A stretch of 37,337 nt of DNA from Pirellula staleyi DSM 6068 (GTDB lineage: Bacteria > Planctomycetota > Planctomycetia > Pirellulales > Pirellulaceae). Below are positions 1-37,337 of the stretch, one piece after another. The position numbers and the translations under genes were made by a program. The stretch covers positions 1-37,337 of the forward strand of contig CAMBSL010000027.1 in assembly GCA_945870455.1 (NCBI GenBank). Reading direction: 5' to 3'. Under the pieces are notes generated by a model that was given only the letters and a program-made list of their open reading frames with translations, was not told where the DNA came from and did no database searches. How positions within the stretch are numbered: the first letter of the stretch is position 1; each line of letters opens with the position of its first letter.

Positions 1-53
1 CTCCGGGTGGGCGAACGTGCTTTCTATCCAGTACCGCAAGGATCCATTTCATC

Positions 54-1412
54 GTGACAGGTTTCTTATGGAGCGACGATGCAGATGCTTTCTTTGACGA
101 CAAACCCAAGAAAGACTCGGTCGAGATCAATGCAAAACGAAGCGGCGAGTCCCCTACCAAGCCGACGCCCTCTGCCAAGCCTAAGCTCCCTACCAAGCCG
201 AAGCCCGGTGCAAGCTCGGCAGCTCCAATCAGCGTCGGGCAACTCAATGCATGGGTCAAACGCGCCATCGATGAATCCGTTCCCATGTTTTGGCTGGCCG
301 CCGAAATTGGGAACTTAAATCAATCTGCATCCGGACACGTCTACTTAACGCTCAAGGACGCGACCAGCCAGGTCTCGGCCGTACTTTGGAGATCCACCTT
401 TGAACGCCTCGGAATGGACTTGCGAGAAGGGATGGCGGTTCTCGTCCAAGGGCGAATCGACGTGTACGGCCCTCGAGGCACTTACCAAGTCATCATCAAC
501 CGCATGGAGCAGCAAGGTCTAGGGGCACTTCAAGCCGCTTTTCGCCGACTTCACGCCAAGCTCGAACAGGAAGGCCTTTTCGCCGCAGAACGCAAGAAAC
601 CCCTTCCGGAATTCCCAACGCGTATTGGTTTCGTTACCAGCCCAAGCGGAGCTGCCATTCATGACTTCACCCAGGTTCTCAAACGGCGTTGGCCGGGGGC
701 AAGCGTGCTCATCATCCCGTCGCGAGTCCAAGGCGAAGGAGCGGCAAAGGAAATTGCAGAAGGGATACGGGTCGCAGCACAAATCAGACCAACGTTGGAT
801 GTCTTGGTCGTGGGGCGAGGGGGAGGATCGCTAGAGGACCTATGGTGCTTTAACGAAGAAGTCGTTGTCCGTGCGATCGTCGCTTGCCCGTTGCCGACGA
901 TATCGGCCGTGGGGCATGAGATCGATGTTACGCTCAGCGACCTAGCCGCAGACGTTCGAGCATTGACTCCATCCGAGGCAGCCGAGCGAGTCGCGCCAAG
1001 CCGAGATGAAATCGTCGATGTTTTGTCAGGAATTCGCCAACGAATCGATACGCTGATGATGCATCGCATAATCCAAGCAGAAATGCGACTGCGGTCCGTT
1101 ATTAGCCGGCCCGTCTTTGCCTCGCCCGAGCGATCGCTCGAAACGCCAATGCAACGACTGGACGATCTTCATGAAGCGTTGGATCAAGCCATGGACGCTT
1201 CCATCCAAACGCGAGCCGAGCGGCTAGAGCGCCTATCGAGCGTCCTGGATGCAATCAGCCCGCTCAAAACGCTTGCACGAGGCTATTCCGTGACGATGGA
1301 CGCGACCACGGGCGCAGTCATTTCAAGCGTAAAACAATTGCGCCTTGGGCAAGAGATTCAAACGATACTCAACGACGGCAAAATTGTGAGCACAATCAAA
1401 TCCAAGACGTAA
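54..1412 (+). CDS. xseA: Exodeoxyribonuclease VII large subunit
   Basis: The 452-aa product is the large subunit of exonuclease VII, a cytoplasmic enzyme that degrades single-stranded DNA to acid-soluble oligonucleotides together with the small XseB subunit. After a lysine/proline-rich N-terminal extension (about residues 15-55) comes the OB-fold domain, starting near 'SVGQLNAWVKRAIDES' with 'LWRSTFERLG' inside it. The catalytic domain follows, with 'IGFVTSPSGAAIHDF', 'VVGRGGGSLEDLWCFNEE' and 'PTISAVGHEIDVTLSDLAAD', all diagnostic of XseA. A coiled, arginine-rich middle and the closing 'LARGYSV' segment match the family. No in-frame ATG precedes the OB fold, so the GTG at 54 is taken as start. 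No xseB follows; the next gene is convergent, so the small subunit must lie elsewhere or upstream. Confidence 0.95.
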   Translation: MTGFLWSDDADAFFDDKPKKDSVEINAKRSGESPTKPTPSAKPKLPTKPKPGASSAAPISVGQLNAWVKRAIDESVPMFWLAAEIGNLNQSASGHVYLTLKDATSQVSAVLWRSTFERLGMDLREGMAVLVQGRIDVYGPRGTYQVIINRMEQQGLGALQAAFRRLHAKLEQEGLFAAERKKPLPEFPTRIGFVTSPSGAAIHDFTQVLKRRWPGASVLIIPSRVQGEGAAKEIAEGIRVAAQIRPTLDVLVVGRGGGSLEDLWCFNEEVVVRAIVACPLPTISAVGHEIDVTLSDLAADVRALTPSEAAERVAPSRDEIVDVLSGIRQRIDTLMMHRIIQAEMRLRSVISRPVFASPERSLETPMQRLDDLHEALDQAMDASIQTRAERLERLSSVLDAISPLKTLARGYSVTMDATTGAVISSVKQLRLGQEIQTILNDGKIVSTIKSKT

Positions 1413-1457
1413 CTTAGCGAAAGGCAGCAATTCTACGGATGCGGCCAATCTCGAAGA

Positions 1458-2870
1458 CTACATCATGTGCTTTGCTTTGGCCTGCAGGTAGCGGTTGATC
1501 AGTGGCGAAGTCAGTGCGTCCGGAAACGCATCTACGCTCAAGACACCGCAATTTTCCAGGCGACGAATGACATCGTTTCGCCATATCAAAAGTTGTGCGG
1601 CAGCAGCACTTCGATACAAAATCGATTCGTCCATGTCCGGATTGTCCGCCGAGTCGAACACCGATCGGTCTCGAAGCAATGCAAGCACTGGCAAGTGCTT
1701 CGCTTGCAGAGTTTTCAGGTAACCCGTCACTTGAGCCGCCGATACGTCATCGATGACATTCGTGATTAGTACAACCATCGAGCGACGACGACAGTTTTTG
1801 GAAAAATGCAAAAACGCTTCGCCATAATTTGTTTGTTTCAAGGATGGGAAACGATTAAAACCGGCGTGAAGAAGTCGGTTCATTTGCGAAAGCCCACCAC
1901 GCATCGGCACGTAGGATTCGATCTTATCTGAGAAGCAAAGCATCCCAACCGAGTCACCTTGTTGCAACGCGACATAGCTCAGCATCAACACGGAATTGAG
2001 GGCATAGTCCAACAAGCTCAACCCCCGGTATTCATTTGTCATTAATCTGCCGCAATCAAGCAGGAAAACAAGCCGTTGACTTTGGTCCGTCTGAAACTGT
2101 TTGACTGTGAGCTTGTTGCGACGGGCGGTTGAGCGCCAATCGATATGTTTGTAGTTGTCGTCCTGCGAATAGTCTCTCAATCGTTCGAAATTATTATCTT
2201 GACCTGCCTTGCGCGTTTTTCGAATTCCGATCAAGCTCAACCGATTGGTGCGTGCAAGCAACGCATACTCGGCGATTTGTTTCATGTCGGGATAGACAAG
2301 CAACTCACCTGGGCAACTGCGTTTGACCACGCGGTTCCATAGACCAATTCGACTGCTGAGCCGAAGGTAGATGAATTCGAACGAAAAAGAACCTCGGCGT
2401 GTCGGGCGAATTTGGTAGTCCAAGCCCGCATGTTTGCGAGGTTTCAATACGATCGATTGCGACTCCGGATCCGCAAGCAAGCCTTCAGGCAGATCGTCAC
2501 GAATCTCGATGATTTGAGTGTTAGTGCTGCGATTGTCGACACTCAGTGTGACCTCGTGCGTGCCACCAAGCGATGCGCTGCGCAGCATGTGCCGCTCGAC
2601 GCTCAGTCCGCTTGGACCGGTGATCGTCAATAGATCCAAAACAACAATCGAAAGAGCAACAAGATCAAAAACCACCATGAAGTAGATAAAGAGCGGCGTC
2701 GCCAGAATGAAGAGGCTGAGCAGGCATAAAGGCAACAATAGCCAAAGCCAACGTGTCGTTGGGAAAATCCGCCACCCAAATGCCAATATGAGCAACGGAG
2801 AGGCTAACACGATCAGCCCGATCCACGGTGCCCAAAAAAGATATGTCCCAACGGAATCGTAAATGGACAT
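1458..2870 (-). CDS. DUF58 domain protein (MoxR-associated)
   Basis: A 470-aa membrane-anchored DUF58 protein. Two hydrophobic segments lie within the first 80 residues (around 'WIGLIVLASPLLILAFGW' and 'WLWLLLPLCLLSLFILATPL'). A beta-rich region follows, then the DUF58 core 'RDYSQDDNYKHIDWRSTARR' and a von Willebrand A-like 'LVFLLDCGRLM' strand. It starts three bases after the stop of the upstream MoxR ATPase gene, so the two are very probably translationally coupled. The MoxR/DUF58 pair is widespread; the ATPase is thought to act as a chaperone for assembly of proteins or complexes that include the VWA/DUF58 partner. The exact substrate cannot be told from sequence. Confidence 0.9.
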   Translation of the reverse strand: MSIYDSVGTYLFWAPWIGLIVLASPLLILAFGWRIFPTTRWLWLLLPLCLLSLFILATPLFIYFMVVFDLVALSIVVLDLLTITGPSGLSVERHMLRSASLGGTHEVTLSVDNRSTNTQIIEIRDDLPEGLLADPESQSIVLKPRKHAGLDYQIRPTRRGSFSFEFIYLRLSSRIGLWNRVVKRSCPGELLVYPDMKQIAEYALLARTNRLSLIGIRKTRKAGQDNNFERLRDYSQDDNYKHIDWRSTARRNKLTVKQFQTDQSQRLVFLLDCGRLMTNEYRGLSLLDYALNSVLMLSYVALQQGDSVGMLCFSDKIESYVPMRGGLSQMNRLLHAGFNRFPSLKQTNYGEAFLHFSKNCRRRSMVVLITNVIDDVSAAQVTGYLKTLQAKHLPVLALLRDRSVFDSADNPDMDESILYRSAAAAQLLIWRNDVIRRLENCGVLSVDAFPDALTSPLINRYLQAKAKHMM

Positions 2871-2873
2871 GGC

Positions 2874-3890
2874 TTAGCTTCGTGGTACTTCGATACTTCT
2901 CAAAAGGGACGTTAATTCTTGATCGACTTTGAGACCTTCGACCTCCGCCTCTGCCGACATGACGACGCGATGCCTCAGCGCGGGCAATGCAAGTTCCGCC
3001 ACATCATCAGGTACCGCAAAGTCACGTCCTCGAAACGCAGCCAAAGTTCGAGCCCCTTGAATGATCGACAAGCCCGCTCGTGGAGAAGCCCCCATATGAA
3101 AGGTTGGCCAATTGCGAGTGGCTCGGACAATGCGATTAACATAGGACAATAATTTTGGATCAATGCGAACCTTCGCATTCTCCTTGATCATTTGCGAAAT
3201 CTGTTCGGCGTTGGACACAACAGCGACTTGTTCCTCCAGAAGCGAAGAGAAATCGATTTGCTTGGAATGCATCTCCAGGACACGGGCCTCTTCCGCTTCG
3301 TCAGGGTAAGAGACCATGGCTTTAAACATGAATCGATCGAGTTGTGCTTCGGGCAGCGAATAGGTTCCATCGCTTTCGATCGGGTTTTGGGTTGCCATCA
3401 CCAAAAAAGGGCGAGGGACATGGTGACTGACGCCATCGATCGTCACGCGAAACTCTTGCATGATCTCTAGCAAGGCTGCGTGTGTCTTGGCTGGCGAACG
3501 ATTGATTTCGTCGGCAAGCAGAAACTGGGTGAAAACAGGTCCAGGTCGAAATCGAAAATCCTGTGTCTTGAGATCGAGCACAGGAGCGCCGGTAATGTCG
3601 GACGGCATCAAGTCGGCCGTGAATTGGATTCGACCGAATTTGCAACCCAACACACGTCCTAGCGTGCGAACAAACAGAGTCTTGCCAAGCCCCGGGACTC
3701 CTTCGATCAAAACGTGGCCACCGGAGAAAAGAGCCACCAGCGAAGTTAAGACCAGCTCGTCTTGCCCCACAAAAACTTTGCTTATTTCTTGAGTCGCTTT
3801 CTCAAATAGCTCTCGCGTGCTTTGAACGTGCGCAGGCGCGGGAACGATCGAGGCGGTGTTAACTGCTGGCGATGAAGTAATTTCAGACAT
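2874..3890 (-). CDS. MoxR-family AAA+ ATPase
   Basis: A 338-aa AAA+ ATPase of the MoxR/RavA group. Visible motifs are Walker A 'GVPGLGKTLFVRTLGR', Walker B 'LLADEINRSPAKTHAALLE', sensor 1 'VMATQNPIESDGTYSLPEAQLDRF' (shown in part) and a C-terminal lid with 'GASPRAGLSIIQGAR'. I chose the ATG at 3890 (MSEITSSPAV...) because the reading frame upstream to 3923 begins only with TTG and adds eleven unconserved residues. The DUF58 gene follows after three bases. The upstream neighbour on the same strand (UbiA) is 215 bases away, across a palindromic repeat, so this pair probably has its own promoter. Confidence 0.93.
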   Translation of the reverse strand: MSEITSSPAVNTASIVPAPAHVQSTRELFEKATQEISKVFVGQDELVLTSLVALFSGGHVLIEGVPGLGKTLFVRTLGRVLGCKFGRIQFTADLMPSDITGAPVLDLKTQDFRFRPGPVFTQFLLADEINRSPAKTHAALLEIMQEFRVTIDGVSHHVPRPFLVMATQNPIESDGTYSLPEAQLDRFMFKAMVSYPDEAEEARVLEMHSKQIDFSSLLEEQVAVVSNAEQISQMIKENAKVRIDPKLLSYVNRIVRATRNWPTFHMGASPRAGLSIIQGARTLAAFRGRDFAVPDDVAELALPALRHRVVMSAEAEVEGLKVDQELTSLLRSIEVPRS

Positions 3891-4015
3891 GAAAACAAGC
3901 GAAAGGAGTGATAAACGGTTCAAAAAGCGATTCTCATGATAACCGGCGGTCGAGAGTGTATGTTTTCATTAGACTGCGAATTTTTGAATTGCCCACTTTT
4001 TGGCGGCAGTTTGAC

Positions 4016-4069
4016 AACCCGACGCGTAAGCGAGGTATTGCAGCCGGCTCCTCGCTTACGTTTCGGGTT
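4016..4069. repeat. Dispersed palindromic repeat, copy 1
   Basis: Two 20-base arms (4016-4035 and 4050-4069) are inverted copies of each other with 18 of 20 positions matching, separated by 14 bases. A second copy of the same element with the same loop-side sequence lies at 28780-28834. It sits between the MoxR and UbiA genes and could fold into a hairpin in RNA. Nothing else is seen in the rest of the 3891-4104 gap. Confidence 0.85.
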
Positions 4070-4104
4070 ACCAATTCACAGCCTAGGAGCGAAAGGCGAC
4101 GAAT

Positions 4105-5127
4105 CTAAGTCATCCGAAAGACCCTGGCCAGCGCCAAGGTTGGAATCGCTAGGCCACACACGATCATTCCCGGTGTGCTACCCGCAAACTGCAACGCTAT
4201 CGCAGCATCCAAAAAGATGATACTCAAAATCGCTTGTTTTATCGCCGGAATCAAGGTCCCGACTCCAGGATCTCGAACCGAAAGGACGGCACGTCGAAGC
4301 CACGGCACCATGAGCAAGCCAATCAAGATCGGGTAAAGGCTCCTCGGATCAAGTCGCAGCGCTCGGTCCCTAGCCCACAACGGACCCCTAGCCCACAACG
4401 GACCCCTAGCCCACAACGGACAGAGAGAAATAGCCACAATTCCTAGAACGCTGATCATCCATGCGATGGCCAATCGCGTTGACGACTGGTCTACTAGCGA
4501 TTCTCTGCGGGCGGCAAGCGTAATTCCCATCACGAATCCGACGTGCCCAAATACCGCAACTGCGATGACGATCCAATCCGAGTCACTCGGCCAAACAAGG
4601 CACCAGCCGAGTGAAATCCCAAGAAGCAAATTGAGTCCTCGACACATCCCCATTAGCAGCGGTCCAAAAATGGTTGCCTTGAGTCTGCTGTCGTAGGCGG
4701 CGATCACCATCGCCAATAGCGAACCGATTCCAACCACCAACCATTTGCTTGGGTTGCGAGTGGATGTATCGCTCGGGTCAGGTAATAAATAAGAGGATAC
4801 TCCAGCCAGGAGTACTCCCGTGAACAATAGCACCCACCCTGCGATCGCCGCAGTTTGAATGTCGATGCGACCATCTACGAGGGGTCCCTTGCGACGTTGA
4901 ATTCGGTCTGCTTCGATATCGTGGACATCGTTTAGCACCATTCCGGCCCAATACAAGCAGACCGATGCCGAGCACATCAACAGAAGCGATACTGCGATTC
5001 CATCGATTGCATCGATTGCAAACCAAGGGCCTACAGCAATCGAAAAGCCTGCGAGCACATCGGCGCAAGCGGTTAGTGTATTTGGAACACGAACCAGTTG
5101 AGCCCACGCGCGAATGCGAGTGTGCAT
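4105..5127 (-). CDS. UbiA-family prenyltransferase (EboC-like?)
   Basis: A 340-aa integral membrane protein with about eight hydrophobic segments. The UbiA signature NDxxDxxxD is present at about residues 66-74 (NDVHDIEAD), followed by 'RKGPLVDGRI'; the second acidic site is represented by 'AAYDSRLKATIFGPLLMG' near residue 143. UbiA enzymes transfer polyprenyl groups to aromatic or other acceptors in the membrane. The N-terminal 'LVRVPNTLTACADVLAGF' resembles the EboC branch, but this is only an impression. Residues about 238-253 are a tandem GPLWAR repeat encoded by 18-bp DNA repeats, which looks like a recent expansion in a cytoplasmic or periplasmic loop. It starts 10 bases after the FGE-like gene stops, so the two probably form an operon. 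Confidence 0.85.
   Translation of the reverse strand: MHTRIRAWAQLVRVPNTLTACADVLAGFSIAVGPWFAIDAIDGIAVSLLLMCSASVCLYWAGMVLNDVHDIEADRIQRRKGPLVDGRIDIQTAAIAGWVLLFTGVLLAGVSSYLLPDPSDTSTRNPSKWLVVGIGSLLAMVIAAYDSRLKATIFGPLLMGMCRGLNLLLGISLGWCLVWPSDSDWIVIAVAVFGHVGFVMGITLAARRESLVDQSSTRLAIAWMISVLGIVAISLCPLWARGPLWARGPLWARDRALRLDPRSLYPILIGLLMVPWLRRAVLSVRDPGVGTLIPAIKQAILSIIFLDAAIALQFAGSTPGMIVCGLAIPTLALARVFRMT
4368..4421. repeat. Three perfect 18-bp tandem repeats inside the UbiA gene
   Basis: The unit ccctagcccacaacggac occurs three times without a mismatch (4368-4385, 4386-4403, 4404-4421). Because 18 is a multiple of three, copy-number change adds or removes the hexapeptide GPLWAR without breaking the UbiA frame. 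Confidence 0.97.
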
Positions 5128-5137
5128 GATATTCAGC

Positions 5138-6346
5138 TTATTTCTTGCGTTGGAATTCCTTGACCAACTCTGGAACCGAAATCCCTTGTGCTCCGCGTCC
5201 CTCGGTCAACCGAGCGTTAACATCTTCGCGAATCGTTTCCACATCAATTTCCCAGAATTTGGTAAGCATTTCTTTCGAGAGAGGCGTTGCTGACCGAACA
5301 AGTCTCATTCCAACCATGCGAGCAGGATCCGATGTGTACCACCATGGACTCAATGGAACGTTTGGATCTTCGATCTTCCAGTCTTCATCGACGGAACCCA
5401 TTCGAACAGCGGATCGAACCCGTTCTGCCGAGTCTTGCCAGCCCCCGCCCCGCACGCAGCGCGAGTCCGCTTCGGTGGGCCAGTGTGTGCCAGCTAGACC
5501 AGCGAAGGATTTGCCGCCTAGATCCCCAAAGCCTTTTGAGGAGAACTGGTCTATGGTCCATTCCCAAACATTACCGTGCATGTCGTGCAAGCCAAATGCG
5601 TTGGGGGCTTTGCTACCAACTTTGGCGGAACCCATTCCAGCGTTTTCCGAGTAGATCGCATACTTATCCAATTCCTCTACTTTATCTCCGAAGCAGTAGG
5701 CGGACTTGGAACCGGCGCGAGCAGCATACTCCCATTCCGCTTCGGTTGGGAGACGATACTGAACCCCTGTCAGGCCGCTCAACCATTTTGTGTATTGTTT
5801 GGCAGCGTATTGAGTCATTGTCACAGCGGGCTGTTGCGGGTCGTCACCATGCTCATAGGTATGGCTAGGATCGTAAAGCGGTGTTGGTACGGTCACCGCA
5901 TCGACTCCATTCGATTCCGTTACTTGTCGAATACCAGAAGAGGAGAGGTCTTTAAACACTCGGTAGCAACGCATGAACGTTTGGTACTCGGCCCAGGTCA
6001 ACTCGGTTTTCGCCATCCAAAATGGTTCGAGTTGGACGTTGAATTGGGGGCCCTCGTCTTCGCTGTGCCCCACCTCGCTTGCGGGTGAACCTATCTCGAC
6101 ACTCCCGCCAGGAACAGGAATCATTTCGAATTTAATGTTGGTGCGCTCTAATGATTCTGTGTAGGGAACCATGTACCCCCCTTTGCCATCGAGAAGAGTC
6201 ACGAATGGGCCGCTCTCCGGCTTGGTTCGGCTTATTCCAGGCAACTCCTTAGCTGTCGTCTCTTGCGCCTCGGTTGGTGCAGTGAGCATCGAGACCCAAA
6301 GCAAGCTGCAGCATAGGCAATGCAGCGAAGATATGCGGGATTTCAT
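5138..6346 (-). CDS. Secreted formylglycine-generating-enzyme-like (SUMF1 domain) protein
   Basis: The product, 402 aa from the ATG at 6346, begins with a signal peptide (basic start, hydrophobic stretch, 'APTEAQE'), so I prefer this start to the frame opening at 6526. The rest is an FGE-sulfatase domain: 'MIPVPGGSVEIGSP', 'LTWAEYQTFM', 'YRLPTEAEWEYAARAG', 'NAFGLHDMHGNVWEWT' and 'CVRGGGWQDSAERVRSAVR'. In true FGEs the RGGS segment carries two copper-binding/catalytic cysteines (RGGSYLCxxxxC); here the matching positions are not cysteine, so it probably does not convert sulfatase cysteine to formylglycine. Many planctomycete paralogues of this fold have unknown roles in the periplasm. The UbiA gene follows 10 bases downstream. 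Confidence 0.9.
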   Translation of the reverse strand: MKSRISSLHCLCCSLLWVSMLTAPTEAQETTAKELPGISRTKPESGPFVTLLDGKGGYMVPYTESLERTNIKFEMIPVPGGSVEIGSPASEVGHSEDEGPQFNVQLEPFWMAKTELTWAEYQTFMRCYRVFKDLSSSGIRQVTESNGVDAVTVPTPLYDPSHTYEHGDDPQQPAVTMTQYAAKQYTKWLSGLTGVQYRLPTEAEWEYAARAGSKSAYCFGDKVEELDKYAIYSENAGMGSAKVGSKAPNAFGLHDMHGNVWEWTIDQFSSKGFGDLGGKSFAGLAGTHWPTEADSRCVRGGGWQDSAERVRSAVRMGSVDEDWKIEDPNVPLSPWWYTSDPARMVGMRLVRSATPLSKEMLTKFWEIDVETIREDVNARLTEGRGAQGISVPELVKEFQRKK

Positions 6347-6650
6347 ACTTTGATCGTTGAGAGTAAGAGGAACCAATTCAAGGTCATTTAGAGTAACCGG
6401 AAACTGCCAGAAAGCAAAATGGGGAATCCGAGCGAATGAGTGTTTAGGTTGAGAACTTAAGTCCATACCGGTCAGTACAATGGGTTCCTCGAGTCCGTTT
6501 TGACGGTTTTTTCGTAGTGGAGTCAACGCGAATCATGATAATCGTTCGAGAAGTGGGGACCGAGGACCTTGTCACGGTTTGGGTAACGTAAGAATGTCGC
6601 CATGACTTCGTGCGTCTGAGGTTTGGTACAAAAAAAGCCATAGGTAGATC

Positions 6651-6989
6651 ATGCGATTGTTTGAAGGTACTCCGTTTGACATTCCACCCAAGTGCGATCT
6701 TTGCGGCCGACTTGATAGCGAATGCATTTGTTCGGCCAAAATGAAAGCAAGAGTTGCTCCCGAAAAGCAGATTGCCACATTGCGACTCGAAAAACGCAAA
6801 AAAGGTAAAACCGTAACAGTCATTTGCGGGTTGACCGACGTGGCAAATGACTTACCCGAGGTGCTGACCAAATTGAAAAATGCATGCGGTGCTGGTGGAA
6901 CGATCGAAGGGGATTCGCTAGAAATCCAAGGGGATCATCTTAGGAGAATTCGCGAGCAACTCACCCAAATTGGCTACAGGGTCAAGTAG
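6651..6989 (+). CDS. Translation initiation factor eIF1/SUI1-family protein (YciH-like)
   Basis: A 112-aa protein of the SUI1/YciH family. The C-terminal half carries the SUI1 core with 'KRKKGKTVTVICGL', 'LPEVLTKLKNACGAGG' and 'EIQGDHLRRIREQL', which follows the family pattern R.gK.vT.i.Gl ... lk...g.GG... iqGd. YciH-type proteins bind the 30S subunit and affect initiation fidelity. The N-terminal part contains a four-cysteine cluster, CDLCGRLDSECIC at about residues 15-27, which may bind a metal. It stands alone between divergently oriented neighbours. Confidence 0.88.
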   Translation: MRLFEGTPFDIPPKCDLCGRLDSECICSAKMKARVAPEKQIATLRLEKRKKGKTVTVICGLTDVANDLPEVLTKLKNACGAGGTIEGDSLEIQGDHLRRIREQLTQIGYRVK

Positions 6990-7158
6990 CCCCCTGCGAG
7001 CGAGAATAGTGCAACGACTGATTTTGCTAAGACTCCAGCAATTGTTTCCAAGCAATGCGCCGCTGGAACGAATGAAACGATGCCCGCGTACCTGTTCCCG
7101 CGGTCTCGATTGAATGTTAGCCGAGCTCGTTCAAGTTTAGAGATATTCCCCCGTTTCC

Positions 7159-7178
7159 CCGAAGTCTCACGACTTCGG
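7159..7178. repeat. Perfect 8-bp stem hairpin (ccgaagtc / gacttcgg)
   Basis: The arms 7159-7166 and 7171-7178 are perfect inverted copies around a tcac loop. The hairpin lies 170 bases after the SUI1-like gene and 67 before the next gene and has no T run, so it is more likely a small palindromic repeat than an intrinsic terminator. The rest of the 6990-7244 gap shows nothing else. Confidence 0.7.
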
Positions 7179-7244
7179 CTGCAGATAGTGTGAGTCGCTT
7201 GTCCGACTCGATATTTTTATGTTTCAAAAGGCAAGTGACAAACG

Positions 7245-7634
7245 ATGAAAAGAAATTTACGAGAGTGGTTACCAACGGCGCTGTTGTCTGGACTTCTCGT
7301 TGGTGTGGCAATTGCCAGCAATTGGCGAATATTATCACCATCGAGTTCGCCAAATACGCAAGACGATGTTATGCTCGCGGAAGAGCCCATGGAATCGATA
7401 GCGTTGCCAGAAATACGAACGGTTAGAAAACAGCCTCGGCCGTCAGAAGCTCCCGGAGCTCACTCACTTTCCGCATTGCCAACCCCCGTAGAAATAACAA
7501 CGAACGCTGCGATCGACGAACAACAAGCAATATCGGATGAACAACGCCGCAAGCGTGAATTGGAAAGACGTGAGCGACTGAAGCCCAAGGCAAGGTACAT
7601 AGAACGAATACCTTCACCCTCGCTTGATGGTTGA
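7245..7634 (+). CDS. Small membrane-anchored protein of unknown function
   Basis: I do not recognise this 129-aa product. It has a basic N-terminus and one hydrophobic segment ('LPTALLSGLLVGVAIASNW', about residues 9-27) that would anchor it in the inner membrane. A proline-rich linker follows, then a highly charged Arg/Glu helix ('DEQRRKRELERRERLKPK') likely to form a coiled coil. The stop codon lies inside the first unit of an 18-bp tandem repeat, so the present C-terminus (…SPSLDG) may have been set by repeat expansion. No SD-like sequence is evident. It is followed by the MFS gene 210 bases downstream. Confidence 0.6.
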   Translation: MKRNLREWLPTALLSGLLVGVAIASNWRILSPSSSPNTQDDVMLAEEPMESIALPEIRTVRKQPRPSEAPGAHSLSALPTPVEITTNAAIDEQQAISDEQRRKRELERRERLKPKARYIERIPSPSLDG

Positions 7635-7694
7635 ACACTGCTTGATGGTTGAACACTGCTTGATGGTTGATCACTGCTTGATGGTTGATCACTG
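7623..7694. repeat. Four 18-bp tandem repeats at a gene end
   Basis: The unit cttgatggttgaacactg occurs at 7623, 7641, 7659 and 7677; the last two carry a single a-to-t change. The first unit supplies the TGA stop of the small membrane-anchored protein. Confidence 0.97.
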
Positions 7695-7844
7695 GGGACA
7701 AGCCGGACGCCCTCAAACCGCGTTCGACACTGTAATTGATCGAACTGTGTTACGGTCCATTGCACTAGAATGGGATTGCGTCCATTCTATGGTGGCCCCC
7801 AACTTAGACGTGAAGCAAGATTCACGTAAGCGGAAGATATTGCA

Positions 7845-9170
7845 ATGCAATTACATGATCCATCGGAAATGCGATCACCACGGAAGCCGCTCCCTCGCTC
7901 CGTTTGGATATTGAGTCTCGTATCATTCTTTGCGGACGTATCCAGCGAGATGATGTATCCATTGTTACCGCTCTTCCTTATGTCCGTCCTCAATTCCTCT
8001 AAAACGCAACTAGGTGCGATGGAGGGTGGGGCTGTGTTGATCGTGGCACTTATGTCCGCAGTTGCGGGATTTCGCAGCGACCGCAAGGGGAAACGCGGAG
8101 GGCGAGTACCTTGGATTCGTTGGGGATATGGACTGCCGGTTGCTGGAAAAACCCTGATTGCCCTAGCCGCTGCGTGGCCGCTGGTGCTCTGCGGACGATT
8201 GCTCGACCGATTCGGCAAGGGTCTTCGCGGAGCGCCTCGCGATGCTTTGATCGCAGATGCGGTTAGTGAGGATCAGCGAGGGCGGGCATTTGGGTTGCAC
8301 CGAGCTTTTGACACGGGAGGAGCACTCTTGGGTGTGTTGCTTTCTGCCTTTCTTTTATGGTGGCTTACCGGCTCACCGCAAACAACCAATGCCAGCGATG
8401 CGTTGAGCAGAGCGGCCGAGACGCCGGTCTGGGTTTATCGCGCCATCTTTGGCGTGGCTGCGATTCTGGGGCTTGCATCCTGGTTGTTGACTTTTGTCGT
8501 GCAAGAGTCGCCTCCAATTCCGGTTGAGGGGTCACAAGGTGGTACAACGGACCAAACGGGTAGCAAGCCGGACGCGACGTTAGCAAAGAAGCAACCAACT
8601 TGGTTCAATCTGCCCTATTCGTACTGGGCTGTTCTCGCGGCGTTGGTTTTGTTCTCGCTTGCCAATAGCAGTGATACTTTTCTACTCCTCAAAGCTCGTG
8701 ATTTGGGATACTCGCCTTGGGCGATCGTCTTGGTGTATGCACTATACAATGTGACTTACTCCGCGATCTCGTACCCGATCGGCGTCCTGAGCGACAAGAT
8801 AGGTCGATGGCGAATCATCGCAATCGGGTGGCTGATCTATGCGATAGTCTACGCCAGCATTGCTTGGCTACCCACCACGTATGCTTGGGGAATGTGGCCG
8901 CTCATGGCGATCTATGGCGTCTACATGGCGTTAACGGATGGAGTCGGCAAAGCCTTGATTGCTGACCATGCAACTCGTGAATTACGCGGGAGAGCGATGG
9001 GGATTTTCTACGCCTTGACGGGATTGACCACGTTCATCGCCAGTCTTTTGGTCGGCATCGTATGGGATTACTATGGCTCGACCGCTGCGTTGATGATTGG
9101 TGCCGGCTTTGCAATCCTAGCTCTATTGGGACTCGCGATCACGCATCGGTTTGTCGCTGTTAGTGACTGA
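7845..9170 (+). CDS. Major facilitator superfamily transporter
   Basis: A 441-aa polytopic membrane protein with about 12 hydrophobic segments. N-half features include 'SLVSFFADVSSEMMYPLLP', an opening often seen in planctomycete and proteobacterial MFS proteins, and 'GKGLRGAPRDALIADAV', an MFS loop motif after transmembrane segment 4. The C-half has 'GVLSDKIGRWRIIAIGW', which matches the MFS motif A (G.lsDr.GRr). A charged linker (residues about 228-250) separates the two halves. The substrate cannot be told. The start could also be the ATG eight codons later. The last 11 bases overlap the convergent gene on the other strand. Confidence 0.88.
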   Translation: MQLHDPSEMRSPRKPLPRSVWILSLVSFFADVSSEMMYPLLPLFLMSVLNSSKTQLGAMEGGAVLIVALMSAVAGFRSDRKGKRGGRVPWIRWGYGLPVAGKTLIALAAAWPLVLCGRLLDRFGKGLRGAPRDALIADAVSEDQRGRAFGLHRAFDTGGALLGVLLSAFLLWWLTGSPQTTNASDALSRAAETPVWVYRAIFGVAAILGLASWLLTFVVQESPPIPVEGSQGGTTDQTGSKPDATLAKKQPTWFNLPYSYWAVLAALVLFSLANSSDTFLLLKARDLGYSPWAIVLVYALYNVTYSAISYPIGVLSDKIGRWRIIAIGWLIYAIVYASIAWLPTTYAWGMWPLMAIYGVYMALTDGVGKALIADHATRELRGRAMGIFYALTGLTTFIASLLVGIVWDYYGSTAALMIGAGFAILALLGLAITHRFVAVSD

Positions 9171-10299
9171 CGTAACCTTGATTGGTTCCAATGGTTCCTG
9201 GACTGCCACCCTCGCTGGCAAAAAACTCGCCCCAGACGGGCATATGAGTACTGATTTGAAAAGCCTGATCAATGGATAGATTGCCATTTCGAAGAAAGTC
9301 AATAACGCCCGACTTGCCGGTGAACTCATCGGTTGCTCGGGCAGGAAAGACAATGTTGTCGAGCATGGCTTCTCCCGTCACGGTTGTCGGTGTTCCTTCC
9401 AGTGCGAATAGCATTCCGATATTCTTCAGCGACGCGAGTTCGCGATCCGAACAGCCAAAATCTCCAAGCAATAGGATGTCGTCTTCCGATCGGCCATCCT
9501 GTCGGACGCTGCGAATCAGGTCTGGCAGCAGCTTCCGCTCTCGCTCGCTGTTGAGCGGGTCAACCAGAAGGTTTACCAGAGAAAAGGTAAATGCATGCTC
9601 GACAGGGACGGACCGCGAGCGAAACCAACCTACTAGCGGTTCATATGCCATCAATTGTTGTGGATCGTCGACGGTATAAAGCATTTGACGATCGGTTTCA
9701 ATTCGGTCTGCGTCGAATACGAACGCGAACTGCTGTTGGCTTGCATCTGGACCGACACGAGGCCCAATGCAGTAGTCATACCGTCGGTCGCTTTGATTCA
9801 CTTTGTCAATCAATTCCGGCAAGATGTTTTGTTGCCGCGATTGAATATGTTGCAAAGCGATCACATCAAACTGGCGAATCATCTTCGCCACCGTTTCCAG
9901 TACGATCGATTTCTTGAGCTTGGACTCACCGAATGCGTGCATGTTGAAAGAAGCGATTCGTACGGTTGAATTCGGTTTCGCATTTCGAGTTTGAGAAACA
10001 TTTTTGTGGGTCGAAACCAATGCGTTCCGTTTCCCTTCGCGAATCGCATCGATGTCGGTACTGTGAGTCTGGAAATGCTCTCCCAAGGATGAGTTTGTCT
10101 GCAACCGGTTATTCGGCTGGAGCGAAGTCTCTTGCGAATTTACCCCAACATTCAAATACGAAATGCGTTGCAATTTCTGCCAAGCAGAGCTCAGTTGTTC
10201 TTGATAGGCGATCGCGAACCCTCCCAGGATTCCGGCGATCACGACATAACGTTTTTTATTCGACAACATAATGTCAAAGATATCGGCAGCCAGATCCAT
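9160..10299 (-). CDS. Endonuclease/exonuclease/phosphatase-fold protein with altered active site
   Basis: A product of about 379 aa (ATG at 10299; an internal ATG at 10269 is also possible) with an N-terminal hydrophobic anchor ('YVVIAGILGGFAIAY'). The C-terminal two thirds have the DNase I-like order: 'IASFNMHAFGESKL', 'DVIALQHIQSRQ', 'DDILLLGDFGCSD', 'AMLDNIVF', 'STHMPVWGEF'. The family normally has Glu in 'VQE' and Asn in 'GDFN'; here these are His (LQH) and Gly (DFG), while the Asp of GDF and the final His are kept. The protein is therefore either a weakened or repurposed enzyme. It converges on the MFS gene with an 11-base overlap. Confidence 0.8.
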   Translation of the reverse strand: MDLAADIFDIMLSNKKRYVVIAGILGGFAIAYQEQLSSAWQKLQRISYLNVGVNSQETSLQPNNRLQTNSSLGEHFQTHSTDIDAIREGKRNALVSTHKNVSQTRNAKPNSTVRIASFNMHAFGESKLKKSIVLETVAKMIRQFDVIALQHIQSRQQNILPELIDKVNQSDRRYDYCIGPRVGPDASQQQFAFVFDADRIETDRQMLYTVDDPQQLMAYEPLVGWFRSRSVPVEHAFTFSLVNLLVDPLNSERERKLLPDLIRSVRQDGRSEDDILLLGDFGCSDRELASLKNIGMLFALEGTPTTVTGEAMLDNIVFPARATDEFTGKSGVIDFLRNGNLSIDQAFQISTHMPVWGEFFASEGGSPGTIGTNQGYVSH

Positions 10300-10443
10300 C
10301 AAATTCGAACGGAGTCATGCGAGATTGGGTTTTGACGATTCGTTTCTTCGCGTTGTAGGGTCGGTTTTGGTGGCAGCGATTGTTTTGGCGATCGATTTCA
10401 AAGCCAACGAGCTGAGTCGAGCAGCAGCATGAGATGGTGCCGC

Positions 10444-10738
10444 AGCACAGGCTGCTAGCCTCATCTTTACCCACATCTTTTGATCTTGCTCCCCTCGCCC
10501 TGTACTCGGGGGGAGGGGCTGGGGGTGAGGGGTTTTACACTGTGTTTTGATTGGTATTTTGATCGTGAATTCAACGTCTATCCTTGTTTCAGAGGCGTAA
10601 ACAAACCACTGAACCTGAGGCTACCATTTCAGGGCTCCCCCCTTCACCCCCCGACGCGCTGGGATCACGCAAATCCATTAGAATTTCGAGTCTGGCGTGC
10701 AGCGAAATGTGGGTAAAGACGAAGAACTAGCCTGTGCT
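10444..10738. mobile_element. 295-bp non-autonomous element with ~32-bp terminal inverted repeats
   Basis: The ends 10444-10476 and 10707-10738 are inverted copies (agcacaggct at the outside, tctttacccacat at the inside, with 9-10 diverged bases between). The interior holds a GC-rich hairpin (10489-10532), a stretch with gattcaacg/attcacgatca-type sequence and a second C/G-rich block near 10637-10665. The same modules recur in the opposite orientation at 21767-21898 and 28880-29049. No transposase is encoded, so it looks like a MITE-like or REP-like element moved in trans. Confidence 0.7.
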
Positions 10739-11102
10739 TTTTAGACTATGTCAGGCTGGCAGCGCTGGCAGCGCTGGCAGCCTGGTCTACGTGGTAGTTT
10801 TGAAATCTAGTTCCCAGGCTCTGCCGCAGAGCCCGGGAACGAGTAGTATGTGTGCGACGTTAATTCCGGATCAGCCCGACCTTGACGGTTATGTATGCTT
10901 TTACGGCTGCGGAAAAAGTACAATCAAGATTGCAAAAATGGTGAAATTTTCGTTAAGGGATCGAAAAACGTCCTTTTCAGCAATATTTAACGACCTAATT
11001 CGCCATATTCCCTTCAAATGACTGAAGTTGGGATTGGAGGTTTGGGAATTTATCCACTATCCTATCTGGCGGTAAACGTACCCGTCACCCCTTGAGCAAT
11101 AC
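10739..11102. other. Gap with one palindromic repeat, no gene
   Basis: The 364-base stretch contains short tandem ggcagcgct units near 10755-10785 and a hairpin at 10810-10840 whose 14-base arms (gttcccaggctctg and its complement with one change) surround ccg. The remainder is AT-richer and probably carries the promoter of the desaturase gene, but I see no convincing boxes. The preceding part of the gap, 10303-10443, shows nothing recognisable. Confidence 0.6.
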
Positions 11103-12083
11103 ATGCGAAATCAAAAAGAGCTATTGGTCGCTTCAAAAGCCTTTACGTCCGAGACGAAATGGCTCAGTTGGTGGCATTTGTTGTTCGCAATTAGCTTGTA
11201 CTTGGTTTGCTTGCTCATTGCATGCTCCAGCTTGCCTATGGCGATTCGAATCGCCAGTAGTTGCATCAGCGGTTTGATTGTGGTTCGGCTCTTCATAATC
11301 TACCACGACTACTGCCATGGGACGATTCTAAGAAAGTCGTGGTTAGCTGCCGCGATATTGAAATTCTATGGATTGTTAGTTTTGAGCCCGCCAAGTGTTT
11401 GGTCCCATACGCACGACCATCATCACAAACACAATTCGAGATCCTCTGGCAGTAACTCCGGTTCATACCCCTTGATGACTCGCGACGAGTATGTGAAAGC
11501 GGGATTCTGGACACGTTTTGCCTACGCCCTGTCCCGACACCCGATCACTGTTTTCTCTGGATACTTGACTGTGTTCCTCTACGGAATGAGCATCCGCTCC
11601 TTTTTCCTGCACCCATTGCGGCACTTGGATTCAGGTTTGGCAGTCGTCCTGCATGTGTCCCTGTTGACGATTTGCTGGTATCAAGGCTGGGACGTTTTGA
11701 TTCTCGCGATGATTCTACCTTTGGTGATCGCGTGCGGATTGGGAGCGTACCTATTCTACGCTCAACATAATTTCCCATCATGCCAGTTGCACAAACGAGA
11801 AGATTGGCATTATGTCTTGGCGGCCTTAAAGTCGTCGAGTTACATCCGAATGAGCAAACTGATGCATTGGTTCACTGGAAACGTGGGATACCATCACGTG
11901 CATCACTTGAATGCGAAAATCCCTTTCTACCGTCTGCCCGAAGCGATGAACGCCTTGGAAGAACTTCAATCGCCGGGAACGACTTCGTTGCATCCACGCG
12001 ACGTGTTTGCTTGTTTTAGGCTCAAGGTTTGGGATGTAGATCGCGGTCATTTCATCTCGTTTCGTGAGGCGGCTCGCGAATAG
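11103..12083 (+). CDS. Fatty acid desaturase
   Basis: A 326-aa membrane di-iron enzyme that would insert a double bond in fatty-acyl chains of membrane lipids. All three histidine boxes are visible: HDYCHG (about residue 69), HTHDHHHKHN (about 103) and YHHVHHLNAKIPFYRLPEA (about 263). Hydrophobic segments lie before box 1 and between boxes 2 and 3, as in the FADS family. The start ATG at 11103 is the first plausible one; no strong SD precedes it. No electron-transfer partner gene is adjacent. Confidence 0.9.
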   Translation: MRNQKELLVASKAFTSETKWLSWWHLLFAISLYLVCLLIACSSLPMAIRIASSCISGLIVVRLFIIYHDYCHGTILRKSWLAAAILKFYGLLVLSPPSVWSHTHDHHHKHNSRSSGSNSGSYPLMTRDEYVKAGFWTRFAYALSRHPITVFSGYLTVFLYGMSIRSFFLHPLRHLDSGLAVVLHVSLLTICWYQGWDVLILAMILPLVIACGLGAYLFYAQHNFPSCQLHKREDWHYVLAALKSSSYIRMSKLMHWFTGNVGYHHVHHLNAKIPFYRLPEAMNALEELQSPGTTSLHPRDVFACFRLKVWDVDRGHFISFREAARE

Positions 12084-12152
12084 ATACCATGTTTGCGAAA
12101 TTGTGCTTCGATGAACGCCATTGCGTTCCATCACCAACTTCTCAACTACGGT

Positions 12153-12181
12153 TTGTAGACCGGTTCAAAATCGATTAAACT
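12153..12181 (+). promoter_or_regulatory. Candidate promoter of the split tRNA gene
   Basis: A TTGTAG box at 12153-12158 and a TAAACT box at 12176-12181 are 17 bases apart, and the tRNA begins 10 bases after the second box. The match to the sigma-70 consensus is partial, so this rests mainly on position. Confidence 0.35.
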
Positions 12182-12191
12182 TGCATGGAAT

Positions 12192-12575
12192 GGGACCGTA
12201 GCTCAACGGTTAGAGCAGGGGACTTAAACGGAAAAGCCTAAGGTGCATCGGGACAAAGGTTCTCGCTGTTCTATGGCCAATTCGACTGGGTTGCATGAGT
12301 CTTGCTAGGTTGATTATTCGGCCTTGAGGGCACTTGTAGAATCTGTCAAATTCGGGGAAGGCTAATCCAATCGCAATTGCATGCGATTGGGATGCTAATC
12401 CCGAGCCAAGCTCAGTCGGTCGACTTCATTGTCGTCGATTGCAGAAGGTGTAGAGACCAGACGGCAGACACGTAAAGTGAAGGTATGGTCCAGACCCCAA
12501 ACTCGAAAGAGGCGGCGAAAGCCGTGGTTGGTAGGCATAATCCCTTGGTTGCAGGTTCGAATCCTGCCGGTCCTA
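12192..12575 (+). tRNA. tRNA-Ile (CAU, AUA-decoding type) interrupted by an intron
   Basis: Exon 1 is 12192-12224 and exon 2 is 12536-12575. The joined sequence folds as a class I tRNA. Acceptor arms GGGACCG/CGGTCCT pair (one G-U) with discriminator A. The D arm is GCTC-AACGGTTA-GAGC, the anticodon stem GGGGA/TCCCT, the variable loop TGGTT, and the T arm GCAGG-TTCGAAT-CCTGC. With the intron removed after U33 the loop reads CTCATAA, anticodon CAT. The loop, the TTGG after the anticodon stem and C5-G68 resemble tRNA-Ile2, whose C34 is modified to lysidine by TilS; elongator tRNA-Met is the main alternative. If splicing occurred one base later, the anticodon would be TAT, also isoleucine. CCA is not encoded. 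A run of seven T follows. Confidence 0.85.
12225..12535 (+). ncRNA. Group I (IC3) self-splicing intron in the tRNA anticodon loop
   Basis: The 311-base insert keeps the conserved core of IC3 introns known from Azoarcus tRNA-Ile and cyanobacterial tRNA-Leu. The P3/P4 region is gtcaaattcggggaaggcta (12338-12357). A perfect 9-bp stem, ccaatcgca/tgcgattgg, closes the P5 side. Then come cccgagccaagctc and the P7 block gaaggtgtagagaccagacgg (part of 12446-12466). gaaggtatggtccagacc supplies the P7 3' strand, and a cggcgaaagccg GNRA hairpin fits P9. The base before the insert is T and its last base is G, as group I splicing needs. About 110 extra bases lie between the 5' end and P3, probably an enlarged P1/P2. 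There is no homing endonuclease ORF. Confidence 0.88.
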
Positions 12576-12608
12576 TTTTTTTCTTCGAAAAGTACTCGGA
12601 AAATTAAA

Positions 12609-12680
12609 CCCACTTTGCCACTCCGGTAAAGCCACTCCGATAGACCCACTTTGTCACTCCGGTAGACCCATTTCGTGTCC
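12609..12680. repeat. Two 36-bp imperfect tandem units before mtnB
   Basis: The units begin at 12609 and 12645 with cccactttgccactccggta and its one-base variant; a third partial unit begins at 12667 and contains the GTG taken as the mtnB start. The repeat fills the gap between the tRNA and mtnB. Confidence 0.8.
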
Positions 12681-13331
12681 CACTCCGCTGAAAATCTCGT
12701 GTCCTATCTAGAGCCTTATTCGGTTCAAATCCAAGGATTGAGGAGCATTGGCTACCAACTTTGGAATCGCGGTTGGTCGCTAGGCACCTCCAGCAATTAC
12801 AGCATTGTGCTCGATCGAGATCCGATGCGAATCTTGATTACAGCAAGCGGCAAGGACAAAGGCCATCTCGGTCCGAACGACTTCGTGATCGTGGACGCGA
12901 ATGGCCGGATCACGTCGTCCGACCAACCCAAGAGCAGTGCCGAGACTTTGTTGCATTGCACCGCAGCAGCTCACTGCGGAGCGGGTGCTGTACTCCATAC
13001 TCACAGCATCTGGAGCACACTCTTGTCGCAGCACTTTTTTGCCCTGGGGGGAATCCGTATTGAAGGATTCGAAATGCTCAAGGGCTTGGAGGGAATCACA
13101 ACGCATGAGTCGTCCTGTTGGTTGCCGATTTTCGACAACACTCAAGATATTCCCGCACTGCAAAAGCAAGTCGTCGAGTACTTCAAGGAACACCCAGAGG
13201 AAAAGTGTTGGGGGTATTTGATCCGCCGCCACGGTTTATACACCTGGGGTAAAGATCTGGCCGAGGCGACCCGTCATATCGAGGTCATCGAGTTCTTGCT
13301 TGAGTGCTTGGGACGTACGATCCATCGTTAA
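12675..13331 (+). CDS. mtnB: Methylthioribulose-1-phosphate dehydratase
   Basis: A 218-aa class II aldolase-fold enzyme that dehydrates 5-methylthioribulose 1-phosphate in the methionine salvage pathway. Family features are 'RGWSLGTSSNYSIV', 'ILITASGKDKGHL', the catalytic-Glu segment 'SSAETLLHC', the zinc ligands in 'VLHTHSIWSTLLS', 'GFEMLKGLEGI', and the third ligand in 'IRRHGLYTWGKDL'. The length is usual for MtnB. The start is a GTG at 12675 inside a tandem repeat; no ATG precedes the conserved region, and a second GTG eight or nine codons later is possible. No other mtn genes are adjacent. Confidence 0.88.
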   Translation: MSHSAENLVSYLEPYSVQIQGLRSIGYQLWNRGWSLGTSSNYSIVLDRDPMRILITASGKDKGHLGPNDFVIVDANGRITSSDQPKSSAETLLHCTAAAHCGAGAVLHTHSIWSTLLSQHFFALGGIRIEGFEMLKGLEGITTHESSCWLPIFDNTQDIPALQKQVVEYFKEHPEEKCWGYLIRRHGLYTWGKDLAEATRHIEVIEFLLECLGRTIHR

Positions 13332-13451
13332 GGGACATAGCAGACAAAGGGTGCAGGCACGCTCCGCCGTGCCGTTCGCAGTCAGGCTTTTGCCAGTGTC
13401 TACTACCCAGGATTCTAGGTGGACGGCAGATGGAATGTGCCTCCTACTTTG

Positions 13452-14327
13452 TCACCACTTCTGCCCGGTTATTCTTTCAAACGCATTGATATAACGTTCT
13501 CTTGTTTTTTCCACGATGGATTCGGGCAATTTCGGGGGCGGGCTATTCTTGTCCCAGGTCGTGGTCGAGAGATATTCTCGAACAAATTGCTTGTCGAATG
13601 AAGACTGAGCATGGCCGGGTTGCCACTGATCGGCTGGCCAAAATCGCGAACTGTCGGGCGTTAGTACTTCGTCGATCAAGATAACGCGATCATTCCACCA
13701 ACCCCATTCGAGCTTGGTGTCCGCGATGATGACACCTTGTTTTCTGGCCAAATCGACTCCTCGCTGATAAACATCGAGCGTCTTTTGTCGAAGCTCACGT
13801 GCAAGTGGATCGCCGATCGATTGACTCATCGTTTCAAAGGAGACATTTTCATCGTGTCCCGATTCCGCCTTGGTTGCCGGAGTAAAAATCGGGCTTGGCA
13901 ACTGATCACACTGCTTTAGGTTCTTGGGCAAGTCGATGCCGCAAACTTTCCCAGTGCTTTGGTAGTCTTTCCAGCCACTACCCTCCAAATACCCTCGAAC
14001 GACGCATTCAAACGGAATCACGGTCGCCTTTCGAACGACCATGCACCGACCTTCAAGAAGTCCGTTTGGGTCGTGAGGGCGAACTTCATTCGGAACCGCA
14101 TCGCTCAAAAGGTGATTTTCAATGCCAAGCACGTCCAACCAAAATAGGCTTAGACGAGTCAACACGCGTCCCTTGTCCGGAATCCCATTCGGCATAACCC
14201 AGTCAAAGGCGCTGATGCGGTCTGTGCTAACAATAAAGAGACGATCCCCAAGATCGTATACATCTCGAACTTTGCCCTGGCGTCGGGGAAAAGGCAGATT
14301 GGACTCTAGCAAGGGCGAACTAGTCAT
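13452..14327 (-). CDS. purC: Phosphoribosylaminoimidazole-succinocarboxamide synthase (SAICAR synthetase)
   Basis: A 291-aa cytoplasmic ligase of purine synthesis that joins CAIR and aspartate using ATP. The signatures are clear: 'GKVRDVYDLGDRLFIVSTDR' near the N-terminus, 'SAFDWVMPNGIPDKG', 'ECVVRGYLEGSGWKDYQSTG', and 'DTKLEWGWWNDRVILIDEVL'. The length fits the long bacterial/eukaryotic-type form. Its ATG overlaps the TGA of the upstream DUF3299-like gene (ATGA), so it is translated as the second gene of that operon. Confidence 0.96.
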   Translation of the reverse strand: MTSSPLLESNLPFPRRQGKVRDVYDLGDRLFIVSTDRISAFDWVMPNGIPDKGRVLTRLSLFWLDVLGIENHLLSDAVPNEVRPHDPNGLLEGRCMVVRKATVIPFECVVRGYLEGSGWKDYQSTGKVCGIDLPKNLKQCDQLPSPIFTPATKAESGHDENVSFETMSQSIGDPLARELRQKTLDVYQRGVDLARKQGVIIADTKLEWGWWNDRVILIDEVLTPDSSRFWPADQWQPGHAQSSFDKQFVREYLSTTTWDKNSPPPKLPESIVEKTRERYINAFERITGQKW

Positions 14328-15040
14328 TTAACCTCTTCGGCAGTCATTTTAAAAATAGCATATCCATCTGTGTTCTTGAACGTTTCCTCATCGATCGCGA
14401 ACTTGCCTTTGACCGTTACGACTTGCGTGGAAAACGCGGCGGTCTTGCCAGCCGCCATTTCCACCCAAACGCAATCATAAATCGCAGCACCTGGACCAAA
14501 ACAGCATTCGCGGTTGTCGCGAACCAGAACAAATTGCTTGATTCCATTGGTCTGAAAGACTGAGTTCGGCAAGATAAAGCCACGTATCTTGAGGGTTTTC
14601 TTTTCCAGATCTTTGATTGCGGGAGAAATCATTTCGGGTTTGTACTCGCCACCCTTCTCAATGTCGAATTTCAGATCGTCGAAAGTGATTTCGCCTCGCT
14701 TCTTAGCGGCATCCCGTGCTTTGCGTTCTTCGGCAAGTTGGCGCTCTGTTTTCGGCGGACCGGGGATATCTTGAGGCGGAAGCCCCCGGCCGTTTTGAGC
14801 TGATTTCGGCTTAGTATTCTCAGGTTCCGAAGCGGTTTTGGCGTCGTCCGAGGAAGTCGCAGTGGGACTGGTCGTCGCTTTTTCCTGAGCCGTCGGACCT
14901 TCCTGAACGGTTTCGTTGTGATCTGCGGACAACTTGAGGTGTGCGGACAACAGAGCGGGGGCCCAAACAAATCCGAAAAGAGTCATTGCAACAAGGAAAC
15001 CTCTGGACGAGGCGGGAAAACCCGGGGCTGAACTTTGCAT
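14324..15040 (-). CDS. DUF3299-like secreted or membrane-anchored protein
   Basis: A 238-aa protein (ATG at 15040; a GTG three codons upstream is also open). One hydrophobic N-terminal segment ('GFLVAMTLFGFVWAPALLSA') acts as signal or anchor. A low-complexity Ser/Thr/Glu/Lys linker follows, then a basic-acidic helix ('ERQLAEERKARDAAKKRGEI'). The C-terminal domain has 'LKIRGFILPNSVFQTNGIKQ', 'FVLVRDNRECCFGPGAAIYD' and a final beta-rich 'VTVKGKFAIDEE'. This resembles DUF3299 proteins, whose function is not established; the paired cysteines suggest a metal or redox role but this is inference. It overlaps purC by four bases. Confidence 0.65.
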   Translation of the reverse strand: MQSSAPGFPASSRGFLVAMTLFGFVWAPALLSAHLKLSADHNETVQEGPTAQEKATTSPTATSSDDAKTASEPENTKPKSAQNGRGLPPQDIPGPPKTERQLAEERKARDAAKKRGEITFDDLKFDIEKGGEYKPEMISPAIKDLEKKTLKIRGFILPNSVFQTNGIKQFVLVRDNRECCFGPGAAIYDCVWVEMAAGKTAAFSTQVVTVKGKFAIDEETFKNTDGYAIFKMTAEEVK

Positions 15041-15355
15041 ATTCGTCACCTTCGTTCGAAAAAATGGAAATCCCTCGCATCGGTCTGCGACCCAATAGTT
15101 ACTCCGCTCGACCCGGATTGAGTTTCCGACTTCAAGTCATCGTAACGCTTTCTACGCATCGATTCCATAGTGTCAAGTCATGGAGGTGGCATCTGTCTCG
15201 AGGAAATGGGCAATTCGGCTAACCTTTGTTTGCGATTCCGCTAAGATATCCATAGCCTCAAAAACGACTTTGGACGCATGTCAAGGAAACAGCGACTTGC
15301 TCGGTTGTCCAAAATTTCCTCAACGTTTCTCCCTGATCCTCGAAATCGAAAAATC

Positions 15356-15742
15356 ATGCGTCTTGCAATCTTGTTTTCGTCCATTGCTCTGTCCGTAATG
15401 TTCGTCGGCTGCGATCAGCAGGCATGCAGCGTTCAAGGCCCGAATGCAGTCGTCCGATCGGAATCAAATTCTGAGACTTCGAATGCGTCGGAACTTGCGG
15501 AAACGAAATTGATTTCGGTCAAAGTCACAGGGATGATGTGCCCCCATAGTTGTTTGAAAGACATCAAGTCCTTGATCTCGAAGACGAACGACGTGGAATC
15601 GATTGAGTTGACGCCGCAAAAAGAGGCGGACGTGATCGACAATCCGGTTGTGCTCGTCCGTTACCGAGGCGAGTTGCACAAAGAAGCGACAACCAAAGCC
15701 ATCTTGGCAGCGGGTTTTGAAAACGTCGAATACACAGAATAG
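15356..15742 (+). CDS. Lipoprotein with a heavy-metal-associated (HMA) domain
   Basis: From the ATG at 15356 the 128-aa product begins with a lipoprotein signal ('ILFSSIALSVMFVGC', acylated Cys at residue 19), so I prefer this start to the upstream frame opening at 15278. The rest is one HMA fold: 'LISVKVTGMMCPHSCLKDIK' at the metal-binding loop, 'VESIELTPQKEADV', 'VVLVRYRG' and 'TTKAILAAGFENVEY'. The usual loop is GMxCxxC; here the two cysteines are separated by three residues (CPHSC), so copper-type binding may be altered. It would sit on the membrane facing the periplasm. Confidence 0.75.
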   Translation: MRLAILFSSIALSVMFVGCDQQACSVQGPNAVVRSESNSETSNASELAETKLISVKVTGMMCPHSCLKDIKSLISKTNDVESIELTPQKEADVIDNPVVLVRYRGELHKEATTKAILAAGFENVEYTE

Positions 15743-15871
15743 CTTTTGGGAAAGTGATTACTGTCTTGTTCCAGTAGCAAGAGCTGCGTTCCTTTTCGTG
15801 GCTCGGGAGTCCCGTGGGTTTACCCCAGGGGATCGTTACCTTCATGCTAGTACTACGGCCACTGCAAAGAG

Positions 15872-15893
15872 TTGTCCATAACGGAATGGACAA
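15872..15893. repeat. Perfect 8-bp stem hairpin (ttgtccat / atggacaa)
   Basis: The arms surround six bases. It lies about 130 bases after the HMA gene and has no T run, so terminator function is doubtful. The remainder of the 15743-16033 gap shows no gene or other site. Confidence 0.5.
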
Positions 15894-16033
15894 TCCAGCG
15901 GGAGATGTGGATTCGTATCCACTGGTTTTCTTCAATTGGCGCAGGTAGACTCCCGGCAATTAGTATCATCGCCCGCAACGACTTCCCGCAAGTTAGCATT
16001 CGATTCAAGGCCAAAAAGAAGACTGTTTCCTAG

Positions 16034-16990
16034 AATCCCACAGCGACGAAGCCAGCAACCAAAAAAACTCCTGCCAAAGTCGAGAAAGGCTTCGAAGAAT
16101 CGCTTTGGGATTCCGCCAACCGACTGCGTGGTAGCGTCGAATCGTCGGAATACAAACACGTTGTCCTGAGCCTGATCTTCCTGAAATTCGTTTCAGACAA
16201 ATTCGAAGAGCGCAAAGCTGCGCTGATCGCCGAAGACAAGCAGGCCTACACCGACATGGTGGAGTTCTACACGATGCAGAATATGTTCTATCTGCCCGAG
16301 ACATCGCGGTGGAGCCACATTCAGCAGCACGCCAAACAGGACGACATCGCTATCAAAATCGACTCGGCATTGGCTCAAGTCGAAAAGAGCAACGCGTCGC
16401 TCAAGGGAGCCTTGCCGGACAACTACTTTTCCCGGCTGGGGCTGGATGGCAGCAAGCTGTAGGCTTTGATCGATGCCATCAACAACATCGACACCTTCGC
16501 CGACAAAGAAGAAGACGTCGTTGGCCGTGTCTACGAATACTTCCTCGGAAAATCCGCAGCGTCCGAAGGCAAACTGGGAGGCGAGTTTTATACGCCCAAG
16601 TGCGTGGTGAATCTGATCGCGGAAATGATCGAGCCGTACAAAGGCAAGATCTACGATCCATGCTGCGGCAGCGGCGGGATGTTTGTGCAATCGCTGAAGT
16701 TCGTGCAATCACATCACGGCAACACCAAAGACATCTCGGTGTACGGTCAGGAGTTTACGGCCACGACGTACAAGCTGGCGAAGATGAACCTGGCGGTGCG
16801 AGGACTGTCGGCCAATCTGGGCGACGTTCCGGCTGATTCGTTCTTCAAGGACCAGCATCCCTGACTTGAAGGCCGATTACATCATGGCCAATCCGCCGTT
16901 CAACATGAAAGACTTGCGAGCGGCTGACGAACTGACCAAAGACTCGCGTTGGGACGGCTACACCCTCTCCGCGATTCTCCGCACCTCCGC
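16034..16990 (+). pseudogene. hsdM: Type I restriction-modification methylase HsdM, broken and truncated
   Basis: The reading frame starting near 16034 (after a TAG at 16031) encodes an HsdM N-terminus ('EESLWDSANRLRGSVESSEY', 'YKHVVLSLIFLKFVSDKFEE'). It is cut by a TAG at 16460-16462 in '[14 protein letters not shown]', then continues in the same frame through '[17 protein letters not shown]' and the SAM-binding motif '[14 protein letters not shown]'. A shift at about 16861 moves the frame by one base; from 16863 it reads '[17 protein letters not shown]', the catalytic NPPF motif. The gene ends abruptly after 'RWDGY' (about 16961), where the CTCCGC-rich repeat of the GxxExxY cassette begins. 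The last ~40% of HsdM and all of HsdS are missing. No product could methylate DNA. Confidence 0.9.
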
Positions 16991-17540
16991 CACTCCGCGT
17001 TAAAAACACATACGATGGAATATAAACGCGGAGACGCGGAGGAGCGGAGTTTCGCGGAGGGAAGATTAGAAGGGAAGACAAGAAGGTGAAAAAAGATGAC
17101 TGAGAACGAATTGACAGCGGCGATCATCGGTGCGGCGATTGAAGTGCATCGTCGCTTGGGACCCGGCTTGTTGGAAACCGTCTATCGTCGTTGCCTTGCC
17201 TATGAGCTTCGCAAGAAAGGTTTCGACGTGATCGAGGAAAAGCCGATTCCGCTCGACTATGATGATTTGCACGATCCTTGTGCCTTCCGAGCTGATTTAC
17301 TGGTCAATGGATTAGTCATCGTTGAACTAAAAGCCAAGGCAACTATTCACCCAATCGACAAAGCCCAAACACTTTCTCATCTTCGACTGATGAACCTGAA
17401 CGTCGGCCTATTGCTCAATTTCCACGAAGCAAAACTTACCGACGGCCTCCACCGCATCGTTAACAACTACAATGGCCCCAAGGTTTCCGAATAAGCCTCG
17501 CTCCGCGATTCTCCGCTCCTCCGCCACTCCGCGTTTAAAC
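16963..17540. mobile_element. Cassette: GxxExxY gene flanked by CTCCGC-rich repeats
   Basis: A ~42-base unit (ctctccgcgattctccgc…cactccgcgtt) at 16963-17006 recurs in direct orientation at 17496-17540 with few changes, and an inverted relative lies at 17023-17061. Between them is only the GxxExxY gene. The left repeat starts exactly where hsdM homology stops and the right one ends seven bases before the hsdR ATG. I infer a small mobile or recombinogenic unit; no transposase is present. Confidence 0.65.
17096..17494 (+). CDS. GxxExxY protein (PD-(D/E)XK nuclease-like)
   Basis: A 132-aa protein of the GxxExxY family. The name-giving motif is 'GPGLLETVY' (G-x-x-E-x-x-Y). It also has a PD-(D/E)XK-like core: Asp in 'FRADLLVNGLVIVELKAKA' followed by E-x-K, then 'DKAQTLSHLRLMNLNVGLLL' and 'NFHEAKLTDGLHRIV'. 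These residues are intact, so the fold could cleave DNA, but the function of the family is not established. A weak A/G-rich stretch (gaaggtgaaaaaag) precedes the ATG. It is the only complete gene inside the wreck of the type I locus, which suggests it arrived after or during decay. Confidence 0.85.
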   Translation: MTENELTAAIIGAAIEVHRRLGPGLLETVYRRCLAYELRKKGFDVIEEKPIPLDYDDLHDPCAFRADLLVNGLVIVELKAKATIHPIDKAQTLSHLRLMNLNVGLLLNFHEAKLTDGLHRIVNNYNGPKVSE

Positions 17541-17885
17541 CGTCGCCATGAAATTTACCGAAGCACAACTCGAAGCGGCCATCATCCAGCTACTGGGCGA
17601 AGTTGGCTATCCGCATGTGATCGGTGCTGCGATCAACCGTCAGCCTGACGAAGTCCTGATCAAAGAAGACCTGCGAGCCTATTTGTCGTCCCGGTATGCC
17701 GCAGATAACATCACCTCTGGTGAAATCGAATCGGTGATTCGGAAACTGACCGCGTACTCATCCGTCGATCTGTACGAGAGCAACAAAGCGATTATGAAGC
17801 TGGTCGCCGATGGATTCCTGCTCAAACGCGAAGATCGCAACTAAAAAGACTTGTATGTGCAGCTCATCGACTATTCAGCGTTAAC

Positions 17886-17957
17886 GTGGGATAGGCTGCC
17901 AGCCTGTCATCCGAGCAGCGTCGGTCAAGATCACAACAAGACGGAAGCCTATTCCAC
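17886..17957. repeat. 72-bp palindromic element inserted in hsdR
   Basis: The left arm 17886-17910 (gtgggataggctgccagcct then gtcat) and the right arm 17933-17957 are inverted relatives (about 17 of 25 positions match). The reverse complement of the left arm matches 24 of 25 bases at 36769-36793 and nearly as many at 29331-29355. The length, 72, keeps the hsdR frame open. Confidence 0.7.
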
Positions 17958-18634
17958 GGTTGTGGCTGAAAAATTGGGTAATTACCGAACCAACCACAAT
18001 CGATTCAAGCTGGTCAATCAACTAGAAATTGTGGGCAGCGAAAAACGAATCCCCGACGGCATTCTGTGCATCAACGGTCTGCCGCTGGTCGTGTTTGAAT
18101 TCAAAAGTGCGATCAAGGAAGAAGCGACGATTCATAACGCCTTCAAACAACTCACCATCCGTTACCGGCGAGACATTCCGGAACTGTTCAAGTACAACGC
18201 GTTTTGCGTGATCAGCGATGGTGTCAACAACAAAGCCGGTTCGCTCTTTGCACCCTACGAGTTTTTCTACTCGTGGCGGAAGACCGACGGTGGAGACTTG
18301 GTCGAAGTCGACGGCATCAACTCGCTGCACAGCCTGATTCAAGGCATGTTTCAGACGACTCGCTTGCTGGACGTGATTCGCAACTTCATCTTCTTTCCCG
18401 ACACGTCGCGCCGCGAAGAAAAAGTCCTCTGCCGGTATCCGCAATACTATGCTGCCACCAAGCTGGTTCAGAACATCCTGCTGCATATGCGGATCGAACC
18501 GAACGGCGACGGTGTGAATCCAACGGGCGACGGCAAAGGCGGAACGTACTTTGGTGCCACCGGTTGCGGCAAAAGCTATACCATGTTGTTCCTGACGCGG
18601 TTGTTGATGAAGAGCGTCGCTCTGGCCAGTCCAA

Positions 18635-18650
18635 CAATCGTCCAATCGTC
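18635..18650. repeat. Exact 8-bp tandem duplication causing a frameshift
   Basis: caatcgtc occurs at 18635-18642 and again at 18643-18650. Removing one copy restores the expected HsdR reading 'ASPTIVVITDRTDL'. Confidence 0.95.
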
Positions 18651-20834
18651 GTGATCACCGACCGCACCGACTTGGACGATCAACTGTCGGCTCAGTTCAC
18701 GGGTGCCAAGGGCTTTATTGGCGACGAAGCCGTGATCAGTGTCGAGAGTCGTTCGCAACTGCGCGAGCTGCTAAAGGGACGCAGCAGTGGCGGCGTGTTT
18801 CTGACCACGATCCACAAGTTTACCGAAGATGTCGAGCTGCTGACGAATCGCAGCAATGTGATTTGCATCTCGGACGAAGCGCATCGCAGCCAAGTGAATT
18901 TGGACCAAAAAGTGACCGTCACCGAAGAAGGGGTGAAGCGAACTTATGGCTTTGCAAAATACCTTCACGATTCGTTGCCCAATGCGAATTATGTGGGCTT
19001 CACCGGCACGCCAATCGATGCAACTTTGGACGTATTCGGCCCTGTCGTGGATTCGTACACGATGAAAGAATCGGTCGTCGACGAGATCACGGTGCCGATC
19101 GTTTACGAAGGACGAGCCGCCAAGGTTTTGTTGGACAACAGCAAGCTGAAGGAGATCGATGAGTATTACGCTCAGTGTGCCGACGACGGAGCCAGCAACT
19201 ACGCGATCGACGCCAGCAAAAAAGCCAACGTGCAAATGAATTCGATTCTGGGCGATCCAGGTCGCTTGAAATCGCTGGCCGCTGACTTTGTGCAGCGCTA
19301 CGAAGCTCGCATTGAGGAGGGCTCGACCGTGGCGGGCAAGGCCATGTTCGTCAGCAGCAATCGCACCATCGCGTTTGCGTTTTACAAAGAAGTTATCGCG
19401 CTGCGTCCGCAGTGGGGCGAAGTGAAGGTCTGTGCCGACGGAGAGCAACTGACCGAGCAGGAGAAGAAGGAGATTGCGTTGATCGAGCGAGTCAAAATGG
19501 TGATGACGCGAGGTCAAGACGACGAGGATGTCCTTTACCAAATGCTGGGAACCAAAGAGTACCGCAAGGAATTGGATCGGCAGTTCAAGAACCGAAAATC
19601 GAACTTCAAGATCGCGATCGTGGTCGATATGTGGCTGACCGGATTCGATGTCCCGTTTCTGGATTCAATGTATATCGACAAGCCCGTCAAGAAACACAGC
19701 TTGATTCAGACCATTTCCCGAGTGAACCGCAAGTACGAGCAAAAGCTAAAGGGTCTGGTGGTCGACTACATCGGCATCAAGAAACAGATGAATCTGGCAC
19801 TGGCCCAATACAGCAAAGGCGATCAGGGCAATTTCGAGGACGTGGCGGCGTCGATCCTGGTGGTGAAAGACCATCTGGATTTGCTAAGGGCGATTTTTCA
19901 CAGGTTCGACACGAAGCCATATTTCTCGGGCCAGCCGATGGAGCAATTGCACTGCTTGAACATGGCCGCGGAATTCGTGCAGGTGACAGAGGCACAAGAG
20001 CAACGCTTCATGAACCTAACCAAACGGATGAAGGCGGCATACGACATTTGTGTTGGCAGCGACGGGTTCACTCAAGACGAACGCGATCACGTGCATTTCT
20101 ATCTGGCCATCCGCAGCATCGTGTTCAAACTGACCAAAGGCGACGCGCCGGACATCGCTCAGATGAATGCCAAAGTCCAGAAGATGCTGGCGGATGCGTT
20201 GGCGAGTGATGGAGTCGAAGAAATTTTCAAGATGGGGCAAGGCGATACGGCACAGGTTGATTTGTTCGATCCAGACTACCTAGCGAAGATCGACAAGATC
20301 AAACTGCCGAATACAAAAATCAAATTGCTGCAGCAGTTACTCGCCAAGGCAATCGACTCGCTCAAGAAGGTCAATAAGCTGAAAGGAGTCGACTTTTCGA
20401 AGCAGTTCACCGCGTTGGTTGAAAAGTACAACGACCGCAGCGAGCACGATGTGCTTCAAAGCACGGTGCTGGAAGATTTCACGGATGAGATCATCGATTT
20501 GTACAATAAGATCCGCGAAGAACGGGAGTCGTTTGCTGGACTGGGAATCGATTTCGAAGAGAAGGCGTTCTACGACATTTTAAAAGCTCTGACGATCAAA
20601 TACGACTTTGAATACCCCGAAGAAAAACTGCTCGAGTTAGCCAAGAAGGTGAAAGTCATCGTCGATGACAAAGCCAAGTACACCGACTGGAGCCAACGCA
20701 ACGACATCAAGGCCGAACTCAAGGTTGATCTGATCATTCTTCTCGCCGAACACGGCTATCCGCCGATCGACCGCGACGAAGTCTACAAAGACATCTTCGA
20801 GCAAGCCGAGAATTTTAAGAAGTACCAGAAGTGA

Positions 20835-21254
20835 TAATCAGAAAACAATCCTGATGGGGCCACCCATCTATATTCTCAGGTATCGTATTTCAAAAAAACG
20901 GCCTTGTTTGGTAACACTTTCGTTGAGTCAATGCGCTGCCCTGCGACACAGGACGAAGCCGAGAAGCGAATTGCGTAGTAGGTGGCCTAAAACAAGTTGC
21001 GTCGTTTGTGCGAAGTAGCTACAACGAAGAAAGCGTCACGAAGGATAGGGCTCTGCAAAGATGCAACCCGAGCGTCGTGGAGCCAAAAGTCGGAATGAGG
21101 AGCGGCCCTTTTTTTAAAGGACCGCTCCCATTCCATTTCGATTTTGACTTATGCGATCAACCTTCGCCGCTCGACGCGGTGAAATCCCTAATCAGGATGC
21201 GGTTGCATTTCGTTAGCCAAACGACGAAGATTCCAGTGCCCGGTAAACCAAGAC
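20835..21254. other. Gap with decayed IS3-type transposase sequence and a strong hairpin
   Basis: 20931-20990 reads in one frame as 'MRCPATQDEAEKRIA' followed by two TAG codons, closely matching 22038-22091, which leads into an IS3-type transposase C-terminus. 20990-21105 matches 22388-22503 at roughly 80%. So both places carry pieces of the same decayed element. Confidence 0.6.
21092..21134. terminator. Long hairpin with T-rich loop (terminator-like)
   Basis: The arms ggaatg(a)ggagcgg(c)cc(t)n and their complements form a stem of about 18 bp with a loop of a few T. There is no T run after the stem, so it could be a repeat end rather than a terminator of hsdR transcription. Confidence 0.4.
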
Positions 21255-21767
21255 ATGATGAATCCGTACGAAGCCCCCTCAACGCCCCTTTTGGACGGAA
21301 GGAAAACTTTTCCTTGGCAAACGGTTTGTAATGCATTCATTGCTATTCTCCTTGCAATAGGAGTGATCGCGGGTCTTGTCTCAGCGCTCACCCCCTCCGT
21401 CGGGGCTGCTATGAGGTCAGGATTTGGCTTGGTCGACGCGCTAATATGCATCATCCCATTACATCAACTACTGGTATGGCTTTTTTTTCGGCGAGCTGAT
21501 TGGGCGGGTCCGGAAATCCATCAAATTGGTGGGGCGGCATTTGGGGCCGTTGGATTTGGAGTGGCCTACGCGCAAGAACTCAAAATTTTTCTCTCACACC
21601 CCGAAGAGGTTTCACATTCATCAACGGTCTATTACTTGTACTTGAAGTTGTTGTCATTCGTGGTCATTGGTGTGTTGTTGTCTTGGCAAGCTCTCTCGAT
21701 GTATTCGAATTCTCGTGTGGCGGTCAAGGGCGAACCAAGCGCTGACCTCGAGGATCCGACCGTTTAA
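21255..21767 (+). CDS. Membrane protein with the NPYEAP start motif
   Basis: A 170-aa integral membrane protein. It begins 'MMNPYEAPSTPL'; the NPYEAP motif recurs at the N-termini of many planctomycete membrane proteins of unknown function. Four hydrophobic segments are visible ('NAFIAILLAIGVIAGLVSAL', 'GLVDALICIIPLHQLLVWLF', 'GGAAFGAVGFGVAY', 'LLSFVVIGVLLSWQAL'). Start is the first or second ATG (21255 or 21258). It lies between decayed mobile sequences but its frame is whole. The copy-2 repeat begins right at its stop codon. Confidence 0.7.
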   Translation: MMNPYEAPSTPLLDGRKTFPWQTVCNAFIAILLAIGVIAGLVSALTPSVGAAMRSGFGLVDALICIIPLHQLLVWLFFRRADWAGPEIHQIGGAAFGAVGFGVAYAQELKIFLSHPEEVSHSSTVYYLYLKLLSFVVIGVLLSWQALSMYSNSRVAVKGEPSADLEDPTV

Positions 21768-21898
21768 GCTTCCGGTGCAGTTATTTGTTTACGCTTCTGA
21801 AACGCATTGAATTCACGATCAAAAACCCAATCAAAACACAGTGCAAAACCCCTCACCCCCGGCCACTCTCCCCGATACCAGGGCGAGGGGAGAGCCAT
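21767..21898. repeat. Dispersed element, copy 2 (partial)
   Basis: Contains agttatttgtttacgcttct, then attcacgatcaaaa, aaacacagtgcaaaacccct, and a GC-rich hairpin ending gcgaggggagagcc. The same series appears in reverse complement at 10489-10615. The terminal inverted repeats of the complete copy are not found here. Confidence 0.75.
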
Positions 21899-22037
21899 TC
21901 GTCTTAAGGGCAGCTAGTGCGACTAGCGCCTGCCTCGATTAGCCACAAAGCATAACAAATCCCCAGGGCAAGCCTGGGGTGATTCGAATCCCGCCTGCCT
22001 TGTGCGGCGGTTCGTTCAGGTTTTTAGGCTAGTTAAG
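21899..22037. other. Gap with one small hairpin
   Basis: A palindrome ccccagg-gcaag-cctgggg lies near 21961-21980. No gene is seen. Confidence 0.5.
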
Positions 22038-22229
22038 CCAATGCGCTGCCCTGCGACAAAGGACGAGGCCGAGACGCGAATTGCGAAGTAGGTGGACTAC
22101 TACAATAGGACCCGTTTGCATAGCGCTATTGACTACATCACACCCGCTGATTGCCTAGCAGGACTAAGCGAAGTGATTGGTGAAGAACGCGATCGCAAGC
22201 TAAGCACATCGGTATGGGTCTTCGAGTGA
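22038..22229 (+). pseudogene. IS3-family-type transposase C-terminal fragment
   Basis: From 22038 one frame reads 'MRCPATKDEAETRIAK', a TAG at 22089-22091, then 'VDYYNRTRLHSAIDYITPAD' and 'CLAGLSEVIGEERDRKLSTS' to a stop at 22227-22229. The 'YYNRTRLHSAIDYITP' segment is the typical end of an IS3/rve integrase-type transposase (YN..R.HsaigY.tP). The catalytic DDE residues lie upstream and are gone, so this is a remnant. Confidence 0.75.
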
Positions 22230-22241
22230 AACAAACTGAGT

Positions 22242-22312
22242 GCCGAAGGGCGATAGCGCCGGTTCTCGACGAATGTCGAGCAATTGGAAAACCGGGGCTA
22301 GCGCCCAACGGC
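22242..22312. repeat. 71-bp palindromic element (gccgttgggcgctagc type)
   Basis: Arms 22242-22267 and 22287-22312 are inverted relatives (gccgaagggcgatagcgccg against gccgttgggcgctagccccg), with a second small stem ctcgac/gtcgag inside. It sits directly after the transposase fragment. The stretch 22313-22532 after it holds only the 22388-22503 repeat. Confidence 0.75.
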
Positions 22313-22387
22313 TAATTGGGTTGAAAAACAGTTGCGGATTTGCTTAGAAGCCGCTAGCCAACAACGTCAAGAAACGCCAGCTGCTGC

Positions 22388-22503
22388 AATACAAGTTGCG
22401 TAGTTTTGGCTAAGCAGCTACCACCAAGAAAGCTTCACGAAGGATAGGGGCTCTGCAGCGGTGCAACCCGAGCGTCGTGGTGCCCAAAGTCGGACTAAGG
22501 AGA
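22388..22503. repeat. Copy of the 20990-21105 repeat
   Basis: caagttgcgt, aagaaagcttcacgaaggat, gtgcaacccgagcgtcgtgg and aaagtcgga match the first copy closely. In the second locus the two halves of the first copy are separated by the transposase C-terminus and the palindromic element. Confidence 0.8.
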
Positions 22504-22532
22504 GCCTTGATCGGAAATGTGTTTAACTCCCG

Positions 22533-22688
22533 ATGAATAATTCTACGCCTCGTCCTTTTACCCATTTGCATTGCCATAGTCATTACAGCTTGCTGGATGG
22601 TGCAAGCCCGATTGGCAAGGACGCGTCCCATGAGATGCAGTATGGCGACCTCAGCAGGATCAAAAGGGGGCATCCACCAAGTCCCTAA
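22533..22688 (+). pseudogene. dnaE: 5' fragment of DNA polymerase III alpha subunit gene (dnaE)
   Basis: A 51-aa reading frame begins 'MNNSTPRPFTHLHCHSHYSL' and continues 'LDGASPIGK', which is the start of the PHP domain of bacterial DnaE (usual form F.HLH.HS.YSLLDGA). After about residue 29 homology stops ('DASHEMQYGDLSRIKRGH') and the frame closes. DnaE is normally over 1100 aa, so only its first ~30 codons are here, a partial duplicate or displaced end left by recombination at the edge of the decayed island. Confidence 0.75.
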
Positions 22689-22783
22689 TTGGACTGGAGC
22701 CGGTCTTTAGGCTATATTAAAACGCCTCTAAAACGTTTTATTCGACGTTTTCTCCCTCCGCAACATAGGTGCTCGCTCGCGGC

Positions 22784-24265
22784 ATGAAACAATCCGATTC
22801 GCACCACAACTTTCCGCCCTTGGGGCGACGTCCTTTCCTGAGCCGCATGGGAATGGGTCTGGGTTGGATGGCCATGCAATCACTCGACAAGCGGTTGAGT
22901 ATTGGGGGCGATTCTCTCAAGCGCTCGCGAACCATGGATCCCTTGAATCCGTTCGCAGCCAGGCAGCCAGATTTTGCTCCGCGGGCGAAATCCGTCATCT
23001 TTCTGTTCATGGTGGGTGGGCCATCCCAAATCGACACTTTCGACTACAAACCTACCCTGCAAGGCTTGAATGGGATGCCCGTCCCGGAATCGATTCGCAA
23101 AGCCGTTGAAGCGACTCGACACGCAAACGTTTTTCACGGCTGCAAAGACGAACTGATGGCAAGCCCCTATTCCTTTGCTCAACATGGCCAAACCGGAACT
23201 TGGGTCAGCGACCTTTTTCCTCATATGGCAAAACATGTGGATGATATCGCACTAATCTATTCGATGCAGTCCGACTCCAATAACCATGCCCCCGCAAGCT
23301 ATCAGTTGCACACCGGCGATGTTCGAGCCGGCAAAGCCAGCTTGGGCTCTTGGGTTACTTATGGTCTCGGTACCGAAAACACAGACTTGCCAGGCTACGT
23401 CGTTCTTTTCGATGCAGGCCCACTCGGTGGCGCCGCAAACTATAGCAACGGATTTCTTCCACCTGCATTTCAACCGACCCGCCTGCGGGACCGCGGCCTC
23501 CCTGTATTGGACTTGCTACCCTCAGAAAAGCTGGCGCATGGTCAAAGGGAATCGATCGACCTGATGCAAAAGCTCAATCGGATCCATCGTGATGACCACC
23601 CAGGCTTTACCGAGATCGATGCTCGAATTGCAACCTACGAATTGGCATATCGAATGCAGTCGGCGGCGTTGCAAGTCGGTAACTTCGAAGACGAACCCGA
23701 ACATATTCACAAATTGTATGGTCTCGATCAGCCCGAGCCGAGAACGCAGAACTTTGCTCGCAAGTGCTTGCTCGCCCGCCGATTGGTCGAACGCGGCGTT
23801 CGTTTCGTTCAATTGTATGACATGCCAGACAAAGACGGTTGGGACGCGCATGCCAAGTTGCGAGACAATCATGATCCGCGTGCTCGCTGGACCGACCAAT
23901 CCGTAGCGGGACTTCTCGCCGATCTCAAACAACGCGGCTTGTTGGACTCTACCCTGGTCGTTTGGGCAAGTGAGTTTGGTCGGACTCCCATGATGCAAGG
24001 TGATTTAGGGCGACAACATAATGCGGCCGGCTTTACCATCTGGATGGCAGGTGGCGGAGTTCAACCTGGGTTGCGAATCGGCGCAACCGACGAGTTGGGA
24101 CTGATGGCTACCCAACGCCCAATTCAATTTCGCGACCTTCATGCAACCATCTTAACCGCGATGGGGATCAAGTTCGAAGAGCTCTCGTTTGCGGTGAACG
24201 GTCGAGACGAACGTATTACAGGCGTCGCCGGCACTGCCCAACCTCTTCTCGATCTGTTGGTGTAG
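22784..24265 (+). CDS. DUF1501 family secreted protein
   Basis: A 493-aa protein of the DUF1501 family (alkaline-phosphatase-like fold, related to sulfatases). A twin-arginine-type export signal is seen at the start ('GRRPFLSRMGMGLGWMAM'). Conserved blocks include 'SVIFLFMVGGPSQIDTFDYK', 'SNNHAPASYQLHTGD', 'SWVTYGLGTENTDLPGYVVL', 'LVERGVRFVQLYD', 'LVVWASEFGRTPMMQG' and 'GRQHNAAGFTIWMAGGG'. I start at the ATG at 22784 rather than the GTG at 22769. The PSCyt1/DUF1549/DUF1553 gene follows after five bases. This pairing is very common in planctomycetes; the pair is presumed to act in the periplasm on polysaccharides or other substrates, but its reaction is unproven. Confidence 0.93.
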   Translation: MKQSDSHHNFPPLGRRPFLSRMGMGLGWMAMQSLDKRLSIGGDSLKRSRTMDPLNPFAARQPDFAPRAKSVIFLFMVGGPSQIDTFDYKPTLQGLNGMPVPESIRKAVEATRHANVFHGCKDELMASPYSFAQHGQTGTWVSDLFPHMAKHVDDIALIYSMQSDSNNHAPASYQLHTGDVRAGKASLGSWVTYGLGTENTDLPGYVVLFDAGPLGGAANYSNGFLPPAFQPTRLRDRGLPVLDLLPSEKLAHGQRESIDLMQKLNRIHRDDHPGFTEIDARIATYELAYRMQSAALQVGNFEDEPEHIHKLYGLDQPEPRTQNFARKCLLARRLVERGVRFVQLYDMPDKDGWDAHAKLRDNHDPRARWTDQSVAGLLADLKQRGLLDSTLVVWASEFGRTPMMQGDLGRQHNAAGFTIWMAGGGVQPGLRIGATDELGLMATQRPIQFRDLHATILTAMGIKFEELSFAVNGRDERITGVAGTAQPLLDLLV

Positions 24266-24270
24266 ACACC

Positions 24271-26760
24271 ATGCACATGGAATCGAAATGGGGATTTTTG
24301 CGATCTTGGTTGTTGGCCACCATCATGCTTTTGCCGTCAGCCAATGCGTATGACGAGAATCCAGATCTTGATAGACAAGCGACTTCGCTCTTGCGTCGGG
24401 AATGCTTTTCCTGCCACGGTCCAGACAAACAAGAAGCCAATCTTCGCTTGGACTCGCTCCGTTTTCTTTGGTCCGGCGGTGACAATGGGCCAGTGCTGGA
24501 AAAAGCCGAAAACACGGATGAGTTATCGCTCGAGTCGACTTTATTGGCCAGAGTCGAACACGAAGATGGCGATTTGGTCATGCCCCCAAAGCGTCCCTTG
24601 AATGCGAGCGAACTAGCAGTCCTCAAGGCCTGGGTAAAGTCAGGTGCCAAGTGGCCACCGGATGTCCCAACCATGCAAACGGACGGACAACCTGTTGCCG
24701 AACTAGGGGATGCCTGGTCGGATTCCAAAAACCCAATACGAGTTCTGTTCGGTGGTAATCGACTGGACTTATGGTCTCTTCAACCCATTGTTCGACCCCT
24801 TGTTCCGGAAGTTGTCGACGTGCAATGGTGCCGAAATCCCATCGACCGATTTGTTCTAGCCCATTGGGAAGCGAAACAACTCGCACCCGCTCAGATCGCT
24901 TCCGACCAAGCACTCGTCCGTCGGGTATTCCTCGATGTCATCGGTTTGCCTCCAACGTTTGAGCAAGTTCAAGCGTACGTGCATGACACATCGCCCGACA
25001 AATACGATCGTTTGTTAGAGGAAAGAATGCTGTCACCTGAGTTCGGAGTCCATTGGGCGCGGACATGGCTGGACGTCGTGCGATATAGCGACAGCAATGG
25101 ATTCGATTGGGATGAATTCAGGCCCAACGCTTGGCGGTACCGTGACTATGTTGTTCGGGCTTTGAATCGAGATATGCCTTACGACCAATTTGTAGAGCAA
25201 CAATTAGCCGGCGATGAGTTACTCGATGGTCCCCCCAAGAACATCGACGAACAAGATTGCCTGATCGCAACCGGTTATTTGCGACTTGGTCCTCAAGACA
25301 ACGCGGCTGCATTGTTTAACGAGCAAGATCGCGCGCGAGCCGAGCTGCTATCGGACCTCACGGAAACAACCGCCAACGCCATGCTCGGTCTGACCATGTC
25401 TTGCTGTCGATGTCACGATCACAAGACCGATCCGCTTTCGCATGCGGACCACTATCGCATGCGAGCTTTCTTCGCCGCCAGTCAACACGCGGACAAAGTC
25501 CCTATCGATTTAAGTGACGAACAGCAATCCATTGGGCAGCACAATAAGCTCATCGACGAATCCATCGAACGATCCAATGAAATGATCGCAACAATCGTCA
25601 ACGCAGTCATCGCTCGGCAACCGCAAAAAATCGACGAAAACCAAGCCAAGGAGTGCATGACGCCTGAAGAACGCGAGAGCGTTGCAACGGAAAAATCGAA
25701 GATCGAATTGCTGAAGCAAACCAAGCGTTCGTTCACCCAAGGGCTGTTGATGCAGGACAAGCCAAATGCATTGCAACCGATTTTTGTTTTGGCAGGTGGC
25801 GACCATCTGAGCCCCAAGGAACCTGTGGAACCAGGTTTCCCATCCGTCTTGTTCCCGAATCCGCCCATATTGGCAAAACCCAAAAATCCGTCGTCGACGG
25901 GCCGGCGGTTGACGCTGGCTCGCTGGATCGCGTCTCCTGATAATCCGTGGGCCGCGAGAGTTTTGGTCAATCGCATTTGGCAAAGCTATTTTGGACAAGG
26001 CATCGTAGAAACCCCAAACGACTTCGGAGTAACCGGTTCACCACCGACGCACCCTGAACTGCTCGATTACCTTGCCTCCGAGTTAATCGATAGCGGGTGG
26101 TCGATCAAGCATATCCATAGACTGATTATTGGCAGCAGTACGTATCGACAACAATCGATTGGAAATGAAACGTCGTCTGAGCAGGATCCACGGGCAACGT
26201 TGCATATTCATTTGAGGCGCATGAGTGCCGAACAGCTTCGCGACTCGATTTTGAAAGTATCGGGCTTGCTACAGGAAAAAGCAGGCGGACCACCTGTTTG
26301 GCCCGTGCTGGATGAGCAGACCTTGGCAGCCAATCCGGCGGTCCTCGATGACAATGAAACCAAGACCAAAGGCTGGTACCCATCTCCCGAATCCGATCAA
26401 ACCGTTCGTAGTTTGTACTTGATCCAGAAGCGAACGATTCGCATCCCTTGGCTTGAAACGTTTGATTTGCCTGAAAACATGGTTTCCTGCGGACGCCGCG
26501 AAAGTTCCATCGTGGCACCTCAGTCATTGGCCTTGATGAATGGTAGCCTGACCTTGCAAGCAGCCGAAAAAATGGCAGCTACGATCCAAAACGAATCGAC
26601 GGAGGCAGAACGACAGGTCACGCAAGGTTTTCGTGACATTTTGCAAAGAGACCCGAGAGAAGATGAGCGAGATTCCTGCAAAACCTTCTTAGCAACTCGA
26701 ACGTTGGTCGAGCTATGTTTAGTACTGCTCAACACAAACGAATTCGGGTTCATCGAGTAG
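24271..26760 (+). CDS. PSCyt1-DUF1549-DUF1553 protein
   Basis: An 829-aa planctomycete-type protein. After a short signal ('FLRSWLLATIMLLPSANA') comes a c-type cytochrome domain with the haem motif CFSCH in 'LLRRECFSCHGPDKQEANLR' and the distal 'DGDLVMPPKRPL'. DUF1549 follows ('FVLAHWEAKQLAP', 'RRVFLDVIGLPPT', 'WARTWLDVVRYSDSNGFDWD'), with 'MLGLTMSCCRCHDHKTDPLS' holding a second CxxCH-type site. DUF1553 closes it ('RRLTLARWIASPDNPWAARV', 'NRIWQSYFGQGIVETPNDFG', 'IIGSSTYRQQS'). It would act in the periplasm with the DUF1501 partner, as the adjacent starts suggest. An alternative start is the ATG two codons later. Confidence 0.93.
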   Translation: MHMESKWGFLRSWLLATIMLLPSANAYDENPDLDRQATSLLRRECFSCHGPDKQEANLRLDSLRFLWSGGDNGPVLEKAENTDELSLESTLLARVEHEDGDLVMPPKRPLNASELAVLKAWVKSGAKWPPDVPTMQTDGQPVAELGDAWSDSKNPIRVLFGGNRLDLWSLQPIVRPLVPEVVDVQWCRNPIDRFVLAHWEAKQLAPAQIASDQALVRRVFLDVIGLPPTFEQVQAYVHDTSPDKYDRLLEERMLSPEFGVHWARTWLDVVRYSDSNGFDWDEFRPNAWRYRDYVVRALNRDMPYDQFVEQQLAGDELLDGPPKNIDEQDCLIATGYLRLGPQDNAAALFNEQDRARAELLSDLTETTANAMLGLTMSCCRCHDHKTDPLSHADHYRMRAFFAASQHADKVPIDLSDEQQSIGQHNKLIDESIERSNEMIATIVNAVIARQPQKIDENQAKECMTPEERESVATEKSKIELLKQTKRSFTQGLLMQDKPNALQPIFVLAGGDHLSPKEPVEPGFPSVLFPNPPILAKPKNPSSTGRRLTLARWIASPDNPWAARVLVNRIWQSYFGQGIVETPNDFGVTGSPPTHPELLDYLASELIDSGWSIKHIHRLIIGSSTYRQQSIGNETSSEQDPRATLHIHLRRMSAEQLRDSILKVSGLLQEKAGGPPVWPVLDEQTLAANPAVLDDNETKTKGWYPSPESDQTVRSLYLIQKRTIRIPWLETFDLPENMVSCGRRESSIVAPQSLALMNGSLTLQAAEKMAATIQNESTEAERQVTQGFRDILQRDPREDERDSCKTFLATRTLVELCLVLLNTNEFGFIE

Positions 26761-26772
26761 ATGCCCCACAAC

Positions 26773-28530
26773 TCAGTCTGGCCCTCGTTTAACGGAATCA
26801 TTCCGTTCCAATTCGACCGAATGCATACTCGCAGCACTCGGAGAAAATGAACGCCAAATTTTTTGAGCATTTTTGCTCGGAACGCGGTCGGAGATGAGAG
26901 TGTCCAAGTCAGCCGAAGGTTTGGGGCTGAGTTCCGTCATCAATCGAGCAACGGAGCCACCTCGTAATCCTCGGATTTCTTGTTCAACCGTAAATCGGTT
27001 GAACGGCCCTGTCCGCATGCTTGCCGACAATGGAACCTCGACGGTGGAATAGGCTTCAAGCTTAATCTTGATACCTTGGACTAGATCGTCAACAAGCCCC
27101 AGATAGGATCCATGGTCATTCCAAACGGCAACAAAATCATGCGAAGCTCGTGCACAACAACGAAAGGCTCCCGTGGAATCCGATTGCTGCAAAATAGGGT
27201 TGGGGCAAGATAAGAAGTTCACCAAGGGATCCAGCCCTTTCGAGATAGGAATTAGGCCATGCGAGACAAACAATACGTTGGCCGCAGCCGCGCTTTCGCC
27301 ATCGGGATTCAAGACGAAAGCAAGGTCCTTTCGTTCCGGAAGAGGTTTCCGTAATCGAAACTCTTGCAATGGTTTTATGTCGGTTTTGTCATCTAGCTTG
27401 AACCGTAAACTTTCAAAACCTATCGCATGAATCGCAACTTCTTTGCATTCGTCGCGTGGTATGGACTCGATCGCAAACTGTCCATTCGTTCCTAAAATCG
27501 CATTTTTCGGAACGGATGTGATTAAATTCCATGGAACAAGTTCCTGTCTCAACGCCCGGTAGGTGGCGGCACTTGATTCGGGATTCTCCGGATTGTGGAC
27601 CACCATAAATCGATCGATCGGAGCGCCGGTTTCAGCGTCCAAAACTCGGCTTCCAAATTGAGAGGTAGGGTTGAGAACAATCGCCTGGGATCGAGCTCCG
27701 TCAACTTCGACTGGAATCCACGCATCGTGATAGCCAGACTTGGTGGCTTTGAAAACCAAGCGACCGATAGGAGCCTTGGACCAAATTACGTTCCCTTGTT
27801 GATTGGACTTTGCCGACCACTCGATCGCTTTCGAGTCCTCCCAACATTCCAAGGAAACGTCCACATCCTCCAACCCTTCACCGCTGGCATTGGCGAAATG
27901 GAGTTGGAGCGAGGTCGGCTTCTTGAGTTCAATCAAAAGCACATTCGTACTGTCGGAAATGCCATAGTCCTTGAAACCCGTCTCGCCGGAAGGCATAACG
28001 ACTCGAAGCTTTGCTCCGTTGCCTGCAACACCCCGAAAATCAAACCAACCTCGATTGTCGGAGCGTGTCATGAAATTAGCAGGCGAGAAGTACCTAGAAT
28101 CCTCGCTCGAGGAAATGAGTGCACCCTCAACCTCTCGGTCTTGATCGTCCACCACGTAACCTTGGACCGATTGGGCTGATTGCAGCTGTATTTCTTGCTT
28201 TTGGAAGACATCGAGCGGAATCGGTCGTGGAAGAGTACCAAATTTTCTAGTTTCCAGAACGTAGATCTTCGGATACTGCGAAACGTCCCATTGCCAATTT
28301 CCATTGAAATCTGTCTTGACGCGAATGCGCTCGATCTCGTCTTTGGACATGGATGGATCGAACAGCGATGGCACCAAGTCAACTCCGGCGATTGGCTTGC
28401 CATCTTCGTCAACGACAGTTCCAAACGCTCGGTACCGTTCGTTGGATTGCAATGTGGTTTCTTGTGAAAAAACGCTTCCAGAACAAAGCAGAAAGACGAG
28501 CAAGTAAAAGAAAGTGCGAGTTAGGAACAT
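26773..28530 (-). CDS. Secreted protein with carboxypeptidase-regulatory-like domains
   Basis: A 585-aa exported protein with a clear signal peptide ('FFYLLVFLLCSGSVFSQ'). Several beta-sandwich units of the carboxypeptidase regulatory type can be followed: 'AFGTVVDEDGKPIAGVDLVP', 'VQGYVVDDQDREVEGALISS', 'LQLHFANASGEGLEDVDVSL' and 'GSRVLDAETGAPIDRFMVVH'. Such proteins are usual in planctomycetes, often at the cell surface, but no catalytic domain is visible here. It ends 12 bases from the convergent PSCyt1 gene. The C-terminal segment after about residue 520 is low in recognisable motifs. Confidence 0.8.
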   Translation of the reverse strand: MFLTRTFFYLLVFLLCSGSVFSQETTLQSNERYRAFGTVVDEDGKPIAGVDLVPSLFDPSMSKDEIERIRVKTDFNGNWQWDVSQYPKIYVLETRKFGTLPRPIPLDVFQKQEIQLQSAQSVQGYVVDDQDREVEGALISSSEDSRYFSPANFMTRSDNRGWFDFRGVAGNGAKLRVVMPSGETGFKDYGISDSTNVLLIELKKPTSLQLHFANASGEGLEDVDVSLECWEDSKAIEWSAKSNQQGNVIWSKAPIGRLVFKATKSGYHDAWIPVEVDGARSQAIVLNPTSQFGSRVLDAETGAPIDRFMVVHNPENPESSAATYRALRQELVPWNLITSVPKNAILGTNGQFAIESIPRDECKEVAIHAIGFESLRFKLDDKTDIKPLQEFRLRKPLPERKDLAFVLNPDGESAAAANVLFVSHGLIPISKGLDPLVNFLSCPNPILQQSDSTGAFRCCARASHDFVAVWNDHGSYLGLVDDLVQGIKIKLEAYSTVEVPLSASMRTGPFNRFTVEQEIRGLRGGSVARLMTELSPKPSADLDTLISDRVPSKNAQKIWRSFSPSAASMHSVELERNDSVKRGPD

Positions 28531-28779
28531 GTTGTACGAGTATTTCCCGCTTAATTCAGGGGTGTGTGGTTGTTGTGCAGGAGCCTCCGGTCTGTTGGTC
28601 TCATGCTACCACTTTCCGTCCACACGTGCGAGCAACCCACACCCCGCCTTCGGCACCTACCTCCCTCGCGATGCCATCGCCCATGACGCCGACGCAATTC
28701 ACCGAATTAGCGATGGCCTCCACTTCTGCATCGAACAAGTTGCCGCGAACAACCTCGATCATTTACCGCTCCCAATCCC
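28531..28779. other. Gap without a convincing gene
   Basis: An open frame on the + strand runs from 28514 through this stretch ('RDAIAHDADAIHRISDGLHF') into the repeats at 28780 and 28880. It may be the relic of a gene, but nothing in it is recognised and its end lies entirely in repeat sequence. Confidence 0.4.
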
Positions 28780-28834
28780 AACCCGACGCATAAGCGAGGG
28801 ATTGCTGTCGGCTCCTCGCTCACGTGCACGGGTT
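28780..28834. repeat. Dispersed palindromic repeat, copy 2
   Basis: The second copy of the element at 4016-4069: aacccgacgcataagcgagg, a short loop, then cctcgctcacgtgcacgggt. A perfect 16-base palindrome cacgagcgcgctcgtg follows near 28847-28862. Confidence 0.85.
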
Positions 28835-28879
28835 ACCATCGCGTGGCACGAGCGCGCTCGTGAACCCATGTGCGAGACG

Positions 28880-29049
28880 CCTCATCTTTACCCACATTTC
28901 AGAACACGCTAAACTCGAACCGCCAATGGATCTGCGTGATCTCCGTGCGTTTTCTCCCCCTCGCCCCGCTTCGGGGAGAGGGGGTCGGGGGGTGAGGGGG
29001 AGAGCCATGACATGGTAGCCTCCGGTTCAGTTATTTGTTAACGCTTCGG
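28880..29049. repeat. Dispersed element, copy 3 (partial)
   Basis: Begins with cctcatctttacccacat, identical to the inner half of the left terminal repeat of the 295-bp element. It continues with actcgaa…aatggatctgcgtgat, a GC-rich hairpin with ggggggtgaggggg, and tagcctccggttcagttatt as in copies 1 and 2. The far end is missing. Confidence 0.75.
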
Positions 29050-29119
29050 GTTGTGATTGACATGGTTCTTTGAGCATCGATCATACAGGTTCCTCGACTA
29101 ATTCGTCTTCGGCTTCCGA

Positions 29120-29242
29120 TCAATCTGCTTCGCCTAGTTCTCTATCAGCAAGCTCGGCGGCTTCTTCAGCAATGTCGGCTGGTTGAGTGCCTGCGAATTC
29201 TCGGGTGTCCAGTCGATCATGGTCAAAGAGAAATTCTGTCAT
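29120..29242 (-). CDS. Small 40-aa reading frame, doubtful
   Basis: The frame reads 'MTEFLFDHDRLDTREFAGTQ' then 'PADIAEEAAELADRELGEAD'. It is acidic and helical, and the composition looks protein-like. In-frame codons continue after the stop (SEAEDELVEEPV). No family is recognised. It may be the relic of a larger gene. Confidence 0.25.
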   Translation of the reverse strand: MTEFLFDHDRLDTREFAGTQPADIAEEAAELADRELGEAD

Positions 29243-29254
29243 GGTTTCGTCGAT

Positions 29255-29300
29255 TCGATTACGAGTACGAGCACCGTTTCACTGAGCACGAGCACGGCCA
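29255..29300 (+). repeat. GAGTAC/GAGCAC-type repeat encoding EYEHRFTEHE-like tail
   Basis: One frame reads 'RFDYEYEHRFTEHEHGQCE'. Tails of this kind occur at the end of four-helix-bundle (S23-type) proteins in planctomycetes, so this could be the last scrap of such a gene. No helix-bundle domain is left upstream. Confidence 0.35.
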
Positions 29301-29475
29301 ATGCGAACGAGCCATTCGGCAAACTCCTAAATGACAAGCTGGAAGCCTATCCCACTGCCTTAGCATAGCCAATCGGGCAAGACACCAAGTGCCGGTAACT
29401 CAACCATTTGAACCTTTTCGATGGCGCTGATCGCCATCAATTGATCGAGCGCGATTTTGGGCGGAATGCCATCTA
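29301..29475. repeat. Left 175-bp direct repeat of the second island (duplicate serA 3' end)
   Basis: It matches 36739-36913 in the same orientation at 171 of 175 positions. On the minus strand 29360-29475 reproduces the last 38 codons of serA, including 'EKVQMVELPALGVLPDWL', with only Ser changed to Cys before the stop. Three of the four differences lie outside the coding part. Confidence 0.95.
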
Positions 29476-29727
29476 TTCATCCGATTCCGCATCATTCGAT
29501 TCAGCCGGCGCTCGATAAACATTACTGAGCGTCTGCCCGTGATCGTCCTTCCATTCGATCCAGCCATTGGCCGAACGACCGAGCACAACAGCGGCTGCGG
29601 TGCTAGGAGATGAGAATAGAAAATCTTGAGTGAAGATATACTCGCCATCGCGTTCTTCCATCACGCCCGATGCAATCAGCTTATCGCGTTGGCAGGTAGA
29701 TTTGAATTGTCTTTGCGGTTGCAGTGG
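29473..29727 (-). pseudogene. DUF4357 domain fragment at the left edge of the island
   Basis: The open frame encodes 'CQRDKLIASGVMEERDGE' and 'YIFTQDFLFSSPSTAAAVVL' followed by 'GRSANGWIEWKDDHGQTL', the DUF4357 domain found at the C-terminus of GIY-YIG nuclease-like and restriction-associated proteins. A TGA at 29728-29730 closes the frame upstream, so the N-terminal part is lost. Its own stop, TAG at 29473-29475, consists of the last three bases of the direct repeat, so the original C-terminus was cut at the junction. An inner ATG at 29664 could start a 63-aa peptide. The stretch from 29731 to 29831 shows only a weak TTGACT (29777) as a possible promoter element for the operon. Confidence 0.65.
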
Positions 29728-29831
29728 TCATTGTTTGAGGGGAAATGGTCGGTAAGGGCTGAATCGAGTACACTATTTGACTGCATTTCCAACGGTTCAG
29801 GTACTCCCATGTAGCCTATTTGTCAATTGCC

Positions 29832-32366
29832 ATGAATGAAGCCTCCGCCAGAATCAAGATTAATAAGCTGCTGGAGTCAGCGGGCTGGCGTTTCTTTGCA
29901 AATGCAAACGGCCCAGCTAATGTGCAACTTGAACCAAACGTTTCGTTGAAAGCTCAGGAACTCGACGCGCTGGGTGAGAATTTCGAAAGAGCAAGTAAAG
30001 GCTACATCGATTTCTTGCTGCTCAATGAGAAGAGTTTTCCATTTATTGTGTTGGAGGCTAAGTCTGAAGACAAGCACCCGCTCGTTGGAAAAGAGCAAGC
30101 ACGCAAATACGCCAAATCGCAAAACTGCCGATTCGTTATTCTATCTAACGGCAACCTCCATTATTTCTGGGACCTCGAGCGTGGCAATCCCTACATAATC
30201 ACATCATTCCCTACACCAACTTCGGTCGAGGGTTATGAAAAGAGTGTTCCTGATCCCAAACGATTGGTCGAAGAGATTGTCGCAGACGATTATGTTGTAC
30301 TCACCCAACGACCAAATTATGCTTCCGAAGCCGCATGGAAGAACGAGAGCGAGCGCCAGCAATTTATAACCGTTAACGGCCTTCGTTTTCTCAGGCCCTA
30401 TCAGAAGAAAGCGATGTTTGCGGTTCAGGACGCTGTGAAACTTGGCCACGATCGGTTCTTGTTGGAGATGGCCACAGGAACCGGAAAGACCCTCACGTCT
30501 GCGGCGTTGATTAAACTCTTTCTTCGCACGGGAAATTGTCAGCGAGTATTGTTCCTTGTGGACAGGCTGGAACTCGAGGACCAAGCGTTGAAGGCGTTCA
30601 AGAAGACGCTCGCCAACGACTACAAAGCGGTCATTTACAAAGAGAATCGAGGCGATTGGCGTCACGCAGAGATTGTTGTTTCCACAGTTCAGTCGCTGCT
30701 TTTTAACAACAAATATCAAAGCCATTTCTCTCCAACCGATTTCGATCTGGTTATCTCAGATGAAGCACATCGCTCGATTGGCGGAAACGCAAGATCGGTA
30801 TTCGACTTCTTTGTTGGATACAAACTTGGATTGACAGCTACGCCTCGCGATTACCTCAAGAAGTTTGACAAGGAGGAATCAAAATCAAAGGACCCTCGCG
30901 AACTTGAACGCCGACTATTGCTCGACACCTATCGAACCTTCGGATGCGATAATGGATTACCAACCTTCCGGTACTCGCTACTCGACGGCGTGAAAGAAGG
31001 TTTTTTGATCAGCCCAACAGTCGTCGATGCAAGGAGTGGTGTTACGACTAAACTCTTGGCAAAGGAAGGGTTCGTGGTCGAGTTCAAGGACGATCAAGGG
31101 GGGGACAGCAAGGCGATCTACAAACAGCGGCAATTCGAAAAACAATTCTTCTCCCCTGCAACCAACCAACTCTTCTGCAAGACCTTTCTCGAACACTCGC
31201 TTCGCGATCCAGTGAGCGGCGAAGTCGGTAAGTCCATCGTGTTTGCAGTTAGCCAGTCTCACGCGGGTAGGATAACCGAGATCTTTAACGAGATGGCGCA
31301 TCGGATGTTTCCTGGTAAATATCAGTCGGATTTCGCGGTGCAGGTAACATCCGATGTGGATTTGCCTCAGCAACTCTCAATCAATTTCACGAATAACAAT
31401 TTACTTGGCTCGGGCAACTTCATTCCTAACTACAAAACGAGCAAAGCGAGAGTGTGCGTAACCGTCGGAATGATGACCACGGGATACGACTGCCCAGACA
31501 TCTTGAACCTCGGATTGTTCCGTCCCGTTTTTTCCCCAACGGACTTTATCCAAATCAAAGGACGCGGTACTCGCAAACATGACTTCCGGGAACAATTGTT
31601 TGATGAAGCAATCAAGGAGAATGTAGCTTTGCCCAACAAGGTGACCTTCAAGCTTTTCGATTTCTTTGCCAACTGCGAGTACTTCGAAGACGAATACGAT
31701 TACGACCAGGTCTTAAAGCTCCCACAACCGAAATCGACTCCAGAGGATGGTGGCGATACCGGTGGCGGCACACCGCGCACGGTAACTTACGAGCACCTGG
31801 GCGGAGATATTCTCGACACCATCAAAGAAGAGATTATCGGTGTCGAGGGAATGAAGATCGATCGCATGTTCTACGAGAAGTTCGAAGAACGAATACGCGT
31901 CAATCAGTTCATCGCTTCCAGCGTCGAAGCAGGCCAGTGGGATCGCGTGATAGATTACGTGAATACCGAGCTCTTTGGGAAACCAGACGAATACTATTCA
32001 CTCGACAAGCTCCGTAAAGCAGCGGCAGTCGATCGGCGGCTAAGCTTGCGAGAGATCTTGGAAAAGGTCTTTGGACTCATTCCCCGTTTCAAATCAAAGG
32101 ATGAGTTACTCGAGGAAGAGTTTGCTAAATTCGTTGCTGATTGCAAACCGGACGAAGCCGAAGCCATTCCAGCCATCAAGACCTATTTCAAAGCCTACGT
32201 CACCAGCGACCTAGTTCGACACATCATCGACTCAGGCCAACTCACGGATCTCGCAACGAATCCGGTTTTTTCAACGAAGGACTTTCGGGCCGTGCCCGCC
32301 AAGTATCGTCCGCTGGTGCCAGCGTACGTCAAGGATTACGTTTCACTAAATCGTTTCGCAGCATGA
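29832..32366 (+). CDS. hsdR: Type I restriction endonuclease subunit R (EcoEI-like HsdR)
   Basis: An 844-aa motor/nuclease subunit. The order is: PD-(D/E)XK nuclease with 'IDFLLLNEKSFPFIVLEAKS' (about residues 59-78), then helicase Walker A 'EMATGTGKTLTS' (about 212), 'VISDEAHRSIG' (about 308) and 'LGLTATPRDY'. These are followed by motif V/VI 'MMTTGYDCPDILNLGLFRP' and 'FIQIKGRGTRKHDF'. The C-terminal EcoEI-type domain is complete ('SDLVRHIIDSGQLTDLATNP'). It would translocate and cut unmethylated DNA with HsdM and HsdS. I start at the ATG 29832; a TTG four codons upstream is open. The TGA overlaps the ATG of the KilA-N gene. All motifs are intact, unlike the first island's hsdR. Confidence 0.94.
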   Translation: MNEASARIKINKLLESAGWRFFANANGPANVQLEPNVSLKAQELDALGENFERASKGYIDFLLLNEKSFPFIVLEAKSEDKHPLVGKEQARKYAKSQNCRFVILSNGNLHYFWDLERGNPYIITSFPTPTSVEGYEKSVPDPKRLVEEIVADDYVVLTQRPNYASEAAWKNESERQQFITVNGLRFLRPYQKKAMFAVQDAVKLGHDRFLLEMATGTGKTLTSAALIKLFLRTGNCQRVLFLVDRLELEDQALKAFKKTLANDYKAVIYKENRGDWRHAEIVVSTVQSLLFNNKYQSHFSPTDFDLVISDEAHRSIGGNARSVFDFFVGYKLGLTATPRDYLKKFDKEESKSKDPRELERRLLLDTYRTFGCDNGLPTFRYSLLDGVKEGFLISPTVVDARSGVTTKLLAKEGFVVEFKDDQGGDSKAIYKQRQFEKQFFSPATNQLFCKTFLEHSLRDPVSGEVGKSIVFAVSQSHAGRITEIFNEMAHRMFPGKYQSDFAVQVTSDVDLPQQLSINFTNNNLLGSGNFIPNYKTSKARVCVTVGMMTTGYDCPDILNLGLFRPVFSPTDFIQIKGRGTRKHDFREQLFDEAIKENVALPNKVTFKLFDFFANCEYFEDEYDYDQVLKLPQPKSTPEDGGDTGGGTPRTVTYEHLGGDILDTIKEEIIGVEGMKIDRMFYEKFEERIRVNQFIASSVEAGQWDRVIDYVNTELFGKPDEYYSLDKLRKAAAVDRRLSLREILEKVFGLIPRFKSKDELLEEEFAKFVADCKPDEAEAIPAIKTYFKAYVTSDLVRHIIDSGQLTDLATNPVFSTKDFRAVPAKYRPLVPAYVKDYVSLNRFAA

Positions 32367-33184
32367 CAAAATCTAAAAAATCAACGATTGACGTCCAGGG
32401 AACAGCAATCGCAATCATAACCAACGCGGAGGGTGACTACATCTCACTAACCGATATGTTACGAGCCAAGGATGGTGAGTTTTTTATCTCCGACTGGCTC
32501 CGAAATCGCAATACTGTCGAGTTTCTTGGGATTTGGGAGTCCGTTTTCAATCCTGCTTTTAATTATGGCGAATTCGCCACAATTAAAAGTCAAGCAGGTC
32601 TGAACAGCTACAAGATCAGCGTGAAAGAATGGGTTGAAAAGACAAACGCCATTGGTCTGAAAGCCAGTCCTGGTCGATATGGTGGCACGTTCGCCCATCC
32701 AGATATCGCCTTCGAATTTGGCATGTGGATCAGCCCTGAATTCAAAATTTATCTCGTCAAAGAATTCCGACGCCTGAAGGAGGACGAGAACAACCGTCTC
32801 CATCTCGGCTGGAATCTCCAACGTACCCTGGCAAAAATCAATTACCGCATTCACACCGACGCAATCAAGGAAACCTTGCTCCCTGTCGCGATTACCAAAC
32901 AACAGGCGTCCTATGTTTACGCAAACGAAGCCGACCTGCTCAATGTGGCTCTCTTTGGACTGACCGCAAAGCAATGGCGTGAAGCAAATCCTGATGCTGA
33001 AGGCAATATCCGCGATCATGCCCCTCTCGAACAACTGGTGGTTCTGTCCAATCTAGAGAGTCTGAACTCTGTCCTCATCAGGCAGGGCTTATCACAACCA
33101 GAGCGACTTCAAAAGCTCAACGAAATTGCGATTACACAAATGCGCACGCTCCTCTCTGACAACAACTTGAAACGACTCAAATAG
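32363..33184 (+). CDS. KilA-N domain protein in the type I operon
   Basis: A 273-aa protein with an N-terminal KilA-N domain ('ISLTDMLRAKDGEFFISDWL', 'NRNTVEFLGIWESVFNP', 'GGTFAHPDIAFEFGMWISPE', 'FKIYLVKEFRRLKED'). This fold is common in phage and plasmid regulators and binds DNA. The C-terminal half is helical and unrecognised. The ATG at 32363 overlaps the hsdR TGA, and the gene is followed after three bases by the hsdMS ATG. KilA-N genes do occur within type I operons; the role there, possibly regulation or DNA-end control, is unproven. Confidence 0.88.
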   Translation: MTKSKKSTIDVQGTAIAIITNAEGDYISLTDMLRAKDGEFFISDWLRNRNTVEFLGIWESVFNPAFNYGEFATIKSQAGLNSYKISVKEWVEKTNAIGLKASPGRYGGTFAHPDIAFEFGMWISPEFKIYLVKEFRRLKEDENNRLHLGWNLQRTLAKINYRIHTDAIKETLLPVAITKQQASYVYANEADLLNVALFGLTAKQWREANPDAEGNIRDHAPLEQLVVLSNLESLNSVLIRQGLSQPERLQKLNEIAITQMRTLLSDNNLKRLK

Positions 33185-33187
33185 CTG

Positions 33188-35618
33188 ATGCTTGATTCAG
33201 ATACCAAACGCCGTATTGATACCGCTCGTGACATTCTTGTTGGGAAAGTACCCGACCCCCAAGTCGCAAGTTGAACAGATTACGATTGCTCTCATCTACA
33301 AGTTCATGGACGACATGGATGCCGAAGCCGAAGAGCTTGGCGGCAAGCGTAAGTTCTTCACTGACAAATTTGCCCGTTATGGCTGGGCTAAGCTGATGTC
33401 GCCATCGTTGGGTGGGCATGAAATGCTCGGCCTGTATGGCGAGGGCATTTCCAAGATGCCGGAAAACCCCGGCATTCCAGCTCTCTTCCGCGACATTTTC
33501 AAGAACGCCTACTTACCATACCGCGATCCCGAGACGCTAAAGGCGTTCCTGAAGATCATCAATGAATTCAGTTACGATCATAGCGAGCGACTTGGCGACG
33601 CATTCGAGTATCTACTCAGCGTTTTGGGATCGCAGGGGGATGCTGGTCAGTTCCGCACGCCACGTCACATCATCGATTTCATGGTCGAGGTGCTTGCGCC
33701 GCAGAAGAATGAAACAGTACTTGACCCAGCATGCGGAACTGCTGGATTTTTGATTTCGGCTTATAAGCACATTTTGAAGGCCAACAAGGACAAGAAAGGG
33801 AACAGCACGCTCACGCCCGACGAGAAAGGTCGCATTGCTAAGAATTTTAAGGGCTATGACATCTCGCCTGATATGGTGCGTCTTTCCCTTGTAAATCTCT
33901 ACCTCCACGGTTTCACCGATCCGCACATTAACGAATACGACACATTGACGTCTGAGGAACGCTGGAATGAATTCGCCGATGTCATTCTAGCTAATCCACC
34001 TTTCATGTCACCGAAAGGCGGAATCAAGCCGCACAAGAGATTCTCTATTCAGGCCAAGCGAAGTGAAGTCCTGTTTCTCGACTACATGGCCGAACATCTT
34101 ACGCCCACTGGCCGAGCTGCCGTCATCGTTCCCGAGGGGATCATCTTTCAGAGCCAAACGGCGTACAAAAAATTGCGGAAGTTGCTAGTCGAAAACTCGC
34201 TTGTCGCCGTAGTGTCACTTCCCGCCGGTTGTTTCAATCCATACTCCGGCGTGAAGACCAGTATTCTCATTCTTGATAAATCTCTTGCACTACAAAGCGA
34301 AACAGTTGGCTTCTTCAAGGTAGTGAACGATGGCTTCGGTCTTGGTGCACAGCGCCGCGTTATCGAGAAGAACGACCTCCCGCAAGTACAGGCCGCGCTG
34401 GCCGCCTACCTTCATGCCTTACGCTCTAAAACGTCCACTGAGTCGGTTCTCGGCCTAACATCCAGCGCTCAAATTGTTCTAAAGGATAAGATCGCAACAA
34501 ATGGCGACTACAACCTTAGTGGCGAGCGGTATCGGGAAAATCGGGAAGCAAGCTCAACTCATCCATTTGTCGCGCTCGGCGACGTATGCGAAATCTATCA
34601 ACCAAAAACCATCACCCAACAGGACCTAAAAGAAGACGGGGCTTACGTTGTTTACGGCGCGAACGGTGTGATTGGGCGGTATGACCAATTCAATCATGAG
34701 TTCCCAGAGGTAATTGTAACTTGTCGCGGCGCGACTTGTGGAACTCTGAATTATTCGCAAGCGAAGTCATGGATTACGGGCAACGCGATGGTGTTCTCGC
34801 CAAAGGCCGGAACGCTTCTGAAAGAATTCCTGTACCAAATTCTCAAGTATTCAGACCTGTCTTCAACGATCTCCGGCTCAGCTCAACCTCAGATTACGAG
34901 ACAGAGCATCGCTCCATTCCAAATCCCACTGCCGCCGCTGGAGGTGCAAAAGGAGATCGTGGCGGAGATCGAAGGATACCAGAAAGTCATCAATGGCGCC
35001 AGCGCGGTCCTCGACCACTACCGCCCCCATATCCCCATCCACCCCGACTGGCCGGTTGCTGAACTTGGTGACGTTTGTGAATTCACACAAGGGGTTCAAA
35101 TCCCCCAAAGCGAACAAATCAACGAGCCTCGAGTCGGCTATGAACGCTACCTCTACATTCAAGATTTCAAGGGGCAGGGAAAATCGATTTACACCAGAGG
35201 TGACTACCCGAACAAGAGACTGACTGAGGAAGACATTGTTATGGCGAACACTGGTTCGCCAGGCCGAGCGTTTCTCGGGCAGTCGGGAATCCTTAGTAAC
35301 TATCTATTCCGAATTACCTTCGACCGTAGTCGTGTAACACAAAAGTTTTTGTTCACGCACCTCGAAAGTCAATCGTTCCAAGTGGTGCTGCAATCGCAGA
35401 TGAAAGGTGGAATCCAGAAACATTTGGGACACCAAACCATCGCAATTCAGAAAATCCCCCTCCCACCACTCGCTACGCAGCAAGCCATCGTGGCGGAGAT
35501 CGAATCCGAGCAAGCGTTAGTAGCCGCTAACCGCGAACTGATCGCACGTTTCGAGCAAAAGATCCAAGCCACTCTTGCCCGTGTCTGGGGCGAAGCTATT
35601 CCAGGAACGAAGGTATGA
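33188..35618 (+). CDS. hsdM: Fused HsdM-HsdS (methylase plus specificity) with a one-base frameshift near the start
   Basis: The gene should start at ATG 33188 ('MLDSDTKRRIDTARDILVGK', the usual HsdM opening). The frame breaks at C5 (33256-33260), where one C too many is present. Downstream 'KSQVEQITIALIYKFMDDMD' continues in the other frame, open to 35618. An alternative TTG at 33192 opens the downstream frame but replaces the conserved N-terminus. Further on are the methylase motif I 'VLDPACGTAGFL' (about residue 177) and motif IV 'VILANPPFMSPKGG'. The HsdS part follows, with two target-recognition domains starting 'FVALGDVCEIYQPKT' and 'WPVAELGDVCEFTQG' and the conserved 'IPLPPLEVQKEIVAEIE' and 'IPLPPLATQQAIVAEIE'. 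Fusing M and S in one ~810-aa chain is unusual but known. Confidence 0.9.
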
Positions 35619-35833
35619 TCATGGACACTTTTCGTTGTTGGGAGCACGATCTCCGGAACATCGCAATGTTTAACGAAAACGCACATAACGAAGAGCCGTC
35701 GGGTGCGCCCGTTCGGTTGGCCCTCGCTAGCTATTTGCTCCTACGAGCGAGCTTTGTGGCCGAAACGATCGAATCCAGATTGTTTGATCCTCCCCAACTT
35801 ACTATAGACCTCTCGGATGGAGGTGAATCATGA
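35615..35833 (+). CDS. 72-aa protein of unknown function in the type I operon
   Basis: I do not recognise this product ('MIMDTFRCWEHDLRNIAMF' … 'ASYLLLRASFVAETIESRLF'). It is probably a soluble, mostly helical small protein with one amphipathic stretch. Its ATG overlaps the hsdMS TGA and its own TGA overlaps the start of the DUF3037 gene, so it is translated as part of the operon. A second ATG two codons in is also possible. It could be an antirestriction-type regulator, toxin or adaptor; nothing in the sequence decides this. Confidence 0.7.
   Translation: MIMDTFRCWEHDLRNIAMFNENAHNEEPSGAPVRLALASYLLLRASFVAETIESRLFDPPQLTIDLSDGGES
35819..35825 (+). promoter_or_regulatory. Strong Shine-Dalgarno sequence (GGAGGTG) for the DUF3037 gene
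   Basis: It lies 4 bases before the ATG at 35830, inside the end of the 72-aa gene. Such a good SD is rare in this window and supports both the 35830 start and separate translation of the last gene. Confidence 0.7.
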
Positions 35834-36648
35834 ATCCAGTTAAAGGCCATTACAGCATCGTTCAGTATTGCCCTGATCTCGCTCGCCGTGAGACGGTTAA
35901 CATTGGCGTTGTCCTGCTCGTACCGGAACGCGGGTTTTTGCAAACCCGAATGGTTGCCGACAACGAGCGTGTTCGTCATTTCTTCGGAACCACCGGGGAC
36001 GATGCAAAACTGCTGAGCGATTTTAAAAAGAGCTTCTCTGCTCGGATCGAAGCCGAACATGGTCGTGTATCCACGCTCGAAACGTTTTGGAAGTTTATTG
36101 ATACACGCGCTAACCAGATTCAGCTAACGGAACCGGCGTTCGTCAAAGTTCGAGAATGCCAAGAGACAATCGAACAATTGTTTGCACAATTGGTCGGTGG
36201 TAAGGCTAAGTCGCACAAGCGAGAGTCATCAACGAAGTCGTTGCTGACGCGATTCGTTGCAGGTAACGTGGCGGATCTTATTGAGACGAATGTTCCGATC
36301 TCGGTACCCATTCTCGATCGTGAGACAAGAGTCCCTTTTGCCTTCCAAAACGGTGCGTTTCATTTATTGCAGCCAGTCACATTTACACCGGATGCGGAAG
36401 AGTCGAACTTCAATCGCGCTTTGAAGTACTCGATGGAGGGCAAGATTCTTCAAGAACACCCAGACGACGAATATGGCCCGTTGAAGTTTAATGTGATTGG
36501 GCGTTTCGCCAGCATGTCCGATCCATCGATCCCAATCGTCCGTAAAGTGCTCGCCGAATCCAAGGTACGGTTACATCTAGACCATGATCTTTCGGGCTTA
36601 CTTGACGAAATACGCCGAACGGGAAAGCAACGAACCAAACGCGCATAA
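35830..36648 (+). CDS. DUF3037 domain protein in the type I operon
   Basis: A 272-aa protein whose N-terminus has the DUF3037 signature 'HYSIVQYCPDLARRETVNIG' followed by 'VVLLVPERGFLQTRMV'. DUF3037 proteins usually lie next to a HipA-like kinase gene; here no HipA is present and the neighbour is a 72-aa unknown. The C-terminal half is helical and rich in basic residues. The ATG overlaps the preceding TGA. Function is unknown; its place as last gene of a restriction operon suggests an accessory defence or regulatory role, which is inference. Confidence 0.8.
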   Translation: MNPVKGHYSIVQYCPDLARRETVNIGVVLLVPERGFLQTRMVADNERVRHFFGTTGDDAKLLSDFKKSFSARIEAEHGRVSTLETFWKFIDTRANQIQLTEPAFVKVRECQETIEQLFAQLVGGKAKSHKRESSTKSLLTRFVAGNVADLIETNVPISVPILDRETRVPFAFQNGAFHLLQPVTFTPDAEESNFNRALKYSMEGKILQEHPDDEYGPLKFNVIGRFASMSDPSIPIVRKVLAESKVRLHLDHDLSGLLDEIRRTGKQRTKRA

Positions 36649-36738
36649 CAAAGAGCCGCCGTGTTCTCGACGCACGACGGCTTGAAACATAGATCAACCA
36701 AATTGTCCAACATCAGCAACGGCACCCTGCCTCGGTGT

Positions 36739-36913
36739 ATGCGAATGAGCCATTCGGCCAACTCCTAAATGACAGGCTGGAAGCCTATCCCACTGCCTTA
36801 GCTTAGCCAATCGGGCAAGACACCAAGTGCCGGTAACTCAACCATTTGAACCTTTTCGATGGCGCTGATCGCCATCAATTGATCGAGCGCGATTTTGGGC
36901 GGAATGCCATCTA
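36739..36913. repeat. Right 175-bp direct repeat of the second island (serA 3' end)
   Basis: It is the counterpart of 29301-29475. Its coding part (36798-36913) is the genuine 3' end of serA. The non-coding part carries the half-site atgacaggctggaagcctat (36769-36788) that is related to the palindromic element in the first hsdR. Confidence 0.95.
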
Positions 36914-37337
36914 GATTGAGAACTCCGATCGCGTGACCGCCAGGTTGTTGTGTTGCCCGTCCTACCGACATTTGGCCGATGTTCACTTGATGTTGACCGA
37001 ACACGGTTCCAACGCGGCCGATAATACCAGGTACGTCCGTGTGGGTGAAGAAAAGCATGTGTCCGTCGAGGTACGCTTCCAATCGATAATCGTCGATCGA
37101 AATCAATCGGGACATGTTGTTCCCAAAGACCGTGACACCTGCTTTGACACGTTGACCGCTCCCGCTTACTTCCGCCGTGATCGACGAGCTAAAAGCACCC
37201 AGTTCTCGATTTCGATTTTCGGTCAATTCAATACCGCGTTCTCTCAACAGCATCTCAGAGTTGATGATGTTGACGTCGTCGGCCATGGCTTTTTCCAATA
37301 GCCCTGCACAGAAAGAAGCATTCAGTAGCTTCGTGTC
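36798..37337 (-). CDS. serA: D-3-phosphoglycerate dehydrogenase, C-terminal part (runs off the window)
   Basis: The last 179 codons of a SerA-type enzyme, which oxidises 3-phosphoglycerate in serine synthesis. The visible part covers the allosteric substrate-binding segment ('ASFCAGLLEKAMADDVNIIN', 'SEMLLRERGIELTENRNREL') and the C-terminal ACT regulatory domain ('MLFFTHTDVPGIIGRVGTVF', 'GQHQVNIGQMSVGRATQQPG', 'GHAIGVLNLDGIPP'). The frame is open to the window edge, so the start and catalytic domains lie beyond 37337. Its 3' end is contained in the right direct repeat and is duplicated at 29360-29475. Confidence 0.93.
   Translation of the reverse strand, partial: DTKLLNASFCAGLLEKAMADDVNIINSEMLLRERGIELTENRNRELGAFSSSITAEVSGSGQRVKAGVTVFGNNMSRLISIDDYRLEAYLDGHMLFFTHTDVPGIIGRVGTVFGQHQVNIGQMSVGRATQQPGGHAIGVLNLDGIPPKIALDQLMAISAIEKVQMVELPALGVLPDWLS

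Follow-up and report, generated by a model that had tools for sequence, protein, structure and literature searches.

We analyzed a 37,337-nt stretch of Pirellula staleyi DSM 6068 DNA (the window), which is the whole of one contig (C27) in a genome assembly (G000) of 386 contigs that is 92.5% complete. The right-hand end of the window holds the 3' part of serA (36798–37337, minus strand), a 179-residue frame with the PGDH_inter and ACT domains that runs past the contig end and continues on a second contig (C157), whose 59-nt overlap with the end of the window is 100% identical. A 175-nt sequence at the true serA 3' end (36739–36913, plus strand) comprises the last 116 nt of the gene (36798–36913, minus strand) and 59 nt past its stop codon. 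The same sequence occurs at 29301–29475 (plus strand), where the 116-nt serA 3' end (29360–29475, antisense) is again accompanied by 59 nt of serA downstream sequence. The first-pass annotation had described the two copies as 175-bp repeats in the same orientation that agree at 171 of 175 positions and carry the serA 3' end, and our measurements returned the same values [identity 171/175, direct orientation, spacing 7438 nt, longest identical run 110 nt]. One difference between the copies lies in the serA part (in the left copy, non-synonymous) and three lie in the 59 nt beyond. Judging from the sequence, the 110-nt identical run would make excision of the island via the repeats possible; no excised form was observed.

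The interval between the repeats contains a type I restriction operon consisting of hsdR (29820–32366, plus strand; ResIII and HSDR_N_2 domains, with homology from about codon 5), a KilA-N gene (32141–33184, plus strand; PADLOC candidate PDC-S22) and a fused hsdM-hsdS gene (33192–35618, plus strand; N6_Mtase and two Methylase_S stretches). The KilA-N gene is matched from residue 79 on, so its true start probably lies just after 32366. All three type I subunits (R, M and S) are present according to Pfam and PADLOC, and the NCBIfam matches of HsdR and HsdMS all fall below the curated cut-offs. HsdR has some match in 122 of 241 family genomes; close homologues of the operon occur in two of the 241, which belong to two other genera (HsdR 76% and 66%). 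In those two genomes the DNA similarity extends over hsdR and some parts of hsdMS, omits the KilA-N gene and does not reach outside 29828–35594, which indicates that the operon travelled separately from the repeats. Elsewhere in the window (16309–20834) is a second, apparently decayed type I system, with an hsdM fragment (16508–16861), a PDDEXK_3 gene (17096–17494) and an HsdR split over two overlapping frames (17851–18654 and 18204–20834).

The ~7.3 kb between the repeats had initially been read as one type I operon, and this description proved incomplete. Next to the left repeat is a degraded GIY-YIG/DUF4357 gene (29473–29730, minus strand) that retains its initial 44 nt and its final 73 residues; 618 nt have been lost internally, with 5 nt shared at the deletion junction (29687–29691). 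On the right, a remnant of a HipA-like kinase gene, its final 44 codons with the stop included (35701–35833, plus strand), precedes an intact DUF3037 gene (35830–36648, plus strand), the kinase gene being truncated 133 nt before its end at the right cargo breakpoint. PADLOC scored the DUF3037 product as PDC-M66B. With the kinase gene cut to 44 codons, the intact DUF3037 gene has the appearance of an orphan antitoxin-like gene.

A related genome, G016, carries repeats of the same kind (178 bp, 97.2% alike, 7.2 kb apart) around different genes. Its order is serA, a segment 95% identical to window positions 35701–37337, the different genes, and then a segment matching window positions 29305–29691 at 96%. 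The genes between the G016 repeats encode a GIY-YIG/DUF4357 protein of 303 residues, an N6_N4 methylase, a ResIII helicase, a HipA_2 kinase of 285 residues and a DUF3037 protein, to which that of the window is 96% identical. The kinase and DUF3037 genes are thus adjacent in G016, while the window keeps the 3' remnant of HipA; the G016 HipA was not scored as M66. PADLOC assigned the G016 methylase to type III (E 2e-69) and gave the helicase weak type III scores (E 3e-8). The methylase gene (L030 5386–6672, contig C101) carries a TAA stop within a motif that we take to be DPPY, and from its sequence the type III-like Mod-Res system is probably dead, Mod being broken by the stop.

The cargo of G016 explains the fragments in the window. 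At the left cargo breakpoint, homology to G016 stops at a GTG (L030 7270) where homologues of the GIY-YIG protein also start to match, and this GTG is probably the GIY-YIG start codon. G016 reads through both cargo breakpoints of the window, and not vice versa, which sets the direction of change from the older cargo to the type I operon. Since G016 has the same repeats around other cargo, and the window bears the scars of that cargo, the repeats predate the type I operon. The proposal that the type I operon is what integrated here is therefore not upheld. The first-pass annotation had also named a left copy produced by an unrelated duplication older than the operon as an observation that would count against its reading; the left copy is indeed older, as G016 and the scars indicate, but it is not unrelated to the origin of the island.

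On the left, the older cargo meets the repeat at the GIY-YIG stop codon TAG, and a TAG stands at the same place in serA; because the C-terminal tails of the GIY-YIG proteins of G016 and of another genome, G054, are equally long, the join falls at the gene's own stop. The three shared nucleotides are weak evidence by themselves. On the right, the distance from the end of DUF3037 to the join is 90 bp in the window and 86 bp in G016. In G054 the HipA-DUF3037 genes and the GIY-YIG gene lie within ~3.2 kb of each other with no Mod-Res; its HipA gene has one internal stop (codon 209), so G054 is informative about gene order and not about a working pair. G176 also has the HipA/DUF3037/GIY-YIG trio, with distant HipA and DUF3037 (34–35% identity), and a G006 stretch has HipA-DUF3037 without GIY-YIG.

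The G016 assembly bears on whether the structure could be a metagenome mis-assembly at the 175-bp repeat, a concern raised by the window being one of 386 contigs and ending inside serA. The two window copies differ at four sites, and G016, assembled separately, has the same architecture with its own differences; we regard mis-assembly as hardly credible. In an alignment of the four repeat copies, both window copies agree with each other against both G016 copies at columns 35 and 101, and no column groups left with left and right with right. These two sites hint at gene conversion between the repeat copies within each genome.

The repeat pair is distinct from the dispersed repeats of these genomes. 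A search with the 175-mer in the window genome gave at least 11 matches (40 of 47 first-look candidates scored), namely both copies and nine short matches of 24–33 nt, and it gave none in a further 35 stretches taken from G000, G016 and G009, a second relative (579,454 bases in all). Repeats found in control stretches were dispersed elements in all five cases, with 13–31 matches in 5–9 of the 35 stretches, so the serA repeat pair is neither a chance occurrence nor a common dispersed repeat. Two repeats found at other RM loci were low-copy as well (2–3 matches). The nine short matches all map to query positions 29–64, a palindromic stretch at and just past the serA stop. This palindromic element (window 29329–29364 and 36767–36802), which thus recurs at nine other places in the window genome, perhaps belongs to what we take to be a REP-like family. 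In G009 and G016, genes resembling Y1 transposases lie nearby.

The comparison with related genomes that the first-pass annotation had proposed shows the site without an insert in G009. On one G009 contig (C88), serA, its 3' flank and the outer flank of the island (F1) are contiguous. Positions 5762–6112 and 6111–6286 of this locus (L031) match G016 L030 8151–8503 and 9057–9232, the outer flank of the left repeat, with 90.1% identity across 354 nt, a span that includes the serA tail, and 98.9% across 176 nt, respectively. In the window, part of F1 lies at 29041–29156 (no strand assigned) and in G009 it adjoins the true serA. The initial proposal that DNA entered beside the serA 3' end, leaving the gene whole on one side and a duplicate tail on the other, is borne out by this empty site.

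Farther out, the window contains a 5' remnant of a macro-domain (DarG-like) gene (28668–28801, minus strand), which is longer in G009 (176 residues), and a flank gene with a CarboxypepD_reg domain (26773–28530, minus strand) that is the neighbor on the far side of the locus in G016 and G009 as well. Among 27 genus genomes, close relatives of the flank gene were found in G016 and G009 only (79% and 92%); paralogues at 39% occur in all three genomes, and G006 gave one 26% match. The neighborhood of the flank gene is conserved on G009 C21 and G016 C38. By eye, the end of C88 and the start of C21 in G009 appear to be the two termini of a single insertion sequence (with ends like TTTGAAGTTGCGCTATTTT), which seems to separate the two contigs. 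In G016 an uninterrupted segment (L030 9057–9989) spans L031 6111–6286 plus L032 148–913, with 9 nt in common, which indicates that C88 and C21 are joined in G009; the 9 nt would be the target duplication of the insertion sequence. A further flank segment (F2), which may be the tail of a gene for a four-helix-bundle protein (23S IVP-like), was considered as a dispersed repeat and rejected, a search of the window genome giving one 24-nt match besides itself. Window positions 29241–29300, in the left flank, are shared with the flank of the G009 tail copy (see below) and absent from G016, a distribution that the species relationships leave unexplained and that counts against the history preferred below.

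Further along C21, G009 carries a Y1 transposase-like gene, the macro-domain (DarG-like) gene, HigB and an M78 gene in the HigA position, and it contains a second serA tail of 270 nt (L032 3738–4007) that is 92.8% identical to the G009 gene over 320 nt. The window and G016 lack most of this module; their macro gene ends after ~95 nt and joins the region upstream of the flank gene. The 14 differences between the 270-nt tail and the gene are all at third codon positions and 12 of them are synonymous, one of the other two falling at the junction codon. A comparison of G009 serA with window serA, made as a control, gave 5 differences at first codon positions, 0 at second and 24 at third. Differences restricted to third positions are unlike those of a drifting pseudogene. 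They suggest that tail and gene in G009 were probably both functional, in different lineages, while they diverged, which favors the view that a related strain supplied serA-linked DNA. This argument concerns the G009 tail; the differences between the window's own repeats are too few to tell.

We consider it likely (probability approximately 0.8) that defense genes were inserted beside serA without an integrase, with duplication of ~180 bp of target, and that the restriction genes inside were replaced afterwards. The ancestral order would have been serA followed by F1, as in G009. Before the lineages of G016 and the window genome parted, a cassette that began with GIY-YIG and finished with HipA-DUF3037 would have entered beside serA. 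This would have left a whole serA with its tail next to DUF3037 and a second tail (116 nt of serA plus 59–62 nt) next to F1. Later, the type I operon would have replaced Mod, Res and most of HipA in the window, and GIY-YIG would have been damaged. For the insertion step the structure is observed and the direction is assigned by parsimony, and the whole history draws on three genomes, all of them fragmented assemblies; it is also conceivable that G009 once had the island and lost it.

Several other routes to the same structure were considered. In one, the serA end was duplicated locally first and defense genes were inserted between the copies later. The 270-nt tail of G009, with other genes before serA, indicates that serA tails do duplicate in this group. 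Among 40 genomes searched (the window genome included), 33 of which had a serA match, a second tail was found in three (window genome, G016 and G009), always with cargo between; two serA matches in G031 are adjacent pieces of one gene and were not counted. This constant association with cargo, and joins that fall at a gene's stop codon and 86–90 bp past DUF3037 in the window and G016, make duplication before insertion unlikely. A circular intermediate carrying a 3' piece of serA that entered the chromosomal serA through one homologous crossover would, from the anatomy of the locus, give the same final structure and need no integrase. It would require a separate origin for the serA piece on the circle; viral_contigs contained no serA relative, and the 63 plasmid records that match the island match it in part, all at 60–80% identity and none covering 80% of the query. 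We think such a circle quite unlikely.

A classical integrative element, in which a recombinase acted at an att site at the serA 3' end, the element restored the gene end and the integrase was later lost, would account for the position at a gene 3' end, the direct repeats, the restored gene and the empty site in G009. The first-pass annotation had reported no visible integrase, and our scan agrees: Pfam identified no integrase or transposase among the island ORFs scanned in the window and G016 (short ORFs being partly covered). It had also suggested that an integrase acting in trans might have moved the island. PF00589 has 2 matches in the window genome, 13 in G016 and 14 in G009. Both window-genome matches, presumably XerC and XerD, lie on other contigs and have counterparts of near-equal score in both relatives. 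As far as PF00589 matches show in a genome that is 92.5% complete, we rejected an integrase in trans. The serA tails are of different length [116 nt in the window and G016, which share one event, and 270 nt in G009, which may represent another kind of event], and 175–178 bp is long for a recombination core. An integrative element is thus very improbable.

For the insertion without an integrase that we prefer, we infer that one side would most likely have joined by homologous exchange in serA, a related strain being the source of the DNA, and the far side by end-joining at short homology. A donor with the cassette beside serA and a single tail was not found among the genomes examined.

A wider reading is that the serA 3' end in this clade is an integrase-free acceptor used repeatedly, each defense module leaving its own tail, with the tails kept alike by gene conversion while cargo is exchanged. 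The tails of unequal length that accompany different cargo (116 nt where RM genes are present, and 270 nt beside the macro-HigBA genes of G009), the third-position-only differences in G009 and the two repeat sites at which copies agree within a genome support this reading, which we rate as rather improbable. There is no broad hotspot at the serA end in the nine relatives scanned. A genus-wide hotspot was rejected on the basis of 10 downstream ORFs in these relatives (the first listed ORF of at least 80 residues in eight of the nine, the third in G020), none of which is an RM gene: the matches were OEP, cellulase, AICARFT, TIM barrel, cytidylyltransferase (two ORFs), IF-2B, a weak TPR and, for one ORF, nothing, and the remaining ORF (G024) encodes an AbiEii/DUF6036-like nucleotidyltransferase. 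No serA lies beside homologues of the window's 829-residue neighbor gene in stretches of G020, G021 and G023.

Other RM loci were surveyed for direct repeats (at least 60 bp, 85% identity, 1 kb apart) in 27 stretches, 25 picked from 43 RM rows plus L030 and L032, and in 10 controls. Such repeats were found in 3 of the 27 RM stretches, one being the G016 island itself, versus 4 of the 10 controls, and the 27 RM stretches yielded no second clear case of a repeat-flanked insertion. The other two repeats measure 146 bp (89%, L118) and 114 bp (92%, L121). The former (L118 947–1092 and 6351–6496, on G016 C192) is a direct repeat with copies 5.4 kb apart beside an RM locus. Its sequence resembles the end of an HsdS gene, and it is possibly a similar duplication.

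The original papers on restriction-gene insertion with long target duplication are reportedly those of Nobusato et al. 2000 (Gene 259:99) and Furuta et al. 2010 (NAR 38:2428). In later accounts, RM genes inserted with long, variable target duplications are described in Helicobacter pylori, where the insertions were inferred by genome comparison (PMC3874152, PMC3031569, PMC4978471, PMC1643837). The serA locus resembles these insertions in its long direct repeats (175 bp, 97.7% in the window; 178 bp, 97.2% in G016), in the existence of a relative with a single target copy and no insert there (G009 C88), in its RM cargo (type I in the window, type III-like Mod-Res in G016), and in having no transposase or integrase among the island ORFs scanned. 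Our literature search gave no matching case of a planctomycete restriction island with direct repeats, and one may exist in print. Homology-facilitated illegitimate recombination, as outlined in PMC3240628, combines one homologous and one illegitimate side; we propose that it would give the structure seen here.

The locus shares with integrative islands at gene 3' ends the direct repeats containing the gene end and the restored gene, and differs from them in that no integrase was found at the locus and perhaps in the unequal tail lengths (116 versus 270 nt). HipA kinase and DUF3037 have been described as a defense pair in which DUF3037 is the likely neutralizing partner, according to two reports (PMC13092281, PMC12548924). 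G016, with its adjacent HipA_2 and DUF3037 genes, is like these systems (HipAD / DS-6 / PDC-M66), unlike the window, where the last 44 codons of HipA remain; the locus thus displays a DUF3037 gene orphaned by the loss of most of its kinase gene. As in type I RM systems, the window encodes a predicted HsdR, N6 methylase and two specificity stretches; unlike the usual arrangement, M and S are fused and a KilA-N gene (PDC-S22) lies between R and MS.

The serA locus adds a well-resolved example to the known insertions with long target duplication. The empty site, the older cargo and the newer cargo are seen in three related genomes, which makes the order of events readable: the repeats came with the first insertion and persisted when one restriction system was exchanged for another. 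The serA locus differs from the Helicobacter cases in that the cassette adds HipA-DUF3037 and GIY-YIG, in that the RM genes were swapped afterwards, and in its planctomycete host.
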